Shown here one piece after another: positions 1 to 64,000 of a stretch of 64,000 nt of DNA. Numbering within the stretch: the stretch's first letter is position 1; the number at the start of each line of letters is the position of its first letter. The DNA is from an uncultured Planctomycetaceae bacterium (lineage in GTDB: Bacteria; Planctomycetota; Planctomycetia; Planctomycetales; Planctomycetaceae), in the NCBI GenBank assembly GCA_903858815.1, contig CAIOKE010000077.1, positions 1-64,000 on the forward strand, written 5' to 3'. The position numbers were made by a program, and so were the translations under genes. The notes under the pieces are model-generated. The model was not told the origin of the DNA and did not search any database. It was given only the letters and a program-made list of their open reading frames with translations.

Positions 1-372
1 CCCACAGTCGCCATTGCTCAGGGAAACGCAATCACCAAAACTCAAAACACCACCACTGCGATTCTTCCGTGAAATTCCGTGTTCTTCCGTGGCTTCAATG
101 TCCCCCACTGTCATTCGCGCTACTCGCGTCATTCGTGCTTCAAAAACCAACTGTCCGGGGCCCCCTTCCTCTGCATCCCCGGCCTCCACCAAAATCACAA
201 TCCACCCTTTCGTGTGTTTCGTGGTTTCACACCCGATACCCGATACCCGACACCCGACACCCGACACCCGACACCCACAGTCGCCACTGATCACGGAAAC
301 GAAATCGCCAAAACTTAAACCAACACCCCCCGGCTTCCCACACTCGCCAATCCGTGGTTGCCACACACCACA
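1..372. repeat. Non-coding repeat-rich left edge
   Basis: No convincing gene. Positions 1-50 and 274-325 are imperfect direct copies of each other (both open with CCCACAGTCGCCA and continue through GGAAACG and CCAAAACT), so about 273 bp appears to be tandemly duplicated and may continue to the left of the window. Between the copies lie three TTCCGTG motifs at an exact 10-bp period (65-71, 75-81, 85-91) and a 7-bp tandem array. The same 10-bp-periodic TTCCGTG triplet recurs at 59379-59405. Confidence 0.7.
232..273. repeat. 7-bp tandem array (CCCGATA/CCCGACA)
   Basis: Six head-to-tail heptamers: two CCCGATA followed by four CCCGACA, immediately preceding the second copy of the left-edge direct repeat. 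It belongs to a set of 7-bp-period arrays seen elsewhere in the window (32748-32768, 52507-52541, 53752-53856, 59614-59627). Confidence 0.85.
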
Positions 373-1905
373 CTACCAGATCCGCCAGCGCAACCACAGC
401 TGCAGTATCCGTTTCACAAACGGTGTCAGCCGCTGACGATTGTACTGATCTCCCAGCCGCCGCAGCGCGTCAGCCACTGTCGGATAGGGATGAATGACCG
501 AAGCCAGTCGGCCCACAGTAACGCCACCGGCTATCGCCACACTGACTTCCGAAATCAGCTCCCCGGCGTGGTCTCCCACAATCGTCGCGCCCAGAATTCG
601 ACCGTTGCGACGGGCCACATACAGTCGCACAAATCCGCTCGTGCTGCCATCCAGAACCGAACGATCATTCGCCGACAGATCTCCAGTCAGAGTCAGCACG
701 TCAGCGGATCGCTGCCGGGCCTCCTGATCGCTGAGCCCCACTGCGGCGATTTCCGGTGAGCAATAGGTGCAGCGAGGAATCAGCAGACGACTGGCTCGCG
801 CACCACCGGCAAACAGGCTGTTCTGCAAAGCTGTCCGGGCAAGAAAATCAGCGGCATGCGTCAGCCGTTCCGCACTGCTCACATCACCCGCCGCATACAC
901 CGCAGTATTCGTCGTCTGCAACCGATCATTCAGCAGCAGCTGCCCGTCCGCTGTCAGGCGAATCCCCGCTGACCCCGGCTGCAGCTCATGCACCGTCGAC
1001 CGACGACCGGCGGCCACCAGAATCTGATCACATTCCACCTGCAGGGTCTGTCCGCCCGTCTGCACCTGAATTCTTCGCACACTACCCTGCTCAGTCACTG
1101 CCAGCGGACTGGCGTTCAGCAGCACTGTGACACCGTCTCGATCAGTCAGCTGCCGCAGCAGCATCTCTGCTGCCGCAGGAGCCTCCCGAGGCAGCAGCTG
1201 GGCAGCCCGCTGAATCAGCGTCACCTGAGAACCAAAGCGAGCAAAAGCCTGCGCCATCTCAACGCCAACAGGCCCACCACCAATCACCGCCAGCCGACGG
1301 GGTAATTCGGTCAGTGAAAACAGATTACGATTGGTCAGGACACTGTCAGCCGTCAGTCCGTTCACATCAGGAATTACCGGCTCACTGCCCGTCGCTATGA
1401 TGGCCCGCCGAAAGTTCAGTCGGTGACCAGCACAGGTAATCACATTTTTTGCCGCAAACTGCGCCTCACCAAACCAGACATCCACTCCCAGACCACGAAA
1501 ACGCTCGGCCGAATCATGCGGACTAAGCCCCGCCCGCAATTGTCGCATTCGCTCCATCACTGCAGCAAAATCCACATGCCCCGCTGCGCCCCTGATTCCC
1601 AGCGTATGAGCATCGCGAATGGCGGCCATCCGACGCGAAACACTCAACAGGGCCTTCGATGGAACACAGCCGAAATTCAGGCAGTCCCCCCCCAGCAGAA
1701 AACGCTCGATCAGAGCGACACGAGCCCCCAGACCGGCTGCACCTGCCGCTGAGACCAGCCCCGCCGTACCACCGCCGATCACCACCAGATCGTAAACAGC
1801 TGGCGGCTGCGGAGTTGTCCAGTCGGAGGGATGCACCTGCTGCAGCAACTGACGATTACTGCCGTCATCCGGGCCCAGAAACCAGTTGAAATTCAAACCC
1901 GCCAT
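373..1905 (-). CDS. FAD/NAD(P)-dependent disulfide oxidoreductase (mercuric reductase/dihydrolipoamide dehydrogenase-like)
   Basis: A 510-residue flavoprotein of the class I pyridine nucleotide-disulfide oxidoreductase family. Visible features are an N-terminal FAD-binding GGGTAG at residues 44-49, the redox-active disulfide C75-x4-C80 in GGDCLNFGCVPSK, a second dinucleotide fold (VIGGGPVGVEMA), the FAD-contacting AAGDV, and a C-terminal dimerisation domain with HPYPTVADALRRLGDQYN. It has neither the N-terminal heavy-metal domain nor the C-terminal vicinal cysteines of true MerA, so mercury reduction is not supported. The first ~38 residues precede the FAD fold and may be an extension. It could reduce an unknown disulfide or quinone. 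The 35-bp spacing to the upstream gene on the same strand allows cotranscription. Confidence 0.85.
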   Translation of the reverse strand: MAGLNFNWFLGPDDGSNRQLLQQVHPSDWTTPQPPAVYDLVVIGGGTAGLVSAAGAAGLGARVALIERFLLGGDCLNFGCVPSKALLSVSRRMAAIRDAHTLGIRGAAGHVDFAAVMERMRQLRAGLSPHDSAERFRGLGVDVWFGEAQFAAKNVITCAGHRLNFRRAIIATGSEPVIPDVNGLTADSVLTNRNLFSLTELPRRLAVIGGGPVGVEMAQAFARFGSQVTLIQRAAQLLPREAPAAAEMLLRQLTDRDGVTVLLNASPLAVTEQGSVRRIQVQTGGQTLQVECDQILVAAGRRSTVHELQPGSAGIRLTADGQLLLNDRLQTTNTAVYAAGDVSSAERLTHAADFLARTALQNSLFAGGARASRLLIPRCTYCSPEIAAVGLSDQEARQRSADVLTLTGDLSANDRSVLDGSTSGFVRLYVARRNGRILGATIVGDHAGELISEVSVAIAGGVTVGRLASVIHPYPTVADALRRLGDQYNRQRLTPFVKRILQLWLRWRIW

Positions 1906-1940
1906 TCGCGAATGTTTCCTGAGCCCACAAATGCCGGATA

Positions 1941-3164
1941 CTAACGCTTCTGCTGCCGCAGATTCTCAAACAGATACAGTCCCGACTTGCCGGGACACAC
2001 CAGATCCAGATCACCATCAGCATCTATGTCCACAACAGACATCTGCAGACCCGTACCGGCTGAACCCTTCGGGAAATCCTTCAGAGCCCAGCGATCCTTG
2101 GCATTTTCCGGAGCATTCACGGCGGGGTCGCCCTGAAATACGGTGTGCTTCTGCCATGTCCCCGCCTTGCGATCATACTGAAAATAAAACACCACAGACC
2201 CGTCAGTTGCCCCAGCCTCAGATTCATGCGCGTAAACCCGCTTGCCCGTCACCAGTTCCGGTTCACCCTCACCATCCAGCTGCGCCAGCAACAGCGTATG
2301 CACCTGCGAAAATGTGTCGTCAATGGTCTGCTTCTGCCACTGACGACTGCCATCCGGCTGCTTCGTCTGCCGCAGCCAGTACAACCCGAATCCATGACCG
2401 TTGCCATACAGCACGTCCTGCAGCTGATCGCCGTCCACATCATATCCCAGAATCATGATCCCGGCTGCACCCAGCGCGAATTCTGCATGGAAACTCCAGC
2501 CACCATCAGCCAACTGTTCGTACCAGCCCTTTGGAGTAATCACATCGTTCCGCCCGTCACTGTTCAGATCACCCGCCCCCACACCATGACCAGCACCCTC
2601 TGCCCCCAGATCGCGACGAGTCCACTGCACCGGATTGCGGGATGTCAGTTCATAAAACACCACTGTGCTGCCAACATTGGGCAGGAATTCCGGCTGAGCA
2701 TCCCCGACCAGATTCACCATCTCACCCGTTTCTATATTCCCGGGTAGATCAATTTCATGTTCCTGCCACGCCGCAGTGGCAGGGCCACCAGGATTCTGCA
2801 CCCAGCCCACTCGCTTGCCAAAATAATTGCACGTCACGATGTCAGGACGTCCATCACCGTTGACATCCAGTGGCGAGTCCGCGAAGTCTTCGTGATAGTG
2901 CGGGTTCGGTCCGCTGGCCGGCACCTCGCGAACTTTGTGTCGAGTCCACAATGGAGCCTCGTACCAGGAATCACCACAGAAAATGTCGATCCGACCATCA
3001 CCGTTGAAATCCGCCGTTCCACACGCCTCGTATGGCGACTGTTCGTTGATGATGTGCTGCTTCCACTGCAAAGACCGCGGCTCGCCAGCCAGACCGGCAG
3101 ACGAGATCACCAGCACACTCAGACAGGCCGAAAAAACTGACTGCACATGTTTCTGAAACAGCAT
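1941..3164 (-). CDS. Secreted FG-GAP/VCBS repeat protein
   Basis: A 407-residue secreted protein made of FG-GAP/VCBS-type beta-propeller blades. At least five calcium-binding-like D-x-D-G-D/D-G-R-x-D segments are visible (FNGDGRIDIFCGD, VNGDGRPDIV, LNSDGRNDVI, VDGDQLQDVL, IDADGDLDLV). I chose the ATG at 3164 because it follows GGAG-ATTCCTTC and opens a signal peptide (MLFQKHVQSVFSACLSVLVISSAGLAG); the open frame continues upstream to 3404 but would overlap the divergent gene's start. Such proteins are abundant in Planctomycetes and usually extracytoplasmic, with unknown ligand. Divergent from the amidase-like/NamZ fusion at 3362. Confidence 0.85.
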   Translation of the reverse strand: MLFQKHVQSVFSACLSVLVISSAGLAGEPRSLQWKQHIINEQSPYEACGTADFNGDGRIDIFCGDSWYEAPLWTRHKVREVPASGPNPHYHEDFADSPLDVNGDGRPDIVTCNYFGKRVGWVQNPGGPATAAWQEHEIDLPGNIETGEMVNLVGDAQPEFLPNVGSTVVFYELTSRNPVQWTRRDLGAEGAGHGVGAGDLNSDGRNDVITPKGWYEQLADGGWSFHAEFALGAAGIMILGYDVDGDQLQDVLYGNGHGFGLYWLRQTKQPDGSRQWQKQTIDDTFSQVHTLLLAQLDGEGEPELVTGKRVYAHESEAGATDGSVVFYFQYDRKAGTWQKHTVFQGDPAVNAPENAKDRWALKDFPKGSAGTGLQMSVVDIDADGDLDLVCPGKSGLYLFENLRQQKR

Positions 3165-3361
3165 GAAGGAATCTCCGGCACATGTCACGACATCAGAAAT
3201 CAGCAAACTCGCCCCTTTGAACTGCAAACAGTGTCCGGAAAAACGGCCATCCATGCAACCGAGCACCTCAGCGGGCCCGCGGTGCTGTTCTGACTGCACT
3301 GCGGCAGATATACTGACGCGCTCGTTCAATTCGGCTGAAGCTTCCTGCAGGAAAACTGTGC

Positions 3362-5695
3362 ATGCGTCAATTCTCAAGTGTTTTGCCGGCCTGCGTGCTG
3401 GCATTGCTGCTGAATACAGTCTGCGTCGCTGCCACCAGCGCTCAGATACCTCCGGAAATTCCCGTCATTTCTCCACAGTCCGCCGGCTTCGATGAAACGC
3501 GCCTGAAGGTCATAGAAGAAGTGGTGCAGGAAGGCCTGTCGCAGTCTAAGATGCCAGGCTGCGTGGTCGTCGTTGGCTGCCGGACCGGTGTGGTTTACCA
3601 GGGTGCGTGGGGGTATCGCCAGACGGTTCCTCAGCAGCAGCCAATGGAGCTGACCACTGTCTTCGACCTCGCCTCGCTGACCAAGCCGATTGCCACAGCC
3701 ACCAGCATCATGCTGCTGATCCAGCAGGGGAAAATCCGTGTGGATGCTCCAGCTGCCACTTACTGGCCTGAATTTGCTCAGCAGGGGAAAGATGGCATCC
3801 TGATTCGACACCTGCTCACGCATACCGCGGGGCTGATTGCCGACAATTCCATCAATGACTACACGGGTACACCAGACGAGTCGATGGCGAAAATTGCGGC
3901 CTTGAAGCCGGTTGCAGCACCAGGCGAACAGTTCATTTACAGTGACGTTGGGTTCCTCGTTCTTGGTCGAATCGTACAACTCGTCAGCGGAAAGAATGTT
4001 CACGAGTTTTCGCGCGAGTCCGTTTTTCAGCCGCTTGGGATGACGGAAACCGGTTATCTGCCCGGTCCTGAACTGCGTGCTCGTGCCGTTGTGACCGAGC
4101 AGCGTGAGGACCGCTGGATGCAGGGTGAAGTCCATGATCCGCGTGCCTATGCACTGCAGGGAATCGCTGGGCATGCGGGCCTGTTTTCCACGGCCAGTGA
4201 TCTGGCACGCTATGCCGTCATGATGCTCAATCACGGCAGCCTTGGATCGGTACAGATTCTGCAGCCCGACACATGGAAACTGATGACCACAGCGGTGGAC
4301 GTGCCACGTGGCCGTCGAACTCCTGGGTGGGATTCCCGCACCGGCTACTCCTCAAATCGCGGCGATCTCATGACCGCAGCCGCCTTTGGACACGGTGGTT
4401 TCACCGGAACAGGCATCTGGATCGATCCACTGGCCGATCTTTTTGTCATCTTCCTCAGCAACCGTGTTCATCCGGATGGCAAAGGGCTGGTGAACCCTCT
4501 GATTGGTCGTATCGGAACAATCGCCGCAGGTGCTCGACGTACCCCGCCGAAGACACCGACTGCCCAGGTCCTGAATGGTATTGATGTGCTGCAGCGCGAT
4601 GGCTTCGCTGCCCTGCAGGGACGCAAAGTGGGACTGATCACCAATCAGACCGGGCTCAGCCGTGAGGGGGTCAGCACAGTACGACTGCTGCACTCGGCAA
4701 AGGGGGTCCGGCTGAACGCACTGTTCAGCCCCGAACATGGGCTGGAGGGACGCCTTGATATCCCGAAAATCGGCGACCAGCAGGATACCACCACAGGCCT
4801 GAAAGTGTTCAGTCTGTATGGCGAAACTCGCACACCGACCCGGGAAAGTCTGCAGGATCTCGATACGCTTGTCTTCGATATTCAGGATATCGGCTGCCGT
4901 TTCTATACCTATCTTTCAACGATGGGGAATGCCATGCAGGCTGCTGCCGATCACAATCTGCAGTTTGTGGTCCTTGACCGTGTCAACCCGGTGGGTGGCA
5001 CAGCAGTGGATGGACCAGTTCTTGAGGACGGAGAGCAGTCCTTTGTCGGCTATCACACAATTCCCGTACGACATGGCATGACAGCCGGAGAACTGGCGCG
5101 GATGTTCAGCAGTGAAAAGAACATCAAGGTCGACCTGCAGATCATTCCAGTGGCTGGCTGGCAGCGCAGTCAATGGTTCGACGAAACAGGACTCACCTGG
5201 ACAAATCCCTCGCCCAATATGCGAAACCTGAATCAGGCACTGCTTTACCCCGGTGTCGGACTGCTGGAGATGACCAACCTGTCTGTGGGACGTGGTACAG
5301 ACACTCCATTTGAAATCATCGGAGCACCGTGGCTCAAAGAGCAGCGCTTCGCCGAGCACCTGAATGCCGCAGGACTGCCGGGAATCCGTTTCATTCCCGT
5401 GCGATTCACGCCCCTGTCAGCGAGATTTCCAAATGAAGTCTGCGGCGGTGTGCAGCTGATTATTACCGATCGCCGTATGGTGGATCCACTGGCCACGGGC
5501 ATTCAGCTGATGTGCAGTCTGCAGGCCCTGCACCCAACCGACTGGCAGACAAAGAATCTGAACCGGCTGCTCAGCAGTGTCCCGGTGCGCGATGCCGTTC
5601 TGGCGGGACGCGATCGTCATGAGATTCAGCGGCTGTGGCAGACGGAGCTGGCGAAATTCATGGAGCGTCGCCAGCAGTTCCTGCTGTACGAATGA
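3362..5695 (+). CDS. Fusion of beta-lactamase-fold serine hydrolase (AmiE-like) and NamZ-type exo-N-acetylmuramidase (GH171/DUF1343)
   Basis: A 777-residue exported protein with a signal peptide (residues 1-28) and two catalytic domains. Residues ~38-395 are a class C beta-lactamase-like hydrolase: S105-L-T-K108 nucleophile motif, Y193-S-D195 and H344-G-G346 in the KTG position. Residues ~402-777 match DUF1343/GH171 NamZ: GRKVGLITNQTG, SPEHGLEG with the putative catalytic glutamate E458, DIQDIGCRFYTY and LDRVNPVGG. In Bacillus subtilis the muropeptide-rescue enzymes AmiE (beta-lactamase-fold amidase) and NamZ (exo-muramidase) are neighbouring separate genes; here the same pair of folds appears fused. 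I infer an envelope enzyme that trims peptidoglycan fragments. The serine-hydrolase domain could instead be an esterase or DD-peptidase; its substrate is not proven by sequence. Confidence 0.85.
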   Translation: MRQFSSVLPACVLALLLNTVCVAATSAQIPPEIPVISPQSAGFDETRLKVIEEVVQEGLSQSKMPGCVVVVGCRTGVVYQGAWGYRQTVPQQQPMELTTVFDLASLTKPIATATSIMLLIQQGKIRVDAPAATYWPEFAQQGKDGILIRHLLTHTAGLIADNSINDYTGTPDESMAKIAALKPVAAPGEQFIYSDVGFLVLGRIVQLVSGKNVHEFSRESVFQPLGMTETGYLPGPELRARAVVTEQREDRWMQGEVHDPRAYALQGIAGHAGLFSTASDLARYAVMMLNHGSLGSVQILQPDTWKLMTTAVDVPRGRRTPGWDSRTGYSSNRGDLMTAAAFGHGGFTGTGIWIDPLADLFVIFLSNRVHPDGKGLVNPLIGRIGTIAAGARRTPPKTPTAQVLNGIDVLQRDGFAALQGRKVGLITNQTGLSREGVSTVRLLHSAKGVRLNALFSPEHGLEGRLDIPKIGDQQDTTTGLKVFSLYGETRTPTRESLQDLDTLVFDIQDIGCRFYTYLSTMGNAMQAAADHNLQFVVLDRVNPVGGTAVDGPVLEDGEQSFVGYHTIPVRHGMTAGELARMFSSEKNIKVDLQIIPVAGWQRSQWFDETGLTWTNPSPNMRNLNQALLYPGVGLLEMTNLSVGRGTDTPFEIIGAPWLKEQRFAEHLNAAGLPGIRFIPVRFTPLSARFPNEVCGGVQLIITDRRMVDPLATGIQLMCSLQALHPTDWQTKNLNRLLSSVPVRDAVLAGRDRHEIQRLWQTELAKFMERRQQFLLYE

Positions 5696-5791
5696 TGCAT
5701 CAGTTCTGGTTGCCAAACGACCGAGCCAACGTCAGACTGTCTGTACCTGCCTTCTCTGCCTTCCACTGCCCTGACAACAGGATGCAGACCC

Positions 5792-8700
5792 ATGCAAAAA
5801 TTCATCATCTGTGCGATTCCGGTTGTTCTGTCTCTGCTGTGCGGTTCTGATCTGGTGGCCGCAGTGCCGCAAACTGATCAGTTTCCTGCTGCATTCAATA
5901 CAGATCCCCCCGATTCCAACCCTCCTGCCCCCGAAGAAATGGTGCAGTTGATCCAGTTGCCCGAAGGATTTCAGGCGACGCTGTTCGCAGGCGAACCGGA
6001 CGTTCAGCAGCCCATCTGCATGGACTTCGATGATCGCGGTCGTATGTGGGTGGCCGAGAACTACACCTACAGTGGTGGCCCTTACGAGAAGAAACTTCGC
6101 GATCGCGTCATCATCCTCGAAGACACAGACGGTGATGGAAAACATGACCTGCGAAAGGTCTTCTGGGACCGGGGCTTTATGCTGACCAGCCTGACATGGG
6201 GTTTCGGTGGCCTGTGGGTACTGCATGACGGCACACTGTCGTTTATCCCGGACCGCAACGGTGACGATATTCCGGACAGCGAACCCGTGGTCATGCTGGA
6301 TGGCTGGAGCAAAGACTGTGGTCATAACTTTGTCAGTGGCCTCGTCTGGGGCCCGGATGGCTGGCTCTACGGACGCCACGGCATCGTGGATACATCGTGG
6401 CCCGGAGTCCCCGGGACACCAAAGGAAGAACGACCATTCATGAACTGCGGAGTCTGGCGTTACCACCCGGTACAGCACCTCGTTGAAGTCGTCTGCCATG
6501 GCACAACCAATCCATGGGGACTGGATTACAACGCAGACGGGCAGTTCTTTATGACCAACAACGTGCAGGGACACCTCTGGCACGTCATCCCCGGTGCTCG
6601 CTACCAGCGCATGTACGGTCAGGATTTCAATCCGTTCAGTTTTGAACTGATGGACATGACAGCCGATCATTATCACTGGGATACCAGCCTCAAATGGACC
6701 GACAGTCGGGATGGCAAAGCAAACGATCTCGGTGGCGGACACTCACACGTCGGAGCTCTGATTTACCAGGGCGATAATTTCCCGAAGGAATACTTCGGGA
6801 AAATCTTTATGTGCAATACTCACGGACGACGCATCAACGTGAATCGTCTGGAGCAGGCAGGCAGTGGATATGCTGGCCGGCGTGAACCGGACTTTATGCT
6901 CGTGAAAAATCCCTGGTTCCGTGGCGTGGATATCAAAATGGGGCCGGAAGGTGCCATGTACGTGGCCGACTGGTCAGACAATGGCGAATGCCACGATCAC
7001 GACGGTATCCATCGTACCAGCGGACGAATCTATCGAATCGCCTGGGGCAAACCCGAACTTACTGCCGCTCAGCAGCAGACGCTGAAAGGAAACAATCGAC
7101 TTGCCTACCTGAATCCGGACTGGATCAACAAGCCGGACTGGTTCGGCAGACACGCCCGGCGAATCCGTCAGGAACTGGTTGCTGCCGGGGAACTCTCCGG
7201 CCGTTCGCTTGCGTCAATGGTCAGCCACGATTCTGCACTGCGACTGCTGTTCAATGAAGCCTTCGGCGGAAACTCAAAAACAGAACTTGGTGCCGCCCTT
7301 GAATCCACAGATCCTCTGGTCCAGGCCGAGGCGGTACGGCTGGCTGCATCGACACCTCAGCGCCGGCAGCAGCATCTGCCGGCACTGCTGACGATCGCCG
7401 CCAGACCGCAGGCTCCCACGACTCTGCTCGCACTGCTCAGCTCATTGCAGCGCATGGACTCAGAACACACCGAGGATGCTCCCCAGGTGCGGCTGTCCAG
7501 TGCCATCTTCAGCTGCCCGGAAAACCAGGCAGCCATCGCAGCAGACAAAAATCTGACTCTGATGGCGTGGTATGCCATTGAGCCGTTTGTGGAAGTGCTG
7601 GGCATCTCACCACTCCAGAACAACACAAAGCTGCAGCAGTTCGCAGTTCGTCGCATCGCGACCAGCACTCAGACACGCCCTGCCGCCGCCAACTCAGTGC
7701 TCAGAATCATCGCTGAAATCGCCGCAAGCCCGGACACCAACCGACGCACCGCTGCAATCGGACTTCTGGAAGCATTCCATACGGGACTGGCAGGCCGGGC
7801 AAAGGTCAGTCCGCCAGCCGACTGGACGACAGTTTATACCGCTTTTCAGAAGTCGGATTCAGCCGAACTTCGCCGCGCCGCTGATCGCCTTGCCGCCGTC
7901 TTCGGTGATGGTGCCGCACTGGCGGATCTCAGACAACTGGCGGCAAACTCCGCCGCAGACTACACGGCCCGCGATCAGGCCATCCTCGCACTCGCTCAGG
8001 CAAAGGACACTGAGTCGATTCCGATGCTGTTCAACCTGCTGGGAGACCGCGCCGTTTACTCAACAGTCATTAAAGCTCTGGCCGGCTTTGATCATCCCGA
8101 TACTGCAAAAGAACTGCTTAATCGCATGGCCGGCTTCAGGGACGGCAACCGCGGACTCGCCGTGGATACACTGACCAGTCGCCGAGCATGGGCCGATCAG
8201 CTGGTTGCCGCGGTGGAAGCCGGACGATTCGACGCCAAAGAACTGTCTGCAGCCCAGGTTCGACAACTGCTGGCCTTCAACGACGAACACATCCGCAGCG
8301 TCCTCGAATCCCGCTGGGGCGTTATTCAGGAAACACCCGAAGCACGCCGAATCGCCATTGAAAAATGGCAGAAAACCATCACTCCGGATTCACTCGCCAA
8401 AACCAGCCTCGAAAACGGGGCTGAACTGTTCCGGAAAAACTGTGCCTCCTGCCATAAACTGTACGGTGAAGGAAAAACCATCGGACCGGATCTGACCGGA
8501 GCCAATCGCAGCAGCGTTGAATACCTGCTGATCAATATTCTCGATCCACATGCCGTCGTACCAAAGCAATTCACCACCTCCGTTCTCGTACTGCAGGACG
8601 GACGCATCGTCACAGGTGTCGTGGTCTCTGAAACAGAGCAGACGCTGGTTGTACAGACCGATCGCGAACAGATCACACTGGCGGTGTCGGAAGTTTCCGA

Positions 8701-8803
8701 ACGTCGTAATACCGGGCAGTCGCTTATGCCGGACGGCCTGCTGGATAAATTGACGGAACAGGAAGTCCTTGACCTGTTCGGGTTCATCATGTTCCGGAAG
8801 TAA
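5792..8803 (+). CDS. PVC-type heme-binding CxxCH protein with N-terminal propeller and HEAT-like repeats
   Basis: A 1003-residue exported protein. A signal peptide (residues 1-~24) is followed by the membrane-bound-dehydrogenase-type beta-propeller typical of planctomycetes (PEGFQATLFAGEPDVQQPICMDFDDRGRMWVAENYTY and on), then a helical HEAT-like region (~470-850) and a C-terminal cytochrome c domain with CASCH at 884-888 and a MPDGL segment carrying the likely axial methionine. The family is predicted to act outside the cytoplasmic membrane in oxidation of sugars or other organics, passing electrons to the c-heme; the substrate is unknown. It lies 96 bp after the NamZ fusion and 32 bp before mgsA, so the three could be cotranscribed. 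Confidence 0.9.
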   Translation: MQKFIICAIPVVLSLLCGSDLVAAVPQTDQFPAAFNTDPPDSNPPAPEEMVQLIQLPEGFQATLFAGEPDVQQPICMDFDDRGRMWVAENYTYSGGPYEKKLRDRVIILEDTDGDGKHDLRKVFWDRGFMLTSLTWGFGGLWVLHDGTLSFIPDRNGDDIPDSEPVVMLDGWSKDCGHNFVSGLVWGPDGWLYGRHGIVDTSWPGVPGTPKEERPFMNCGVWRYHPVQHLVEVVCHGTTNPWGLDYNADGQFFMTNNVQGHLWHVIPGARYQRMYGQDFNPFSFELMDMTADHYHWDTSLKWTDSRDGKANDLGGGHSHVGALIYQGDNFPKEYFGKIFMCNTHGRRINVNRLEQAGSGYAGRREPDFMLVKNPWFRGVDIKMGPEGAMYVADWSDNGECHDHDGIHRTSGRIYRIAWGKPELTAAQQQTLKGNNRLAYLNPDWINKPDWFGRHARRIRQELVAAGELSGRSLASMVSHDSALRLLFNEAFGGNSKTELGAALESTDPLVQAEAVRLAASTPQRRQQHLPALLTIAARPQAPTTLLALLSSLQRMDSEHTEDAPQVRLSSAIFSCPENQAAIAADKNLTLMAWYAIEPFVEVLGISPLQNNTKLQQFAVRRIATSTQTRPAAANSVLRIIAEIAASPDTNRRTAAIGLLEAFHTGLAGRAKVSPPADWTTVYTAFQKSDSAELRRAADRLAAVFGDGAALADLRQLAANSAADYTARDQAILALAQAKDTESIPMLFNLLGDRAVYSTVIKALAGFDHPDTAKELLNRMAGFRDGNRGLAVDTLTSRRAWADQLVAAVEAGRFDAKELSAAQVRQLLAFNDEHIRSVLESRWGVIQETPEARRIAIEKWQKTITPDSLAKTSLENGAELFRKNCASCHKLYGEGKTIGPDLTGANRSSVEYLLINILDPHAVVPKQFTTSVLVLQDGRIVTGVVVSETEQTLVVQTDREQITLAVSEVSERRNTGQSLMPDGLLDKLTEQEVLDLFGFIMFRK

Positions 8804-8835
8804 TCGTCACCTGTCTGTTCCCGGGGAAGTCCGCC

Positions 8836-9219
8836 ATGATCGCACTGATCGCCCACGATGCACTGAAAAATACGATGCTGCAGTTCGTGTCCGAACGACT
8901 GACCTTCTTCTCCGGACAGACTCTTGTCGCAACCGGAAACACGGGACGCCTGCTCCAGGAACAACTTGGGCTGCAGGTGGAACGAGTGGCTCACGGGCCC
9001 AGTGGTGGTGACCTGATTATTGGTGGGCGAGTTGCCGAGGGTCGCATGCGGGCCGTGCTGTTCTTTCGAGATCCGTTGACCGCTCAGCCCCATGAACCGG
9101 ACGTCTCAGCCCTGATGCGAGTCTGTGACGTGCACAACGTTCCACTGGCAACCAACCCGGCCACCGCAGCTGCTGTCGTCAGACACCTGCTGGATAATTC
9201 CCCGACTTCCACCGGCTGA
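8836..9219 (+). CDS. mgsA: Methylglyoxal synthase
   Basis: A 127-residue protein converting dihydroxyacetone phosphate to methylglyoxal plus phosphate, a cytosolic bypass of lower glycolysis. The fold's landmarks are all present: H7-D8, the phosphate-binding ATGNTG (32-37), GPSGGD with catalytic D59 (E. coli D71 equivalent), RDP with D79, and PHEPDV with H86 and D89 (E. coli H98 and D101 equivalents). It is slightly shorter than the ~150-residue E. coli enzyme because N- and C-terminal tails are missing. The ATG at 8836 follows GGGGAAG. The gene converges on the 1330-residue orphan with 14 bp between the stops. Confidence 0.95.
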   Translation: MIALIAHDALKNTMLQFVSERLTFFSGQTLVATGNTGRLLQEQLGLQVERVAHGPSGGDLIIGGRVAEGRMRAVLFFRDPLTAQPHEPDVSALMRVCDVHNVPLATNPATAAAVVRHLLDNSPTSTG

Positions 9220-9222
9220 CAT

Positions 9223-9239
9223 CGCTGACGCCGTCAGCG
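9223..9239. terminator. Hairpin between convergent stops
   Basis: A perfect 7-bp inverted repeat, CGCTGAC-GCC-GTCAGCG, fills the 14-bp gap between mgsA and the converging gene and overlaps the latter's stop codon. No U-tract follows on either strand, so if it terminates transcription it is not a canonical intrinsic terminator; it may simply separate the convergent transcripts. Confidence 0.4.
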
Positions 9240-12200
9240 AGCACGCTGATGGCGTCTGATGGCTGTCAGCTGAGCATCCAGCTCTTTCATCGGAATGGCT
9301 TTCCCCTCGCCATAGGAAAGCGTCGAATTCAGATTGCCCGGATGGACCTCCTGAACCTGATCCAGCTCCACGACCAGCCGCTGCATCCACTCAGGAGGCT
9401 CGATACCGGATCCATGTCGAGTCTTCATAAAGGCGGAGATTCGCGCACGAAGCGTCTGGAAAATACCGTCTGTCTCTGCGACAGCACGCCCTGCGGCACC
9501 CGGTATCGCTTTGGGAACAAGAGCCGCAATCGCATTCTGCTCCAGCAGACCCACAATCTGCTCATTCACATGATCGTGCAGCGATGGAAGCTTGACACCG
9601 TATTCAACCTCCAGCTCGCGCAGCGTCTCACACATCCCTGCTGCCGTCTCGGCAGTCTGCTTTGAAACTTCGGCCACCACCGCTTCTGCAACATCCGTTT
9701 CTGACTGCCTGACCAGAACTTCATGCATCAGTTGCCACGGGACATACTCCCACTCAAAGCGATCATACATCGCCTCCATCTGCAGAAAATCCAGCAGACA
9801 GTACAGACGACTGCCGTAATCGCTGTAGGTGGTCGTCGTGTTGTATTCCATGAATCGATCAAAATTATCGATCAGACACTCCACGACAAACTCAGTAATC
9901 TCAGCGGCTTCTTCCATATCAAGCTCACCGCTCTCAAGATCATCCAGCACAGGGACACTTTGAGTCTGCCCAAGAGTCTCCTCAAGCTCCTCAAACATCG
10001 TCCCCACACCCTGATGCAGAATCGTTCGCAGATTCCCCAGCGTCAGGAACCGAGTATGAAACAACTCCTCGCCATAACGCGTGATGAACTCACGCACAGC
10101 AGCGGCAAACTTATCGTCAAACAGATCCTCGACAATCGATAATCGCATCGATTTGCTGTGCCTGCTCCACATTCGACAGTATGCTGTGGCCAGTTCCAGA
10201 ATGCGTTTGAAGACAGATTTCGTACGCATGCTTCCCGTGACTCGCATGCGACTGCACGACTTCAGCACAGCTTCCGTGGAACTCAGCAGACCCAGTCGAA
10301 ACAGGCGATCAAATTCCGTCACCGCCTGCCCGGATGGACGCGAATTGCGCTCCATCCTCATCGCTGTGTCCAGCAACAGAAAGGTCTCTGTCAGCAGACC
10401 CAGACGCGGCAACTGACCCAGCAGCACTCGCAGCACCGCCTGCAGGGTCCGAGCCTTCAGGATGGCTGCCGGATGACCACCATTCTCAAATGGTACATAC
10501 AACAATGGGCGACGACTCAGCTCCTGGATAAATGCCGGGAATACCTGCTGAATATCCTCCGCACGATTACCAAACATCGCTGAAAATGTCTGCGAAATCA
10601 GCTGATCGAGGCGTTCTGATTCACGGTTTTTCTCTGTCGCCCCGACGACCGCTTCAATCAGTCGCTCCGCCATCAGGAATTCCACAGTCGTCGACAGGGC
10701 ATTCTGCATCAGCAGAAATCGACCCTGCATCTGAATGTCATATTCCACATTGCTCTCAACACCACCACTCTGAGCCTTCACCTCGTATTCACGCACTTCA
10801 TTGATCAACACCTGCAGACCCTGCAGCCGTCCACGAATGGCCACCAGCCAGTCCCGCATCAGCTCCCTGCGTTCCGGAGTTACATCGGTCCCCTGCCGGG
10901 ACACCCAGACCGCAGCAATACTCCAGAGAGAACCAACGGTGTGCAGAAACTTCAGTCGCGGTTCAATCTGCCGATACAGAATCTCAAACTCCGTCGTACC
11001 CGGAGCCCCGGTCGACGAATCCATGGTGTCACCCACGTTCCCATCGTCCGTCGAATCTCGATAGGTGACGTCATCCCACGCCGCCGCCAGCGTATTCTGC
11101 TCTTCATCGTCCGCGTCAAACAAATGCTCCAGATCCAGCTCTTCCTGCTTCGCACCACGCCGGTCCGTCTTCCGCTGCTCAACATACGTACTCAGCTGCG
11201 GAACTTCCCAGAACTCACCCGCATTCGCCTCCATAAAGGCAAACAATCGCCTGACACCCTTCCAGCGCAACTCCGGTTCCGCCTGCTGACAGACACAGGT
11301 CAACAGACGATGCAGCAGATTGTGGATCGAATGCGGACCGGTCTCCAGCGGCACTGAATCCGCCATGCCAAGCCACTGCATCAGCAGCCCCATCGCAGCG
11401 ACATGGTCCTGCCTGTCCAGCAGCGAATTCACCACCTGCGCAAAACCCGAGGGTGACCTGAACTCATCAACATGCTGACGCCAGAACGAAATGTCTCCGG
11501 CCGCTTCACCCGCCTCACGCCACCGCGCCAGCGCCCGCGCGACCAGAATCGCACCCTCTACCGAACGCTGCCCCTCAACCTTCAGCAGATCATGCACCGT
11601 CGTCGTGGCATATGCGTCCCACTGCTCCGCCAGTACGCGAAAACGGCCCAGCACTTCGTCATGGATATCCGCTCTGCCCGATGCCGCCGCTTCACTCATA
11701 ATCAGAGAACAACTGTCAAACAATCGCCCCATCAACTCCAGCAGCACGTCCACACGCGAATCCGGGATCGAATCCTCACGCGCAGAAAACAACGGGAATA
11801 GCCCCTGAAACCCCAGAATGTTCCACGGATCAACAATGCCACCGCAGTCAATTCCACGATGCAGCAGCTCAATCGACTCCATCATCAGACGGGCAGCCTC
11901 GTCCGGCAGCCCCGCCTTCAACTGCCGCGGAATTGCCACCAGTCGCGCCGAAATCTCGGACTCAAAACGCGCCGCCAGACACGGGATGACCGCCGCCTCC
12001 TCCCGACTGGCCTGCTCATACCCCATTCGAGCAAACACCCACGACAGATGACGATGCTGAACCTGATCCGCTCCGTATTTCGCCAGATACATATTCAGTT
12101 CGTGCCGCACATGCCCGAACGGCTGCCGAGTCTGCTCAGCCAGCCTCCGCAGACGCGCACCACGCTCGCCCGTCGCCAGCCCCAGCAACATCTCATAAAA

Positions 12201-13226
12201 CCCATCTCGCTGGCGAGCCACCATCGGCAGCAATGTCGTCAGGGAAACCGATGAATCCCACGTCTGCGGACCCGATCCACTGATCGATGCCCCCATCAGA
12301 ATCGTGCCCGTCAGCACCACCGCAGCATCGTACACTCGCTCACTTTCAATCGTGCCCCGACGACCGCCGGCAACGGGCGAATGAATCCAGGCGACCAACG
12401 CATCCAGAATCAGGCGTCGCACAACAAACCGACGGTAAAACCCCTTCGTATCAATCTCATCCGGATCCCACTCGCCAAAAATGTAGTTCGTTCGCTTCGT
12501 CACCGGATGCAGGTGGTCATGTGATCGCACATCCAGCACCAGCTCACTCAGTCTGCCAAACGAAAAATGCGTGCCCTCCAGCAGCGACTCCGGCAATGTC
12601 CGAATGAAGCTGATCGCCTCGCTGATCAGTACCTGATAAGGACCAGCAGCGACACCCACCTCCGCCATATACAACGGCACCGGACAGAATCGCTCGTGCA
12701 GGTACGTCTGAGCTTTCCGCCCGTTCTCCAGCACCGCTACAGGTCGATAACCGACAAATTGATTGAGCCGCCGAACAACCTCCTGCACCGCATCTCCGGA
12801 TGACAGCGCCGGTCGCTCAGCACGCACTGCCAGAGTCGTTTCAAACATACGAGCCAGCAGCAGCGGACTGAAAAAATCCCCATCCGAACAGTGTGCCAGC
12901 AGATCCGAATGAAACTGCCTGTAACACGGTAACACCTCACTCAAAGTCCGGCCAATCATCAGTGTCGCCTGCTCTGTCACTGCAAACGCACCAGCGCCAG
13001 ACTTCTGCAGCACAACCAGACTGCCCTCCAGAAGCCTCTGCAGGTCTGACGGACCACTGCCAGCCCGTCCGCTGACAAACAACTCATTTATGCAGATCCG
13101 AAAGCGAGCACTCGCAGTGCCATCAGACAAATTCAGATAACCCAGCAGATCACGCAAACACTCGTCCTCTGTCGGATCTGGGACCGAAGAAAAAAGTTCT
13201 GACTGTTTTCGAGACCCGCTGTTCAC
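9234..13226 (-). CDS. Large helical hypothetical protein (1330 aa)
   Basis: I do not recognise this protein. It is 1330 residues with no signal peptide, no transmembrane segment and no nucleotide-binding motif that I can see. The sequence is rich in amphipathic helices (many L-x2-L-L and R-L-L-x-L patterns) interrupted by an acidic stretch (residues ~690-740, DADDEEQNTLAAAWDDVTYRD...). The only start available before the upstream stop is GTG at 13226, preceded by GGGGCGGGC. Downstream it converges on mgsA; upstream (92 bp) and on the same strand is RNase Y, so cotranscription is possible. It is most likely a lineage-restricted cytoplasmic scaffold or repeat protein, by exclusion only. Confidence 0.75.
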   Translation of the reverse strand: MNSGSRKQSELFSSVPDPTEDECLRDLLGYLNLSDGTASARFRICINELFVSGRAGSGPSDLQRLLEGSLVVLQKSGAGAFAVTEQATLMIGRTLSEVLPCYRQFHSDLLAHCSDGDFFSPLLLARMFETTLAVRAERPALSSGDAVQEVVRRLNQFVGYRPVAVLENGRKAQTYLHERFCPVPLYMAEVGVAAGPYQVLISEAISFIRTLPESLLEGTHFSFGRLSELVLDVRSHDHLHPVTKRTNYIFGEWDPDEIDTKGFYRRFVVRRLILDALVAWIHSPVAGGRRGTIESERVYDAAVVLTGTILMGASISGSGPQTWDSSVSLTTLLPMVARQRDGFYEMLLGLATGERGARLRRLAEQTRQPFGHVRHELNMYLAKYGADQVQHRHLSWVFARMGYEQASREEAAVIPCLAARFESEISARLVAIPRQLKAGLPDEAARLMMESIELLHRGIDCGGIVDPWNILGFQGLFPLFSAREDSIPDSRVDVLLELMGRLFDSCSLIMSEAAASGRADIHDEVLGRFRVLAEQWDAYATTTVHDLLKVEGQRSVEGAILVARALARWREAGEAAGDISFWRQHVDEFRSPSGFAQVVNSLLDRQDHVAAMGLLMQWLGMADSVPLETGPHSIHNLLHRLLTCVCQQAEPELRWKGVRRLFAFMEANAGEFWEVPQLSTYVEQRKTDRRGAKQEELDLEHLFDADDEEQNTLAAAWDDVTYRDSTDDGNVGDTMDSSTGAPGTTEFEILYRQIEPRLKFLHTVGSLWSIAAVWVSRQGTDVTPERRELMRDWLVAIRGRLQGLQVLINEVREYEVKAQSGGVESNVEYDIQMQGRFLLMQNALSTTVEFLMAERLIEAVVGATEKNRESERLDQLISQTFSAMFGNRAEDIQQVFPAFIQELSRRPLLYVPFENGGHPAAILKARTLQAVLRVLLGQLPRLGLLTETFLLLDTAMRMERNSRPSGQAVTEFDRLFRLGLLSSTEAVLKSCSRMRVTGSMRTKSVFKRILELATAYCRMWSRHSKSMRLSIVEDLFDDKFAAAVREFITRYGEELFHTRFLTLGNLRTILHQGVGTMFEELEETLGQTQSVPVLDDLESGELDMEEAAEITEFVVECLIDNFDRFMEYNTTTTYSDYGSRLYCLLDFLQMEAMYDRFEWEYVPWQLMHEVLVRQSETDVAEAVVAEVSKQTAETAAGMCETLRELEVEYGVKLPSLHDHVNEQIVGLLEQNAIAALVPKAIPGAAGRAVAETDGIFQTLRARISAFMKTRHGSGIEPPEWMQRLVVELDQVQEVHPGNLNSTLSYGEGKAIPMKELDAQLTAIRRHQRAR

Positions 13227-13318
13227 GCCCGCCCCATCTGCTTACTGACCTGTCAAACACGGTCCCCGAGCAGCAGACTGCCACCCGAGACTGCCATTAC
13301 AACCACCGACCGCCCAAA

Positions 13319-14860
13319 CTATCGAGCATACTCAACGTTCCGAGTTTCCCGCAGGACAGTCACCTTGATCTCGCCGGGATACGTCAGCGTCTGCTCGATC
13401 GCCGTTGCAATGTCCCGACTCATCCGCGCTGCCTGTCGATCGTTGACTCGCGATGAATCCACGATCACTCGGACTTCACGGCCAGCCTGAATCGCAAACG
13501 CCTGCTCAACCCCCGGAAACCCACAGACCAGGGCCTCCAGCTCCTCCAGACGACGCACGTACTTCTCCAGAGTCTCACGCCGCGCTCCTGGCCGCGCCGC
13601 AGATACGGCATCCGCAGCCGCAACAAGCACCGTATAGATGAACTCAGGACGAATATCGTCATGATGACCGGCAGCCGCATGCACGACCTCAGCTCCCTCA
13701 CCATAACGCTTCAACAACTCTGCTCCCACCGCCGGATGACCACCCTCCATCTCATGGTCCGCCGCCTTGCCGATGTCATGCAGAAATCCGCAGCGACGAG
13801 CCAGATTGCCGTCCAGACCCAGCTGCTCAGCCATCAGACCCGTCAGATGAGCTACCTCAATCGAATGCTGACGCACGTTCTGACTGTAACTGACCCGGAA
13901 ATGCAGCCGACCCATCAGATCCAGAACCTTCGGATGCAGACCACGAATCCCTGCCTCCTCACTGGCCTGTAAGCCCAGTCGACGGATGTGCTCGTCCATC
14001 TCCTTCGTCGTCTCTGCCACGATCTCCTCAATGCGAGAGGGATGAATCCGACCATCCTGAATCAGCTTGACCAGAGTTCGCTTGCCAATCTCACGACGCA
14101 CATTGTCAAACGCAGAAACAATAACAACACCCGGAGTATCATCGACAATCACATCCACACCCGTAGCCTTCTCAAAAGCCCGGATGTTACGCCCCTCACG
14201 ACCGATAATCCGACCCTTCACGTCGTCATTCGGAATGTCCACGGTCGAGACCGTGGTTTCTGATGTGTGTGCCGAAGCATATCGCTGCACCGCCATCCCG
14301 ATGATCTCACGCGCCCTCCGCTCACACTCCGTACGCAACTCAGTCTCGTGCTTCATAATCAATGCACCAGTCTGATCCGCCAGATCACGATCCAGTCGCT
14401 TCAATAACTGCTCCGTCGCCTGCTCCTTCGAAAGCTCACTGATCCGATATAACTGATCCTGCTCCTCACGAATCATCCGGTTCAGCTCGGCCTCGCGAGC
14501 ATCAATACTGCGAGTCCTGTCAGCCAGCTTCTGCTGCGTTGTCTGCAGCATCTTTTCCTTCTTGCGGAAAGCGTCCTGCTGCTCATCCACCTGCGCCGAG
14601 CGACGATCCAGATCACGCTCGTAATCACGCAGCTTCGCACGACTCTCCTCCAGCTTCGCCTCCAGAGACTCACGGCGCTGCAACAACTCTTCCTTCAGCC
14701 GCAGCTCCTGATCCCGCTGCAGAGTCTCGGCTTCGCGACGAGCCGCCTCGATGATGTCATCGCGAGTCCTGAAGGCCCGACCACGAACCGCTCGCTCGGC
14801 AAATAAACCAGCCGCCAGACCGCCTGCCGCGGCCAGGATTCCGACAATCAACTCACTCAT
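13319..14860 (-). CDS. rny: Ribonuclease Y
   Basis: A 513-residue membrane-anchored endoribonuclease that initiates mRNA decay. Order of parts: one N-terminal transmembrane helix (residues 1-~22), a long charged coiled coil, a KH RNA-binding domain with [12 protein letters not shown], and an HD phosphohydrolase domain with metal-binding [15 protein letters not shown]. Length matches the family (~520). I prefer the ATG at 14860 over the in-frame start at 14890 because AAGGACGG lies 5-12 nt upstream and the anchor helix then begins at the N-terminus, as in homologues. RNase Y is the alternative to an RNase E-type degradosome in many bacteria. Confidence 0.95.
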
Positions 14861-15902
14861 GGAACCGTCCTTATTGAAAACGGCCCCCAACCCGTCCGCC
14901 TGCGGACAAAATCTGCTCCCGGACTACTCGCAAATTACTCCAACACCAACAACTCCACCGCTGGTCGCACCGGAATTCCGGACAGCCAGACCAGACAAAC
15001 CCACCCGCCCCGAATCCGGTATCAAACCGGCCCGCGACTGCAGACCGGGCAGGATGCCACCGCTGCAGAATAACACGGAATCAGACAGCAATCGGACGCA
15101 GGACGCAGACCCCCACGGCAGCACACACAGAGCCGCCAACGGATCATTACGCCGAGCGAATTCGACAGCAACCGGCAGCTTACACACAGCGGTATCGGAG
15201 ACCAGTGTCGCCGATTCACAACTGAGTCCTATGCACATCTCACGGTTGCCCCCGCAGATCGCAGACCAGCATTCCGGCCACTGCAACACCTGTCGCAGTC
15301 GACGAAACATGATCCACATCAGCATGGGAATGAAATGCAGCATAAAATACGAAACTGCTGAAACCTGTCAGCCAGGGACGTCGAAGACACTTCGTGAGTT
15401 TGTCTCGGAGATTCTTAGTCTCGGAGATTTGCTGCACCCGCCCGGTGCTCATCCACCGGAACAGGCCAGGCACACAGACCTCGGGTGGGACCGACGACAT
15501 ATCGAGACCTGCAGCAAACCACCAGAGATTTCCTGTCATCTCAGCCAGTGGCGCTCAGCAACTACGACGTTCGCACACAATCCACGTCACCAGAAATCCA
15601 CAGCGAAAAGAGCCCAGAACCCCCGCGATGGCCCCTTGCAGGTCCACCCCGGAATCCATGCCCCACCCACTGTGCAGGATCTGAACTCCTGCACCGTGCA
15701 ATGTATTCCGAGCGAACAGGCAATTCAACCGGATCGAGACTGCCGGACGGGAATCACACCCAATTCCACAAAAATCCGGCCCTGTTCGCACTTTCGAGCC
15801 ACCAATTCCGCCGGCAGATTTGACCCTGAACCACGCCGGCTCTATCGTGGGCGTCTTTCTGCCCTTCGGGCACGTCCACTCCCACCTCAGGATCACCAGA
15901 AC
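14861..15902. other. 1-kb intergenic region without a convincing gene
   Basis: Open frames exist on both strands, but none has a recognisable domain, start signal or consistent coding character. The region is the divergent leader for rny and the sugar ABC operon. The notable element is the pair of TCTCGGAGA palindromes at 15402-15429. The last ~100 bp before 15903 contain AGGATCACC just ahead of the first ABC gene. Confidence 0.5.
15402..15429. promoter_or_regulatory. Tandem palindromic operator candidate (2 x GTCTCGGAGATT)
   Basis: An exact 12-bp direct repeat, GTCTCGGAGATT, occurs twice with a 4-bp spacer (16-bp period). Each copy contains the palindrome TCTC-G-GAGA. It lies in the long leader between divergent rny and the sugar ABC importer, about 470 bp before the importer's first gene. 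This is the arrangement of a repressor operator, but no regulator gene is adjacent. Confidence 0.35.
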
Positions 15903-17006
15903 ATGAAACGCGGCCTACTGCTGCTGGCGCTGGCCCTCGTCGGCTGCCAGGTTCAGGACTCCCAGTCAACTCCCGCAACCGGAACCTCCGAAGGAACTCC
16001 GGCGGCCACCACACCCGGCACCACACCCGGCACCACACCCGAAACTCCGACCGCCGGAAAACGGCTCTCCGTGGCATTCGTCACCAACCAGATCGCTGAC
16101 TTCTGGAAAATCTCCGAAGCAGGCTGCATCACCGCATCGAAAGAATTCGATATGGACGTGCAGGTCATTATGCCCCCGGAAGCCACCGCAGTTGTGCAGA
16201 AGCAAAAGGTCGAAGACGCCATCGCCAGCGGAATCCAGGCCATCGCCATCAGCCCGCTCGATGCCGATAATCAGGTCGAATGGCTGAACAGCCTCGCCGA
16301 CAAAATGCCCCTGATCACCCACGATTCCGATGCCCCAGGCTCAAAACGGCTCGTGTACATCGGCATGGACAACTACGCTGCCGGTCGAGCCTGCGGCGAA
16401 ATCCTCAAACAGGCTCTCCCCGACGGCGGACAGGTTCTGCTGTGCATCGGACGCCTTGAACAGGACAACAGCCGGTACCGCCGCCAGGGTGTTATTGACG
16501 TTCTGATGGGACGCGATCGCACCATCCAGTTCTACAAGGATCAACCCACTGGTTTTGACCCGGTCGAAGAAGAAATCAAAGGTGACAAATTCACCATCGT
16601 CGCCACTGTGACGGACCAGGGCAAACCCGAGGTCGCCCTGCAGAAAGCGGAAGATGCTCTTGTCAAATACCCCGAACTCAAAGGCATGGCCGGACTGTTT
16701 GAATACAACCCGCCAGCCTGCTACCAGGCTCTGAAAAAAGCCGGAAAACTCAAGCAGGTGGCACTCGCCGGTTTCGACGAAAACGACATCACACTGCAGG
16801 CCATCAAGGACGGCGAATGTGCCGGCACCGTTGTCCAGAACCCCTACGAATACGGTTACCAGTCCGTGAAAGTCCTCCGCGAGCTGCTCAACGGCAACCA
16901 GCAGGTCATTCCGGAATCCCGCTATATCGACATCGCGCCACGTTCCATCACTGCCGCAAATGTCGATACCTACTGGGAAGAACTGAAGCGCCTGAAGGGC
17001 CAGTAG
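15903..17006 (+). CDS. Sugar ABC transporter substrate-binding lipoprotein
   Basis: A 367-residue periplasmic-binding-protein-like (RbsB/ribose-galactose type) lipoprotein. The signal peptide ends in the lipobox L-V-G-C15, followed by a Thr/Pro/Gly linker (~residues 20-55) containing a 12-bp DNA repeat coding TPGT-TPGT-TPET. The binding domain begins at RLSVAFVTNQIADFWK and includes ISPLDADNQVEWLN and THDSDAPGSKRLVYIGMDNYAAG, as in pentose/hexose-binding proteins. The ATG at 15903 is chosen because the lipoprotein signal starts there; the open frame runs far upstream without homologous sequence. It is the first gene of a three-gene importer operon (5-bp gap to the ATPase). The sugar is not identifiable from sequence. 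Confidence 0.9.
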   Translation: MKRGLLLLALALVGCQVQDSQSTPATGTSEGTPAATTPGTTPGTTPETPTAGKRLSVAFVTNQIADFWKISEAGCITASKEFDMDVQVIMPPEATAVVQKQKVEDAIASGIQAIAISPLDADNQVEWLNSLADKMPLITHDSDAPGSKRLVYIGMDNYAAGRACGEILKQALPDGGQVLLCIGRLEQDNSRYRRQGVIDVLMGRDRTIQFYKDQPTGFDPVEEEIKGDKFTIVATVTDQGKPEVALQKAEDALVKYPELKGMAGLFEYNPPACYQALKKAGKLKQVALAGFDENDITLQAIKDGECAGTVVQNPYEYGYQSVKVLRELLNGNQQVIPESRYIDIAPRSITAANVDTYWEELKRLKGQ

Positions 17007-17011
17007 TCGTC

Positions 17012-18529
17012 ATGAATTCTGCTGTCACTCCGCGCCTCGAAGTTCGGGACATCGAAAAATCGTTCCCAGGAGTTCGTGCGCTCAGGAAAGTCAGCTTGCA
17101 GGTATTCCCCGGTGAAGTGCTGTCAGTCGTCGGAGAAAACGGCGCCGGCAAAAGTACACTGATGAAGATCCTTGCAGGAGTTCACTCGCCCGATGCAGGA
17201 CTGCTGCTGGTGGATGGCCAGCAGCAGCAGTTCGCCCGCGTGGCAGACGCCATGCAGCACGGTATTGCCCTGATCCATCAGGAACTCAACCTCGCAGACA
17301 ACCTGAATATCGGGGCCAATCTGTTTCTGGGACGTGAACCGCGAAAGTTCGGGCTGATTGACGATCAGACCATTCGTCGCCAGGCCGAAAGTCTCCTGCA
17401 GCGGATCGGCCTGAAGTTCTCACCAGACACTCTCGTTCGCGACCTCACGGTCGGTCAGCAACAGATGGTAGAGATCGCCAAGGCACTCTCAATCAATGCA
17501 CGCGTCCTGATCATGGACGAACCAACCTCCAGTCTCTCTGCCGCTGAATCCGCCCGACTGTTCGAAGTGATTCGTGACCTCCGACAGCAGGGCGTCAGCA
17601 TCGTCTACATCTCACACCGCCTTGCAGAAGTACAGGATCTTTCCGATCGCGCCGTCGTACTGCGGGATGGTTCCACCGCTGGCAGTCTGCAGCGCGGGCA
17701 GATTACGCACGACAACCTCGTACGACTGATGGTCGGTCGGGATGTCTCCCGCATCTTCTCACGCAGCCCGTGCCCCCCGGGTCAAACTGTCCTCGAAGTT
17801 CACAAACTCAGAACAGCCACCTGGCCCGCACATGAAGTCAGCTTCAGTATCAAAGCCGGTGAAGTGGTCGGAATCGCCGGACTGGTCGGCGCCGGACGAA
17901 CAGAACTGCTGCGCACTCTCTTCGGTATTGACACACCACTCAGCGGCTCAATCACCGCCGCCGGTCGCCAGCTGCAGCTCAGATCACCTCAGGACGCAAT
18001 TGCCGCCGGAATCGCACTTGTTCCCGAAGATCGAAAACAGCAGGGTGTCGTGCTCGATATGGCTATCCGACAGAATATCGGACTCGCCTCCGCACACAGA
18101 CATTCCCACGCAGGGTTCCTCAGCTTTGCCACCGAACAGGCGCAGTCGGCCGAAATGTGCGGGCGTCTGCGAGTCAAATCACCAGATGATCAGGTACGAG
18201 TCGGCAATCTGTCAGGTGGCAACCAGCAGAAAGTTGTGCTTGGAAAATGGCTGGCCCTCAGACCATCCCTGCTGCTGCTGGACGAACCCACTCGCGGCAT
18301 CGATGTCGGTGCCAAACAGGAAATCTACCAACTGATGGACGAACTTGCACAGCAGGGACTGGCCGTACTGTTTGTCAGCAGTGAGCTGGAAGAAATTCTG
18401 GGGTTGAGTGATCGAGTGCTGGTCATGCACGAAGGTCGCATCACCGGACAACTTCAACGTGACGCGCTTTCCGAACAGGCCATCATGCATCTGGCCACCG
18501 GACATTTTGCAGAACAGGTTGTTCAATGA
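17012..18529 (+). CDS. Sugar ABC transporter ATP-binding protein (RbsA/MglA family)
   Basis: A 505-residue tandem ABC ATPase energising sugar import. The N-terminal half has Walker A GENGAGKST, a degenerate signature (DLTVGQQQMVEIAKAL) and Walker B LIMDEPTSSLS. The C-terminal half has the degenerate Walker A GLVGAGRTEL and a full signature LSGGNQQKVVLGKWL with LLLDEPTRGIDVGAKQEIY. This pattern of one consensus and one degenerate ATP site is characteristic of the family, as is the ~500-residue length. It starts with ATG at 17012, 5 bp after the binding protein, and its stop overlaps the permease start by 4 bp (ATGA), indicating translational coupling. Confidence 0.95.
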   Translation: MNSAVTPRLEVRDIEKSFPGVRALRKVSLQVFPGEVLSVVGENGAGKSTLMKILAGVHSPDAGLLLVDGQQQQFARVADAMQHGIALIHQELNLADNLNIGANLFLGREPRKFGLIDDQTIRRQAESLLQRIGLKFSPDTLVRDLTVGQQQMVEIAKALSINARVLIMDEPTSSLSAAESARLFEVIRDLRQQGVSIVYISHRLAEVQDLSDRAVVLRDGSTAGSLQRGQITHDNLVRLMVGRDVSRIFSRSPCPPGQTVLEVHKLRTATWPAHEVSFSIKAGEVVGIAGLVGAGRTELLRTLFGIDTPLSGSITAAGRQLQLRSPQDAIAAGIALVPEDRKQQGVVLDMAIRQNIGLASAHRHSHAGFLSFATEQAQSAEMCGRLRVKSPDDQVRVGNLSGGNQQKVVLGKWLALRPSLLLLDEPTRGIDVGAKQEIYQLMDELAQQGLAVLFVSSELEEILGLSDRVLVMHEGRITGQLQRDALSEQAIMHLATGHFAEQVVQ

Positions 18530-19992
18530 AGGGCAAAGTTCTCGGTATTTTTTCTGTGCTGGCAGCCCTCTGTCTCTGCCTCACGCTGGCAACCGCGAAC
18601 CCGTGGTGGAATCCCGCGCAGTCACAGTTCCTTGACCTCGACAACATCATGAACCTCCTCAGCCGGACTGCCCTCTATGGCATTCTCGGCATCGGCGTCG
18701 CCTTTGTTATCATCACCAGTGGTATCGACCTGTCCATCGGCTCCATGGTCTGCCTGTGTGGCGTACTCCTGACGATCCTCCTCAAAGTTGATTATCAGCC
18801 TCAGCAGCCTCTGTCTGTGACTCGCATGACCGCCGCTGACCGAACCATACTTGTCGCCGGCAGCACCGAGTCCCTGAAACCGGGAGATACGGTGCGATTC
18901 ACCGGAGGTGTCGGGTCAGGACTGGTCCTGACTGTGGAATCCGCCACCGCAGATCGCCTCGTCGTTCGAGAAACCCTGACCCGCGACGAACGTGACGGAC
19001 GCATCGTCAGGATCCTGCCACTGGAAAGCTTCGATGCCACTTCCCTGACGGCCACTCTGCCAGCCACAACAGCCGAGGCAAACGACCAGCTGCAGCTGTT
19101 CCGACGCGACGGTAGCGTGACCGGACAGAAAATTACAGCAGTCGCAGAACGCGGAACACAGCTGCAGCTGACACTGGCTCGGGACCCCGGACAGAAATAC
19201 CACTCAGATTCCTTCGCCGTTGTGCTCCGTCGTTCCCAGCGCTGCTCAATTCCTCTGGCAGTCCTGATCGTCCTGATAACAGCAGCCGGACTTGGACTCG
19301 TTCATGGGCTGCTGATCACCAGACTGCGTCTCCAGCCCTTTGTCGTCACACTGTGCGGACTGCTGATCTATCGCGGGGCCTCCCGCTGGCTCACCAACGA
19401 CAATCCAGCCGGCTTCGGCGAATTGCAGAGCATTCTTGGACCAGTAGCATCCGGCCGAGTCGGCCTGCTGCTCAAAGGAGACAAAGTCCTGTTCGGCATC
19501 CCGATTCCATTCTTCCTCATGACCGGCCTTGCACTGATCGCCGCAGTCGTTCTGACAAGGACGGTCTGGGGCCGCTATCTGCTGGCACTCGGACGCAACG
19601 AAGAAGCTGCTCGCTTCAGCGGTATCAATACCGGTCGCGTAACCGTCATGGCCTACGTGATCTGTGCCGTGATGGCAGCGGTCGGAGGCATGTTGTTCGC
19701 CCTCGAGTACAGCTCCATTTCTCCATCAAGCTTCGGAAATTCGTTTGAGCTGTATGCGATCGCTGCCGCTGTTCTGGGAGGCTGCAGTCTGCGTGGCGGA
19801 GAAGGCTCGATTCCCGGAGTCGTCATCGGGACCGCTGTCATGCAGGTACTGAACAACATGATCATGCTGCTCAGAATCCCGCAGTCACTGGAATACACCA
19901 TTATTGGTGCCGTGATTCTGCTGGGAGTCCTCGGTGATGAACTGGTTCGCCGAGCGGCTGCACGCCGACGACTGAAACAGAGTATCACCTGA
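18526..19992 (+). CDS. Sugar ABC transporter permease (RbsC family) with large extracytoplasmic-type insertion
   Basis: A 488-residue inner-membrane permease, against ~320 residues for typical RbsC-family members. Family landmarks are VIITSGIDLSIGSM (residues 62-74), the LQPFVVTLCGLLIYRGAS segment and the C-terminal EYTIIGAVILLGVLGDELVRR. Between the second visible hydrophobic stretch (~66-87) and the next (~241-262) lies a ~150-residue hydrophilic, beta-strand-like insertion (~88-238; e.g. SLKPGDTVRFTGG, ADRLVVRETLTRDERDG). It is uninterrupted, in frame and has the same codon character as the rest, so it is not a frameshift artefact. It is translationally coupled to the ATPase gene. The insertion could be a docking domain for the lipid-anchored binding protein; that is inference. 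Confidence 0.9.
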   Translation: MKGKVLGIFSVLAALCLCLTLATANPWWNPAQSQFLDLDNIMNLLSRTALYGILGIGVAFVIITSGIDLSIGSMVCLCGVLLTILLKVDYQPQQPLSVTRMTAADRTILVAGSTESLKPGDTVRFTGGVGSGLVLTVESATADRLVVRETLTRDERDGRIVRILPLESFDATSLTATLPATTAEANDQLQLFRRDGSVTGQKITAVAERGTQLQLTLARDPGQKYHSDSFAVVLRRSQRCSIPLAVLIVLITAAGLGLVHGLLITRLRLQPFVVTLCGLLIYRGASRWLTNDNPAGFGELQSILGPVASGRVGLLLKGDKVLFGIPIPFFLMTGLALIAAVVLTRTVWGRYLLALGRNEEAARFSGINTGRVTVMAYVICAVMAAVGGMLFALEYSSISPSSFGNSFELYAIAAAVLGGCSLRGGEGSIPGVVIGTAVMQVLNNMIMLLRIPQSLEYTIIGAVILLGVLGDELVRRAAARRRLKQSIT

Positions 19993-20004
19993 TCACCCAC
20001 AGAC

Positions 20005-21345
20005 TCAACCCCCGCTTTCACCCCGCAGCACCAGTTGCAGCAGGTCTGCAAACCCCGGACTGCGCCCCTGACGCAGTATCCCCGCGCGATACAACCGACT
20101 GGCTACCACGATCCCAACCGCCGTGCCCGCCAGCATAATTGCCAGACTCAACAGCGACTGCCAGACCGGTATCATCACCCCTGTTGACATTCGCACGGCC
20201 ATCAGCAACGGTGTCGCCGGGGGAAAGAAACTGGCTGCCGTTGCAAGGTGGCCGTTCGGCTCGCGAATCACATGCATGCAGATCAGAAGTGGCAGCATCA
20301 GAACCAGCCAGACAGGCATCAGCAGACACTGAGCCTCACGCATCTGATTGACACAGGCTGCGACCGACATAAAGACGGAACTGAACAGCAGCACCGCCAG
20401 CAGCTGCAGGAACAGCAGCCACGGCAGCAGCGACCACGGAACGCTGTTCGCAAAACCCTGCTGCCACGCCACACAGATCGTACCCACGCTATACAGCCCG
20501 AAAATTGTCATCGCACCCGCAGCATTGCCCGCCAGCTTCCCCGTCATCAGCTGCGTCGCACTGGCCGACCCCAGCAGCACTTCCGAGATTCGCAGCTGTT
20601 TCTCCTCCAGCACACTCTCCAGCATCGGCTGTACCGAGAGCAGCACAGCCACGAACATCATCCCGGCAATCCCGATCGGCACTGCAATTGACGACAGCGA
20701 ACTCTGCACAGGTTCCCGCTGAATCTGCCCTCTGTCGTCAAGAAAACTCAGCCCCTGCGACTGCACTTCGGTCGACTGGGACAAAGCAACAGTCACCACC
20801 GGCAGCAAACCCGCTGGTACACAGTCAGCCAGACGCTGCTGACGCTGCACCGAATCAATTGTCTGTTCACACCAGCGTCGCACGTCCGACATACCCGGGT
20901 CCTCAGACACCCACGTCAAAGACGCATCGATCGGGATCTCCACGAAGGCATGCAGCCTCCCCGCTCGAATCTGCTGGGAAAGCAGCAGTCGATCGTCATC
21001 CCCGAAATCACTGGCAGGATGCGCCCTGAATTCATACAGACTCTGATCCTGCAGCCCCAGCATTGCTGTCAGACCATCATGATTTTCCGCCGACTGCCCG
21101 TCCCTTGCAGCAGTCAACTGCTGATTGCGTCGGTCAGCCGCCAACTGCAGTACCGGAAGCAGACCACCCGTCTGATCAATCACCGCGATTCTTCGCACGG
21201 TCGGCACCTGCAGACCCTGCAACATCGCCGGAATACCGATCACTCCCAGCATCAGCAGCGGCATGACTGCCATGCTGATCAGAAAGGCCCGAGTCCCAAC
21301 CATGGCCCGGTATTCACGCCATGCAATTATCAGAATCTTCCGCAT
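20005..21345 (-). CDS. ABC-2 type exporter permease (NatB-like)
   Basis: A 446-residue membrane protein of the ABC-2 exporter permease family. It has an N-terminal transmembrane helix (AFLISMAVMPLLMLGVIG), a large ~170-residue extracytoplasmic segment, then five or more helices (e.g. VPIGIAGMMFVAVLLSVQPML, followed by VLEEKQLRISEVLLGSASATQLMTGKLAGN, the conserved ABC-2 coupling segment). This architecture matches NatB/YhaP-type subunits. The ATG at 21345 is preferred over an upstream TTG. It follows the cognate ATPase gene by 34 bp on the same strand. The exported substrate (sodium, drug or peptide) cannot be told from sequence. Confidence 0.88.
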   Translation of the reverse strand: MRKILIIAWREYRAMVGTRAFLISMAVMPLLMLGVIGIPAMLQGLQVPTVRRIAVIDQTGGLLPVLQLAADRRNQQLTAARDGQSAENHDGLTAMLGLQDQSLYEFRAHPASDFGDDDRLLLSQQIRAGRLHAFVEIPIDASLTWVSEDPGMSDVRRWCEQTIDSVQRQQRLADCVPAGLLPVVTVALSQSTEVQSQGLSFLDDRGQIQREPVQSSLSSIAVPIGIAGMMFVAVLLSVQPMLESVLEEKQLRISEVLLGSASATQLMTGKLAGNAAGAMTIFGLYSVGTICVAWQQGFANSVPWSLLPWLLFLQLLAVLLFSSVFMSVAACVNQMREAQCLLMPVWLVLMLPLLICMHVIREPNGHLATAASFFPPATPLLMAVRMSTGVMIPVWQSLLSLAIMLAGTAVGIVVASRLYRAGILRQGRSPGFADLLQLVLRGESGG

Positions 21346-21379
21346 GAATATGCACCACAACGATGACTATTGAATACGC

Positions 21380-22435
21380 TCAGTGACCGGCACTGCCCAA
21401 AGGGCTGAGCAATCTGCAGACTGACTGCCATGCCACGCCTGCCCTCGACGATGGTCGAAAATCACCAGCCCCCGCTGCTTTGGCTGCTGGCAAAGCGACA
21501 GGGTCGGAACCTTCCCTGCTGACCAGACTGAGAAACACCTCATGCAGAGAAGGCTGCACCATCTCAAAATGCTCAAGTTCAGCCATAGCCGACAGCCTGC
21601 GAACCAGCTCCGAAACACCAAGCTCACCGGAAAGCTGCAGTTGCTGATATAGTCCCTGCTGCCGTACCGATACAACACCAGGCAACCCATCAGGAAGGAT
21701 CTGCCCTGACGCCGTGCGAATCTTCAGAAATGGTTTTGCTGCCCGCGCAAGAATCTCACTGACCGCCCCGTCAAGAACCTTCTGCCCCCGATAAATCATT
21801 ACCACCCGTTCACACATCCGCTGCGCGGTTTCCATCTCGTGAGTCGACAGGATGATGCTTGTCCCCTCTCGCTGCAGTTCCTCAATCGCCCCCCGCAACA
21901 GCTCAAGATTCACCGGATCAAGACCGCTGAATGGCTCATCCAGAATCAACAGCCGAGGGCGCGCAATCACGGCGGCAATAAACTGAATCTTCTGACACAT
22001 GCCCTTGGAAAGCCCGTCGATCCGTCGCTGATCCCAGCCATCCGCCTGCAGCCGCAGCAGCCAGCGACTGATCTCAGGATCCGGATTTCGAACGCCCTTC
22101 AGAGCCGCATAATACCGCAACAACTCACGCACCCGCATCCGACGATACATTCCCCGCTCCTCAGGCAGATAGCCCACGCGGTTGTCAGCACAGTCGCCGG
22201 ACTCTGCACCCAGAACCACAACCCGACCCTGATCCGGTCGGACAATACGCAGAATCATCCTCAGCGTCGTCGTTTTTCCCGATCCGTTCGGACCTATAAA
22301 TCCACACAGCGATCCGCAGGGAATACTGAGGCTGATGCCGGATACCGCCGTACGCTGGCCAAAACGCTTTTCTGCGTTCTCCATCAGCACCGCGCATTCC
22401 TGATTACCCGCGCTGCCCTGCTCTGTCGTATTCAT
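21380..22435 (-). CDS. ABC exporter ATP-binding protein (NatA-like)
   Basis: A 351-residue single-domain ABC ATPase. Walker A is GPNGSGKTT, the Q-loop region has GYLPEERGMYRRM, the signature is degenerate (GLSKGMCQKIQF), and Walker B with D-loop is LLILDEPFSGLDPVN. YLPEERG and LSKGM are typical of NatA-type exporters. The C-terminal ~130 residues form the usual accessory extension (…PSLHEVFLSLV). The ATG at 22435 is chosen because AGGTGG lies 4-9 nt upstream; the frame is open for 19 more codons. It forms an operon with the permease gene that follows it. Confidence 0.92.
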   Translation of the reverse strand: MNTTEQGSAGNQECAVLMENAEKRFGQRTAVSGISLSIPCGSLCGFIGPNGSGKTTTLRMILRIVRPDQGRVVVLGAESGDCADNRVGYLPEERGMYRRMRVRELLRYYAALKGVRNPDPEISRWLLRLQADGWDQRRIDGLSKGMCQKIQFIAAVIARPRLLILDEPFSGLDPVNLELLRGAIEELQREGTSIILSTHEMETAQRMCERVVMIYRGQKVLDGAVSEILARAAKPFLKIRTASGQILPDGLPGVVSVRQQGLYQQLQLSGELGVSELVRRLSAMAELEHFEMVQPSLHEVFLSLVSREGSDPVALPAAKAAGAGDFRPSSRAGVAWQSVCRLLSPLGSAGH

Positions 22436-22748
22436 TCTGCCACCACCTGTTGCGAAAAAGCAACACCACTGACTCGACATGGTCGCAGACACACCACTGC
22501 AAACGGTGTGCGTCAGTCTGCAGAAACGGCCCAGCCAGCCGCAATCAACAGGACAGCCAGCATGAGTAGGCCGAAATTCGTCGCCAGCCCGCCTGAAAAC
22601 TCCAGCAGGCCCCTCAGACGCATCAGAACCAATCCCCCCGCATGATCAGGGGACTGCACATCCGGCGCCAGCAGCAGTTATCAGTTCATCACGAACGATG
22701 ATGCCAAATCGCAACACAGCCAGTCAGCAGCGGTAGCGTCATCCGCCA
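22436..22748. other. Intergenic region between ABC exporter and tadC
   Basis: A 313-bp gap with no confident gene. It holds one short hydrophobic open frame on the minus strand (22513-22659, listed separately) and the leader of the ABC exporter operon. No clear terminator follows tadC. Confidence 0.4.
22513..22659 (-). CDS. Possible small membrane peptide (48 aa)
   Basis: A GTG-initiated frame (or ATG at 22623, giving 36 residues) ending in TGA at 22513. The C-terminal half is one strongly hydrophobic helix (NFGLLMLAVLLIAAGWAV) preceded by a basic segment (LMRLRGLLEF), the pattern of a small single-pass membrane protein. It lies 77 bp upstream of the ABC exporter ATPase on the same strand. 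There is no good ribosome-binding site and no recognised family; it may be a decayed gene end or chance. Confidence 0.25.
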   Translation of the reverse strand: MQSPDHAGGLVLMRLRGLLEFSGGLATNFGLLMLAVLLIAAGWAVSAD

Positions 22749-23735
22749 TCAGGGATTTGCCCCGCCACCAGCATTCGGCCCCTGCCGATTCAGGCTTTCC
22801 AGTGACTGCTGACGAGTCTCCTCAACGGGATTCGTCTGGCTGCCGTAAAATTCTGATATCTGCACGATTGCAGGACCCAGCAGAAACAGAAACACGGCTG
22901 GCATCAGCAGCAGGGAAACCGGAAACAGCAGCTGAAATGACGCCGAATTGGCTCGCGTATCAGCACGCTCCTTCAGCGTTGCTCGAATACTGTCGCTGTA
23001 CTCCGTCAATGCCTTCGACAGCGCTGTACCAGTCACGTCCGACTGCACCAGCAGGGACGTAAAGCTGGTCACCTCCGGCGATTCAATACGAGCAGCAAAG
23101 GCCTTCAGCGCATAAGGCAGATCGCTGACCTCCGCCTGTCGAGTAACAATCGCCAGTTCCGTCCCCAGTGCCGGATGAACGCCGTTGATCTCGCGGCAGA
23201 TCCGCCGCAACGACTGCATCACAGTCAAGCCCTGACTGACACACATATTCAGCATGTCAAGCACGTCGGGCAGACCCATCTCGATATCCCGCACACGTTC
23301 CGCAGCTCGCGAGGCTACGACCAGCGGAGGCAACGCCCACATCAGCAGAGGCACAATCACAATCGCTCCGACGATCGTCGCCTCGGCCTGCACCGGCGCC
23401 ATAATCAGCAGCACACCCAGCAGAACCAGCGCCGCAAACGACAATGCAAATCGCAGCGCACTCAGATTCTGCCACGCCGCACGCGACTGATAACCGGCCG
23501 CCGTCAGATTCTTACGCTGAACCAGACGCCGCGATTCAGACTCCGGCAGCATCTGAGCAAAGGCCGGAGTCGCCGCACCAAAAAGATAATCACCCTCGGG
23601 AATCGGCAGATCCTCCGGCTCCGGATTGCCGGTCGACAGCTTTTCCTCCGTGATAATTCCACGAAACTCATGGAATAATCGCCGATTTTCCCACGTCGTC
23701 TGACGCTGTTTTCCCTGATCAGAATCCACTGTCAT
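22749..23735 (-). CDS. tadC: Tad secretion inner-membrane protein, TadC-like (T2SF family)
   Basis: A 328-residue type II secretion F-domain protein. After a ~100-residue cytoplasmic N-terminus come two transmembrane helices (FALSFAALVLLGVLLIMAP and ATIVGAIVIVPLLMWALPPLVVA), the cytoplasmic GspF-like helical bundle (DIEMGLPDVLDMLNMCVSQGLTVMQSL), and a C-terminal helix (LLFPVSLLLMPAVFLFLLGPAIVQI). GLPDxLDxLxxxVxxGL followed by ALxxxxxxxG is the family signature. It is the last gene of a same-strand tadA-tadB-tadC run (15-bp gap to tadB). It would form the platform of a Flp-type pilus or Tad secretion machine. Confidence 0.85.
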   Translation of the reverse strand: MTVDSDQGKQRQTTWENRRLFHEFRGIITEEKLSTGNPEPEDLPIPEGDYLFGAATPAFAQMLPESESRRLVQRKNLTAAGYQSRAAWQNLSALRFALSFAALVLLGVLLIMAPVQAEATIVGAIVIVPLLMWALPPLVVASRAAERVRDIEMGLPDVLDMLNMCVSQGLTVMQSLRRICREINGVHPALGTELAIVTRQAEVSDLPYALKAFAARIESPEVTSFTSLLVQSDVTGTALSKALTEYSDSIRATLKERADTRANSASFQLLFPVSLLLMPAVFLFLLGPAIVQISEFYGSQTNPVEETRQQSLESLNRQGPNAGGGANP

Positions 23736-23750
23736 CTCTCCGACAGACCT

Positions 23751-24611
23751 TCAGAAGCGGGAAGTACGTCCCAGAATACGCAGGACAATCAGACTTCCCA
23801 TCAGCTGCAGACCAATCGCTGTCCAGAAGGAAAATCGCCCCCACCCCGAAGCAAACAGCTTATTCAGATAGTTGGGATCACGCGCCACATAAAAACCCAC
23901 TACAATCAAAGGAACCGTGATCATCATCACAGATCCAAGACGACTGGAAATCGTCGCTGCTCGCTGACGAGCCACAAAGTGCAGCCTGTCTCGAATCGCC
24001 GTTGAAAGACGCTCCAGAACCTGGATCAGGTCGCCACCCGTCTCCTGATTGACCGACAATGCCGCAGTGAACATGGTCAGAGTATTCACACCGGTCCTCT
24101 GCACGAGGTCACGACAGGCTGTCCCCACATCCATCCCCATCTCAATCCGCCGCGCACTGACTCGCAGCTCATTTCCCAGCGGGCTGGGAGTATCTGCAGC
24201 CAGCATCATAAAAGCATTCTCCACATTTCGTCCGGTGCGGGCAAAACGGGCCATTTCCTCCGCCATCAGGGGCAGCTGCTGCATGATCTGTAACTGACGC
24301 CGTGAACGCTGCACCATCGCCACAAGAATCGGAAACAGTAAGCCGAGGGCCCCCATCACCGAACTCATCAGCACTCGCTCGGTCAGCACAAAAAATATCC
24401 CACCAAAGGACACCCCGCTGAAAACACACAGACTGAGCCAGACCGATGGAATCGTCTGAATTCCCGACTGCAGCATCAGAGTGTCAAACCAGCCATTGAC
24501 AACATCTGCGGTTCCGCCCGTCCCCTCAGTAAAACCCACGTCTTCCTTCAGCAGTCCGGCAAACGCCGCGTCCCGCGGAATCGATCGCAGTTTCGTATTT
24601 GGAGCAATCAT
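23751..24611 (-). CDS. tadB: Tad secretion inner-membrane protein, TadB-like (T2SF family)
   Basis: A 286-residue T2SF-domain protein partnering TadC. It begins with ~55 hydrophilic residues, then two hydrophobic helices (VWLSLCVFSGVSFGGIFFVL and VMGALGLLFPILVAMV), the cytoplasmic GspF-like bundle (MQQLPLMAEEMARFARTGRNVENAFMMLA … SVNQETGGDLIQVLERLSTAIRDR), and C-terminal helices. ETGGDLxxVLExLSxxIR is a strong TadB hallmark. It sits between tadA (31 bp) and tadC (15 bp) in the usual order. Confidence 0.87.
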   Translation of the reverse strand: MIAPNTKLRSIPRDAAFAGLLKEDVGFTEGTGGTADVVNGWFDTLMLQSGIQTIPSVWLSLCVFSGVSFGGIFFVLTERVLMSSVMGALGLLFPILVAMVQRSRRQLQIMQQLPLMAEEMARFARTGRNVENAFMMLAADTPSPLGNELRVSARRIEMGMDVGTACRDLVQRTGVNTLTMFTAALSVNQETGGDLIQVLERLSTAIRDRLHFVARQRAATISSRLGSVMMITVPLIVVGFYVARDPNYLNKLFASGWGRFSFWTAIGLQLMGSLIVLRILGRTSRF

Positions 24612-24642
24612 GGTGTGCCCTCCGTATCCCCCGCACCGCGAC

Positions 24643-25965
24643 TCAGACTTTTGGTGCCGTCAGTTCACGCGCCTCAAACAATGGCCGATACTGCTCCACA
24701 TTCGTTCCAGCCAGCGCCAGACGACGCAGCGCCACCGGCTGATAACCGGTCGCATAGAAAGCACCCACAGGACGACCGCCTCGACTCTCTCCACTCAGAC
24801 GATACACAAAAATATCGTCCATCCGCCATTCGCCATCCTTCAGCCCCGACACCTCGGAAATACGAGTCACTCGACGTTCCCCGGTATGCAGACGCGTCAC
24901 ATGAATCACAATGTCCACCGCGTTGCAGATATACTGCCGAGCAATTCGCGATGGCAGCTCCACCCCGGCCAGAGCAATCATCAGTTCCAGTCGGTCCAGG
25001 GTTTCTCGAGCATCGTTGGCGTGCACGGTGCTCATCGATCCGTCGTGCCCGGTATTCATCGCCTGCAGCATCTCCAGCACTTCCGAACCTCGCGCTTCGC
25101 CCACGATGATTCGGTCAGGTCGCATTCGCAGTGCGTTTCTCAGCAGGTCACGCTGAGTCACGGCACCACGCCCCTCCAGATTCGGCAGACGTGTCTCCAG
25201 AGACACCACGTCCCGCTGCTGGAGATTCAGTTCCGCAGTCTCCTCAATCGTAACCACACGCTGTGAATCCGAAATGTAACGACTCATGCAGTTCAACAGA
25301 GTCGTCTTGCCGGCACCCGTGCCCCCGCTCACAATCACATTCATCCGCCCCTGAACTGCCAGCACCAGAAAATCGGCCATCGTTGGAGCCATCGTGCCAA
25401 ACTGCACAAGGTTCTCCATCTGAATGCGCTGGTTCCCGAATCGTCGAATCGAGACCGTCGCTCCACCCAGTGACAATGGCGGGATAATCGCATTGAATCG
25501 CGATCCATCCGGCAGTCGAGCGTCCACCATCGGACTCGATTCGTCAATGCGACGACCCGCACGACCTACCAGCCGATGAATGAACTGCATCAGATGCTGC
25601 GAATCCGCAAACCTGATACCAGTCTCCTCCAGCACACCACGACGCTCCACAAGCACTCGATCCGGCCCGTTGATCAGAATATCTGATACCGCAGGATCCA
25701 CCATCAAAGATTCAATCGGACCAAATCCATAGATTTCGTCCATCAGTTCCAGAACCAGACGCTCCCGCTGCAGCTCAGACAGTGTGACCGGCTGACGCGC
25801 ACACAAATACTCTGCCAAAGCCTTCAGCTGTGCCCGCAGCTCGGCCTCAGTCAAAGCTTCCGCTCTGCTGAAGTCCACCAGATCAATGATCTGACGATGC
25901 AGTTCGGTTTTCAGTCGGGTCAGGTCCGTATTCCCGGCACTCGATCCGTCCGCAACAGTCACCAT
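24643..25965 (-). CDS. tadA: Tad/Flp pilus assembly ATPase TadA (CpaF family)
   Basis: A 440-residue hexameric secretion ATPase of the GspE/VirB11 superfamily, CpaF branch. The N-terminal domain contains EIYGFGPIESLMVDPAVSDILINGPDRVLVERRG, characteristic of CpaF. The C-terminal ATPase has Walker A GGTGAGKTT, an Asp box (VVTIEETAELNL), Walker B (MRPDRIIVGEARGSEVLEMLQAMNTGHDGSMSTVHAN) and the His box. It powers TadB/TadC. The locus shown lacks pilin, secretin, TadZ and prepilin peptidase genes. Confidence 0.93.
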   Translation of the reverse strand: MVTVADGSSAGNTDLTRLKTELHRQIIDLVDFSRAEALTEAELRAQLKALAEYLCARQPVTLSELQRERLVLELMDEIYGFGPIESLMVDPAVSDILINGPDRVLVERRGVLEETGIRFADSQHLMQFIHRLVGRAGRRIDESSPMVDARLPDGSRFNAIIPPLSLGGATVSIRRFGNQRIQMENLVQFGTMAPTMADFLVLAVQGRMNVIVSGGTGAGKTTLLNCMSRYISDSQRVVTIEETAELNLQQRDVVSLETRLPNLEGRGAVTQRDLLRNALRMRPDRIIVGEARGSEVLEMLQAMNTGHDGSMSTVHANDARETLDRLELMIALAGVELPSRIARQYICNAVDIVIHVTRLHTGERRVTRISEVSGLKDGEWRMDDIFVYRLSGESRGGRPVGAFYATGYQPVALRRLALAGTNVEQYRPLFEARELTAPKV

Positions 25966-26169
25966 GGCCAGCCCTCAGGTTGTCAGCACGTCGCCAGTCT
26001 TCAGATGCTTACCCGCAGTCCGCGCGCAGCAGCGCACAGCTAAACCCTCATATCGATCGGCAAACCCGCGAAAACACAACGCGATTCAACCTGCTGCCAC
26101 AATCCCTATCAGCGGTGATAGCGACAGAATCTGCACAATCGCAATCCCACGCCAAACCCGCCACACCGC

Positions 26170-26517
26170 TCAGGCCGCTGATGCCGTTTCACGGTCCCCG
26201 GACTCAGAACCCCGCGATTCCTCAGGTGGCTGCAGGCTGTTTCGAGTAATCGCCTCGCGACCGGCGGGACTGAGCTGATACTGCAAACCCCGCGCCCGCC
26301 CGGAAAACTCAATTCGAATCAGCCCGAGGGCGATCAAATGCCCGTGCACGGTCGTCAGCACTCCCGCCGCCAACTCGCCCGCTTCCATGATCCGGTCAAC
26401 CCAGCCCGCATACTCCGGATCCGCACTCTTCGCCGCCAGCTCACGCACCTGGTAACAGGACAGTACTGTCAGGCACTGCTGCTCAAATTCCGTGGATTGT
26501 CCGTCTGTGAGTCGCAT
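26170..26517 (-). CDS. Small winged-helix-like protein
   Basis: A 115-residue protein. Residues ~20-95 look like a winged helix (GVLTTVHGHLIALGLIRIEFSGRARGLQYQLSPAGREAI), where the LQYQLSPAGREAI end is typical of MarR/PadR-like wings. The ATG at 26517 is chosen because upstream codons back to 26736 are not conserved-looking and include hydrophobic, low-quality sequence. It lies 204 bp upstream of tadA on the same strand and divergent from the TPR lipoprotein at 27008, so it may regulate one or both. Family assignment is from pattern only. Confidence 0.65.
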   Translation of the reverse strand: MRLTDGQSTEFEQQCLTVLSCYQVRELAAKSADPEYAGWVDRIMEAGELAAGVLTTVHGHLIALGLIRIEFSGRARGLQYQLSPAGREAITRNSLQPPEESRGSESGDRETASAA

Positions 26518-27007
26518 GTCGACTGTATCGACCGTCCCGGACGGCACATACAGACCGGCTCCGGCACCCGGCAGGATCCCAAACACCGCCAAATAACACC
26601 AAAACAACCCATTCCACCAGGAATCACCAGACCACCTTTTCTGATCACCCTGATCTCCGGTCCCCAGCAGGAGTTTGCCCGGCCACGAAATACTCAGACC
26701 CCAGTTGCAACCCACGCTGAAGGCCTTGAGCCTCAATCAGGAAATCCTGCCTCACCGTCTGATCCGCGACACCCCCTGCCCCGGAAAACGGCGAATTCTG
26801 CCTCTCAGCAACCACCGCACGATCAGCAGCCGGCAGTTTTTGCCGGTTGACAGCCACAACCGAATGCCTCGCCAATTGAATTCCGCCGAATCGCCGTTGC
26901 TGAATTTCCGGAATCCACAATATCTTTCGATCTTCTCCTCAAGTTCTGTTGCTGTGACTCACTCTTCTCTCCTGTCTCTCATCTCCTGTTACTCAGGACC
27001 TACAGTT
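26518..27007. other. Divergent intergenic region with pyrimidine-rich leader
   Basis: A 490-bp gap between the winged-helix gene and the TPR lipoprotein. No gene is supported. The 80 bp before 27008 are strikingly C/T-rich on the + strand (TCTTCTCCTC, CTCTTCTCTCCTGTCTCTCATC) and end in ACTCAGGACC, which provides the AGGA ribosome-binding site. A TTGACA at 26848-26853 has no good -10 partner. Confidence 0.4.
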
Positions 27008-28129
27008 ATGGTCAGACTACCGCTGCCGCAGATGATTCGCGGACTTTCGCTGCTGACAGTCTCAGCACTGCTCGCCGGCTGTTCTTCGATGAGTGGCAAC
27101 ATGGCCAATTCCAGTGGCATGAGCTATTTTGAACGCGGCAACTATCTGGCAGCCGGGGAACAGTTTCAGCGCGCACTTGCCAGTGATCCGGACAACCCGG
27201 ATTACATGGCCAACCTCGCTCGCGTGCGAATGACTGCCGGGGATGCCATGGGAGCCGAACAGCTCTATCGCCAGGCTCTGACCGTCGCGCCCTCACATCA
27301 GCCCGCCTACCACGGCCTTGCCGAACTGATGGTGACCCAGAATCGTGGCCAGGAAGCCACCGCGATGCTGAACACCTGGTCCAGTTCGCAGCCCTCGAAC
27401 CCTGAACCTCAGATTGAACTGGCATGGCTCCATCGCGAACTTGGTAACCACCAGGAAAGCGGTCAGGCCCTCCAGAAGGCACTGCAGATCAACCCGGGGA
27501 ATTCCACTGCACTCGCACACCTCGGTCAGCACTATCAGGACATCGGGCAACCCGAAATGGCAGTCACGATGTATCAGCAGTCGCTGCGATCTGACTGGAA
27601 TCAGCCCGATATTCATGCACGACTCGCGAATGCTTCGCAGACTGCTGGAGCCTCAACAGCAATGGGAGCCACCGCCATGGGGCGTGGTATGCACCCAGGC
27701 GAAATGCCCAGACAGCAGATGGCCTTCGGCATGCCCAATGGACAGGTTCCCTCTGGTGCACCAGGTGGACAGCCCGGTATGCGAACAGCAATGAGTCCAT
27801 TTCCGCAGCATGCCGGTGGCTGGAATGTCGCCGCTGGTCCAGGCACTGGCACCCCGGGTTCCGGATGGCAGCCCACTCCAACTCCGTGGGTCGTCACATC
27901 CGGACCAGCTCCTGCCGGTGCGTCGGCCATGATTCCTCAGGCCGGACAGATCATCATGGAAGGCGACGCCGGCATGAGCATGCCGGGCACTGCCCCCATC
28001 CCGATGGTTCCCGGAACAACACAGCCAGCCCCCGCCACTGCTTCACCAACGCCGGACCCGGCCTTCAGCGCAGTCACCCCCGGGGCCACAACAACCGCTT
28101 CCACGGTATCATTGGTCGAACCCTTCTGA
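27008..28129 (+). CDS. TPR lipoprotein, TadD-like
   Basis: A 373-residue lipoprotein: signal peptide with lipobox L-L-A-G-C25, then at least four TPR-like units (YFERGNYLAAGEQFQRALASDPDNPDY; AEQLYRQALTVAPSHQPAYHGLAELM; ELGNHQESGQALQKALQINPGNSTALAHLGQHY; EMAVTMYQQSLRSDWNQPDIHARLA). The C-terminal ~170 residues are low-complexity Gly/Pro/Met/Ala/Thr. TPR lipoproteins of this kind (TadD) accompany Tad loci, and this gene is divergent from tadABC, which supports but does not prove that role. An intrinsic terminator follows 24 bp after the stop. Confidence 0.8.
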   Translation: MVRLPLPQMIRGLSLLTVSALLAGCSSMSGNMANSSGMSYFERGNYLAAGEQFQRALASDPDNPDYMANLARVRMTAGDAMGAEQLYRQALTVAPSHQPAYHGLAELMVTQNRGQEATAMLNTWSSSQPSNPEPQIELAWLHRELGNHQESGQALQKALQINPGNSTALAHLGQHYQDIGQPEMAVTMYQQSLRSDWNQPDIHARLANASQTAGASTAMGATAMGRGMHPGEMPRQQMAFGMPNGQVPSGAPGGQPGMRTAMSPFPQHAGGWNVAAGPGTGTPGSGWQPTPTPWVVTSGPAPAGASAMIPQAGQIIMEGDAGMSMPGTAPIPMVPGTTQPAPATASPTPDPAFSAVTPGATTTASTVSLVEPF

Positions 28130-28153
28130 GCTCTGCCGGGAACAGCCCTGCTC

Positions 28154-28190
28154 AATCCGCCACGATGCAGTCGTGGCGGATTCTTTTTTT
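28154..28190 (+). terminator. Intrinsic terminator after TPR lipoprotein gene
   Basis: A perfect 12-bp stem AATCCGCCACGA / TCGTGGCGGATT with a 5-nt loop (TGCAG), followed by CTTTTTTT at 28183-28190. This is the clearest Rho-independent terminator in the window and ends the + strand transcript 24 bp after the stop codon. Confidence 0.95.
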
Positions 28191-28217
28191 CCACATCACC
28201 CGGAAATCGCCTCGACG

Positions 28218-29252
28218 TCATAACTGCAGAGGTTGCCAGACCTCCGCAGCAGACATCAGTAACCGCAGTCGCTGCCCCACCTCGGGGACAGCGTCTGGAA
28301 CCGAACTCGCCTCAGACAGTCGCCGAAACCAAACCACCGGATTCAGCAGCACTCCGGAAGCATCCAGCACGATCAGCAACAGTCGCTGCTCATTCGACAA
28401 CTGCCAGTGATTGGCCCACGCAAGCGCCGCAGCCGCCATCTGCCCGGTATGGTTCAGATGCCATGTTCGCAGCAATCGTGCTGCATCCAGACACGGGTGA
28501 TCCACCGCAGCTGCATCCCAGTCAATCACACCGGAAACGTCTCCGGCATCAAACAGCAGATTCTCTGCCCGCAGATCACGCAGAACCGGCTGCAGCGGCA
28601 CAGCATTCCGACACCAGTTCTGCAGCTGGTGCCGCAACCATGGCAGCCAGTGCTGCAGCACAGCCAGATATCGGCGAGCTGCTGCGGCCTGTGCTTCCGG
28701 CCAGCGACTAACCACATTCTGCAACTGCTGCCATCCTCCCTGACACAGTTCCTCAACGAGACCCGCGCGACGCAGGACAGCCGGCGAAGGCGCCACCGTA
28801 TTCGCCAGCGTTGTGTCGGCACAACACGCACCGAATTCCCGACCACTCGCATACAATCGCAGCAGAGTCACTGCTGCTGACTGTAACTCGCTCGCTGTCG
28901 GCGCCGTTGCCAGACAGAAACCTCGACACCACGTTTCAACCTGCCAGGCATACTGCAAACGCTCGACAATCAGACCTGTCCCATCCGTCGAATTCAGGCC
29001 TGCCCAGCGCGGTGTCGGTATCCAGCCCGCAGACTGCTGCGCAGCAAACTGCATCCAGCGACGCACCACGCGACGATGCCGCAAAACGGCCACAGAAGGC
29101 ACTCGCCAGCACTTCACAGCAAACACACCACCCGAAACATCACTGACCCGCCAGACATTCGCCTCACTGAATCCGGCCGCCACTCGTGCCACGGCCGTCG
29201 GTTGAAGGCCGAATTGTCCGCAGATCTGCAGATCCGGTGAATCACTCAGCAC
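28218..29252 (-). CDS. Phosphotransferase/aminoglycoside-phosphotransferase-like kinase
   Basis: A protein of about 344 residues with the APH/choline-kinase fold. The N-lobe has AGFSEANVWRV (glycine-rich-loop equivalent) and a lysine in GGVFAVKCW. The catalytic loop is VLRDLRAENLLF, in which the usual H-G-D is L-R-D but the catalytic Asp and the Asn are kept, and the metal-binding segment is GVIDWDAAAVDHPCLDAARLL. The GTG at 29252 is preceded by GAGGGAG five bases upstream, which I prefer; an ATG-initiated frame opens at 29357 and a longer one at 29426. The substrate is unknown: a small-molecule alcohol or cofactor is as likely as an antibiotic. Confidence 0.75.
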   Translation of the reverse strand: MLSDSPDLQICGQFGLQPTAVARVAAGFSEANVWRVSDVSGGVFAVKCWRVPSVAVLRHRRVVRRWMQFAAQQSAGWIPTPRWAGLNSTDGTGLIVERLQYAWQVETWCRGFCLATAPTASELQSAAVTLLRLYASGREFGACCADTTLANTVAPSPAVLRRAGLVEELCQGGWQQLQNVVSRWPEAQAAAARRYLAVLQHWLPWLRHQLQNWCRNAVPLQPVLRDLRAENLLFDAGDVSGVIDWDAAAVDHPCLDAARLLRTWHLNHTGQMAAAALAWANHWQLSNEQRLLLIVLDASGVLLNPVVWFRRLSEASSVPDAVPEVGQRLRLLMSAAEVWQPLQL

Positions 29253-29418
29253 TGGAACTCCCTCGGTCAATTCATGGGTATCTGCCCCCGACTTTGACAA
29301 CCTACAGCAAAAATTCAACAGAAATCGAGGCAAATCAGGCCACTGGCACGGTAGCATGGCGGCATCGCACGGATCATGTGGCAGGCCTGCTGCCACTACC
29401 GAAGTCGGAAACCCATTC

Positions 29419-30348
29419 ATGGCCATTCAATTCCGCTGCAACTACTGCCGAAGTCTGCTGGGAATTGCAGAATCCCAGGCCGGCTGCACCGTCGATTGTC
29501 CCCGCTGCGGACGCACGCAGCGGGTCCCCGGAAAATCGCCCCGAACTGACAGCGGTACCCCAGTTCCCGATCTGCAACTCCGTCACGCCCTGTCAGCTCT
29601 GTCCGACCTGAATGCCGCTGTGTCCGCATTGCCGACACACGCATCAGCAACCCCGCAGAATGCCACCCCGCCCCAACCGATCCTGCTGATCGACGGCCTG
29701 CGTCCCGAAATTCGCACCACCAGGTACACGGGACTGCTGCTCGCCACCGCCACAGCAGTTGTCTTCAGCTGCGGATTCTTCCTCGGACGCAGCCTGCAGC
29801 AACCCGCAGCCACACAAGCCTCTGGACCCTCTGTAAACAGCGACGTGGTGAAACAACAGCAGCCGTCGGAAAAACCACTCCCACCGCAGGCTACACACCA
29901 GCCGCAATCACTGACTGGCAGAATTCAGATTCAGCGGAATGGAAAACAACAGCCGGACTCAGGCGCACTTGTCATTCTGCTCCCACTGCAGAACCCCACT
30001 CGACTCAGGTTTGATGGCAGTGCCCTGCATACAGAAAAAGATAACCCCGCACGGCTCGCCACAATCGCAGCACTCTCACAGCTGCACGCCCATTTCGATC
30101 AGGCAGCAGACGATGGCAGCTTCAGTCTGCACTATGACACTCAAACACCCGCCGCCCTGCTGGTCATCTCACGTCACCTGGCAGCACCACCCGGCAATCT
30201 GTTGCCTGCCGACTGTGAACTGCTGATCAACCAGTGGTTTGAATCCACTGCAGGACTGGCTGGAAGGCTGGCAACAAAACTGCACCCACTTCCCGCAGAC
30301 CAGCCGCTGACACCCGTCAGCCTCACATTTCAGGATGCGACACCCTGA
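29419..30348 (+). CDS. Zinc-ribbon membrane protein
   Basis: A 309-residue protein with an N-terminal zinc ribbon (RCNYC … DCPRCGRTQRVPG, two CxxC-type knuckles), a Pro/Ala linker, a single transmembrane helix (GLLLATATAVVFSCGFFLG) and an extracytoplasmic C-terminal half with a beta-rich domain (GRIQIQRNGKQQPDSGALVILLP), resembling the carboxypeptidase-regulatory-like domains common in Planctomycetes. The N-terminal 'MAIQFRCNYC…CPRCG' module is a recurrent planctomycete feature. Function unknown. The ATG at 29419 starts directly at the ribbon. Confidence 0.75.
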   Translation: MAIQFRCNYCRSLLGIAESQAGCTVDCPRCGRTQRVPGKSPRTDSGTPVPDLQLRHALSALSDLNAAVSALPTHASATPQNATPPQPILLIDGLRPEIRTTRYTGLLLATATAVVFSCGFFLGRSLQQPAATQASGPSVNSDVVKQQQPSEKPLPPQATHQPQSLTGRIQIQRNGKQQPDSGALVILLPLQNPTRLRFDGSALHTEKDNPARLATIAALSQLHAHFDQAADDGSFSLHYDTQTPAALLVISRHLAAPPGNLLPADCELLINQWFESTAGLAGRLATKLHPLPADQPLTPVSLTFQDATP

Positions 30349-30375
30349 AACCATCTGCGGCCGGAATAAGTGCCG

Positions 30376-31218
30376 TCAGCCACCCCACGAACTGTATCGC
30401 CGCACGCCCAGCGTGAATGTCACTCGATTCAGCACCAGCAGGAATACGATCCACGCAAACTGCAGCTGCAGCTCGCCCCACAGTGCCACCTCAGGAATCC
30501 TGCCCAGCAGAATTGCCGCTGGAGTATAAGCCAGAAACCGAAACGGCAGAAACTCGGCAAATGGCAGCCACGAAGTCAGATACTCCAGAGGAATCATATG
30601 CCCCGACAGAAAATAACTGAGCATCATGTAAATGAAGATCAGCGAGCTGACTTCAAGAAACCAGAAGGCCACCAGCCCGATCCATGCCTCAATCAGAAAA
30701 CCAATCACAAAACCCATCAGCAGCGAAGCCACAAACGCTACCAGCACAGGCCACGCTGGCCAGCCCGGCAGCCAGTCACGACACAGCCAGAAAACCAGAG
30801 CAAAAGGACCACAGGCCACGGCGTAATACACCAGCTTGTGAGCGACTCGATGCCAGAACAGGTGATCCAGCAGATCCACAGGTTGAATCAGATACTTGCG
30901 GACGGAACCATCAGCAATCGACGTGGCAATCCCCGTTGACAGACCCGGCATGCTGGAAAACGCCCGCGCCAGCATCACCAGCAGGTAATACGAGACCATA
31001 TCACCAAACCGATAGCCCCGCAGAGCACGATCCGGATCATCCTGGTAGATGGCGCTCCAGAGAAAGATCTGAGTCACGATCGGCAGGAAACGTACCAGAG
31101 TCGAAAACGCAAAGTCACCGCGATACACCAGACGCTCTTCAATGGCAGTCCGCAGCACCAGCCACTTCAGGCGCACAGCTGCAGCAGGACTCCAGCTCAT
31201 TCCGGACTGCCGCTTCAT
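30376..31218 (-). CDS. ABC-2 family exporter permease
   Basis: A 280-residue integral membrane protein with six predicted hydrophobic helices, e.g. [31 protein letters not shown] and [67 protein letters not shown] is diagnostic of the ABC2_membrane_6-type permeases. Its start overlaps the end of the ATPase gene by 4 bp. In related operons there are commonly two different permeases per ATPase; here only one is present and the next gene downstream is on the opposite strand. Confidence 0.85.
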
Positions 31219-32213
31219 TCACCCACTCCGGACTGGCCAGTATCCGTCACAAACAACTCAGCTATCACATCCTCCAGCGGACGCTCAAGAACGCTCAGGT
31301 CTTCAACCTCGGATTCCGCCAGAATTGCCGCCAGACACTCAGAAACCCGCTGCCGTTCCACCTGCAGTCGCACACGCGGTCCCCGATTCTCCAGCAGCGT
31401 TCCATGACGATCAAGGTGCTCGGGAACCCGATTCGCCGCAAACTGCAGTTCAATAATCTTGTGACGACTGAAACGATCCACAATCGCAGCCAGTGGTCCA
31501 TCATGGATCACGCGGCCACGATTGATCACAATCGCGCGACTGCACAAAGCCTCCACATCCTTCATGTAATGGCTGGTCAGCAGCACCGTAATCTGCTGCT
31601 CACGCTGGTATCGCCGCAGAAATTCCTGCACACGCCGCTGACTGACAACATCCAGACCAATGGTGGGCTCGTCCAGAAACAGCACATCCGGACGATGCAG
31701 CAGCGCAGCAATCAACTCCATCCGCATACGTTCACCCAGCGACAGCTCACGAACCGGGCGAGCCATCAGGCGACGAACCTCCAGCATTTCCGTCAGCTCA
31801 TCCAGTCGACGCCGATAATCCGGCTCACTGATCCGGTAAATCTCCCGATGCAGGGCAAACGATTCCTGAGCCGGCAAATCCCACCAAAGCTGCTCCTTCT
31901 GACCAGTGACCAGAGAAAAACGCCGCCGATAAGCATCCTCTCGCAGCCACGGGACATGACCCAGCACAGTCGCTGTACCGGATCCCGGCACCACCAGGCC
32001 AGACAGCAGTTTCAGAGTAGTCGTCTTCCCGGCCCCGTTCGGACCCAGAAACGCCACCATCTCACCCTCTTCAATCCGAAAACTGACATCCTGAACTGCC
32101 CGCACTGTCTCATACTCACGATGAAACAGCCCGCGCACGGAAGCCAGCAGCCCCTCGCGCTTGCGATAGACACGATACTCTCGACACAGATTCTGCACTT
32201 CGATGGCTGCCAT
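31215..32213 (-). CDS. ABC exporter ATP-binding protein
   Basis: A 332-residue ATPase with Walker [11 protein letters not shown]-loop [12 protein letters not shown], a degenerate signature ([18 protein letters not shown]) and Walker [17 protein letters not shown]. An N-terminal ~30-residue leader ([27 protein letters not shown]) precedes the core, typical of the ATPases that pair with ABC2_membrane_6 permeases. Translationally coupled to the permease by a 4-bp overlap. Substrate unknown. The 600-bp region upstream holds the dispersed hairpin element at 32297-32770. Confidence 0.92.
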
Positions 32214-32296
32214 GCCCGATATGCTACTCCATCAATGCAGCCTGAACAAACGCCCGCAAAAAGGGATCAACGAAAAATCATGCGCGCACCGGCAGG

Positions 32297-32770
32297 TTGC
32301 CGTTTGATGGAATTGGCGAACAACGTACTGGACACTGCTTTCGTGCCAGGCAGAGCACAATCGCTCAGGCGCAAACGACAACAACCGTCAGCTTACGCTA
32401 ACGGCTCGCCTGTACGGCAAAGGGCCGTTCGGCGCGGCACAAGCCTCGCCCTCCCAAAGGGGAACTTCCCTCGGACCACCGAGCACCAGCTCGGGGATGA
32501 TGCCGAGGAACCGTTTGCTGAGTGGTGATCAGCCCACGGACTGGCTGAGCGACCGGCAACGGCGCGCCGCCTCGTGGCTTTGCATGAGCAAAAGGCTGCC
32601 TCGCAAGTATGATGCGAGGGACAAAAATCGTTGTCTGGGCTTCAGCCCGGGCACGAACTTCTCATCACCCTTGAAATCCCCGGTGTTTTTAATGGCTGAG
32701 GCCGAGCAGGAATGCTCGGCCTACGGTTGTCGGCGAACAACGACAACTGACCACTGACCACTGACCACTG
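32297..32770. repeat. Dispersed ~0.5-kb hairpin-chain element, copy A
   Basis: A non-coding element starting at TTGCCGTTTGA and ending in a 7-bp array. It shares ordered blocks with 59095-59627: the TTGCCGTTTGA start, GCCTCGCCCT…GGAACTTC, a 22-bp identical block (32475-32496 with 59440-59461), ATCAGCCCACG, and a 25-bp identical block (32723-32747 with 59588-59612). Hairpins in order: CCGAGC/GCTCGG (32481-32496), CCTCGCA/TGCGAGG (32599-32619), GGGCT/AGCCC near 32640, AGGCCGAGCA/TGCTCGGCCT with GGAA loop (32699-32722), and GTTGTCG/CGACAAC (32726-32747). Three TGACCAC heptamers (32748-32768) close it. No protein is supported here. Confidence 0.75.
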
Positions 32771-32813
32771 CATGTTCCTTACTGCTACGTAAAGGCGGTC
32801 AACCGCAACCTCG

Positions 32814-33758
32814 TCAGCGAGCGATCAGTCCCAGCAGCTGCCGCGAAACCCCCTCAGCCGTACTGCCCACACCCACAGGAACTGGCAGGCACTCCTCCAG
32901 ACTGCGAAACCACGTGTGCTGACGCCTGGCAAACTGCCAGGTCGCCGTACAGATGCCCGCCGTCACCTCCGAAAAATCTCCCCCCGCCTGCAGCCAATGA
33001 AATAACTCACGATATCCCAATGCCTGAGCCGCTGTACGGCTGAGCGGTCGAGGCAGGTTCAGCAGCCGACCAGCCTCTTCCAGCCAACCCGCTCGCAGCA
33101 TCTCCTCCACTCGACTGTCAATTCGCCCCTGCAGCCACTCACGTTCCGGCTGCAACCAGACCGCCAGACGCGGTCGCTGGTCCACTGGTAATGGCTGCTG
33201 CTGCTGATCCTCAGAGATCGGACGCCCCGTAAGCTCAAAGACCTCAATCGCTCGAATCTGCCGACGCAGGTCATTCGGGTGCAGTCGTCCGGCAGCCACC
33301 GGGTCACGCTTCTGCAGCTCAGCATGCAGCCATTCCGGACCATGCTGCAAAGCCGCCTGCTGCCAGTGCTGACGCAGCGACCAGTCAGCCTGCGGACCAG
33401 CGGAAAAACCCCGCAACAAGGCCCGCAGATATAAACCGGTTCCACCCACAAACAACGGTATCCCGCCACTCGCAACAATCCGCTCTGCCGCGTCCTGCAC
33501 CAGACGCAGATACTCCGCGACAGAAAACTCCTCCCACGGTTCCGCAATATCCAGCAGATGATGTGGCACCCGCTGGCGATCCTCCAGCACAGGTTTGGCA
33601 GTGCCAATATCCATGCCGCGATAAACAGTCATGGAATCCAGTGAAACAATCTCTGCACGCAGGTGCTGAGCCAGCAGCATCGCCACTGCAGATTTTCCGG
33701 AAGCCGTCGGTCCGGCAAGTATCAGACAGTGTCTGAGCAGACCGGGAGGAAAGGACAT
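32814..33758 (-). CDS. miaA: tRNA dimethylallyltransferase
   Basis: A 314-residue enzyme transferring the dimethylallyl group to A37 of UNN-reading tRNAs, the first step to i6A/ms2i6A. It has P-loop GPTASGKS, the DSMTVYRGMDIGTAKP motif with the tRNA/substrate aspartate, FVGGTGLYLRAL, and PNDLRRQIRAIEVFELTG. Length matches the family. The ATG at 33758 is chosen because the conserved fold starts immediately (LRHCLILAGPTASGKS). The window also carries a miaE-like gene (51929-52504) acting later in the same pathway; miaB is not in the window. Confidence 0.95.
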   Translation of the reverse strand: MSFPPGLLRHCLILAGPTASGKSAVAMLLAQHLRAEIVSLDSMTVYRGMDIGTAKPVLEDRQRVPHHLLDIAEPWEEFSVAEYLRLVQDAAERIVASGGIPLFVGGTGLYLRALLRGFSAGPQADWSLRQHWQQAALQHGPEWLHAELQKRDPVAAGRLHPNDLRRQIRAIEVFELTGRPISEDQQQQPLPVDQRPRLAVWLQPEREWLQGRIDSRVEEMLRAGWLEEAGRLLNLPRPLSRTAAQALGYRELFHWLQAGGDFSEVTAGICTATWQFARRQHTWFRSLEECLPVPVGVGSTAEGVSRQLLGLIAR

Positions 33759-33906
33759 GAGGAATCTCGAAGCACGAGGCTGACAGACCTGACTGCAGAA
33801 GCCGGAATCAGCCCCCACCAGCCTGCCTTCTACGCCTGAATGGGCTGCCCGTCCAGCATCTGGCACTGTCAACGGTCGAAGATCCCGAGTCTGACCACGG
33901 GGCCGG

Positions 33907-34659
33907 CTAAGTCCGAGCTGTTACACGCTCTGATTCGGTACCGGCATAAGATCGCCCGCCGGATGCGCGCTTTTCAACACCACCAGCGGGTACTGCACCG
34001 ACGGCTGCCGGCTGACAGTACGGACAACGCTCGGTGTATATGATGCAGCCGCAGATACCGCACTCATGAGGACCACGACGGTGCAGCGTCTCTCGGATCG
34101 TCTGCCACCAAGCAACCCGCATCATCGCCAGAAACACCAGAAACGCCATTATCCATGACCACGGAAATCGACCAAATGCCAGAATGGCCGAATCCATTGC
34201 AATCGCGCTGGCACCACACATGACCCAGGGCCACGCTTTATAAAAAAAGCCCCCAGCGTCCCGATTGCCCAGCTCTTCATTGAATAACAACTTCAAAGAT
34301 TCCAGACGCAAACGACGAATCGCCGCCACATGACCACTGTCAAGCGCTATCAGCAGACGCTCGATGTTGTCCATAATCCGATACACTTCACCCTCAGAAA
34401 ACTTCTGCTGATGAGCCCACCGGTTACGATACTCACGAAGTTCACTGACCAGACTACGCTCAACAAACGTCAGATCATGGCGAAACAAATCGTTCCAGTG
34501 ATCCCACATAAAGATCAGCAATGCCAGCGCGTCCCAGTTCTGGACATTGCCATGTGTAGCAGACTGGGTGTTGAGCAACTGCGCGGGAACACGGGCTACG
34601 ACGTAATGTCGCAACCCGTCCGCCAGTACATTCAACCCTTTTGCTACGCGATCTGCCAT
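33907..34659 (-). CDS. HEPN (Swt1-like) membrane protein with C-terminal zinc knuckle
   Basis: A 250-residue protein. Residues ~1-110 resemble the Swt1-type HEPN domain, with the R-x4-H motif R78-N-R-W-A-H83 followed by a helix ending in IERLLIALDSGHVAAIRRLR. Residues ~140-182 hold two hydrophobic helices (WPWVMCGASAIAMDSAILAF and WSWIMAFLVFLAMM). Cysteines C200, C203, C205, C212 and C215 form a zinc-ribbon-like cluster near the C-terminus. HEPN domains with R-x4-6-H are often metal-independent RNases; whether this one cleaves RNA is not shown. It precedes miaA on the same strand by 148 bp. Confidence 0.7.
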   Translation of the reverse strand: MADRVAKGLNVLADGLRHYVVARVPAQLLNTQSATHGNVQNWDALALLIFMWDHWNDLFRHDLTFVERSLVSELREYRNRWAHQQKFSEGEVYRIMDNIERLLIALDSGHVAAIRRLRLESLKLLFNEELGNRDAGGFFYKAWPWVMCGASAIAMDSAILAFGRFPWSWIMAFLVFLAMMRVAWWQTIRETLHRRGPHECGICGCIIYTERCPYCQPAAVGAVPAGGVEKRASGGRSYAGTESERVTART

Positions 34660-35031
34660 GATTCAGAAACCACCAGAATACGAACACATCAGGAAGTAAA
34701 CGATCACAAGTGACACCCGGCCATGCTGCATACCCAATCAGGCACTCAACCACATACCCTAGGGTGAAAGTGGTGAAAACACACAGAATTCCGGGATCAC
34801 AGCACATTTTCCAGCGATGTGAGTACAGGTCGTAACGATTGCTCAGGCGTCCATCTTCCAAAAAAAGAAAAAAACGTTTTTTCAGGCATCCTGCACTCGC
34901 CAGCAGTTTCATCTGCCTGATTCCGTGCAGCCGTCAGACATTCCATGTAGGATCCTCACTCAAGCATTCCGGTCAGCACCCGCTGCCGCCATGTGACAAT
35001 CGGACAGATCCAGCACTCGCACCCCGTCCCT
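34660..35031. other. Divergent intergenic region with A/T-rich palindrome
   Basis: About 370 bp between the HEPN gene and the ECF sigma operon, no gene supported. At 34869-34882 is the perfect palindrome AAAAAACGTTTTTT, unusual in this GC-rich sequence; it follows CAAAAAAAGA and could be an intrinsic-terminator-like or DNA-bending element. No clear -35/-10 pair is visible. Confidence 0.4.
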
Positions 35032-35694
35032 ATGGGCACTGAACTCACACTCACACCCGCGGAACTTTCTCCGGACGATTCACGCATGATTCGTCTGCAG
35101 TCAGGGGATCATTCCGCCTTCGCCGAAATTGCCACTAGCTGGCAGCGTCCCCTGTTTGTTTTCTTTCACCGCAATACACGCTGCACCGAGACCTCGGAAG
35201 ACCTTGTTCAGGAAACCATGCTGCGCCTCCTGCGAACGAGCTGGGACTATCTGCCACGTGGCTTGTTTCGCGGATTCCTTTTTCGCATCGCCCGCAACCT
35301 GCTGATCGATCATTCACGTCGCCTGCGGAGCGACGTTCTGCTGCACGCACTGCGCTCGGCCGCTGTCCCGGACAATGAACTGGACATCATTCAGCAACTG
35401 CCGGATTCCCTGCCTGCACCCGCAGCAGCCAGCGAAGCCTGCGAATTTCGCGAAGTCCTTGAACAACTGCTGCAGTCTCTGCCCGAAGAACAGCGTCTGT
35501 CGTTCACACTCCACTACTTCGATTCACTAACCCTGCCCGAAGTCGCCGACGCCATGGCCTGCTCACTGCCGGCTGTCAAAGGACGTCTGCGACTGGCGCG
35601 CGAAAAACTCAGACAACAACTGTCCAGTCGCGGTTACGGCGGTATCCCCGCCGATTCCGAACACAACGATTCACACTTTCTGTCCGATAACTGA
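35032..35694 (+). CDS. ECF RNA polymerase sigma factor
   Basis: A 220-residue sigma-70 family protein (ATG at 35032; an alternative GTG start at 34993 adds 13 residues). Region 2 is visible as AFAEIATSWQRPLFVFFHRNTRCTETSEDLVQETMLRLL … FRGFLFRIARNLLIDHSRR, and region 4 as LLQSLPEEQRLSFTLHYFDSLTLPEVADAMACSLPAVKGRLRLAREKLRQQL. It is followed after 17 bp by a PspA-like gene and then by a GNAT gene, suggesting an operon in which the sigma factor may autoregulate an envelope-stress response. No anti-sigma gene is adjacent. Confidence 0.9.
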   Translation: MGTELTLTPAELSPDDSRMIRLQSGDHSAFAEIATSWQRPLFVFFHRNTRCTETSEDLVQETMLRLLRTSWDYLPRGLFRGFLFRIARNLLIDHSRRLRSDVLLHALRSAAVPDNELDIIQQLPDSLPAPAAASEACEFREVLEQLLQSLPEEQRLSFTLHYFDSLTLPEVADAMACSLPAVKGRLRLAREKLRQQLSSRGYGGIPADSEHNDSHFLSDN

Positions 35695-35711
35695 TTGATC
35701 CGGTAACTGCT

Positions 35712-36233
35712 ATGCCTTACTTCAGCCGCCTGACTGATATCATTACCTGCCGTATCGGTGACCTGCTTGCAGCAGCCCCCGATCCTCAACACGCCCTCAC
35801 GGAAATCCTCACCGAAATGCGCGAAGGTCTGGAAGCCTGCGACCGCAACCTGCGCACCTACGCCGCCAGTCGTGATCGTCTGGAGGCAGAAATCGCCAGC
35901 CACCAGACTCAGGCCACCCGCTGGCGCGATGAAGCCCGCAGACACCTGACTGCCAACGACGAAGACATGGCCCGCACCGCACTGCAGCGAAAGGCAGAAC
36001 TCGAAGACCTGATGGCCGGACTCCGTCCCGAACTGGAAGCAGCTACCAGCAACTGGAACAACATGCAGCGCATCCGTCGCGCTCTCGATGCCAGATTCGC
36101 TGAAGCCCAGCGCGAAGCCGAACGCTTCGCACCAGATACCGGAGCACTGCTCCTTTCGGAATTTCAGTCCACCCCCAGCCCGCCCTCTGTCGAAACAGAA
36201 CTGGAACAACTGCGACGTGAACTGGAAAAATAG
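35712..36233 (+). CDS. PspA/IM30-like coiled-coil protein
   Basis: A 173-residue protein, shorter than PspA (~220). The start PYFSRLTDIITCRIGDLLAAAPDPQHALTEILTEMREGL parallels PspA's amphipathic N-terminal helix and DP-containing loop, and residues ~45-135 form a continuous coiled coil (RDRLEAEIASHQTQATRWRDEARRHL … LQRKAELEDLMAGLRPELEAA). PspA-family proteins bind and protect the inner membrane under stress. The gene lies 17 bp after an ECF sigma factor and 2 bp before a GNAT gene. Confidence 0.75.
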   Translation: MPYFSRLTDIITCRIGDLLAAAPDPQHALTEILTEMREGLEACDRNLRTYAASRDRLEAEIASHQTQATRWRDEARRHLTANDEDMARTALQRKAELEDLMAGLRPELEAATSNWNNMQRIRRALDARFAEAQREAERFAPDTGALLLSEFQSTPSPPSVETELEQLRRELEK

Positions 36234-36235
36234 TC

Positions 36236-37159
36236 GTGCACAAACCATGGACGCTGAAATGGCTGCGGCAAAACACGCACTTACAGGCCATTACGCCGGC
36301 AGAACCTGACTGGCTGCCCACAGAATTCCCGGATGAATTCCCGGCAATCGCCGCCGTCTGCAGCCACACAAACATGCTCTGCTCCGCTGCCGTCAGTCAG
36401 AAAGCTGCCGACTTCTGGATCACGACACCCGTGGTACTCTCTGAACCACAGGAACCTCTGCTGACCTTTCTGCTTCAGCACCTGCTGGACCTGCTGGCAC
36501 CAGCACGCTCAAAACGGGTGATGCTGCTGGCAGAGCCCTACCCGTGTGCAGCCCCCCTGCAACGCAGCCTGATCACGGCCGGATTTCAGGAACTGGCACA
36601 AATCGCCCGATTCCAACAGACCTCTGCCACCTTAGACTGCCCCGCAAAAACGGACCACTACGCTGCCACAGAGCCTCCCCCCGGGATTGTACGACTGCGG
36701 ATGAACGAAACTCCACGCGTCCAGCAGAACGCCACAGCCCTGACTCATCTGATCACCATGGCCGCAACCCAGTCTGCAGACCTCGTCAAACTGCCACCAC
36801 CCGCCGCCCGTCAGCTGCTGCAGGAATGGCAGCAGGCCGATGCCGAACTGCTGATCGCTGTGGACCAACAGGGACTGTTCCTCGGCTTGTGCGTCCTGGC
36901 GCAAACTGCTGATCAGCCCGCTGCAGCCGACTGGGAACAACAACTGATGTGGCTGGCCATTCGTCCCGAATATCGACGTCGCGGAATTGCCACCTTCCTG
37001 CTGCAGACAGCCCTGCAAACCACAAACCGGCTGCCAGCAGGCTTTAAGCATGGCTCCCTCTCTGCCTGCGTCGACCTGCACAACACGGCAGCAGTTCAGC
37101 TGTACCGCAAGTGCGGCTTCCAGCAGACAGACCATGGATTTGGCCTGTGGAGCAACTGA
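36236..37159 (+). CDS. GNAT-family N-acetyltransferase
   Basis: A 307-residue protein whose C-terminal ~130 residues show the GNAT fold: VDQQGLFLGLCVLAQ (beta strands), LAIRPEYRRRGIATFLLQTAL with the acetyl-CoA-binding R-R-x-G-I-A pattern, and VDLHNTAAVQLYRKCGFQQTD. The N-terminal ~130 residues could be a second, degenerate GNAT-like half. The start is GTG at 36236, two bases after the PspA-like stop. Acceptor substrate unknown. Confidence 0.82.
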   Translation: MHKPWTLKWLRQNTHLQAITPAEPDWLPTEFPDEFPAIAAVCSHTNMLCSAAVSQKAADFWITTPVVLSEPQEPLLTFLLQHLLDLLAPARSKRVMLLAEPYPCAAPLQRSLITAGFQELAQIARFQQTSATLDCPAKTDHYAATEPPPGIVRLRMNETPRVQQNATALTHLITMAATQSADLVKLPPPAARQLLQEWQQADAELLIAVDQQGLFLGLCVLAQTADQPAAADWEQQLMWLAIRPEYRRRGIATFLLQTALQTTNRLPAGFKHGSLSACVDLHNTAAVQLYRKCGFQQTDHGFGLWSN

Positions 37160-37181
37160 TGGGGCGGCGCCGACAGCACAA

Positions 37182-38525
37182 TCAGGCCGCATTCTCCAGT
37201 AATGCCTGTTCCTCAGGACGCCTCTGGTAACCACGCACCACAGAATAAGTCTGACGCAGCGCTGTGCGACGCCCAGGCATCGCCAGAGACGCCGTCAGTC
37301 GCAGACAACCTGACATTACGAAGACAGACAGATATCCGGACGTCGTCCGCCCAAGACCATACAGCATGCAGGCCCCCAGCAGAGTTCCCAGTACCATGGC
37401 CGCAGAATTGGCCACATTGTAGGCCGTCAGCAATGCCACCCGCCGCTGAGCCGGAATCTGGCGAAAGAACTGCAACAGCAGCGCCAGCTCATAACAACCC
37501 CAGACAAGGCCACTGAAAATCTGCAGACAGGCGAGATACCAGAAATTCTGGCTGAAATACCACAGCATACTGACCGGCACGATACCCAGAGTCCCCACCC
37601 ACATCAGTCGATCGGCACCAGACCGACTGGCAAAACGACCGGCCCACGGCAGCGACAGCACCTTGCCCAGAAAACCCAGGGACAGCAGACTCATGTAGTC
37701 CACCCACGAAAGCTGCAGCACCTTCAGCATAAATGGGTTGAAATACGGACCGGAAACATACACAGCCGTCTGTACCGCCGCAAAAAACAACACCAGTCGC
37801 CCATCAGCACCAGGCTTCCTGACCAGTTGCACCAGAAGCTTCAAACCCGCCCGCACCGAAAGGTCTGGCGATGCTGCTGACCGACCAGAACTCCCCCACT
37901 GCCCAAGACGCACTTCCGTCTGGCGAGCCAGCATCAGAGCCGAGACAAACCTGCCCACTGCTCCGATCGCAAACATCGCTGCAAACGCCAATAAGGTCAG
38001 CTCGCCGGACAGTCTGAGCATCAGCCCGCCGCTGATCAGACCAATCAATACTCCCACCTGACACAGGCGACTGCGACGAGCAAAAAAACCACCACGAATC
38101 CGGGCCGGTACCAGCTGCTCAACCCAGATGTTCCACGCCGGACCCGCCGCAAGACCCGCTGCCCAGTAAATCGTCGCCGGAATAAACACCATCCACGGAC
38201 GCACATCACCGGCCAGCGCCAGACCCGACAGTACAAGGACACTGCCAGCCTGCAACGCAGCCACGCTGACCACAAATCGCCGATACGCACCCAGCCAAAC
38301 CAGCAGCAGCGGAGCACACAGCTGCAGCAGACTTCCCAGCAAAACCGGCAGCGTCGCAATCAGCGCAGCAGATAACTCGCCAAAACCTCGAGCCAGCATA
38401 AAGGCCGGCAGATAGGTTTCTGCAATCCCAACCATGATGCTGAAGGAAAAACCATCGGCATTGATGGCCTTCAAATTGCGGCGAAGAGCTCGTCGCCGGT
38501 GCAGAAAATCAGCCGAATGAGTCAT
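37182..38525 (-). CDS. MFS-family transporter
   Basis: A 447-residue integral membrane protein with about twelve hydrophobic helices and an internal charged loop (residues ~205-235). The N-terminus (ALRRNLKAINADGFSFSIMVGIAETYLPAFML) and repeated LPVLLGSLLQL…LLLVWLGAYRRF and GFLGKVLSLPWAGRFASRSGADRLMWVG segments fit the major facilitator superfamily. Substrate unknown. It converges on the GNAT gene with a 22-bp gap. Confidence 0.83.
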   Translation of the reverse strand: MTHSADFLHRRRALRRNLKAINADGFSFSIMVGIAETYLPAFMLARGFGELSAALIATLPVLLGSLLQLCAPLLLVWLGAYRRFVVSVAALQAGSVLVLSGLALAGDVRPWMVFIPATIYWAAGLAAGPAWNIWVEQLVPARIRGGFFARRSRLCQVGVLIGLISGGLMLRLSGELTLLAFAAMFAIGAVGRFVSALMLARQTEVRLGQWGSSGRSAASPDLSVRAGLKLLVQLVRKPGADGRLVLFFAAVQTAVYVSGPYFNPFMLKVLQLSWVDYMSLLSLGFLGKVLSLPWAGRFASRSGADRLMWVGTLGIVPVSMLWYFSQNFWYLACLQIFSGLVWGCYELALLLQFFRQIPAQRRVALLTAYNVANSAAMVLGTLLGACMLYGLGRTTSGYLSVFVMSGCLRLTASLAMPGRRTALRQTYSVVRGYQRRPEEQALLENAA

Positions 38526-38769
38526 CTGAGCAGCGAAATTGCATAACCAACCAGGCGGCCCCTCAATGGAACCCGCCCCACCCCGGTTTCGTCTGGCAAA
38601 CCTGTTATCTGGAAATCACGTCTGTGGCAACGGATTTTCCAGCTCACCGGGACAGTTCAGCACAAACAGGAATGCCCTGCATCCGCGCAACCGCAATATT
38701 TTCCGAAGACACTTACGCAGATGTCCCCGCTGCCGGTCCTGCCCGAACACCCGCCCGAATTCAGCACAT

Positions 38770-39543
38770 TCAGACACCCAAAGGATACCCGGCTGACAGC
38801 CAGTTGATTTCTGTGCAGTTTTCAGGGAAACACGAGGCCATCAGACGCACCAGACGGATGTCGTCTTCAGCAACCAGAACCGGCGGCGAGTCGACGTCAA
38901 TAAAGCTGTCACGCAGCCCACTGAGCATGGCCACCCACGCGGCACTGCAGTGATCAAGCGCACAACGCTCCTGCCGCTGCCGAAAATAATCCCGCGCGTC
39001 CTCCTCATCGCAGGCCAGCGACCACAGATCATAACGCTTCATAAACGGACAACACAGAATGTCGAACCACACCTCGGTCTCACGTCGCAGATGCTCGACA
39101 CGCAATGCCAACTCAGATCCCGAAAACTCCAGATTACGACATAACTGCAGCAATCGACGACGCACAGTCAGATGGCCCCGCAACACGTTCGTCGCCAAAG
39201 CCTCAGATTCACTGCTGCCACGCTGACGATCCTGAGCAACCAGCAGCAGAGTCCAGACACGTACGGGCAGTTCATTGACCAGAATCTGTTCCGCAAGTTC
39301 ACGCAGAACCGAAATGCCACTGTCAATTCCAGACTGACCAGTCACGTCATCAACAACAGTACCCATGGGATCACCGCTGGCCTCAAGCCGATCCAGAATC
39401 CGCATCCAGCGATTGAATCGGTTGCGACTGTGGACGTAATAGTCACCGATGACCTGAACCGATACAGAACTTGCCTGATCAACAAAGTTCTGCCCATACG
39501 CAGCCAGCAGGGCGGCTATTTCAGGAAGTGTAGAGAGTTTCAA
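38770..39543 (-). CDS. Hypothetical protein (257 aa)
   Basis: I do not recognise this protein. It is a soluble, mostly helical 257-residue chain with the segments YYVHSRNRFNRWMRILDRLEASGDP and TETEVWFDILCCPF-like middle, and no signal peptide. The start is TTG at 39543, preceded by AAGGGG seven bases upstream; the next in-frame ATG is at codon 47. It stands alone, 244 bp downstream in space from the MFS gene's start on the same strand. Confidence 0.65.
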   Translation of the reverse strand: MKLSTLPEIAALLAAYGQNFVDQASSVSVQVIGDYYVHSRNRFNRWMRILDRLEASGDPMGTVVDDVTGQSGIDSGISVLRELAEQILVNELPVRVWTLLLVAQDRQRGSSESEALATNVLRGHLTVRRRLLQLCRNLEFSGSELALRVEHLRRETEVWFDILCCPFMKRYDLWSLACDEEDARDYFRQRQERCALDHCSAAWVAMLSGLRDSFIDVDSPPVLVAEDDIRLVRLMASCFPENCTEINWLSAGYPLGV

Positions 39544-39944
39544 CGGGGGGCCCCTTGATTCAGAAGTCAGAAGGTTGCGTTACGGCAACAGCGTCACTGA
39601 ACAATGAAATCAAGGAGCAAAACGAATGCCCATGATCAACAAAAAACGGCAGATCAGATTTTCACCCTGAAAAACACCACATTTTTCGAACAACGAGCCC
39701 CAGTCCAGAACAATTCCACCACAGGCCATTCGTCGATGCTCACGAAACGTAAACCCTCAACGTCCATAAGCCGTAAACGATGCATTTTTGCAACGTTGCA
39801 GGGACACAACAGCACCATGTTGCCAACCGTCAACATGGCCGCAGATCAGGAACTCACAATACTTGATAGCAACCCCGAAATGCCAACAAAAAAGCAGCAG
39901 ACAATGAATGCCTGCTGCTGATCTGGTTACTCCACACAAAGCTG
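39544..39944. other. A/T-richer intergenic region
   Basis: About 400 bp, noticeably more A/T-rich than its neighbours. No gene is supported; a 14-codon frame at 39626-39670 has a perfect AAGGAG seven bases upstream of ATG but no other support. The right end holds the terminator of the matrixin-like gene. GGGGCCCC lies just upstream of the TTG start at 39543. Confidence 0.4.
39887..39919 (-). terminator. Intrinsic terminator after matrixin-like gene
   Basis: On the minus strand, an 8-bp stem (AGCAGCAG / CTGCTGCT) with an 11-nt loop is followed by a run of six T. It lies 26 bp beyond the stop codon of the 39945-42041 gene. Confidence 0.8.
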
Positions 39945-42041
39945 TTACTGATTGAACAGCGTTTCAAAATATCGTTCTACGATCTCCCACCATGGAATCT
40001 CGTAAAATGGGTCATCATCCGGCCCGGGCAAAGTGGGAACTACTGGATCCCCCTGCGGGTCTTCATTGTACGTATACGGCGGTTGCTCTGAAGGCGGTGG
40101 CGGCAACGTTGGATCTGTGTAACCAGGACCATCGTCGTCACTCACGACATCAGCCATCAGACGATAGGTCACAGGCCCTGGCACGATACTGCTCTTAACG
40201 TACACTCGTGTTGCGATGATGTAATCACCCGCCGGTAGCCAGACAAAAACAGAACCTGTCACGCCACCTGTTGCCGAAACCGTACCAACCTGCTGCTCAG
40301 TACGCACATCAATAATACTGACGACGGTCGCCGTCCCGGACGATGGTGAAAGTGTCGAAAGATCAAAACGGAACAACTGAGACTTGTTGGAACTGAGCAA
40401 TGCATAGTCAACCGTGCCAACCGCCAGCGTTTGTTGGGTCAGAGTCTGCATCTGCACTGCATCCGTTGAAAAATCCGCCGTCAGCAGATAATTCCCCGTC
40501 GACTGCACCGCGCCCGCCCGCTGCCACACACCCACAACATACGTCTGCCCAGCTACAGCGTTCGGCACCACCAGCGTCTGCTGACCATTACTGCCTGCTC
40601 GCAACTGAGATGGCAGCCTGTCACCCGCCTGATTCATCACCACCACCGTCAGATCAGGACGAATCGTCCCCAACGCTGACAGGGTAATGTTGAGCGATCC
40701 GATCGCACCTGCCGGTGCCACGATTGTATACAAATCCCGATCAACCGCCGTCGCGATCGCACCCATCGCCTCATAACGGCTCTGAGCAATAAATCCCGGA
40801 ACGGAAGTCAACGCCTGCGCTGTTGCCGGACGGTCATTCTGACCGGATTCAGAATCCACGAGGATACTGCCAAACAGTTGAGCAGTTGAAATGCTGTCAG
40901 CATTCTGCAAACGCTGCTTCCCGTCATACTTCGCAGCATCGTGGTTCTGCGGATTAGTCGAAGACAGTTGCCCACCGGCACGATAATCCACGTCAACCTT
41001 ATAGTCGCCCACACGGAAATCAGAACCTGCCTGCGATTCCACCCCGATAAAATAAGTCTCACCGGGAATCAACCCCTGCAGACTGACTCGACCGTTGTTC
41101 CGAAACACACTCTGGACAGCATCACTGGCGAGGACGCCCCCCTGAGCTTTCCGGACGGTCAGGCGAGACTCCAGCAGACTGATCCCCGAGGCCCACACCG
41201 TCACCGTAGCTGATGTCTGATTCGCAGGAACTGTGAAGGAATAGAAATCTGAGTCCGCTGCCGTATTCAGTGAACCGCTGCGAACCGCACGACCAGCAGT
41301 TGTTTCCGCCGCACTGAAAATGATCGGAGTCGCAGTTGCACGACTGTCGTTCACGCTCGTTTCAAAAATGTCGACCCGCGCCCCATAAATCGCCTGAATC
41401 GCAGTGATATCAGCAGACTGCAGCGTCCAGCGAGGATTCGTGTAATTGGCAGACATCACCTGTCCGGACTGCTGCACATCCGACAAGCCCAGCGCGTTCC
41501 CGGCCTCGTGCAACAGCACCGTCCGCAACTCGTAGCCACTGCCACCCGGTGGCTGCTGGCTTTCAGAATGTCCCAGATACCACCGCGCATCACTGTTCAG
41601 CAGAATATCGCCTGACCATGTACCCGCTACCGGCTGCCACGGGACAGCATTGGCAAGCACGTTCGTCTGACTGAACGAGCCAATTCGGAATTCACCAAAG
41701 CGAGGATCATTGGAAGCGAGGCCCGCAGCTCCAAAGGCATCGCTGCGATCACCAACCAACCCCACATTGATATTGGCAACCTCAGCCCACGTCTGAAATG
41801 CCTTCAGGGCAGCCTGCTGCCAGGCACCACGAGTCGCCACAGTGTCCAGAGTCTGGCGGATGTTGTTACCCGTCCCGCCAATCGGGGTGCCGTCACCCGG
41901 GAAACTGATACTCAGACTTCGCGGGTCAGCCCACGGCAGGCCGTATGTCGTCAACAGACTGCGAACTTCGAGCGATTCCACTCTGATTGATGACGCAGCT
42001 CCTTTGCGTCGGGATTTCGCGGGACGGGCTGAAAAAAACAT
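39945..42041 (-). CDS. Matrixin-like surface protein with PPC domains and altered zinc motif
   Basis: A 698-residue protein with the planctomycete LEPR-XLL-type N-terminal motif (VESLEVRSLLT, residues 21-31). Residues ~35-220 resemble a matrixin/metzincin domain (AFQTWAEVANINVGLV; WSGDILLNSDARW; LLHEAGNALGLSD; QVMSANY Met-turn). The metal site reads H178-E-x-x-N182-x-x-G-x-x-D188, so the second zinc histidine is Asn and the third ligand is Asp. Two pre-peptidase C-terminal-like beta domains follow (SLNTAADSDFYSFTVPANQ; AVDRDLYTIVAPAG), then a Pro/Asp-rich tail. The ATG at 42041 follows AAGGGGG. Probably exported; catalytic activity is doubtful. Confidence 0.8.
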   Translation of the reverse strand: MFFSARPAKSRRKGAASSIRVESLEVRSLLTTYGLPWADPRSLSISFPGDGTPIGGTGNNIRQTLDTVATRGAWQQAALKAFQTWAEVANINVGLVGDRSDAFGAAGLASNDPRFGEFRIGSFSQTNVLANAVPWQPVAGTWSGDILLNSDARWYLGHSESQQPPGGSGYELRTVLLHEAGNALGLSDVQQSGQVMSANYTNPRWTLQSADITAIQAIYGARVDIFETSVNDSRATATPIIFSAAETTAGRAVRSGSLNTAADSDFYSFTVPANQTSATVTVWASGISLLESRLTVRKAQGGVLASDAVQSVFRNNGRVSLQGLIPGETYFIGVESQAGSDFRVGDYKVDVDYRAGGQLSSTNPQNHDAAKYDGKQRLQNADSISTAQLFGSILVDSESGQNDRPATAQALTSVPGFIAQSRYEAMGAIATAVDRDLYTIVAPAGAIGSLNITLSALGTIRPDLTVVVMNQAGDRLPSQLRAGSNGQQTLVVPNAVAGQTYVVGVWQRAGAVQSTGNYLLTADFSTDAVQMQTLTQQTLAVGTVDYALLSSNKSQLFRFDLSTLSPSSGTATVVSIIDVRTEQQVGTVSATGGVTGSVFVWLPAGDYIIATRVYVKSSIVPGPVTYRLMADVVSDDDGPGYTDPTLPPPPSEQPPYTYNEDPQGDPVVPTLPGPDDDPFYEIPWWEIVERYFETLFNQ

Positions 42042-42188
42042 GGAACCCCCTTCAGTGCAGGCTGGCATAGTACGTGCAGCTGGAAATTCAGCAACGTACT
42101 GACCCTCGGGAAAACCCGAGTGCTGGAAGGGGAAGGCCAGCCGCTATCACTGGCCCGCCATGAAAATCCAAAAAAAATCTGTTTAAGC

Positions 42189-42211
42189 AAAAACAGCCGT
42201 CAGAAAGGCTG
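42189..42211 (-). terminator. Possible weak terminator after kinase gene
   Basis: On the minus strand a 5-bp stem CAGCC/GGCTG with an 8-nt loop is followed by five T, 34 bp after the kinase stop. The stem is short. Confidence 0.4.
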
Positions 42212-42244
42212 ATCCTGCCCGCAGGACGAATTCTGAAGCCCCGT

Positions 42245-45200
42245 TTATCTTTGTTCCTTCTGCTGGCTCAGAATCCGAGCCGTCCGGCGGATCATCTGAA
42301 AATCCTGCAGGTCCCGAATCGGCTGCAGATCAGTGTCCGTATCAATAATGTCCTGCCCATAACCACCCGCCACCGCCCGGGCCAGCCAGCTGATTGCATC
42401 CTGAGATAACTCGGGATGCGCCGGTGACATCAACGCATAGGTACAGGCAATCTGATAGTTGATCTCGTGCCCACGCCGCTCCGGCATCGCCAGCAATGTG
42501 TCAACATCCCGCTTCGCCAACTCCCAACGACCAGCTCGAGCATGCAGTACGGCCCGACCCGAAAGTGCCTTCTGGTACCGCGGTTTACTCTTCAATAACC
42601 GATCTAGTACCGTCACTGACTCATCTGGACGGTTCAGCCTCTCAGAAAGGACGTGAGCCATCGGCTGCAGAATCAGCGGATTCGGACCAAATAACTCTTC
42701 AGCACGCTGCAGGTCTTTCAATCCGCCTTCCGGCTCTCGATCAAATTTCGAAATTGCTCGAGACACCCAGTCAAGCGCGGCTACCGGTTGGTGCTGCTGA
42801 GCATATGCGATGTCAGCTTCCGCATCTGCTGAACGCTTCAGGATCCCCAGCAGACGCCCACGCATCAACCTCACTCGACTGCCCTCAGGTCGCAACAATA
42901 CAGCCTGATCCAGATCTGCTACGGCTGCTTCATAATTCTTCAAAGACTCCCGAACCATTGCACGCTGCGCCCACGCCTCAGGAATCTCCGGATAGTACTC
43001 AATGAGCTTCGAAAAATCCTCCTCAGCACCTACCATCTGACCATCGTACATCAGTGCCAGACCACGACAGTATCTTGCGGCGATGCTGCGTTCCGAGGAA
43101 CTGATTGCTGCGGAAAACGCTGCAATTGCCTCTCGATACTGCTGCATGTCAAAGTGGCTGCGACCGCGCACGACCCAATACACCGTCCAGAAGGCCCCTG
43201 GGACAGTCGTTGCATCCAGAATCGCCATCGCGGCGTCTGGACGCCCCCTCTGCAGCATCAAAGACGCTGCGAACAGACGATCAACCGGGCCGTAAGCCTC
43301 CAGTGCCTCCAGAATCTGCGAACTCCCAGCAGTGTCCAGTGACAGCCGACTCTGCACACCCCTTGAGTCACCACTTGCGAGGTCGGTTGCAGCCCGCTGC
43401 TTAAGATTGCCCACTGTTTTTCTGAAACTCTGCAACAGAGTATTCTCTTCAACAGCGGTATTACTGGAGTTCCGTTCCAGCTGCTCCACGACAAATCCAA
43501 GCGCCCGCAACCGGTCCTCAGCTTCTCTTTTGCTGTCAGCATCCAGACGACCTGTCATCCAGTCCCATGTCTCAGGAATCTCATCAGGAGTCGCTGCACC
43601 CAATGCCTTCATGCACTGTTGAGCAATACTTTCAGATGTCATCGTGTGAAACACATCAATCGCCAGATCCGGGACAGCCACTGAACTGAGCGCATAGTCT
43701 GAGAGTAAACGGATTTCCCGCAGAGAATCCAGTGCTTTCAAGCGTTCAGTCTTCTCTCGCGAACTCAACAACCCCATCAGCAATCCACCGATGATCAACG
43801 CTGAAATCGTACACGCAATCCCGCTGGAAATCGCTCGAGGATAACGCCGCACAAATTTCGGAACTGTGCCCGTCCAGAAAGACTCCCGCGCATGCTTCAA
43901 CGGAAGACTGCCCGCCTCACGCTCCAGATCCACCAGCAACTCAGCCGCCGATGGATAAATCTCAGCAACTTGCTGAGACAAACAGGCCGCCACAATCGTC
44001 CGTAATCCCGGACTGCCCGAACCACTGCTGAACACCGGAGCCACAGCATGACTGGCAATCGCTGCGTCCAACTCCTCAGCTGCCGTGCTGGACGCCGCTC
44101 GAAACGGTAATCGACCCTCCAGAATCTCGTAAATAATCACACCCAGTGAATGCACGTCGTACTCTGGTCGCGCCTTCCCCGTCGTCTTCGATCGCAGTTG
44201 ACGCAACTGCTCACAGGCCAGGTAGGGCAGAGTCCCCCCAACCCACATCCGCTCCCGATTCTCTGTGTGCTGCGAAAGATTGAAGTCAATCAACGCCGGC
44301 TCGCCATCGTTCCGAATCAGAATGTTGGCCGGCTTCAGATCACCATGCACCATCCCTCGCTGATGCGCATGAGTCAAGGCACTGGCCAGACGCCGAAAAA
44401 TCCACAACGCCAGCTGACCAGCATCCATCTTCGATAACTGCTGCAGCGGTCCCGATGCTGCCTCATGCCAGCGCCGCAAAGACTGCAGCACATCAATCCC
44501 CGCCGGAACCGTGATGTCCGCCACCGACTGAGTATCCCGCCCACGCGCTGCCATATGCTCAGGCAGACGAGTCAGTTTGTCCTGAGCCCGCTGTACAACG
44601 CCTGTCAGACTGCCACCAGTGCGCTCCGCCGGGTCCCGAATCTCACGCAGCCAACGCGCCACAGTCGTAGCACCGCTGTACGGCATGCACAGCACCCAAC
44701 GCCCCTGCACCTCATGACACGAATACAATGGCACAATCCCGGTGTGCTGCAGTCGCGCCAGATGAAACTGCTCCTGCATCGGACGGTCGACCACCTTCAC
44801 CGCCACATACCGACGACCTAATGACAACTGACGCGCCAGATAAACCCGACTGAAGGCCCCCTCACCCAGCAACGACATCAGCTCAAAATCACCAATCCGG
44901 TCGCCCTGCGACTCGCCCGTCGCTGACTCCTGAAAACCAGTCGCCTCATTCCCCGGCTGCTCAACCTGCACACTCAAAAACGACGCCGTCGATGGAAACT
45001 CACCCTGCTCCGCACTGCTGTGCGCCATCTGAGTCTGTGACAGCAGGTCCTTGTACCAACCCTGCGATTCCACCCCCGAAAAACCCGACCAGCGACTGGG
45101 AGGACACGAGCGGCGACGCGATTTACGCTCGCGGTAATCCTCAAAACAAATTGCCGCAACATGCTGCTCATGCTTGCGAATCGCAGGAAATCGCTCGAAA

Positions 45201-45406
45201 TACTCGCCCACGGAAAGCTCGGCACCAACCGCATATCGCCGGTCAATGTCCACCCGAATCAACTCCGCCAGCAACTCCGGATCACCCGCTAACTGCGACT
45301 CAGAAACAATCTCTTCGATCAGACTGCGATGATCCAGCTTCCAGCTGCGCTCAAACAGCTCAATCGCCTCGTCAATTACCGCGGCCCTTGAGGATTCAAG
45401 ATTCAT
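42245..45406 (-). CDS. Serine/threonine protein kinase with transmembrane helix and TPR region
   Basis: A 1053-residue protein. A cytoplasmic N-terminal extension (1-~170) precedes a kinase domain: glycine loop LLGEGAFSRVYL (179-190), K204 in VAVK, catalytic loop H354-G-D-L-K-P-A-N361, and DFN (374-376) in place of DFG, a variant also seen in other planctomycete kinases. Only ~16 residues separate K204 from HTGIV, so the alphaC helix is shortened. A transmembrane helix follows (ISSGIACTISALIIGGLLMGLL), then a ~450-residue C-terminal region with TPR-like repeats (YRGLALMYDGQMVGAEEDFSKLIEYYPEIPEAW and relatives). It lies 334 bp downstream of an ECF sigma gene on the same strand, a common planctomycete pairing. 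Confidence 0.9.
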   Translation of the reverse strand: MNLESSRAAVIDEAIELFERSWKLDHRSLIEEIVSESQLAGDPELLAELIRVDIDRRYAVGAELSVGEYFERFPAIRKHEQHVAAICFEDYRERKSRRRSCPPSRWSGFSGVESQGWYKDLLSQTQMAHSSAEQGEFPSTASFLSVQVEQPGNEATGFQESATGESQGDRIGDFELMSLLGEGAFSRVYLARQLSLGRRYVAVKVVDRPMQEQFHLARLQHTGIVPLYSCHEVQGRWVLCMPYSGATTVARWLREIRDPAERTGGSLTGVVQRAQDKLTRLPEHMAARGRDTQSVADITVPAGIDVLQSLRRWHEAASGPLQQLSKMDAGQLALWIFRRLASALTHAHQRGMVHGDLKPANILIRNDGEPALIDFNLSQHTENRERMWVGGTLPYLACEQLRQLRSKTTGKARPEYDVHSLGVIIYEILEGRLPFRAASSTAAEELDAAIASHAVAPVFSSGSGSPGLRTIVAACLSQQVAEIYPSAAELLVDLEREAGSLPLKHARESFWTGTVPKFVRRYPRAISSGIACTISALIIGGLLMGLLSSREKTERLKALDSLREIRLLSDYALSSVAVPDLAIDVFHTMTSESIAQQCMKALGAATPDEIPETWDWMTGRLDADSKREAEDRLRALGFVVEQLERNSSNTAVEENTLLQSFRKTVGNLKQRAATDLASGDSRGVQSRLSLDTAGSSQILEALEAYGPVDRLFAASLMLQRGRPDAAMAILDATTVPGAFWTVYWVVRGRSHFDMQQYREAIAAFSAAISSSERSIAARYCRGLALMYDGQMVGAEEDFSKLIEYYPEIPEAWAQRAMVRESLKNYEAAVADLDQAVLLRPEGSRVRLMRGRLLGILKRSADAEADIAYAQQHQPVAALDWVSRAISKFDREPEGGLKDLQRAEELFGPNPLILQPMAHVLSERLNRPDESVTVLDRLLKSKPRYQKALSGRAVLHARAGRWELAKRDVDTLLAMPERRGHEINYQIACTYALMSPAHPELSQDAISWLARAVAGGYGQDIIDTDTDLQPIRDLQDFQMIRRTARILSQQKEQR

Positions 45407-45740
45407 ACCCACACCGCCCGTTCAGCCCCTGCAGGCTGCCAGATTCCAGAAAAAACGGTAATTCCTTCCGAAAATCACCTGTTGAGTGCGAGTCCCCCCA
45501 AACGGCAGACCGCAAAAATCCCTGCGACTGCACGCCTGTCTCTTACCCTCTTCACCGCAGCAAAAGGCCGGACTTGACCGGATTCCCGCCACGAAAACAC
45601 CCTTTTCATCGGGATCTCACGGGAAAAAAACACACCTGCAGTACCCGCAGGAACGACAAACACCCCGTCACAGCCGTCATCAGCCGGACAGGTGCCTCAA
45701 GCCGAATTCCCGGAATCACCGCAAACTGCACCTCGCAGCA
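45407..45740. other. Intergenic region between ECF sigma and kinase genes
   Basis: A 334-bp gap. I see no gene, no clear terminator after the sigma factor and no convincing promoter for the kinase. Confidence 0.4.
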
Positions 45741-46355
45741 CTACTCCTCCGATACCCAGTCCGCTTCCAGCTTCTCAGACAGCTTCTCTCGAATCCGCTG
45801 CAACGTCCGTTCGATCGTGCGACAACTGCGATCCACCTTCGCGCTGATCTCTTCCACCGTAAATCCCTGCACACGCATCGCCACAATCTCACGCTCCTGC
45901 GGCTGCAGAAACTCAATCGCCTCGTTCAGCGAACACTCAAACTGCTGCTCGGAAATCTCTCCCGCTATCTCCTGCGATGACGATGGCTCGCCGTCCGGCT
46001 GCACAAATGACGTCGCCGCCACACTGCGATCCCGCGATGCCTTCCGACGCACCTTGTGTATCGCAATGACCGCCAGCAGACTCCACAGGGAATTGCCCTC
46101 AGGAGCATCATACGAGCCAGAAGACACACCACGAAATAAACTGCGAAATGCACTCTGAACAATGTCGTCCGGCTCGTGAGTCCGCCGGATTCCCGCAGAC
46201 ATCTGACGGTCCGCCAAACCATGCAGACGACCCGCATAACGACGATACAACTCACTCGCCGCAGACTCGTCACCACCACGCAAACGCGCAACCAGAGAGC
46301 GGTCCGTGGCCTCGTCCTCCGCCGTGTATTCAGACCAGTCGTCCGATCCCGCCAT
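45741..46355 (-). CDS. ECF RNA polymerase sigma factor
   Basis: A 204-residue sigma-70-like factor. Region 2: SAASELYRRYAGRLHGLADRQM … HEPDDIVQSAFRSLFRG … SLLAVIAIHKVRRKASRDRS. Region 4: LQPQEREIVAMRVQGFTVEEISAKVDRSCRTIERTLQRIREKL. The ATG at 46355 follows GAGGGTGAC; the frame is open further upstream without homologous sequence. It precedes the Ser/Thr kinase with a long N-terminal extension, and such sigma/kinase pairs are proposed to be functionally linked in Planctomycetes. A 6-bp inverted repeat, ATTTCC/GGAAAT (46460-46475), lies ~105 bp upstream. Confidence 0.9.
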   Translation of the reverse strand: MAGSDDWSEYTAEDEATDRSLVARLRGGDESAASELYRRYAGRLHGLADRQMSAGIRRTHEPDDIVQSAFRSLFRGVSSGSYDAPEGNSLWSLLAVIAIHKVRRKASRDRSVAATSFVQPDGEPSSSQEIAGEISEQQFECSLNEAIEFLQPQEREIVAMRVQGFTVEEISAKVDRSCRTIERTLQRIREKLSEKLEADWVSEE

Positions 46356-46536
46356 CGCTGTCACCCTCACTTTATCCCGCAGACCCACACCCGAAAGCAC
46401 AGGCCATTTCCACCGCCAACAACCACTCATTCCACCATGAACAAGTCGAAAAATCACGCATTTCCTGACGGAAATGACGGTTTTTTCGACAGATTGCAAA
46501 TCTGCAACCGCCCCCCAGCCAGAATCGCCCCCAAAC

Positions 46537-48162
46537 TCATCGCCCCGCTGCGGAAATCCCCCCCACGCCACGCTCCCCAAAGACTCCCAATAACCGCTCA
46601 TCCTGCAAATCCAGACCATACATCAGCTGATTGTAGTTGTACCGCGGCGTCGCTGCCGACTTCGTAAACATATTCGTGTACGTACCCTCGAAAAAAATCT
46701 GCCGCCCGTCACTACCATCAAACTCCGGATGCTGACACGGATTGTAAAAACTCTGACCAGGATGAGTCGCCACTTTCAACGCTCGACCATACGGCCCCTC
46801 CGCGGCGTCCGACTCAGAATAAAACACCTCACCCAGAAACGACGGACTCCCCGCCTCCCACGATTGCTCATTCCCGATCATCACCCAGCGCTGACGCCAC
46901 GCATTGAAATACACACTCCCCGCATGCAGCAATACCCTCCGCTCAGGCCGCTCCGCATCCAACGGCAGAAAACACAACTCCGCCGGTTTCACTAACCCGG
47001 ACCGCAACCAGCGCTGCTCGTCCTGCTGAGTCGTCGGGGCCGCCTTCCTCCAGCCCCAGTCCAGCTGTCCATCAGCCCTTCTCGACGGCTTCGACCGACC
47101 CTCCCCATCCACCTCCCCCGCACTGCAGGTCCAACCCTCCCACGCTGATTCATCCAGCAGTGACTCCAGTCGCGCAGGGACACGAGTCACCGGGAATGGC
47201 CGACCAAAACACAAATACTCCACACCGCCAAATGTTCGCTTCACCGGATGCTCACGCAGCAGCCGCCAGTCCTCCTCCAGACCAACCTCAGCCAGCACCT
47301 CAAACAGCTCTCGCTCGTCATTCCACAACATATGACCCTGCTGCAGCGGCTCCTCCAGACCACGTCGCCGCGAAAAACTGCAAACCATCCGCTCGCCACC
47401 CGCCGCGTCTCGCACCACACTCACACCCTGAATCCACACCACACCCGTCGCGTCAGGAACATCAACCATCGCCCGCGCAAATCCATCAGCACCCGTGAAA
47501 TAACGCAGATTGATACCCAGACCCCGAGCATCAGCGATGCTCTCAGGCAACTCACTCACCGCACCCGCTGTCCGGAATAAACCCAGCGGATACGACAAAC
47601 GACTGGTATCCCCCCAGAACCAATACATCCGACCCCCATAAACCGCCGTCTGAACCGAATCCTGACCCACCACCTGCCCCTGCTCCACTCCCGCTCGGAG
47701 ACCCGCCTCCTCCCCCAAACGCACCGTGTCCAGCCACAAATCCCGACCAGTCACTCGATACAACCGACTCGCAGGCTGAACACGCCGTAACTCAATCCGA
47801 TGACGACTGCCGGAACCCGGCTGCAATCGCACTCCCTCCATCCCAAACCCATCCCGCTCCACCTGATACCCAGCCGAACGCACACCAAAATACACCGTCT
47901 GCCCGAATAACTGCGGCTCATTCAGCGCCACCCAGCCACCACTATCCGAGATCCACACCACACCATCCACCGTCGTCAGCTCCACCAGCGGAATCCCACG
48001 ACCCGTCTCCCGATCCACAATCTGCACTCCCGCCGGCTGCACTCCCGCCGGCTGCACTTCCGCCGGCTGCTGACCAGAGGTCGTACCGACAAACGCCAGC
48101 AGACACCAAACCCACAGCAAACCCGAAATCCCACCGCGACTGAACGCCCGCACAATGCCCAT
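46537..48162 (-). CDS. Secreted hypothetical protein with N-terminal pentapeptide repeat
   Basis: A 541-residue exported protein (signal peptide ending near FVGTTSGQQ). A QPAEVQPAGVQPAGVQ repeat follows, encoded by three 15-bp DNA units. Then comes a small beta-rich domain (VDRETGRGIPLVELTTVDGVVWISDSGGWVAL) resembling carboxypeptidase-regulatory domains, and a ~400-residue propeller-like region with W/F-rich blades (GGRMYWFWGDTSRL; RWVMIGNEQSW). I cannot name the family with confidence; the GDTSRL-type motif resembles glycoside-hydrolase-like five-bladed propellers. The ATG at 48162 has AGGA ten bases upstream. Confidence 0.7.
   Translation of the reverse strand: MGIVRAFSRGGISGLLWVWCLLAFVGTTSGQQPAEVQPAGVQPAGVQIVDRETGRGIPLVELTTVDGVVWISDSGGWVALNEPQLFGQTVYFGVRSAGYQVERDGFGMEGVRLQPGSGSRHRIELRRVQPASRLYRVTGRDLWLDTVRLGEEAGLRAGVEQGQVVGQDSVQTAVYGGRMYWFWGDTSRLSYPLGLFRTAGAVSELPESIADARGLGINLRYFTGADGFARAMVDVPDATGVVWIQGVSVVRDAAGGERMVCSFSRRRGLEEPLQQGHMLWNDERELFEVLAEVGLEEDWRLLREHPVKRTFGGVEYLCFGRPFPVTRVPARLESLLDESAWEGWTCSAGEVDGEGRSKPSRRADGQLDWGWRKAAPTTQQDEQRWLRSGLVKPAELCFLPLDAERPERRVLLHAGSVYFNAWRQRWVMIGNEQSWEAGSPSFLGEVFYSESDAAEGPYGRALKVATHPGQSFYNPCQHPEFDGSDGRQIFFEGTYTNMFTKSAATPRYNYNQLMYGLDLQDERLLGVFGERGVGGISAAGR
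48022..48066. repeat. In-gene 15-bp tandem repeat (3 units)
   Basis: Three adjacent copies of CTGCACTCCCGCCGG (the third with TTCC for TCCC). On the minus strand they encode the PAGVQ/PAEVQ repeats just after the signal peptide of the 46537-48162 protein. The unit length keeps the reading frame whatever the copy number. Confidence 0.9.
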
Positions 48163-48291
48163 CTTCAATCATTCCTGCTGCAGGCCTTCGAATTCTGAAC
48201 CCCACCCTGTCAGGTCCCGACAAACACCGGTAGTATATGCGGCGATCGCGCAACGCAGCACAGTCACCACCAGACTCGCTGGAAACTTCTC

Positions 48292-49797
48292 ATGACACCT
48301 GCCTCCTCACCCGCCCCCTCAATCACTCCAGCAGCCGCTCGTACCTCACGCCGTGGCTGCCTGCAATCCGCTCAGGGATTCGGGGCTCTCGCTGCTGCTG
48401 TCCTGCTGGCCGAATCCGCCGCGCAGGCTGACAACCCCCCAGGCAGCGGCGCAAAACTTCAGCAACTGCACCACCCCGCCCGCGCTAAACGCGTCATTCA
48501 ACTGTTCATGGGTGGTGCCGCCAGCCACCTCGATCTCTGGGATCACAAACCACAACTCGAAAAACATCACGGACAGCCATCCAGCTTCGGCGAACATGTC
48601 GAAGCCTTTCAGAATGGACTGGGACCATGGATGAAGTCCCCCTTCAGGTTTCAACCCTGCGGCAGCAGCGGAAAATTCCTCAGCGACGTCGTCGCACCAC
48701 TCGGACGCGTTGTCGATGACATCGCCTTCATTCACAACATGGTGGGTCGTACTGGTGTTCATAGCCAGGCCACCTATCTGCAGACCACTGGTTTCGACCG
48801 GCCCGGTTTCCCCGGCATGGGGGCATGGGTCACCTATGCTCTCGGCAGCCTCAATGAAAACCTGCCTGCATTCGTCGTGCTGCCGGATCATCGCGGCTAT
48901 GCCAGCAACGGCCCGCGCAACTGGAGCTCCGCATTCCTGCCAGCCAGCAATCAGGGCACCACCATCTTTCCCCAGCGCGAATCCCCCGTCGAAGATCTGC
49001 ATGCCACTGCAGACTTCATCACCCCCGGCAGCGAAGCCGACGGACGCCGATTGCTGCAGTCACTCAACCAGCGATACAACCAGCGGCACCCCGGCGATTC
49101 CCGACTCGAATCCCGGCTCCGCTCCTACGAACTCGCCGCTCGCATGCAGCTCAGTGCCCCCGAAGCCTTCGACCTGTCCCAGGAAACCGCCGCCACCCTC
49201 AAAGCCTACGGGCTGGCAGAATCCGGCGGTACATGGCCCACGGAAATCAATGTCCCGGAAGAAGCGGATTGCTTCGGTCGCAAATGCCTCATCGCTCGCA
49301 GACTTCTGGAACGAGGCGTCCGATTTATTCAGATCTGGAGCGGAAACGATAACAGCTTCCCACGTCGTAACTGGGACAGCCACGAAGATATTCAACGCGA
49401 CCACGGACCACTGGCCATGGGTATGGCCATCGGCACCGCCGCGCTCATCGAAGACCTCAGACAACGCGGACTCCTCGATGACACCATCATCCTCTGGACA
49501 ACAGAATTCGGACGCATGCCCTCCACCCAGGGTTCCACTGGACGTGACCATAACCCGTATGTCTTTACCAACTGGCTCTGTGGCGGTGGAATCCGTGGTG
49601 GCATCACCTGCGGACACTCCGACGAATGGGGCTACAAACCCCTCGATCGCAATCACCCCACTCAGGTCTACGATGTCCACGCCACCATCCTGCATCTGCT
49701 GGGAATCGATCACACCCGTCTGACCGTCAGACAGGATGGCATCGATCGCCGACTGACAGACGTGCACGGGCACGTCCTGCAGGATCTGCTCGCCTGA
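48292..49797 (+). CDS. DUF1501 domain protein with Tat-type signal
   Basis: A 501-residue exported protein of the DUF1501 family, an alkaline-phosphatase/sulfatase-like fold common in Planctomycetes. The N-terminus has a twin-arginine motif (SRRGCLQSAQGFGALAAAVLLA). Core motifs: VIQLFMGGAASHLDLWDHKP, FIHNMVGRTGVHSQATYLQTTGF, FIQIWSGNDNSFPRRNWDSHEDI, LDDTIILWTTEFGRMPSTQGSTGRDHNPYVFTNWLCGGGIRGG and the C-terminal DVHATILHLLGIDHTRLTVRQDGIDRRLTDVHG. DUF1501 genes are usually next to a DUF1549/DUF1553 cytochrome gene; none is here. Function unproven. Confidence 0.9.
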   Translation: MTPASSPAPSITPAAARTSRRGCLQSAQGFGALAAAVLLAESAAQADNPPGSGAKLQQLHHPARAKRVIQLFMGGAASHLDLWDHKPQLEKHHGQPSSFGEHVEAFQNGLGPWMKSPFRFQPCGSSGKFLSDVVAPLGRVVDDIAFIHNMVGRTGVHSQATYLQTTGFDRPGFPGMGAWVTYALGSLNENLPAFVVLPDHRGYASNGPRNWSSAFLPASNQGTTIFPQRESPVEDLHATADFITPGSEADGRRLLQSLNQRYNQRHPGDSRLESRLRSYELAARMQLSAPEAFDLSQETAATLKAYGLAESGGTWPTEINVPEEADCFGRKCLIARRLLERGVRFIQIWSGNDNSFPRRNWDSHEDIQRDHGPLAMGMAIGTAALIEDLRQRGLLDDTIILWTTEFGRMPSTQGSTGRDHNPYVFTNWLCGGGIRGGITCGHSDEWGYKPLDRNHPTQVYDVHATILHLLGIDHTRLTVRQDGIDRRLTDVHGHVLQDLLA

Positions 49798-49895
49798 CTC
49801 AAACATGCCCGCTTGCTTTACCACGGCACTGCCGCTGCCTAACATCCGGACACAGTTCAATCATTTACTGACTGTTTACCCTGAAAGGCTCCACC

Positions 49896-50471
49896 ATGTC
49901 ACCCGTGCGTCTCTTCTCTGCACTCCTGCTGTTCACCATCAGCCTGCTGCCCGCAGCTGCCACAGCCGCCGAAGAATACGTCTACGATGCCGTTCACTCC
50001 TCGGTCAGCTTCAAAGCTCGCCACCTCGACATCAGCTGGATCCACGGACGGTTCAATGAAGTGGATGGGAGATTCTCCATCGATCGACAGGATCCTGCGA
50101 AATCCAGCTTCCAGCTCACCATCAAAGCCGACAGTGTCGATACCGCCAATGCCGCCCGTGACGAACATCTGCGACAGCCCGATTACTTCGACACCAAACA
50201 GTTCCCTACCATCGAATTTCGCAGCACAAAAGTCAAAGCCATTGATGGCGGATATGAAGTCACCGGTGATTTCACCATGCACGGCACCACTCGCTCCATC
50301 ACCATCAAACTGATGGGCGGAAAACAGATCGAATCCCGCGGCGTCAAACGCGTCGGTTTCGCCACCGAACTGCGACTGAAACGCAGCGACTATAACTTCG
50401 ATGCCAGTGCCATCGGACCCATCGGCGACGAAGCCGTTGTCATCATCGACTGTGAAGGGATGAGCAAGTAA
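49896..50471 (+). CDS. YceI-family periplasmic lipid-binding protein
   Basis: A 191-residue protein with a signal peptide (residues 1-~24) and the complete YceI lipocalin-like barrel: VYDAVHSSVSFKARHLDISWIHGRFNEVDGRFSID at the start, DTANAARDEHLRQPDYFDTKQFPTIEFRST in the middle, and DFTMHGTTRSITIKLM. YceI proteins bind isoprenoid or polyisoprenoid lipids in the periplasm. The ATG at 49896 follows AAAGG. The next gene begins 3 bp after the stop. Confidence 0.93.
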   Translation: MSPVRLFSALLLFTISLLPAAATAAEEYVYDAVHSSVSFKARHLDISWIHGRFNEVDGRFSIDRQDPAKSSFQLTIKADSVDTANAARDEHLRQPDYFDTKQFPTIEFRSTKVKAIDGGYEVTGDFTMHGTTRSITIKLMGGKQIESRGVKRVGFATELRLKRSDYNFDASAIGPIGDEAVVIIDCEGMSK

Positions 50472-50474
50472 TCC

Positions 50475-51356
50475 ATGCCGGATGGACTGCTCTGTCTGCT
50501 GGCATTTCTGATCGCAGCCGCGGTTGCCACCCCCCAGGTGACAACCCGGCTGCAACCCGTGCTGATGCTCGGCTCCATACTGGCAGGATTGGCCATCCTG
50601 AACATCCTGCCCGCACTCCCGCCTGCGTCCGCAGCCGATCGATTTCTGTGCCTGCTGCCCTTGCTGGCTCTCGCAGATTGCTGCCGCACCACAAACACTC
50701 GCAGATCCACCACACTGCCAAACATGCTGGTCCTGACGGCCGTCGTACCCACAGTCCTGTTCCGCTCAGTCTGGCTGATACAACCCGCTGACCAAACGAT
50801 CCTCGGAATCACGCCAACCGGCTGGCTGCTGCTGCTCGGCCTCACTCCCCTCACTGTCGCCATCGCCCTCCTCCTGCAGCGACTGGCCACACCCGCCGGA
50901 TACACGGATGTCGCTGCCAGCCTGACTCTCTGCCTCCTCTGCTGCCTGCTCTGCACTGGCCTTGCAATCACGCTGGGAGGCTATCTCAAGGGAGGACTGC
51001 TGGCGTTGCCATTGGCCGGCAGCCTGCTGCCGACCGCACTCCGCAAAGCCCTCGGCAACTCCCCGGCTCACTCGGATCTGCCAATCACACTCGGCTGGGG
51101 CAGCCTGATCAGCCTGCTGCTGATCGGTGGATTTTTCGGCAGACTGACACCCATCCAGTGCGCCTGCTTTGCCACTATCCCGCTGCTGACAGCACTGCCT
51201 TTTCCACCGCGCTTCATTCCCCATAACAGGCGACGTCAGATCCTGCTGCGAATCACCACCACAGCCCTGCTCTGCGGATTGCTGCTGGCCCACGCGTGGA
51301 CCGTCTTTGCCGTCCGCATGCTGCCGCTGCTGGCCTCACACAACACCCCGCCATAA
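50475..51356 (+). CDS. Polytopic membrane protein of unknown function
   Basis: A 293-residue, extremely hydrophobic protein with eight or more predicted transmembrane helices (e.g. LLCLLAFLIAAAVAT, LMLGSILAGLAILNILPALP, LTLCLLCCLLCTGLAITLGGYL, LRITTTALLCGLLLAHAWTVF). No family recognised. It starts 3 bp after the YceI stop and so is probably in its operon. It converges with an ECF sigma gene, leaving 7 bp between the stops. Confidence 0.75.
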   Translation: MPDGLLCLLAFLIAAAVATPQVTTRLQPVLMLGSILAGLAILNILPALPPASAADRFLCLLPLLALADCCRTTNTRRSTTLPNMLVLTAVVPTVLFRSVWLIQPADQTILGITPTGWLLLLGLTPLTVAIALLLQRLATPAGYTDVAASLTLCLLCCLLCTGLAITLGGYLKGGLLALPLAGSLLPTALRKALGNSPAHSDLPITLGWGSLISLLLIGGFFGRLTPIQCACFATIPLLTALPFPPRFIPHNRRRQILLRITTTALLCGLLLAHAWTVFAVRMLPLLASHNTPP

Positions 51357-51363
51357 CGTCACG

Positions 51364-51900
51364 TCAAACGTCACTCTGCAGACGCCGATTCAGCCACGCT
51401 CGCGCAAATTGCCAGTGACGCTCTGCTGTACGCTCACACACGCCCAGCTCTTCAGCACACTCCTCCAGACTCAGACCCCCGAAGTACCGCAATTCCACAA
51501 GCCGAGCCTTCTCGGGAAAATCCACACCCAAAGCTGTAATGGCCTCGTCCAGATCCAGCAGATCCACACTCGACTGGTCTTCCGCCACAGCCTCACCACT
51601 CTGCAGATTCCAGAACTCAGTCTGCAGCAGCCTCAGACGACGACGCTTACGACGGCCATACTCAATCAGAATCTGTCGCATGGCCACCGCAGCCAGCGCC
51701 TTCATACTGCGAATCCCCGCAAACCGCTCCGGACCACTCCGCTGCAGACGCAGCCACGCCTCGTGAACCAATGCCGTCGGCGACAGAGTGTGTGCCGCAC
51801 TCTCCTGACCCATGCAGGCGGCCGCTATCCGCCGCAATTCAGCATACACCAGAGAAAAAGCATCCTCCGATCCCCGGTTTTCTGTCTCTGCAATCGCCAC
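51364..51900 (-). CDS. ECF RNA polymerase sigma factor (planctomycete type)
   Basis: A 178-residue factor of the short 'ECF/Sig-70_X6' type: FSLVYAELRRIAAACMGQESAAHTLSPTALVHEAWLRL is the region-2 hallmark of this subfamily, with AVAMRQILIEYGRRKRRR, and region 4 is LGVDFPEKARLVELRYFGGLSLEECAEELGVCERTAERHWQFARAWLNRRL. The only start before the upstream in-frame stop is GTG at 51900. It lies 28 bp after the miaE-like gene on the same strand, so it is the third gene of a RidA-like/miaE/sigma operon. Confidence 0.92.
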   Translation of the reverse strand: MAIAETENRGSEDAFSLVYAELRRIAAACMGQESAAHTLSPTALVHEAWLRLQRSGPERFAGIRSMKALAAVAMRQILIEYGRRKRRRLRLLQTEFWNLQSGEAVAEDQSSVDLLDLDEAITALGVDFPEKARLVELRYFGGLSLEECAEELGVCERTAERHWQFARAWLNRRLQSDV

Positions 51901-51928
51901 TGCATGTTCCTCGGCTGCTCTACCTGAC

Positions 51929-52504
51929 TTAACTGTGTACCCTCGGCAATGAACAGCCCTCCGCTATGATCACGGATTCCTGCTCTGCCAGCTCCTGCAG
52001 CCGCTGATCCACTGACACATCATCTGCAAACAACCGCGCCAGACGCACGTAAGTCGCATGATGACGCGCTTCAGATTCAAACAGACTGCCGTAAAAGGAC
52101 TTCAGCTCGGAATCCTGCAGATGATCCCGCAACAACACAAATCGCTCACAACTGCGAGCCTCAATCAGGGCGGCTACCAGCAGCCGATCCACTGCCCGCA
52201 TCGGCTCTCCACGACGGACCAGCTCTTTCAGTCGCCGACCATATGTCCCCGGACGCAAACCCTGAAATCGAATGCCACGCCGCTTCAATAAACCACGCAC
52301 CAACGCGAAATGCTCCAGCTCCTCGCGCACAATCTCACTCATGCAGTCACACAAATCCTCCGACTGCACATAATCAAACATCAGATCCATCGCCGTCGCC
52401 GCAGCCTTCTGCTCACAATGCGCATGATCCAGCAGAATCTCGGGCAGAAACTGATCCACCTGACCCAACCAGCGCTGTGACGATACAGATTTCAGATGCA
52501 GCAT
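51929..52504 (-). CDS. miaE: MiaE-like tRNA hydroxylase
   Basis: A 191-residue diiron protein of the tRNA-(ms2io6A37) monooxygenase family. Iron-ligand motifs of the ferritin-like four-helix bundle are visible: LLDHAHCEQKAAATAM, REELEHFALV (ExxH), ALIEARSCERF, and FESEARHHATYVRLA (ExxH). MiaE hydroxylates the isopentenyl group of ms2i6A37. The ATG at 52504 is directly preceded by a 35-bp array of five 7-bp units and has no Shine-Dalgarno sequence. The upstream RidA-like gene ends within that array. Confidence 0.88.
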   Translation of the reverse strand: MLHLKSVSSQRWLGQVDQFLPEILLDHAHCEQKAAATAMDLMFDYVQSEDLCDCMSEIVREELEHFALVRGLLKRRGIRFQGLRPGTYGRRLKELVRRGEPMRAVDRLLVAALIEARSCERFVLLRDHLQDSELKSFYGSLFESEARHHATYVRLARLFADDVSVDQRLQELAEQESVIIAEGCSLPRVHS

Positions 52505-52506
52505 GG

Positions 52507-52541
52507 TTTTCAGTTTTCAGTTTTCAGTTTTCAGTTTTCAG
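52507..52541. repeat. 7-bp tandem array at the miaE start (TTTTCAG x5)
   Basis: Five exact TTTTCAG heptamers. On the minus strand they read CTGAAAA and occupy the whole interval between the RidA-like stop (TGA at 52540-52538, itself part of a unit) and two bases before the miaE ATG. A 7-bp unit with TGA puts stops in all three frames every 21 bp. A related but more diverged array flanks the other end of the RidA-like gene (53752-53856). Confidence 0.95.
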
Positions 52542-53743
52542 TGGTTAGGGGGCCCTGATGCTGCCGGTACGGCGATCAGATCCATTGCCAAAGCTGCACC
52601 ACGCACACCAACCGATGTCACCACAGCCTTCGAAGCAGCCGGCGGACGGTCCGGGTCGTAGTACCGCGGACGGACGGCATTCAGACTGACACTGGCTGCA
52701 TCCGTCGACACATAATACGTAGCCTTGACAAGATGCTGAAAGTCCCCGCCCGCCTGTTTCACTATTCTTTGCAGATTCTCCAGTACACCCGTGGATTCTG
52801 CCGCCGCAGTCTCTGCCGATTCCGAACCGACTGCACTCGCCACAGTCACTCCACTCGTCAGAATCAACGACCTGCCCTCGATCACGCACACGCGGCTGTA
52901 AACCGGTGATTTCGTCATTCCCGGCGGAGTCACCCAGGCGATGGGTGGCTGCCCCGCAATTCCCGGCCCGCCCGCTGCCACCAGCTCAATCTCCACTGGC
53001 ACGCGAACACTGGATTTCCAATCCACAATCACCAGCGGAGGCTGCGGACGGTCCGGACCAAAAAACTGCTGCACCGCACGCCGCACGTCCTCACCCCCGG
53101 ACGCCGGCTGCACAAAAGCCTTCAGCTGCACAATGTCCGCTGATCCCCGACCGAGAAATTCCAGTGTCCGCTGCAGACTCTGCAGCGTCGCCAGCGTTGC
53201 CTCAGACACTGACTCCGCAGATTCCGCCTGACCCGACACATAAATCTGACGACCCGCCGGCAATCGCCCCACGTCCGCAGACACAAATCGCTTCGCCGCA
53301 TCCTCAACACCCACCGCCAGCACCGCATCCAGCGTCAGCGTTCCTGCTCCGGCAACTTCCGAAACGACCTGCGTCAGCGCCGGACGATGCTCCGCCTCAG
53401 GCCACTGCAAACGCAGCGCCTCTCGCGCTGCCGCCAGCACCTCCTCTGACTCACCATACAGATGCAGCCTCGCAACGGCAGCCAGAGTCCCCCCCTGCGG
53501 CACCACAATTCGCTCCAGCTCCCGCAAGCAAGCCCGCAACTGCTCACCCACTGACCCGGATTCAGAACCGACCGGCCCAACCTGCGCCGTCCACAACGTA
53601 TCTCCCGTCACCACAACCGACTCAGGAAAACCACTCAACCCCATCCCGAATCGCTGCACCACACCCTGACCCATCGCCACCGTTCCCCACATCCACACCC
53701 ACATCCACACCCACGTCACTCGCAGAACATCCACACACATCAT
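52538..53743 (-). CDS. Secreted protein with RidA-like (YjgF/UK114) domains
   Basis: A 401-residue exported protein with a signal peptide rich in Trp/Met/Val (VTWVWMWVWMWGTVAMGQG). At least two, probably three, YjgF/RidA-type trimer folds are recognisable: VVVTGDTLWTAQVG…LRACLRELERIVV (first, diverged), QIYVSGQAES…TLQSLQRTLEFLGRGSADIVQLKAFVQ with PPLVIVDWKSSVRVPVEIELVA, and LILTSG…VLENLQRIVKQAGGDFQHLVKATYYVSTDA with PAASKAVVTSVGVRGAALAMDLIAV. The RidA catalytic arginine is not conserved, so enamine deaminase activity is unlikely. The ATG at 53743 has GGGGAGGG four bases upstream, contributed by a 7-bp array. Confidence 0.78.
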   Translation of the reverse strand: MMCVDVLRVTWVWMWVWMWGTVAMGQGVVQRFGMGLSGFPESVVVTGDTLWTAQVGPVGSESGSVGEQLRACLRELERIVVPQGGTLAAVARLHLYGESEEVLAAAREALRLQWPEAEHRPALTQVVSEVAGAGTLTLDAVLAVGVEDAAKRFVSADVGRLPAGRQIYVSGQAESAESVSEATLATLQSLQRTLEFLGRGSADIVQLKAFVQPASGGEDVRRAVQQFFGPDRPQPPLVIVDWKSSVRVPVEIELVAAGGPGIAGQPPIAWVTPPGMTKSPVYSRVCVIEGRSLILTSGVTVASAVGSESAETAAAESTGVLENLQRIVKQAGGDFQHLVKATYYVSTDAASVSLNAVRPRYYDPDRPPAASKAVVTSVGVRGAALAMDLIAVPAASGPPNH

Positions 53744-53751
53744 CACGCCCT

Positions 53752-53850
<99 letters not shown>

Positions 53851-53856
<6 letters not shown>

Positions 53857-53885
53857 CCGACTTCCGGGGGGAAAGCCAGCCTTTT
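53851..53885 (-). terminator. Terminator after AAA+ regulator gene
   Basis: A long stem-loop with about 15 base pairs (AAAAGGCCGACTTCC against GGAAAGCCAGCCTTTT, two G-T pairs and one bulge) with flanking A and T tracts, 40 bp past the regulator stop. The symmetry of A- and T-tracts means it could work in both directions. Its left arm merges with the last unit of the 7-bp array. Confidence 0.75.
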
Positions 53886-53924
53886 CAGGAAGGAGAGATT
53901 TCTTAGCAGTCGCTGTCGCTCAGA

Positions 53925-55424
53925 TCAGGCCGCCTTGCGTTCGCCGCCGAATGCCACAATCTGCGGACGACGAACATTCGAACCCGGACCGCCTCGCGGA
54001 GGATAACCGTACTCCCTCAGCTTGCCCGACAGGGTTCGCAGTCCGATCTGCAGAATCTGAGCCGTCTTTTCACGATTGCCGTTGCAGCGAGCAAAGGTAG
54101 ATTCAATCAGCTTGCGTTCCATTTCCGCCAGTGTCATACCCACACACTCAGCACCGTCTTCAATCGCATCATGCGACAGCCACGGACGCAGGTCTTCCGG
54201 GTTGATGCACTCGTCTGCATCTACCGTGCAGCAGCGTTCAATCACGTTCTGCAGCTCACGAACATTGCCCGGCCACGCATGTGACTCCAGCAACTGCAGT
54301 GACTCTGAACTGATCTGCCGCGGTGGACGCCCTTCCTTCAGCGAAATCTGACTGATGAAATGCTCCACCAGCAGCGGAATATCGTTCGTCCGCACTCGCA
54401 ACGGCGGCGACTGCAGAGTAATTCCGCTCAGATGCTGCAGCAGATCATCCCGGAATCGCGACTCCATCGCCAGACGATTCAGATCACCATGCGTGGCAGC
54501 GATAAAGCGAATGTTTGGACCATCCTGAGTTCCGTTCAGGACGGCCGCCGCTCGCTGCTCCAGCAGCTGGGCCAGACGCTTCTGAAACGGCAATGCCACC
54601 GTGTCCACATTGTCCAGCAGAATCGAGCCACCTTCACCCATCTTCAGATAACCCGGAAATCCATCCGGAGCCGCATCGCCGAACAGCTGATGCTCCAGAG
54701 TTTCCACGGAATGCAGACTGCAGTCGATTCGCAGGAACGGACGCCCGGCTCGACGACTGCAGCGATGCAGCCCCTCAGCCACCAGCGTCGTACCACTGCC
54801 CGGCTCGCCTCGCACCAGAACAGTGCGATCATCATCCGCGGCAATCCGAATCGATTCCCGCAGAGACTGCATTGCCGGAGTGCTGCCAACCAGATCCATC
54901 AGGTTCCGATTCAGCAGCTGACGTCGCAGCTTCTCATTCTCTCGCACCAGCTCACCGCGACGCAGAGCATTCAGCAGAGCTGCTCCGAATCGTGAGGCGG
55001 AATACGGTCGCTCAATCACATCACAGTCGAATGATGGCACCGTCTCGCGACCCCAGCGGGAATCTTCGCTGACGATGCACAGCACCTGAGCCGCTCGTGA
55101 ATGCGCCCGAATCGCCGCATTCACTTCCTGAATCCGTGACACCGAATCGGCATCATCAATGATACAGCAGCAGAACTCCTGCCGACTCAGATGAAACAGC
55201 ATGGCGTCCGGACTGTCCGTCTCGCACACCTGCATACCACGCTTGCGAACATCGTCAGCCAGCAGCTGACGTGCTCCCGGGCGTGGAGAAAATACCAGAA
55301 CTGTCCGATTGACTGGTTCCGGTTCCGGAGCCGTGTTGCGGGGTTCCGGGGGGGCAGTCGGCGCGGAATGCGGGAACCGCAGAATGTGCGGCTCATGATG
55401 AGCGCCGTGCGGGAACTCGTTCAT
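53925..55424 (-). CDS. Degenerate sigma-54-activator-like AAA+ regulator with receiver-like and Fis-type HTH domains
   Basis: A 499-residue protein. Residues ~40-155 look like a receiver domain, 178-400 like the bEBP AAA+ domain and 428-473 a Fis-type HTH (TLAEMERKLIESTFARCNGNREKTAQILQIG). The WPGNVRELQNVIERCC segment (384-399) and the SRFRDDL arginine-finger region (322-328) are well kept. However, Walker A is GEPGSGTT with T212 in place of lysine, Walker B is GGSILLDN with N272 in place of glutamate, the sensor asparagine is H312, and the GAFTGA loop is absent (DAAPDGFPGY). I infer a regulator that no longer hydrolyses ATP or contacts sigma-54. The ATG at 55424 follows GAGGAC. Confidence 0.85.
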   Translation of the reverse strand: MNEFPHGAHHEPHILRFPHSAPTAPPEPRNTAPEPEPVNRTVLVFSPRPGARQLLADDVRKRGMQVCETDSPDAMLFHLSRQEFCCCIIDDADSVSRIQEVNAAIRAHSRAAQVLCIVSEDSRWGRETVPSFDCDVIERPYSASRFGAALLNALRRGELVRENEKLRRQLLNRNLMDLVGSTPAMQSLRESIRIAADDDRTVLVRGEPGSGTTLVAEGLHRCSRRAGRPFLRIDCSLHSVETLEHQLFGDAAPDGFPGYLKMGEGGSILLDNVDTVALPFQKRLAQLLEQRAAAVLNGTQDGPNIRFIAATHGDLNRLAMESRFRDDLLQHLSGITLQSPPLRVRTNDIPLLVEHFISQISLKEGRPPRQISSESLQLLESHAWPGNVRELQNVIERCCTVDADECINPEDLRPWLSHDAIEDGAECVGMTLAEMERKLIESTFARCNGNREKTAQILQIGLRTLSGKLREYGYPPRGGPGSNVRRPQIVAFGGERKAA

Positions 55425-55870
55425 GATGTCCTCGATCTGAGAGCTGAGGGAGAGACGGAGGGAGAGAGAGACGAGAATTTCCTGAGGCAACAGTTCCATG
55501 GAACAGGCCGAGAAAGCCTGCAACAAAGAATGAACAATGTCCCAGGAAGGTTCCGGAGCAAGTCCGGAAAGGAAGAGAGGAGAACTGGAAAGGATTTCTG
55601 GACCAGTGAGTCAGGTCCGGTTTGAGAGGCCGATTGATAGCGGTGATCGGTCGCGAGTGTCAACACGTCTTCACAGCGAATCCAGGCAAAACCTTGGTCG
55701 ATTTTTAAGAATTCTTCGTTTGCACCAAAACCCAGCCACCAAAAGCCACCACAGACGGCATTTTCTGCCGAAGCCCGACTTACCAACGGCAAAAAAAAGA
55801 AGCCGGATCCTCTGATCCGGCTTCCACTCGGCCAACATCCGGCCGCTCACGGCCATTTTCTACTGGACTT
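55425..55870. other. Leader region of the regulator and terminator of the next gene
   Basis: About 450 bp with no gene. The part nearest the regulator is strongly purine-rich on the + strand (GAGAGCTGAGGGAGAGACGG), giving a pyrimidine-rich leader on the regulator's mRNA. The right part carries the terminator at 55791-55824. Confidence 0.4.
55791..55824 (-). terminator. Intrinsic terminator after Ala-rich protein gene
   Basis: On the minus strand, a perfect 11-bp stem (GAAGCCGGATC / GATCCGGCTTC) with a 4-nt loop is followed by eight T. It lies 46 bp past the stop of the 55871-57622 gene. Confidence 0.95.
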
Positions 55871-57622
55871 TCACTGCTCTACCGCGAATGATCGTGGGGA
55901 CGCATGAAATTCACTCATCGAATCTCGCGACTCAAACATATACAGTCGCCCCCGAAACCATAACGCAAAGTCCAGCCGGCCCGGTCGCTCCACTCCCTCT
56001 CGCGCTGATACCACGACGTCACTGCCTCCAGCAGCCGGGGCATATCGCGTCGGATCCGATTCAAACAACTCACGGGCCTGCGTCGAGGAAAATGCATACG
56101 TCTGCAGACCAAACTGAGCCGTAATCGTCGGATCTGCATCCACCAGCTCCCGATGATCACGCAGGGCAACCGGACAAAAACCCTTGAACCCCGGCTGCAC
56201 ACCACGCTCACGAATCCGCATCAACTGACGCTGACGCTCGTCGTTCTCCATCGATACTCGCAACTTCTCATCCGGAAGACTTCGCAACTGCTCAGAAGGA
56301 ACTGCCACAGATGCCGCAGCAGCCGGGGCCGCAGCAGGCAATGTCGGCACTCCGCCGTCGTCCGCCGCTGCTGACTCCTCAAACCGAATCGCTTCCGGCT
56401 CAGCCGCCTTCACAGCTGCTGCCGCAGGCTGCTCAAGACTCTTCGAAAACTCATCCAGACTCTCGTCCAGACCAACACCCGTAAATGGATTCTCTTCAGC
56501 CGCTGACTTCAACGCCTGCTCCGCTTCCTGCACTGCCGTTCCAGCATCTGCCGCCTGCTCCTGCAGGGCCTCTGCAAATGTCTCAGCAGCTGCGGCGGCC
56601 TGCTGCTGCACACTGTCAGCTGCCCGTCCCGCTGCTGCACCTGCCGCTGCCGCCTGCTCCTGTGCTCCCTCAGTAAATGACTGGGCAGCCGCAGTGGCCT
56701 GCTGCTTCGCAGCACTTTCCTGAGTCTTCATGGCTTCGGCAATCGAATCCAGATCCAGCGGATCTGACGCCTCATCAACGTCAGCACCACCAAACGGATC
56801 CAGAAAATCCGTCGGCTTCTTCGCCGCATTTACAGCCGAACTGGCAGCCGCAGACACCTGCTTTGCAGCCGCCGTTGCCCGCTCGGCTGTCGCAGCAGCT
56901 GCCGCTTCTGCCTGAGGCATAAACGCTGGAGCCGCGCCGGGCTGAACTAAACGAGCAGGCTTGTCCGAAACCACCGGCGAAGCCGTCGGCCCCGTAACTC
57001 CCGCCCCTGCTGCCGCTGCACGCGGACGCACACTGTGACCCGCTGCCGCTGGAACTGCTGCAGACGCACTCGCTGCCGAAGCCGTCGCTGAAGGTCGCAT
57101 GATACTCGGAAATGCCGGACGAGCTGCCGTCGCCTTACCCGCAGCGCCCGGAGCTACTCCGGAAGCAGTCGACGGAACAGTCCGACGCAAACCGCCCGCC
57201 GGACCCGCCACCGAAGGAGCCGGAACAGGTTCCAGATAACTGGGCGGCACAGGAGCCGCCGTGGGAGCCTCGACTGTTTCCGGTCCACGACCCGTCACCT
57301 TGCCCCAGAAACGCTTGAACATATTCTCCTTCTTCACTGGCTCCGCCGGTTTCCGACGCACCAGCTGCGACTGCATATTCTGAGCGTTCGGCAGGTCCTG
57401 CGATCGCATCGAAGGCATCTCCTGACCACTCTGCTGAAACAACTTCTGCAGCTCGCCGTTCACCGTCGTTCCCTGAGATGCAGACTGCACCGGCGTCTTG
57501 CCAGTGCTGCGGGATACACCAGCATCCTGCATCCCCTGAATCGCTCCGGACCACGAGACGCCCACTGAGGCTGACATCGCCGCCAATACCAGACTGCGGC
57601 GGAACCACTTCTCTGTCTTCAT
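55871..57622 (-). CDS. Exported Ala/Gln-rich protein with C-terminal YHS-like domain
   Basis: A 583-residue protein with a signal peptide (KWFRRSLVLAAMSASVGVSWSGA), a long low-complexity Ala/Pro/Val region, and a helical stretch (~325-415) with two ~35-residue Ala/Gln repeats (QEQAAAAGAAAGRAADSVQQ; QEQAADAGTAVQEAEQAL) resembling LEA-type helices. The C-terminal ~100 residues resemble YHS domains (GFCPVALRDHRELVDADP … AFSSTQARELFESDPTRYAPAAGG). The ATG at 57622 is preferred because AGAGG is nine bases upstream. Function unknown; a structural or metal-binding envelope protein is plausible. Confidence 0.75.
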   Translation of the reverse strand: MKTEKWFRRSLVLAAMSASVGVSWSGAIQGMQDAGVSRSTGKTPVQSASQGTTVNGELQKLFQQSGQEMPSMRSQDLPNAQNMQSQLVRRKPAEPVKKENMFKRFWGKVTGRGPETVEAPTAAPVPPSYLEPVPAPSVAGPAGGLRRTVPSTASGVAPGAAGKATAARPAFPSIMRPSATASAASASAAVPAAAGHSVRPRAAAAGAGVTGPTASPVVSDKPARLVQPGAAPAFMPQAEAAAAATAERATAAAKQVSAAASSAVNAAKKPTDFLDPFGGADVDEASDPLDLDSIAEAMKTQESAAKQQATAAAQSFTEGAQEQAAAAGAAAGRAADSVQQQAAAAAETFAEALQEQAADAGTAVQEAEQALKSAAEENPFTGVGLDESLDEFSKSLEQPAAAAVKAAEPEAIRFEESAAADDGGVPTLPAAAPAAAASVAVPSEQLRSLPDEKLRVSMENDERQRQLMRIRERGVQPGFKGFCPVALRDHRELVDADPTITAQFGLQTYAFSSTQARELFESDPTRYAPAAGGSDVVVSAREGVERPGRLDFALWFRGRLYMFESRDSMSEFHASPRSFAVEQ

Positions 57623-57997
57623 GACATCCATCCTCTTCCGGAACTCACATCCCTCATCAGGCCATACCGCGATCCACGCGCAATGGCTCCTGTCCTGCTG
57701 TCTGTATCGACGGTTCCGAAAAGGACGGTTGTTGCACTTGTTGGGGTTTTTCTGTCCCTCCGACAGACAGGACCCTCGAATCACGCATAACCCGAACGAC
57801 CGAAAGATCCCCCCCATTCCCCCCGAAACCCCTTGAATCGATCCGGATTTTCAGCCCTCCGGCTGGAATTGCCGATTTCCGCTGTTCCACACAGCCCCGT
57901 TCCCCACCTTTGACTCATCGCTCAACGCAATCAATACTCCAGCCTGACAAATCACCGCACCCACCACCCACAGCAGAATCTGCAACCCGGCATCCCT
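57623..57997. other. Divergent promoter region
   Basis: A 375-bp region between the Ala-rich gene (minus) and the S49 peptidase gene (plus). No gene supported. It contains the promoter candidate at 57910-57938 for the plus-strand gene and T/G-rich stretches (TTGTTGCACTTGTTGGGG) nearer the minus gene. Confidence 0.4.
57910..57938 (+). promoter_or_regulatory. Sigma-70-type promoter candidate for S49 peptidase gene
   Basis: TTGACT (-35, five of six consensus) and AATACT (-10, four of six) are separated by exactly 17 bp. Transcription would start near 57945, leaving a ~50-nt leader before the ATG at 57998. Predicted from sequence only. Confidence 0.4.
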
Positions 57998-59056
57998 ATG
58001 AGCAGCGAAAATCCGGCCAGCCATCAGAACACCGTCCGCTCAGGAGAATCCGTCGCGGTTGGTCAGCAGCAAATCACCATCCATGTGACGGCCCCTGAAC
58101 TCACGTCCCGTCCACCCGGTCGCACAGCACGGATCCTGCTGTCTCTCTCACTGCTGCTGAACTTCTGGCTGCTGCTGGGCTCAGGGATGTCCACCAGCTC
58201 TGCAATTCCCGAAGCCTTCCTTGAAGGAACTCAGGGCGCCGCAGCGCGACTCGCCGTCATCTCAGTCTCAGGTATGATCAGCCCGCCCTTCACAGAACGC
58301 TGGATCAAACAGATTCGCGCAGCCGCCGCGGATGATTCAGTTCGCGGAGTCATCCTCGCCATCGACAGTCCCGGAGGTTTCGTTGCCGACAGCCATCAGC
58401 TGCATCACGAAATCGAACTGCTGGCCGCAAAGAAAACAGTCTTCGTCTCCATGAAACGACTGGCCGCATCCGGTGGCTACTACATCGCCGTTGCAGCCGG
58501 CCCGTCAGCCCGTATCTTCGCCGAACCCACCACATGGACCGGATCCATCGGAGTCATTATTGCACGCTACAACGCCAGACAGCTGGCCGAAACCATCGGC
58601 GTTCGAGTGGAACCGCTCACCACCGGCCCACTGAAAGACACCCTCAACCCCTTCCGCGACATGACACCGCAGGAAACAGCCGTCTGGGATGCCATCCTCA
58701 AAGATTCCTTCGATCGCTTTGTCAGCGTCATCGATAACGGTCGTTCACAACTGGACGACGACGCCGTCCGCGCACTGGCCACAGGCCAGATCTACACCGC
58801 AAAGCAGGCCCTTGATAACCACCTCGTCGATGCCCTCGGCTATCAGGAAGACGTCGTCAAAGCACTGGCCGAACAACTGCAGCTGACACAGTATGAAGTC
58901 TTCGAATACCGCTCCACCCCCGGACTTGTTGACGTGCTGCTGGGGGCCACCGCACGTCAGCCCTCACTCAGCGAACAATTCGCCGCATCCACCGTCCCTC
59001 AGGCCATGTACTTCGCCTCGTGGAACCCACTGCCACTGCTGCAGCCTGCCCAATAA
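57998..59056 (+). CDS. Signal peptide peptidase SppA-like S49 serine peptidase
   Basis: A 352-residue single-domain (67K-type short form) S49 peptidase with one N-terminal transmembrane helix (ARILLSLSLLLNFWLLLGSG, 44-63). Motifs: IDSPGG (122-127), the nucleophile S158 in LAASGGYYIA, and TGPLKD with the general-base lysine K213 followed by NPFR. The Ser/Lys dyad is therefore intact. These enzymes degrade cleaved signal peptides or membrane proteins. The ATG at 57998 has GCATCCCT upstream, a poor ribosome-binding site. Confidence 0.9.
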   Translation: MSSENPASHQNTVRSGESVAVGQQQITIHVTAPELTSRPPGRTARILLSLSLLLNFWLLLGSGMSTSSAIPEAFLEGTQGAAARLAVISVSGMISPPFTERWIKQIRAAAADDSVRGVILAIDSPGGFVADSHQLHHEIELLAAKKTVFVSMKRLAASGGYYIAVAAGPSARIFAEPTTWTGSIGVIIARYNARQLAETIGVRVEPLTTGPLKDTLNPFRDMTPQETAVWDAILKDSFDRFVSVIDNGRSQLDDDAVRALATGQIYTAKQALDNHLVDALGYQEDVVKALAEQLQLTQYEVFEYRSTPGLVDVLLGATARQPSLSEQFAASTVPQAMYFASWNPLPLLQPAQ

Positions 59057-59094
59057 CTTCGGATCAACACACAAATCATGTGCACACATGCACA

Positions 59095-59627
59095 TTGCCG
59101 TTTGACACGGGTCACGAAACACTGTTGGCGAAAAACTGCAGTTCGCCAGTTGCGTAGTCGTGTTCCACCCTCACCGCAACGGCATCAGCACGCCCCACTG
59201 ATTCTCCCGCCCTGACAGCACCAGCTCGGTAACACTCACCCAACAACCCGCGGCTCAGCGGTGGCCTCGCCCTTCCAGGCGGAACTTCACTGATCAACTG
59301 ACAAACCCCTCGCCCAATCCCTTCACGACAATGCGTTCATTCGTGGGTAAGAATCCACCCGCCACCACCCTTGCGTTTTTCCGTGTCTTTCCGTGTCCTT
59401 CCGTGGTGAAAACAACACCACCTGCCAGCCCCCTGCGTGGGACCACCGAGCACCAGCTCGGTAAAGATGCCGAGTCTCTCCTGTGCCTGGTGGTTATCAG
59501 CCCACGAAATGCCAGAGCAACGGGCGAACGTGTGCCACATTGTGGCTTTTTGTGGGCAAAAGGCGGCCGGGCAGGAATGCCCGGGCGACGGTTGTCGGCG
59601 AACAACGACAACAGATCACTGATCACT
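59095..59627. repeat. Dispersed hairpin-chain element, copy B
   Basis: Second copy of the element at 32297-32770, lying between convergent genes. It starts with the same TTGCCGTTTGA and ends with a 7-bp array (GATCACT x2, 59614-59627). It shares 22- and 25-bp identical blocks with copy A (59440-59461, 59588-59612). It carries extra sequence (about 59282-59430) including three TTCCGTG motifs at 10-bp period (59379-59405). The hairpin CCGGGCA-GGAA-TGCCCGG (59567-59584) corresponds to copy A's AGGCCGAGCA-GGAA-TGCTCGGCCT, with one A-T pair replaced by G-C. Confidence 0.75.
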
Positions 59628-59720
59628 CAAACGCCTCAATCACACCGCCAGTTTCATTTTACATACACCCCGAAGTGAGCCGTCAACGTCCCCGTCAACG
59701 CCCCCACCCAACCCCCACCT

Positions 59721-60290
59721 CTATTCGCCCGCTGACAGACGCTGCATCCGCTCCAGCAGCTCCTGACGAGCCCTTGACAGACGACTGCGAACCGTGCCCG
59801 TCGGAATCCCCAGCACCTCCCCAATCTCCTCGTACGACAACTCGTCAATCTCACGCAGCACCAGTACTTCACGAAAATCCTGCGCTATCTGAGCCATCGC
59901 CTGACGCAGATTCGCCAGCTCCTCACTCAACTCAAGACCAGCACCCGGAACCGCCGATCGACTTCCATCGATCAGCTCGCTCACACCGGACTCAGCCAAC
60001 TGCTCAAGCGATACCGCCGGACGATGACGACGCACTTCACTGATCACTTCATTGCGAGCAATCCGGTACAGCCACGAATAAAAACCAGACTCGCCGCGAA
60101 ACTTCGACAACTGACGCCACGCCTGCAGAAATGCCCGCTGCGCGGCATCCAGAGCATCCTCACGCGAACATACGCTGTGCTCAAGACTGTGCACCAGCCG
60201 GTCCTGGTACCGCCGCACCAGATCGTCAAATGCCTCTACAGCACCCCCAAGGGCCGCCGCTATCAGCTGTTGATCCGACTGCTCAATCAC
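59721..60290 (-). CDS. RpoE-like ECF RNA polymerase sigma factor
   Basis: A 189-residue RpoE/SigW-like factor. Region 2: AFDDLVRRYQDRLVHSLEHSVCSREDALDAAQRAFLQAWRQLSKFRGESGFYSWLYRIARNEVISEVRR. Region 4: IAQDFREVLVLREIDELSYEEIGEVLGIPTGTVRSRLSRARQELLERM. The start is GTG at 60290. It lies 41 bp downstream of lgt on the same strand, so it is probably cotranscribed with lgt and panC. No anti-sigma gene is adjacent. Confidence 0.93.
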   Translation of the reverse strand: MIEQSDQQLIAAALGGAVEAFDDLVRRYQDRLVHSLEHSVCSREDALDAAQRAFLQAWRQLSKFRGESGFYSWLYRIARNEVISEVRRHRPAVSLEQLAESGVSELIDGSRSAVPGAGLELSEELANLRQAMAQIAQDFREVLVLREIDELSYEEIGEVLGIPTGTVRSRLSRARQELLERMQRLSAGE

Positions 60291-60331
60291 GTCATTTGAT
60301 CCGGCAGCAAGAATTCACCAACACCATCGCC

Positions 60332-61408
60332 CTAAACCGACTGCGACTGAGCTGTCGCTCTGACCACAGTCAGCCGACGATGCCGCGAAAAATAGTACAT
60401 CCCGCCCACGCCCGCTGCCACCAGCAGCAAACTGAAAATCTCAGCGTCCTTCAGCCCCACACTGAAAGCCGCCACATCAGCCCGCAACGATTCAAGACCA
60501 GTTCGCGAAATCGGATACAGAATCGCTGCCAGACACAGCACCGCCCCATCATACGGACGACGTCGAAAATACCACGACAGTATCACCGCCAGCACAAACG
60601 CCGCTCCAGAACTGTACAGCTGCGTCGGATGCAATGGCATCGTCGCAGTAGCCTGCGCATCCAGCAAACCTCGACGCACCAACTGCCCGAATGTCAGACT
60701 GTCCGGAGGAAACTGCACAGCCCACGGCAGACTGCAGGCCCGACCATAACAGCAACCATACAGAAAACACCCGATCCGACCAAATCCCTCACCCACCAGC
60801 AGCGATGGAGTCAGCACGTCCAGCACCGGTACCAACGGCAGACCACGCAGACGACAAAACGTCGCGATCCCGGCCATCCCACCCACCACACTGCCGTAAA
60901 ACACAATCCCACCATCCCATAACGCCACCGCTGCAATCAACTTCTGCAGACCCACAGCCGACGAAAATTCCGGACTGCCGTGCCGTACCAGAAAATAAAT
61001 CCGCGCACCCACCAGACCAGGAATCAATGCCCACATCAGCATGTCCCAGATCACGTCAGACTCCACACCGATCTGACGAATCCGCTGCCCAGCCAGCCAA
61101 CTTGCCGCCGAAAAGCCCACAAACATCATAAACCCATAACCAAACACCGGAATGCCGGTCCGCACCACACCCACGTCCGGCTGCCACAACAACAAACCCA
61201 GAAAACCCACCGGTACCAGCATCCAGAAGCCTGCCGCCAGCAACGCCTCAGACCACGCCCCTTCACTCTGACGCAAACGCACACACAACACACTCACCAC
61301 CAGCGTCCAGATCAGAATCAGCCAACCGGCACCCACATACAACTCATTCCCCGCAGCCTCAAATCGCCACGCCGAATCAAACATAAATCGCAGCAGATTC
61401 GTCCGCAT
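60332..61408 (-). CDS. lgt: Prolipoprotein diacylglyceryl transferase
   Basis: A 358-residue polytopic membrane enzyme adding diacylglycerol to the lipobox cysteine of prolipoproteins. Key motifs: WDGGIVFYGSVVGGM (HGGxFxG-type loop), GRIGCFLYGCCYG, and HPTQLYSSG; the C-terminal part has GLESLRAD (R/E-containing motif). It is longer than E. coli Lgt (~290) mainly through an N-terminal helix-rich extension. Two likely lipoproteins in this window (15903 and 27008) carry canonical lipoboxes. Its start is 30 bp from the panC stop. Confidence 0.93.
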   Translation of the reverse strand: MRTNLLRFMFDSAWRFEAAGNELYVGAGWLILIWTLVVSVLCVRLRQSEGAWSEALLAAGFWMLVPVGFLGLLLWQPDVGVVRTGIPVFGYGFMMFVGFSAASWLAGQRIRQIGVESDVIWDMLMWALIPGLVGARIYFLVRHGSPEFSSAVGLQKLIAAVALWDGGIVFYGSVVGGMAGIATFCRLRGLPLVPVLDVLTPSLLVGEGFGRIGCFLYGCCYGRACSLPWAVQFPPDSLTFGQLVRRGLLDAQATATMPLHPTQLYSSGAAFVLAVILSWYFRRRPYDGAVLCLAAILYPISRTGLESLRADVAAFSVGLKDAEIFSLLLVAAGVGGMYYFSRHRRLTVVRATAQSQSV

Positions 61409-61437
61409 CGCACTCTCTCCCCCCCCACTCCCTGACT

Positions 61438-62298
61438 TCAGCCAAATGTCAGCAGCTGGTTATCAATCAGCCGCGTCGATCCGACTCGGGCTGCAATCAA
61501 GGCGACCGCCTTCGTTCCTGCGGACACTCGTTCCGGTAACGGCAACAAGGTCTCTGGATCCGCCAGCACAGCATACTGCAGCTCAACTCCGGCTGTCTGC
61601 AGCAGTTTCTGCTGCATCTGCTGCTCTACCGCGGCCGGCACTGCCTGCGACTGCCCGCATAAGTGCTGAGCCAGCTGCAGCGCACCCCACAACGATGTCG
61701 CCGTCTGACGCTCAACAGATGACAAATACCGATTCCGACTGCTCATCGCCAGACCATCAGACTCACGAATAATCGGACATGTCACGATCTCGGTCGGAAT
61801 ATTCAGATCCCGCACCATGCGCTTCACAATCAACTGCTGCTGAAAATCCTTCTGGCCAAAATACGCTCGCTCTGGCTGAGTAATCAACAGCAGCTTCGTC
61901 ACCACCGTCGTTACACCATCAAAATGGCCGGGCCTGTGAGCCCCCTCAAGCACAGTCGATAACCGCCCCACACGAACCGTCGTCTCAGCATCTGACGCAT
62001 ACATCCGATCCGTCTGCGGAGTAAACACCAGATCCACACCAGCCTGCCGACATAACTCAAGATCCGCCTCCAGTGTCCGCGGATACTTCGAAAAATCTTC
62101 CTGCGGACCAAACTGCGTCGGATTGACAAAAATTGTCGCCGTCACAAATCCACAGTCCAGCCGCGCACGCTGCATCAGACTGAAATGCCCCTGATGCAAC
62201 GCACCCATCGTTGGTACACAACCCGTCAACAGACCACGCTGACGAGCACTGTTCACGTGCTGCCACGTCTTCTGCGGACAACTTTCCACCAGCATCAT
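61438..62298 (-). CDS. panC: Pantothenate synthetase
   Basis: A 286-residue ATP-dependent ligase joining pantoate and beta-alanine, the last step of vitamin B5 synthesis. Motifs: VPTMGALHQGHFSLMQRA (HIGH-type nucleotide motif), ATIFVNPTQFGPQEDFSKYPR, GHFDGVTTVVTKLL, FGQKDFQQ and SRNRYLS (KMSKS-equivalent). Two adjacent ATGs at 62298 and 62295 are possible; GAGGGG lies just upstream. Other pan genes are not in the window. Confidence 0.96.
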   Translation of the reverse strand: MMLVESCPQKTWQHVNSARQRGLLTGCVPTMGALHQGHFSLMQRARLDCGFVTATIFVNPTQFGPQEDFSKYPRTLEADLELCRQAGVDLVFTPQTDRMYASDAETTVRVGRLSTVLEGAHRPGHFDGVTTVVTKLLLITQPERAYFGQKDFQQQLIVKRMVRDLNIPTEIVTCPIIRESDGLAMSSRNRYLSSVERQTATSLWGALQLAQHLCGQSQAVPAAVEQQMQQKLLQTAGVELQYAVLADPETLLPLPERVSAGTKAVALIAARVGSTRLIDNQLLTFG

Positions 62299-62692
62299 CG
62301 GCCCCTCAGCTGCTGTACATTCCCTGAGCACACCCTGGGACCACGTCCCACGGCCCCGGAATTCTCACGGCACAAACCGTTACTGTCGAGCCCCCGGCCC
62401 GAATCCACCACCCGTTTTCACCCAAAACCATCCACCAGGCACCCCCAACTGCTCGAACTTCCACGCCTCCGCCGATACAGTACAAACCTGAAAAACTCAA
62501 AGTCAGCCCTCGCGTTCCTGCTCAACCCCATTGTGAAAAACATCGGTTTTTCAAAGGTGGTGCAGAACTGTCGCCCAGGCTGAAGCCCAGACTACCACTG
62601 CTGTTCTCGGTGTCCTCACTACATCAGAAAACCCATCTGCTGCACGTCTGCCCCACACCCGCGCCCATACTGAAAGCTCCCGGAGCACCTGC
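62299..62692. other. Divergent intergenic region with inverted fragment of the hairpin element
   Basis: A 394-bp gap with no supported gene. Positions 62536-62596 align, in inverted orientation, with 32628-32690 of hairpin-element copy A (roughly three quarters identical by eye), including a shared GGCTGAAGCCCAGAC core. The remainder is proline-codon-like GC-rich sequence without signals I can name. Confidence 0.55.
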
Positions 62693-64000
62693 ATGTTTCT
62701 TCGCTCGCTCATCCCACTGCTGCCCCTGCTGCTGACCATTGCCACTGCCCCCGCTGCTCCCCAGATACCGGCTCCCCAGATACCGGCTCCCCGGACACCC
62801 GCTCCACCGGACCAGCAGACCGCGGCCGCCGCTCTGCTCGAAACCGCCGGTGTCCACGGAGGCCTCATCGTGCACTCCGGTTGCGGAAACGGCAGCCTCA
62901 CCGCAGCCCTCAGACAATCACCCGCCTTCCAGATTCACGGACTTGAAGCTGATCCGGCTCTGGTCGAACAGGCCCGCACCACCATTCAGGCTGCCGGACT
63001 CTACGGCGAAGTCTCCGTGATCCACCACGAAGGCCCACAACTGCCCTACGTCGACAACATGGTCAATCTGCTCATCGCTGACACCGGCAGCACAGCCGAT
63101 CGCGAAGAAATCCTGCGCGTCCTCGTGCCCAATGGTCGCGCACTCCTGAGACAACCGGATGGTCAATGGGAACAGGTCGTCAAACCACGCCCCGATTCCA
63201 TCGATGAATGGTCCCACTACCTGCACGATGCCTCCGGCAACGCCGTTGCTCATGACACCGTTGTCAATTCGCCACGACACCTGCAGTGGGTCGGCAGCCC
63301 CCGCTGGTCACGACACCATGACCGCATGGCCAGCATGAGCGCCCTCGTGTCCACCAACGGACGACTGTTCTACATCATGGATGAAGGCAGCCGCATCTCC
63401 ATCCAGCTGCCCTCCCGCTGGAAATTGATCGCTCGCGATGCCTTCAACGGTGTCGTCCTCTGGAAACGCGATATCACCGACTGGCAGAATCAGCTGTGGC
63501 CACTCAAAAGCGGCCCCACTCACCTCGCCAGAAGACTCATCTCCGCAGAAAACGAAGTCTACTCCGTACTCAGCAATGACGGCCCACTCGAAGCTCTCGA
63601 TGCAGCCACCGGAAAAACACTGCGCACCTATGAAGGCTCAGATGCCGTTGAAGAAGTCATCCTCTCAAACGGGATCCTGTTCACAGTCTCCCGTAAAGGA
63701 CCTGGTGAACGCGAAAACTACGCCCCCGCCAATGGTCGCGTCGGCGACCAGGCAAAAGTCGGACAGGAATTCTTCTGGAATGAAGAACCGCGAGTCGTCA
63801 TGGCCTTCGAAGCCACTACCGGAAAACAGTTGTGGGCCAGACAGACCCGCATCTCACCACTCACTCTGGCAGCCGATCAGCAGCGACTGTACTTCCACGA
63901 CGGTGAATCACTCACAGCACTCGATCCACAAACCGGAAACCCCGTCTGGATCGGTACTCCCGTCTCGCGACGACGACAGTTCACCTTCAACTTCGGACCC
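62693..64000 (+). CDS. Exported PQQ-type beta-propeller protein with N-terminal methyltransferase-like domain (3' end outside window)
   Basis: An ATG at 62693 opens a frame that runs off the window (436 codons visible). A signal peptide (LIPLLPLLLTIATAPAA) is followed by a 15-bp-repeat-encoded Pro/Ala segment (QIPAPQIPAPRTPAP), then a class I methyltransferase-like fold (GLIVHSGCGNGSLTAAL, residues ~57-73; GLEADPALVEQA; NLLIADTG). After the family segment DEWSHYLHDASGNAVAHDTVV and the start of a PQQ/Kelch-like propeller (DAATGKTLRTYEG, EATTGKQLWARQT, DPQTGNPVWIGT). This layout is recurrent in Planctomycetes. Function unknown. Confidence 0.85.
   Translation, partial: MFLRSLIPLLPLLLTIATAPAAPQIPAPQIPAPRTPAPPDQQTAAAALLETAGVHGGLIVHSGCGNGSLTAALRQSPAFQIHGLEADPALVEQARTTIQAAGLYGEVSVIHHEGPQLPYVDNMVNLLIADTGSTADREEILRVLVPNGRALLRQPDGQWEQVVKPRPDSIDEWSHYLHDASGNAVAHDTVVNSPRHLQWVGSPRWSRHHDRMASMSALVSTNGRLFYIMDEGSRISIQLPSRWKLIARDAFNGVVLWKRDITDWQNQLWPLKSGPTHLARRLISAENEVYSVLSNDGPLEALDAATGKTLRTYEGSDAVEEVILSNGILFTVSRKGPGERENYAPANGRVGDQAKVGQEFFWNEEPRVVMAFEATTGKQLWARQTRISPLTLAADQQRLYFHDGESLTALDPQTGNPVWIGTPVSRRRQFTFNFGP
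62759..62803. repeat. In-gene 15-bp tandem repeat
   Basis: Two exact copies of CCCCAGATACCGGCT and a diverged third, encoding the QIPAP repeat after the signal peptide of the PQQ-type protein. It has the same unit length and location (just after a signal peptide) as the 15-bp repeat at 48022-48066. Confidence 0.85.

Follow-up and report, generated by a model that had tools for sequence, protein, structure and literature searches.

The locus raises the question of what a single protein does with a β-lactamase-fold hydrolase and a NamZ (GH171) module joined in one chain, and whether it takes part in the handling of peptidoglycan-derived MurNAc. It lies in a stretch of 64,000 nucleotides from an uncultured Planctomycetaceae bacterium (the window), where the open reading frame list and its translation gave a 777-aa ORF with an ATG start (Table 1). 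An earlier note on this DNA had described it as a class C β-lactamase-fold hydrolase with S-x-x-K, Y-S-D and H-G-G motifs fused to a NamZ/GH171 domain with PEHG. Indeed, SLTK, YSD, HGG and PEHG are all present, and domain search with Pfam placed Beta-lactamase (PF00144, 226 bits against a cut-off of 27), NamZ_N (PF07075, 280 against 26.9) and NamZ_C (PF20732, 159 against 25) far over their cut-offs. In alignments, S105, K108, Y193 and H344 each occurred in 48/48 fusion domains, and the PEHG glutamate, which we take to be the catalytic residue of NamZ, in all 65 fusion rows. The name NamZ is that given to the family by Pfam, and NamZ activity is the exo release of MurNAc. The N-terminus of the fusion (MRQFSSVLPACVLALLLNTVCVAATSAQ) is hydrophobic and, judged by eye only, resembles a Sec signal, suggesting that the protein is probably exported.

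Table 1 Features of the fusion gene in the window
Feature	Position	Strand	Basis
Predicted AmiE-like serine hydrolase / NamZ (GH171) fusion	3362..5695	+	ORF and Pfam
Putative Sec signal peptide, about aa 1-27	3362..3442	+	translation judged by eye
AGGA, Shine-Dalgarno-like, 9 bases 5' of the ATG	3349..3352	+	by eye
β-Lactamase-fold (PF00144) domain, predicted AmiE-like, aa 52-374	3515..4483	+	Pfam, trees, structure comparison
SLTK 105-108, with S105 as the expected nucleophile and K108 (S-x-x-K)	3674..3685	+	motif, alignment
YSD 193-195, with Y193	3938..3946	+	motif, alignment
VHDPRA...GIAGHAG, signature form of the AmiE/PBP4B/fusion set	4130..4180	+	alignment; whole signature missing from outgroup proteins
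HGG 344-346, with H344	4391..4399	+	motif, alignment
Interdomain linker, aa 395-400, least confident stretch of the model	4544..4561	+	AlphaFold2 model
NamZ_N (PF07075), aa 423-623	4628..5230	+	Pfam
PEHG 457-460, with conserved Glu458	4730..4741	+	motif, alignment
NamZ_C (PF20732), aa 627-776	5240..5689	+	Pfam

The divergent 5' neighbour is an FG-GAP gene by Pfam, whose longest ORF (1941-3404) overlaps the start of the fusion and whose true start is probably internal to that ORF; the 3' neighbour is a DUF7133/HEAT/cytochrome c gene. Neither neighbour points to cell-wall work. A Planctomycetaceae MAG (L102) has homologues of the fusion and of both flanking genes with the order kept, its hydrolase and NamZ parts being 71% and 75% identical to those of the window. 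Since this relative keeps the fusion between homologues of both flanking genes, the joining of the two domains is not a matter of chance. Elsewhere in the window, a 1330-aa ORF at 9234-13226 on the reverse strand had zero Pfam matches at E 0.001.

An AlphaFold2 model, built with the window sequence and 36 relatives from the named loci as input, reached a mean pLDDT of 91.2 and a pTM of 0.56, a value at which the mutual orientation of the domains is uncertain, and channelling is not claimed. Both modules matched solved folds in this check by structure prediction, which the earlier note had proposed. The part from about aa 396 to 777 matched the DUF1343 structure 4k05 (Z 49.7, 2.0 Å over 373), with 4jja at Z 39.8, and the part from about aa 32 to 398 matched the β-lactamase-fold enzyme EstG (7u1b, Z 41.4, 2.3 Å over 342), with the family VIII esterase 4ivi at Z 39.6 and AmpC at about Z 34; matches were also searched by Foldseek. 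As modelled, the fold by itself does not separate amidase from esterase for the hydrolase domain.

The closest solved-structure matches of this domain are esterases (EstG and a family VIII carboxylesterase), in line with the possibility that it is a family VIII-type esterase that aids NamZ, be it by deacetylating O-acetylated MurNAc or through some unrelated esterase activity; a muramidase, too, would benefit if O-acetyl groups were taken off. The trees point elsewhere, however. In a 73-row tree, a 61-row set of 48 fusions, six Bacillales AmiE-operon proteins (standing in for B. subtilis AmiE, itself outside the trees), the GH3-linked domain of locus L145, four acidobacterial neighbours, a haloarchaeal protein and E. 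coli PBP4B was separated with an SH-aLRT support of 98 from 12 outgroup proteins (AmpC, AmpH, another Bacillus protein and nine paralogues of the window's genome), several long outgroup branches being flagged by the tree program in the hydrolase trees. The set was retained (32 rows, 95/88) in a 44-row tree to which the solved esterases EstG, 4ivi and 7pp3 as well as Pab87 were added, and the three esterases formed a separate clade (97/96) with the own-genome paralogues L092 and L094. Within the set, the fusion hydrolases are not one clade distinct from AmiE, and AmiE-like rows stand among or beside some of them. D259 of V-x-D was found in 61/61 set members and 4/12 outgroup proteins, H271 in 55/61 set members, and A-G at 272-273 as well as H344 in 61/61, while the combination of V-x-D, A-G 272-273 and H344 occurred in 0/12 outgroup proteins. 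The VHD...GHAG signature was also missing in the four solved esterases whose alignments were inspected.

In phmmer comparisons with the window hydrolase domain, the Bacillales AmiE-operon proteins reached 126-216 bits (L168 126, L149 216), E. coli PBP4B 145, own-genome paralogues at most 115 and solved chains at most 122, the best of these being an esterase. Because the L168 protein scarcely exceeds the solved esterase, the AmiE-like assignment rests on the trees and the motif, not on scores. The class C β-lactamase model NF033085 gave 61.8 bits, under its curated cut-off of 415. An ordinary esterase or β-lactamase was rejected on the trees, the motif and this score. A grouping with esterases, named in the earlier note as what would overturn its reading, was not what we found: the AmiE-operon proteins share the set of this domain, as does E. 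coli PBP4B, and the family VIII carboxylesterase lies in a separate clade. An esterase in the service of NamZ is accordingly a very unlikely explanation, and comparison at the sequence level supports a hydrolase that is AmiE-like, not an esterase. The physical link of AmiE-type enzymes to NamZ or NagZ takes the form here of fusion to NamZ.

PBP4B, a weak DD-carboxypeptidase, brings in another alternative, in which the hydrolase would be a PBP4B-like DD-carboxypeptidase or endopeptidase trimming stem peptides, and NamZ would act on peptide-bearing or otherwise denuded MurNAc. The PBP4B model NF002968 is the best NCBIfam match of the hydrolase (166.2 bits), and in the 44-row tree PBP4B itself belongs to the set, where it pairs at 100/100 with the AmiE-operon protein of L168. 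However, that score is under the curated cut-off of 385, the L168 gene stands directly before GH3 and NamZ genes, and yfeW, which encodes PBP4B, directly follows murQ-murP in the murR / murQ-murP-yfeW locus of E. coli, so that PBP4B may itself be a counterpart of AmiE. We regard a stem-peptide-trimming hydrolase as unlikely.

The surroundings of relatives were analysed in 64 fusion loci (22 planctomycete and 42 other, the window itself outside), with partners sought within 6 kb. With labels from phmmer queries taken from the same loci (in part self-matches) and a sample then confirmed by Pfam or NCBIfam, at least one partner (SSF symporter, MurQ, BadF-type kinase or GH3) was found in 21/64. 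MurQ occurred in 4/22 planctomycete and 7/42 other loci (11/64), the kinase in 3/22 and 1/42, and GH3 in 1/22 and 1/42; SSF occurred in 7/22 and 8/42 (in 5 and 2 of these as an abutting gene of the same strand), these being raw, uncontrolled counts for a common family. MurQ is near single copy (one per genome among the listed genomes with a match), and the chance of meeting it in 14 kb of a 5 Mb genome is about 0.3% as calculated by hand. Among NamZ-only ORFs, 25/87 had at least one partner within 6 kb (SSF 11, MurQ 11, kinase 9, GH3 12). Since this compares with 21/64 for the fusion, the clustering links NamZ, fused or unfused, to MurNAc use and is not special to the fusion.

A MurNAc cluster of SSF, kinase and MurQ adjoining the fusion was not found in the window but is present in three relatives (L041, L046 and L058), where MurQ and the kinase run divergently to SSF-fusion. 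A single open frame of L041 (1294-3237, reverse strand) holds both MurQ and the BadF/BadG kinase, and a second NamZ follows in this locus. L077, which is near a contig end, has a clear MurNAc cluster layout in which no kinase was seen, L106 has MurQ-SSF-GH3-fusion all in one direction (MurQ at 350 bits, its cut-off being 302), and L039 and L108 show the cluster layout with two unfused NamZ. Six Bacillales loci (L148, L149, L156, L166, L168 and L176) have an AmiE-like gene, a GH3 gene (confirmed by Pfam/NCBIfam) and a NamZ gene in a row. For the cluster kinases of L039 and L111, GlcNAc kinase was the sole NCBIfam match (102 and 127 bits against a cut-off of 370); a MurK role is suggested by their context, and GlcNAc may be their substrate. 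A further cluster lies on the Halorussus limi plasmid NZ_CP096661.1 (L185, 4508-13074), with genes annotated as anhydro-MurNAc kinase, HAD hydrolase, peptidoglycan recognition protein, serine hydrolase, glycoside hydrolase, DUF1343 and nagZ. To our knowledge, Archaea, the domain of this haloarchaeon, are without peptidoglycan.

Across 294 planctomycete genomes, MurQ (TIGR00274, E <= 1e-60) was present in 149 (107 over the curated cut-off). It was found in 22 of the 23 fusion genomes (20 over the cut-off; Fisher p 2.8e-6, uncorrected for relatedness), G177 being the sole one without it and G109 and G203 falling just below the cut-off. Uncorrected for phylogeny, the corresponding figures were 42/56 for NamZ genomes (p 5e-5) and 20/33 for genomes with NamZ but no fusion (p 0.27); given the latter, the association with MurQ is carried by the fusion genomes. 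Within the window's family (17 genomes), MurQ occurred in 8/8 NamZ genomes and 0/9 NamZ-less genomes, likewise uncorrected for phylogeny, and within each of two genera (g2 and g4) genomes differ in MurQ/NamZ presence. G024, which belongs to the eight, carries NamZ in unfused form only. Partner clusters and the 22/23 fusion genomes with MurQ thus support, by genome context, the role in muropeptide or MurNAc metabolism that had been suggested for the fusion.

The window's own genome (6.39 Mb, 373 contigs, 99.4% complete) contains MurQ on contig C71 (382 bits), a single PF01869 kinase on C363 (40% identical over 322 aa to the cluster kinase of G024), an SSF symporter on C311 (60% identical to that of the G024 cluster), which a second NamZ directly follows, and MurA (478 bits). 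The MurNAc pathway parts lie on separate contigs, and none adjoins the fusion in the window. Genome search did not find AnmK, Amidase_3, or a GH3, GH20 or PF01832 glucosaminidase. With AnmK not found, MurQ would depend on a supply of free MurNAc, the product expected of NamZ.

We consider it likely that the fusion is an exported two-step muropeptide enzyme that prepares MurNAc for uptake and feeds the symporter, the kinase and MurQ. In the first step, the AmiE-like domain, through an acyl-enzyme involving Ser105, Lys108 and Tyr193, would cut the MurNAc-L-Ala amide and free the stem peptide; in the second, the NamZ domain would take peptide-free MurNAc off the non-reducing end. A sodium:solute symporter would then import MurNAc, a BadF/BadG-type kinase would phosphorylate it, and MurQ would yield GlcNAc-6-P. 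Fusion would hold the first two steps at a fixed ratio and place. This reading is held less firmly because the specificity of the kinase is less sure and NamZ-only loci cluster equally often. Its main weakness is that no glucosaminidase of the families searched for (GH3, GH20, PF01832), which would expose MurNAc at chain ends, was found, and a genome without a detectable member of these families raises the question of how the glycan chain is opened. Even so qualified, it would turn two family names into a pathway of one-protein extracellular MurNAc release, symporter, kinase and MurQ in planctomycetes and some other phyla.

A compatible alternative concerns the source of the substrate: the enzyme might serve the scavenging of, or predation on, foreign walls as a nutrient, not the recycling of the cell's own wall, to which we give somewhat less than an even chance. 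The genome's own MurA makes MurNAc import unnecessary, MurQ is a catabolic enzyme, the joint absence of NamZ and MurQ from 9/17 family members fits a dispensable nutrient trait, and a haloarchaeon carries an unfused version of the gene set. On the other hand, B. subtilis applies similar enzymes to its own turnover products (PMC5061867), and no result sets the substrate source apart. The proposal of a dedicated turnover enzyme therefore stands as far as the MurNAc/muropeptide role indicated by context is concerned, while turnover is not told apart from foreign-wall scavenging. The division of one family into eight genomes and nine makes the trait open to growth tests on MurNAc or muropeptides.

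The fusion is not confined to planctomycetes. The planctomycete survey called for in the earlier note found NamZ in 56/294 genomes and the fusion, with the hydrolase N-terminal in each, in 23 of the 53 NamZ genomes examined (the window's included; G015, G179 and G246 left out), some NamZ ORFs reaching contig ends where a fusion may be cut off. Beyond this survey, 42/80 named NamZ loci carry it, a biased rate, since the best 80 of at least 591 candidates were chosen by their resemblance to the NamZ of the window. These best 80 include fusions from Planctomycetota, Acidobacteriota, Verrucomicrobiota, Armatimonadota, Pseudomonadota, Myxococcota, Rokubacteria and one other bacterium, which rules out restriction to planctomycetes; Burkholderia and Cupriavidus plasmids also carry the fusion. 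In the NamZ tree, from whose 152 rows 19 partial or near-duplicate loci were removed by choice before counting, 50/50 fusion rows fell in one 75-row set (98), mixed with 25 single NamZs. The 13 fused/unfused label changes required on this tree point to a probable history of repeated loss or gain of the fusion.

The architecture was moreover listed in 2008, when Table 3 of one paper gave DDPept-DUF1343 for a single protein, YP_439122.1 (PMC2605481). Apart from that table, no title among the literature matches listed, mostly openly licensed papers, describes the fusion or its MurNAc gene cluster, and earlier reports are possible. Likewise, the gene adds little to what is known of planctomycete peptidoglycan, on which it had been thought informative, as peptidoglycan was demonstrated in planctomycetes in 2015 (PMC4432640). 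That the fusion is a recycling or scavenging enzyme of a pairing already known from other phyla, not a unique one, is well supported.

Several variants were seen along the way. The long open frames of L074 (7934-11656, reverse strand) and L077 (2615-6781, forward strand) carry FG-GAP repeats by Pfam before, and in frame with, the hydrolase-NamZ fusion, and the window has an FG-GAP gene as a neighbour; in L047 and L181, whose open frames are likewise long, Pfam gave no additional domain at the N-terminus. In a Terriglobia MAG, a GH3-GH3_C-β-lactamase fusion (L145, 2779-5925, reverse strand) is divergent from a NamZ gene. One phage-collection record with at least 80% query coverage, MT837132.1 (2857-5240; 85% of the query in two pieces, 40% identity), is labelled Bacteriophage sp. 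from human faeces and is possibly mislabelled bacterial DNA.

Another form of NamZ has PQHG in place of PEHG, with Gln at the site of the conserved Glu, in 13/152 aligned sequences and 0/65 fusions (L032, L039, L041, L047, L058, L061, L067, L068, L074, L077, L104, L107 and L108). Twelve of them were placed in the tree, where these sequences, all of planctomycete origin, make up a single clade (93). An intact NamZ or a fusion lies in the same locus as nine of the 13 (L039, L041, L047, L058, L074, L077, L104, L107 and L108), and the copy of the window's own genome (L032, 5843-7165, on C311) follows the SSF symporter. Positions 430 and 431 are changed in 13/13 and position 487 in 12/13 (to Ser in 11), changes that suggest a new role, not decay. 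In small numbers, no GH3 gene was seen in the 13 PQHG loci, and no PQHG copy in L076 or L106, the two loci where GH3 adjoins the fusion. It is conceivable, though quite unlikely, that the planctomycete fusion works with a dedicated PQHG NamZ paralogue that has lost exo-muramidase chemistry, as a MurNAc-binding partner handing the sugar to the symporter or as a replacement of NagZ, the latter role being considered since the window's genome shows no GH3 form of NagZ. Wall glycan would then be degraded by two NamZ forms without a known glucosaminidase.

One of the systems closest to the proposed pathway is found in Bacillus, where amiE-nagZ-ybbC, with YbbC presumably being NamZ, stands with murQ-murR-murP and likewise combines an AmiE-like serine hydrolase and NamZ in a pathway that ends with MurQ. 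In Bacillus, however, AmiE and NamZ are separate genes whereas they are fused in the window, the importer is the PTS MurP whereas an SSF symporter and a BadF-type kinase would fill this place here, and NagZ (GH3) is present whereas GH3 was not found in the window's genome. In B. subtilis, extracellular muropeptides are processed first by one and then by the other of AmiE and NagZ (PMC5061867). E. coli PBP4B (YfeW) shares the set and the signature of the fusion hydrolase and a place after murQ-murP, but has a single domain and, when compared with the hydrolase domain of the window, reaches 145 bits where the AmiE-operon protein of L149 reaches 216. In Tannerella forsythia, a transporter, MurK and MurQ form a MurNAc operon (murTKQ) that resembles the proposed pathway, together with exo-muramidases, in serving MurNAc; it differs in that the parts of the source consulted mention no fused amidase and that the organism requires external MurNAc (PMC10465942). 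YP_439122.1 has the same two Pfam domains in one protein, but its entry is a single protein, left out of that paper's section on multi-domain S12 proteins, and predates the renaming of DUF1343 to NamZ (PMC2605481). RmNag3 of Rhodothermus marinus, a GH3 N-acetylglucosaminidase with a β-lactamase domain, differs from the fusion in having GH3 instead of NamZ and its β-lactamase domain at the C-terminus, and is similar to it in joining a hexosaminidase to a β-lactamase-fold domain, an arrangement that its authors ascribed to peptidoglycan turnover (PMC6987092).

Follow-up and report, generated by a model that had tools for sequence, protein, structure and literature searches.

A degenerate homolog of flagellar sigma-54 activators in Planctomycetaceae, probably a DNA-binding regulator independent of sigma-54 and of ATP hydrolysis

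Background

Regulators of the FlrC/FleR/FlgR/FlbD kind, a group of bacterial enhancer-binding proteins (bEBPs), switch on rod and hook genes through sigma-54 (PMC7064773). TyrR, DhaR and HupR are documented cases in which the GAFTGA motif was lost and regulation moved to sigma-70; the same has been proposed for VpsR (PMC3162934), for which activation is non-classical (PMC10274813). The move to sigma-70 is also supported for Caulobacter NtrC, which lacks GAFTGA. Walker residues are needed by this protein, as K178A and D235A mutants fail, and its regulon extends to envelope polysaccharides (PMC10274813).

The regulator described here is encoded in the window, the whole stretch of 64,000 nucleotides analysed, from an uncultured Planctomycetaceae bacterium. 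It shares the three-domain layout of the FlrC/FleR/FlgR/FlbD proteins, which match functionally its presumed ancestor, and its sister clade is encoded next to flgB-flgC-fliE-fliF-fliG, downstream of a kinase gene and together with a sigma-54 promoter. Unlike them, the window protein has a degenerate receiver and lacks kinase, GAFTGA and ATPase residues, and its gene lies outside a flagellar operon, in a genome lacking flagellar genes. The AAA+ fold and the Fis-type helix-turn-helix (HTH) are shared with canonical sigma-54 bEBPs, whereas GAFTGA is missing, Walker A Lys and Walker B Glu are replaced, and -24/-12 boxes are scarce downstream of its predicted sites. As in TyrR, DhaR, HupR, VpsR and Caulobacter NtrC, the sigma-54 contact loop has been lost and the DNA-binding domain kept. 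Caulobacter NtrC, however, has intact Walker A and B motifs and a kinase; the window protein has neither the Walker A Lys, nor the Walker B Glu, nor a kinase. VpsR and FleQ (7v2b, 8p53) are among the Foldseek matches listed, the overall fold match being moderate (TMq ~0.4-0.5), but their DNA site is different. Literature searches, with subscription journals outside their coverage, found no report of this degenerate regulator family.

Results

The gene and its protein

The coding sequence is intact and followed by a strong terminator, as the first-pass annotation had stated. Its features are:

53925 to 55424, minus strand: coding sequence of the degenerate enhancer-binding-protein homolog, 499 aa, intact (ORF analysis)
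55005 to 55310, minus strand: pseudo-receiver domain, aa 39-140 (alignment with canonical relatives; receiver-like fold in the AlphaFold2 model)
54171 to 54896, minus strand: AAA+ domain and lid, pseudo-ATPase, aa 177-418 (Pfam, alignment, AlphaFold2, Foldseek)
54786 to 54809, minus strand: degenerate Walker A, GEPGSGTT, aa 206-213, Lys replaced by T212 (alignment)
54651 to 54680, minus strand: site of the missing L1/GAFTGA sigma-54 contact loop, about aa 249-258 (alignment)
54606 to 54623, minus strand: degenerate Walker B, ILLDNV, aa 268-273, Glu replaced by N272, Asp kept as D271 (alignment)
53976 to 54137, minus strand: Fis-type DNA-binding domain with GYPPRGGPGSN extension, aa 430-483 (dN ~0 in the genus-level clade)
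53928 to 53939, minus strand: C-terminal end [RK]-x-A-A, conserved in orthologs
53848 to 53888, minus strand: intrinsic terminator, 18-bp stem

The context of the ATG start codon, ATCATGAACGAGT, is kept in nearly all genus-level orthologs. The bEBP architecture recognised in the first-pass annotation is confirmed by Pfam domains (Sigma54_activat, E 6e-28; AAA+ lid, E 1e-23; Fis HTH, E 6e-10) and by an AlphaFold2 model (mean pLDDT 80, pTM 0.55) in which receiver, AAA+ and HTH folds are all retained. The AAA+ part of the model matches domains of FleQ, ZraR and NtrC1 with target TM-scores of ~0.8. The receiver-like domain had been noticed earlier, its degeneracy had not. The Asp aligned with the phosphoacceptor is kept, the acidic pair DD is changed to SP, Thr to Ser and Lys to Arg; receivers of canonical relatives carry DD, D, T and K.

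The claim that all catalytic landmarks are lost holds in part. Alignment bears out the replacement of the Walker A Lys and of the Walker B Glu and the deletion of GAFTGA. In contrast, the Walker B Asp, the arginine-finger segment RFRDDL and the sensor II segment WPGNVREL are still present, and H312, which had been listed as a lost sensor residue, is normal, since the active bEBP ZraR (1ojl) reads 'iaath' at this position and His is likewise found there in L010, a canonical paralog encoded by the window's genome.

The [RK]-x-A-A terminus is kept family-wide despite a preceding linker of variable length. It resembles C-terminal degrons of ClpXP, and regulated proteolysis of the regulator is possible. 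Elsewhere in the window, between 59294 and 59678, ORFs overlapping on both strands have the appearance of an interspersed repeat, not of genes.

Orthologs, phylogeny and selection

The GAFTGA motif is altered or absent in all 39 Planctomycetaceae orthologs sampled, and in none of them was a complete Walker A and Walker B pair found. Identity to the window protein is 77-97% in the genus-level clade and nearest genera, and 34-43% in the rest of the family. Canonical motifs are present in 25/25 sister sequences, which represent six further families of the class. In a tree built without the motif columns, and with additional bEBPs as outgroup, all 39 degenerate sequences fall into a single clade (SH-aLRT 100), to which the 25 canonical sequences are sister (support 98); some long branches were flagged by the program. 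Residue losses vary by sublineage. L042-L044 keep the Walker A Lys and carry Glu-Asp in place of Asp-Glu, and in Schlesneria orthologs the Walker A Lys is replaced by Ile or Val. Loss of the L1 motif is common to all lineages, which suggests that the sigma-54 contact was lost first, and the ATPase residues later.

The gene is under strong purifying selection, dN/dS in the genus-level clade being ~0.02-0.05 in the AAA+ domain, with dN near zero in the DNA-binding domain, the most conserved part of the protein. An ortholog was found in 16 of the 18 genomes of the genus, both misses being incomplete assemblies. Gene order around the window gene is kept in the genus-level clade only, and is uninformative for function.

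Flagellar origin and loss of the kinase

The flagellar link emerged from wider neighbourhoods of the orthologs. Canonical relatives reside in a locus (gene names from sequence reading and tblastn) in which a histidine kinase gene and the regulator gene are followed by flgB-flgC-fliE-fliF-fliG-fliH-fliI, an enhancer palindrome and a sigma-54 promoter preceding flgB. The kinase lies directly upstream in 23/24 canonical loci versus 0/21 degenerate loci. Some degenerate members remain in the flgB operon, with a small FlgN-like gene in place of the kinase, and in the window's genus the regulator gene is outside the flagellar operon. The tree, together with the operon of the sister and of some degenerate members, indicates that the degenerate regulator shares descent with the flgB-operon regulator.

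FlhA, FliG and FliF were not found in the window's genome, which is 99.4% complete. In seven other gene-carrying genomes of the genus neither FlhA nor FliF was found, and two of the seven gave a marginal FliG_C match. The PF08345 model misses divergent FliF, as that of G018 (another genus), and flagellum calls therefore rest on FlhA and FliG too. Two kinds of FliG per genome are present in G029 and G031, and G031 has also a second flagellar cluster, which suggests that one flagellar gene set was replaced by another within Planctomycetaceae.

A palindrome shared with flagellar enhancers

Genus-level orthologs share upstream of the gene the palindrome CGGCA-N5-TGCCG, ~100 bp above a sigma-70-like promoter. 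Two predicted operators lie in the window:

55756 to 55770, minus strand: predicted operator palindrome CGGCAGAAAATGCCG, upstream of the regulator gene, conserved across genus-level orthologs
26831 to 26845, minus strand: second predicted operator, CGGCAAAAACTGCCG (pattern search)

The former makes autoregulation plausible. The pattern CGGCANNANNTGCCG occurs at 69 sites in the window's genome (G000), versus 10 for a control obtained by reversing the pattern, likewise palindromic and of the same composition; genus-wide, 890 sites compare with 123 for the matched control. The consensus, ATCGGCAGAATCTGCCGAT, was built solely from sites of the window's genome, and flanks add information. Though 81% of the sequence is coding, 48 of the 69 sites are intergenic and ~30% fall inside predicted genes, by gene calls from a simple codon model. 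Random palindrome enrichment is rejected by the same-composition control, and terminator hairpins were rejected as source of the palindrome, which is accompanied by neither a T-run nor a fixed flank. Paired operators were noticed at L227, L237 and L215, spaced ~30, 29 and 108 bp, the 108-bp pair being equally spaced in G007.

The matrix was frozen on the 69 sites before flagellar loci of canonical relatives were scanned. In four of the four loci L100-L103 the top match in 19.5 kb falls in the gap between the regulator gene and flgB; the same gap holds the top match in 18/20 loci fetched later, hence in 22/24, in a set spanning six families in which loci of one family are not independent, so that a binomial figure overstates the certainty. 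A -24/-12 box mostly comes after the match. In the degenerate-protein family the regulator-flgB gaps contain no strong site and no -24/-12 box. Since the best match in canonical loci precedes flgB, the operator of the new regulon corresponds to the enhancer of the old flagellar circuit.

Outside the genus-level clade enrichment is uneven (sites/control 36/30 in G018, 28/28 in G032). Family members with and without an ortholog differ modestly (one-sided p 0.03), and the near-complete family genomes lacking an ortholog (G020, G024, G030) show no enrichment. G033 is enriched (64/13) with no ortholog found; its assembly is 88% complete, in 1200 contigs, and the ortholog may be missing from it.

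Promoters and predicted targets

The predicted promoter of the regulator gene is sigma-70-like, both boxes being conserved in genus-level orthologs:

55658 to 55663, minus strand: -35 box, TTGACA
55634 to 55639, minus strand: -10 box, TATCAA, 18-bp spacer

The operator centre is at about -136 from the predicted start. At better-scoring predicted sigma-70 promoters elsewhere the operator is 52-236 bp upstream, not over the -35 and -10 boxes; regulon-wide, sigma-70 promoter scores near operators lie little above shuffles (7.6 vs 7.3). Sigma-54-like boxes (score at least 9/11) occur in 3/56 operator-gene gaps of the window's genome, against 1% in shuffles, and in most canonical loci. The use of sigma-70 is thus suggested mainly by the regulator's own conserved promoter and by the scarcity of sigma-54 boxes.

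The second operator of the window precedes a predicted target:

27032 to 28126, plus strand: TPR lipoprotein-like gene (start from a crude gene caller)

In G011 and G018 the orthologs of this gene are likewise preceded by the operator, at a similar distance. Further predicted targets encode secretins, porins (Porin_O_P, BBP7), OmpH, an OEP protein, an L,D-transpeptidase and an O-antigen ligase, as well as a sugar epimerase, a sulfatase, CsrA, ParB and MraW. By a crude rule, starts resembling signal peptides are found in 41% of targets vs 23% of background genes (p 0.004). The regulon is partially conserved, as eight target pairs other than the regulator itself are found again in G011, of the same genus, and two clear pairs in G018, the TPR gene being among them; additional low-identity pairs of G011, possibly paralogs, were left uncounted or given little weight.

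The csrA-like gene (L251, on C283 of the window's genome) has its operator at 82892-82906, ~124 bp upstream, in a genome lacking flagellar genes. CsrA elsewhere often accompanies flagellar genes. Operators were also seen upstream of each of two similar histidinol-phosphate-aminotransferase-like genes of the same genome (L178, L245).

Discussion

The protein is probably a DNA-binding regulator independent of sigma-54 and of ATP hydrolysis, once in charge of flagellar genes and since taken into service for a broader regulon that in part concerns the envelope. The ancestor would have been a FlrC/FleR/FlbD-like flagellar sigma-54 activator, phosphorylated by the kinase encoded by the adjacent gene. 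It would have recognised CGGCA-N5-TGCCG enhancers ahead of flgB and opened sigma-54 promoters at the expense of ATP. Within Planctomycetaceae it would have lost its kinase, the chemistry of its receiver, the GAFTGA loop and its ATPase residues, and kept its DNA-binding domain and operator. Most likely the present protein attaches to this palindrome in oligomeric form, joined by its pseudo-AAA+ and pseudo-receiver domains. With neither ATP hydrolysis nor sigma-54, it would tune promoters of the sigma-70 type, that of its own gene and those of about 50 others, many of which are exported or envelope-related. Judging from the residues and genes present, the classical route, by phosphorylation, hexamer formation and an ATP-driven stroke on sigma-54, is closed on four counts.

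How such a protein would act on its promoters admits more than one answer. It may be a dedicated repressor seated on old enhancer palindromes, blocking housekeeping promoters or excluding other sigma-54 activators. Power stroke and sigma-54 contact are gone, which removes the classical way of activating, tandem operators exist, and Caulobacter NtrC, devoid of GAFTGA, both represses and activates (PMC10274813). Yet the operator centre lies ~136 bp upstream of the start at the best-supported promoter, and 52-236 bp at others, and interference with sigma-54 activators is unlikely because sigma-54-like boxes are found in only 3 of the 56 gaps. Pure repression is the less likely possibility. Upstream operators argue for activation or dual action rather than simple blocking, and an activator or dual regulator is slightly favoured; this is a lean, since promoter scores barely beat shuffles. 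The suggestion of a repressor or scaffold in the first-pass annotation is not supported as worded, since it goes beyond what sequence can tell. The regulator's own operator is not over its promoter. Cooperation with sigma-54 might alternatively persist, should the protein assemble, for instance, into mixed hexamers with a canonical bEBP. The window's genome encodes RpoN and has about 15 more bEBP-like genes, and Caulobacter NtrC mutants lacking GAFTGA raised sigma-54-dependent transcripts (PMC12421884). GAFTGA, the Lys of Walker A and the Glu of Walker B are all absent, most operators are unaccompanied by sigma-54 boxes, and the DNA-binding specificity helix is not found in any paralog HTH listed, which makes this very unlikely.

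Another Fis-type regulator could read the same palindrome, the degenerate protein being merely a vestige or a partner. Other Fis-type regulators occur in the window's genome, and enrichment of sites with no ortholog detected was seen in G033 and in two incomplete genomes, G013 and G016. Against ownership by a different regulator, the site is found before flgB beside canonical orthologs in six families, and upstream of the degenerate gene across the genus; the DNA-binding domain is the most conserved part of the protein, its recognition helix is unshared by any paralog HTH listed for the window's genome, and near-complete genomes devoid of the ortholog (G020, G024, G030) are unenriched. We hold it improbable. 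That the gene is a dying, pseudogene-like relic of a lost flagellum could be argued from the variation of catalytic residues among lineages, and from the absence of flagellar genes in the window's genome. Neutral decay is rejected by dN/dS and hardly deserves credit, as the ORF is intact, promoter and operator are conserved, and the gene is maintained in 16 of 18 genomes of the genus, including seven others which lack flagellar genes. Nor is the decay recent, a reading that orthologs with canonical motifs would have implied: the same loss of GAFTGA extends across the family, and canonical orthologs occur only in other families, so that the decay is old and fixed. The first-pass annotation had seen neither the descent from a flagellar regulator nor the loss of the kinase, and had missed operator and regulon; its idea that the protein was selected for a new role, one needing neither ATP hydrolysis nor sigma-54, finds support in the loss of GAFTGA in all family orthologs sampled and in the strong conservation of the pseudo-ATPase within the genus-level clade.

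What is new about this probable regulator is that kinase, receiver chemistry, ATPase residues and sigma-54 contact have all gone, that the reuse of an enhancer motif can be traced, and that the protein persisted after loss of the flagellum. We incline, with some reserve, to a one-time conversion at the base of Planctomycetaceae to a nucleotide-independent global regulator, by which the ancestral enhancer would have become a genome-wide operator of envelope genes. Such a regulator would have outlived the flagellum, keeping its DNA code intact and dropping every part that uses energy.

Single cases of activators that gave up sigma-54 are known (TyrR, HupR, VpsR, Caulobacter NtrC), but the path that they followed is rarely traceable. 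Here the kinase, the operon, the enhancer and the sigma-54 promoter of the ancestor are still visible in sister families, and the converted form occurs across a whole family. A predicted operator and regulon become available for a phylum with no comparable regulon map in the literature searched. How an ATP-driven activator turns into an ordinary DNA-binding regulator, and in which order its parts are lost, may thus be addressed in Planctomycetaceae as a testable question.
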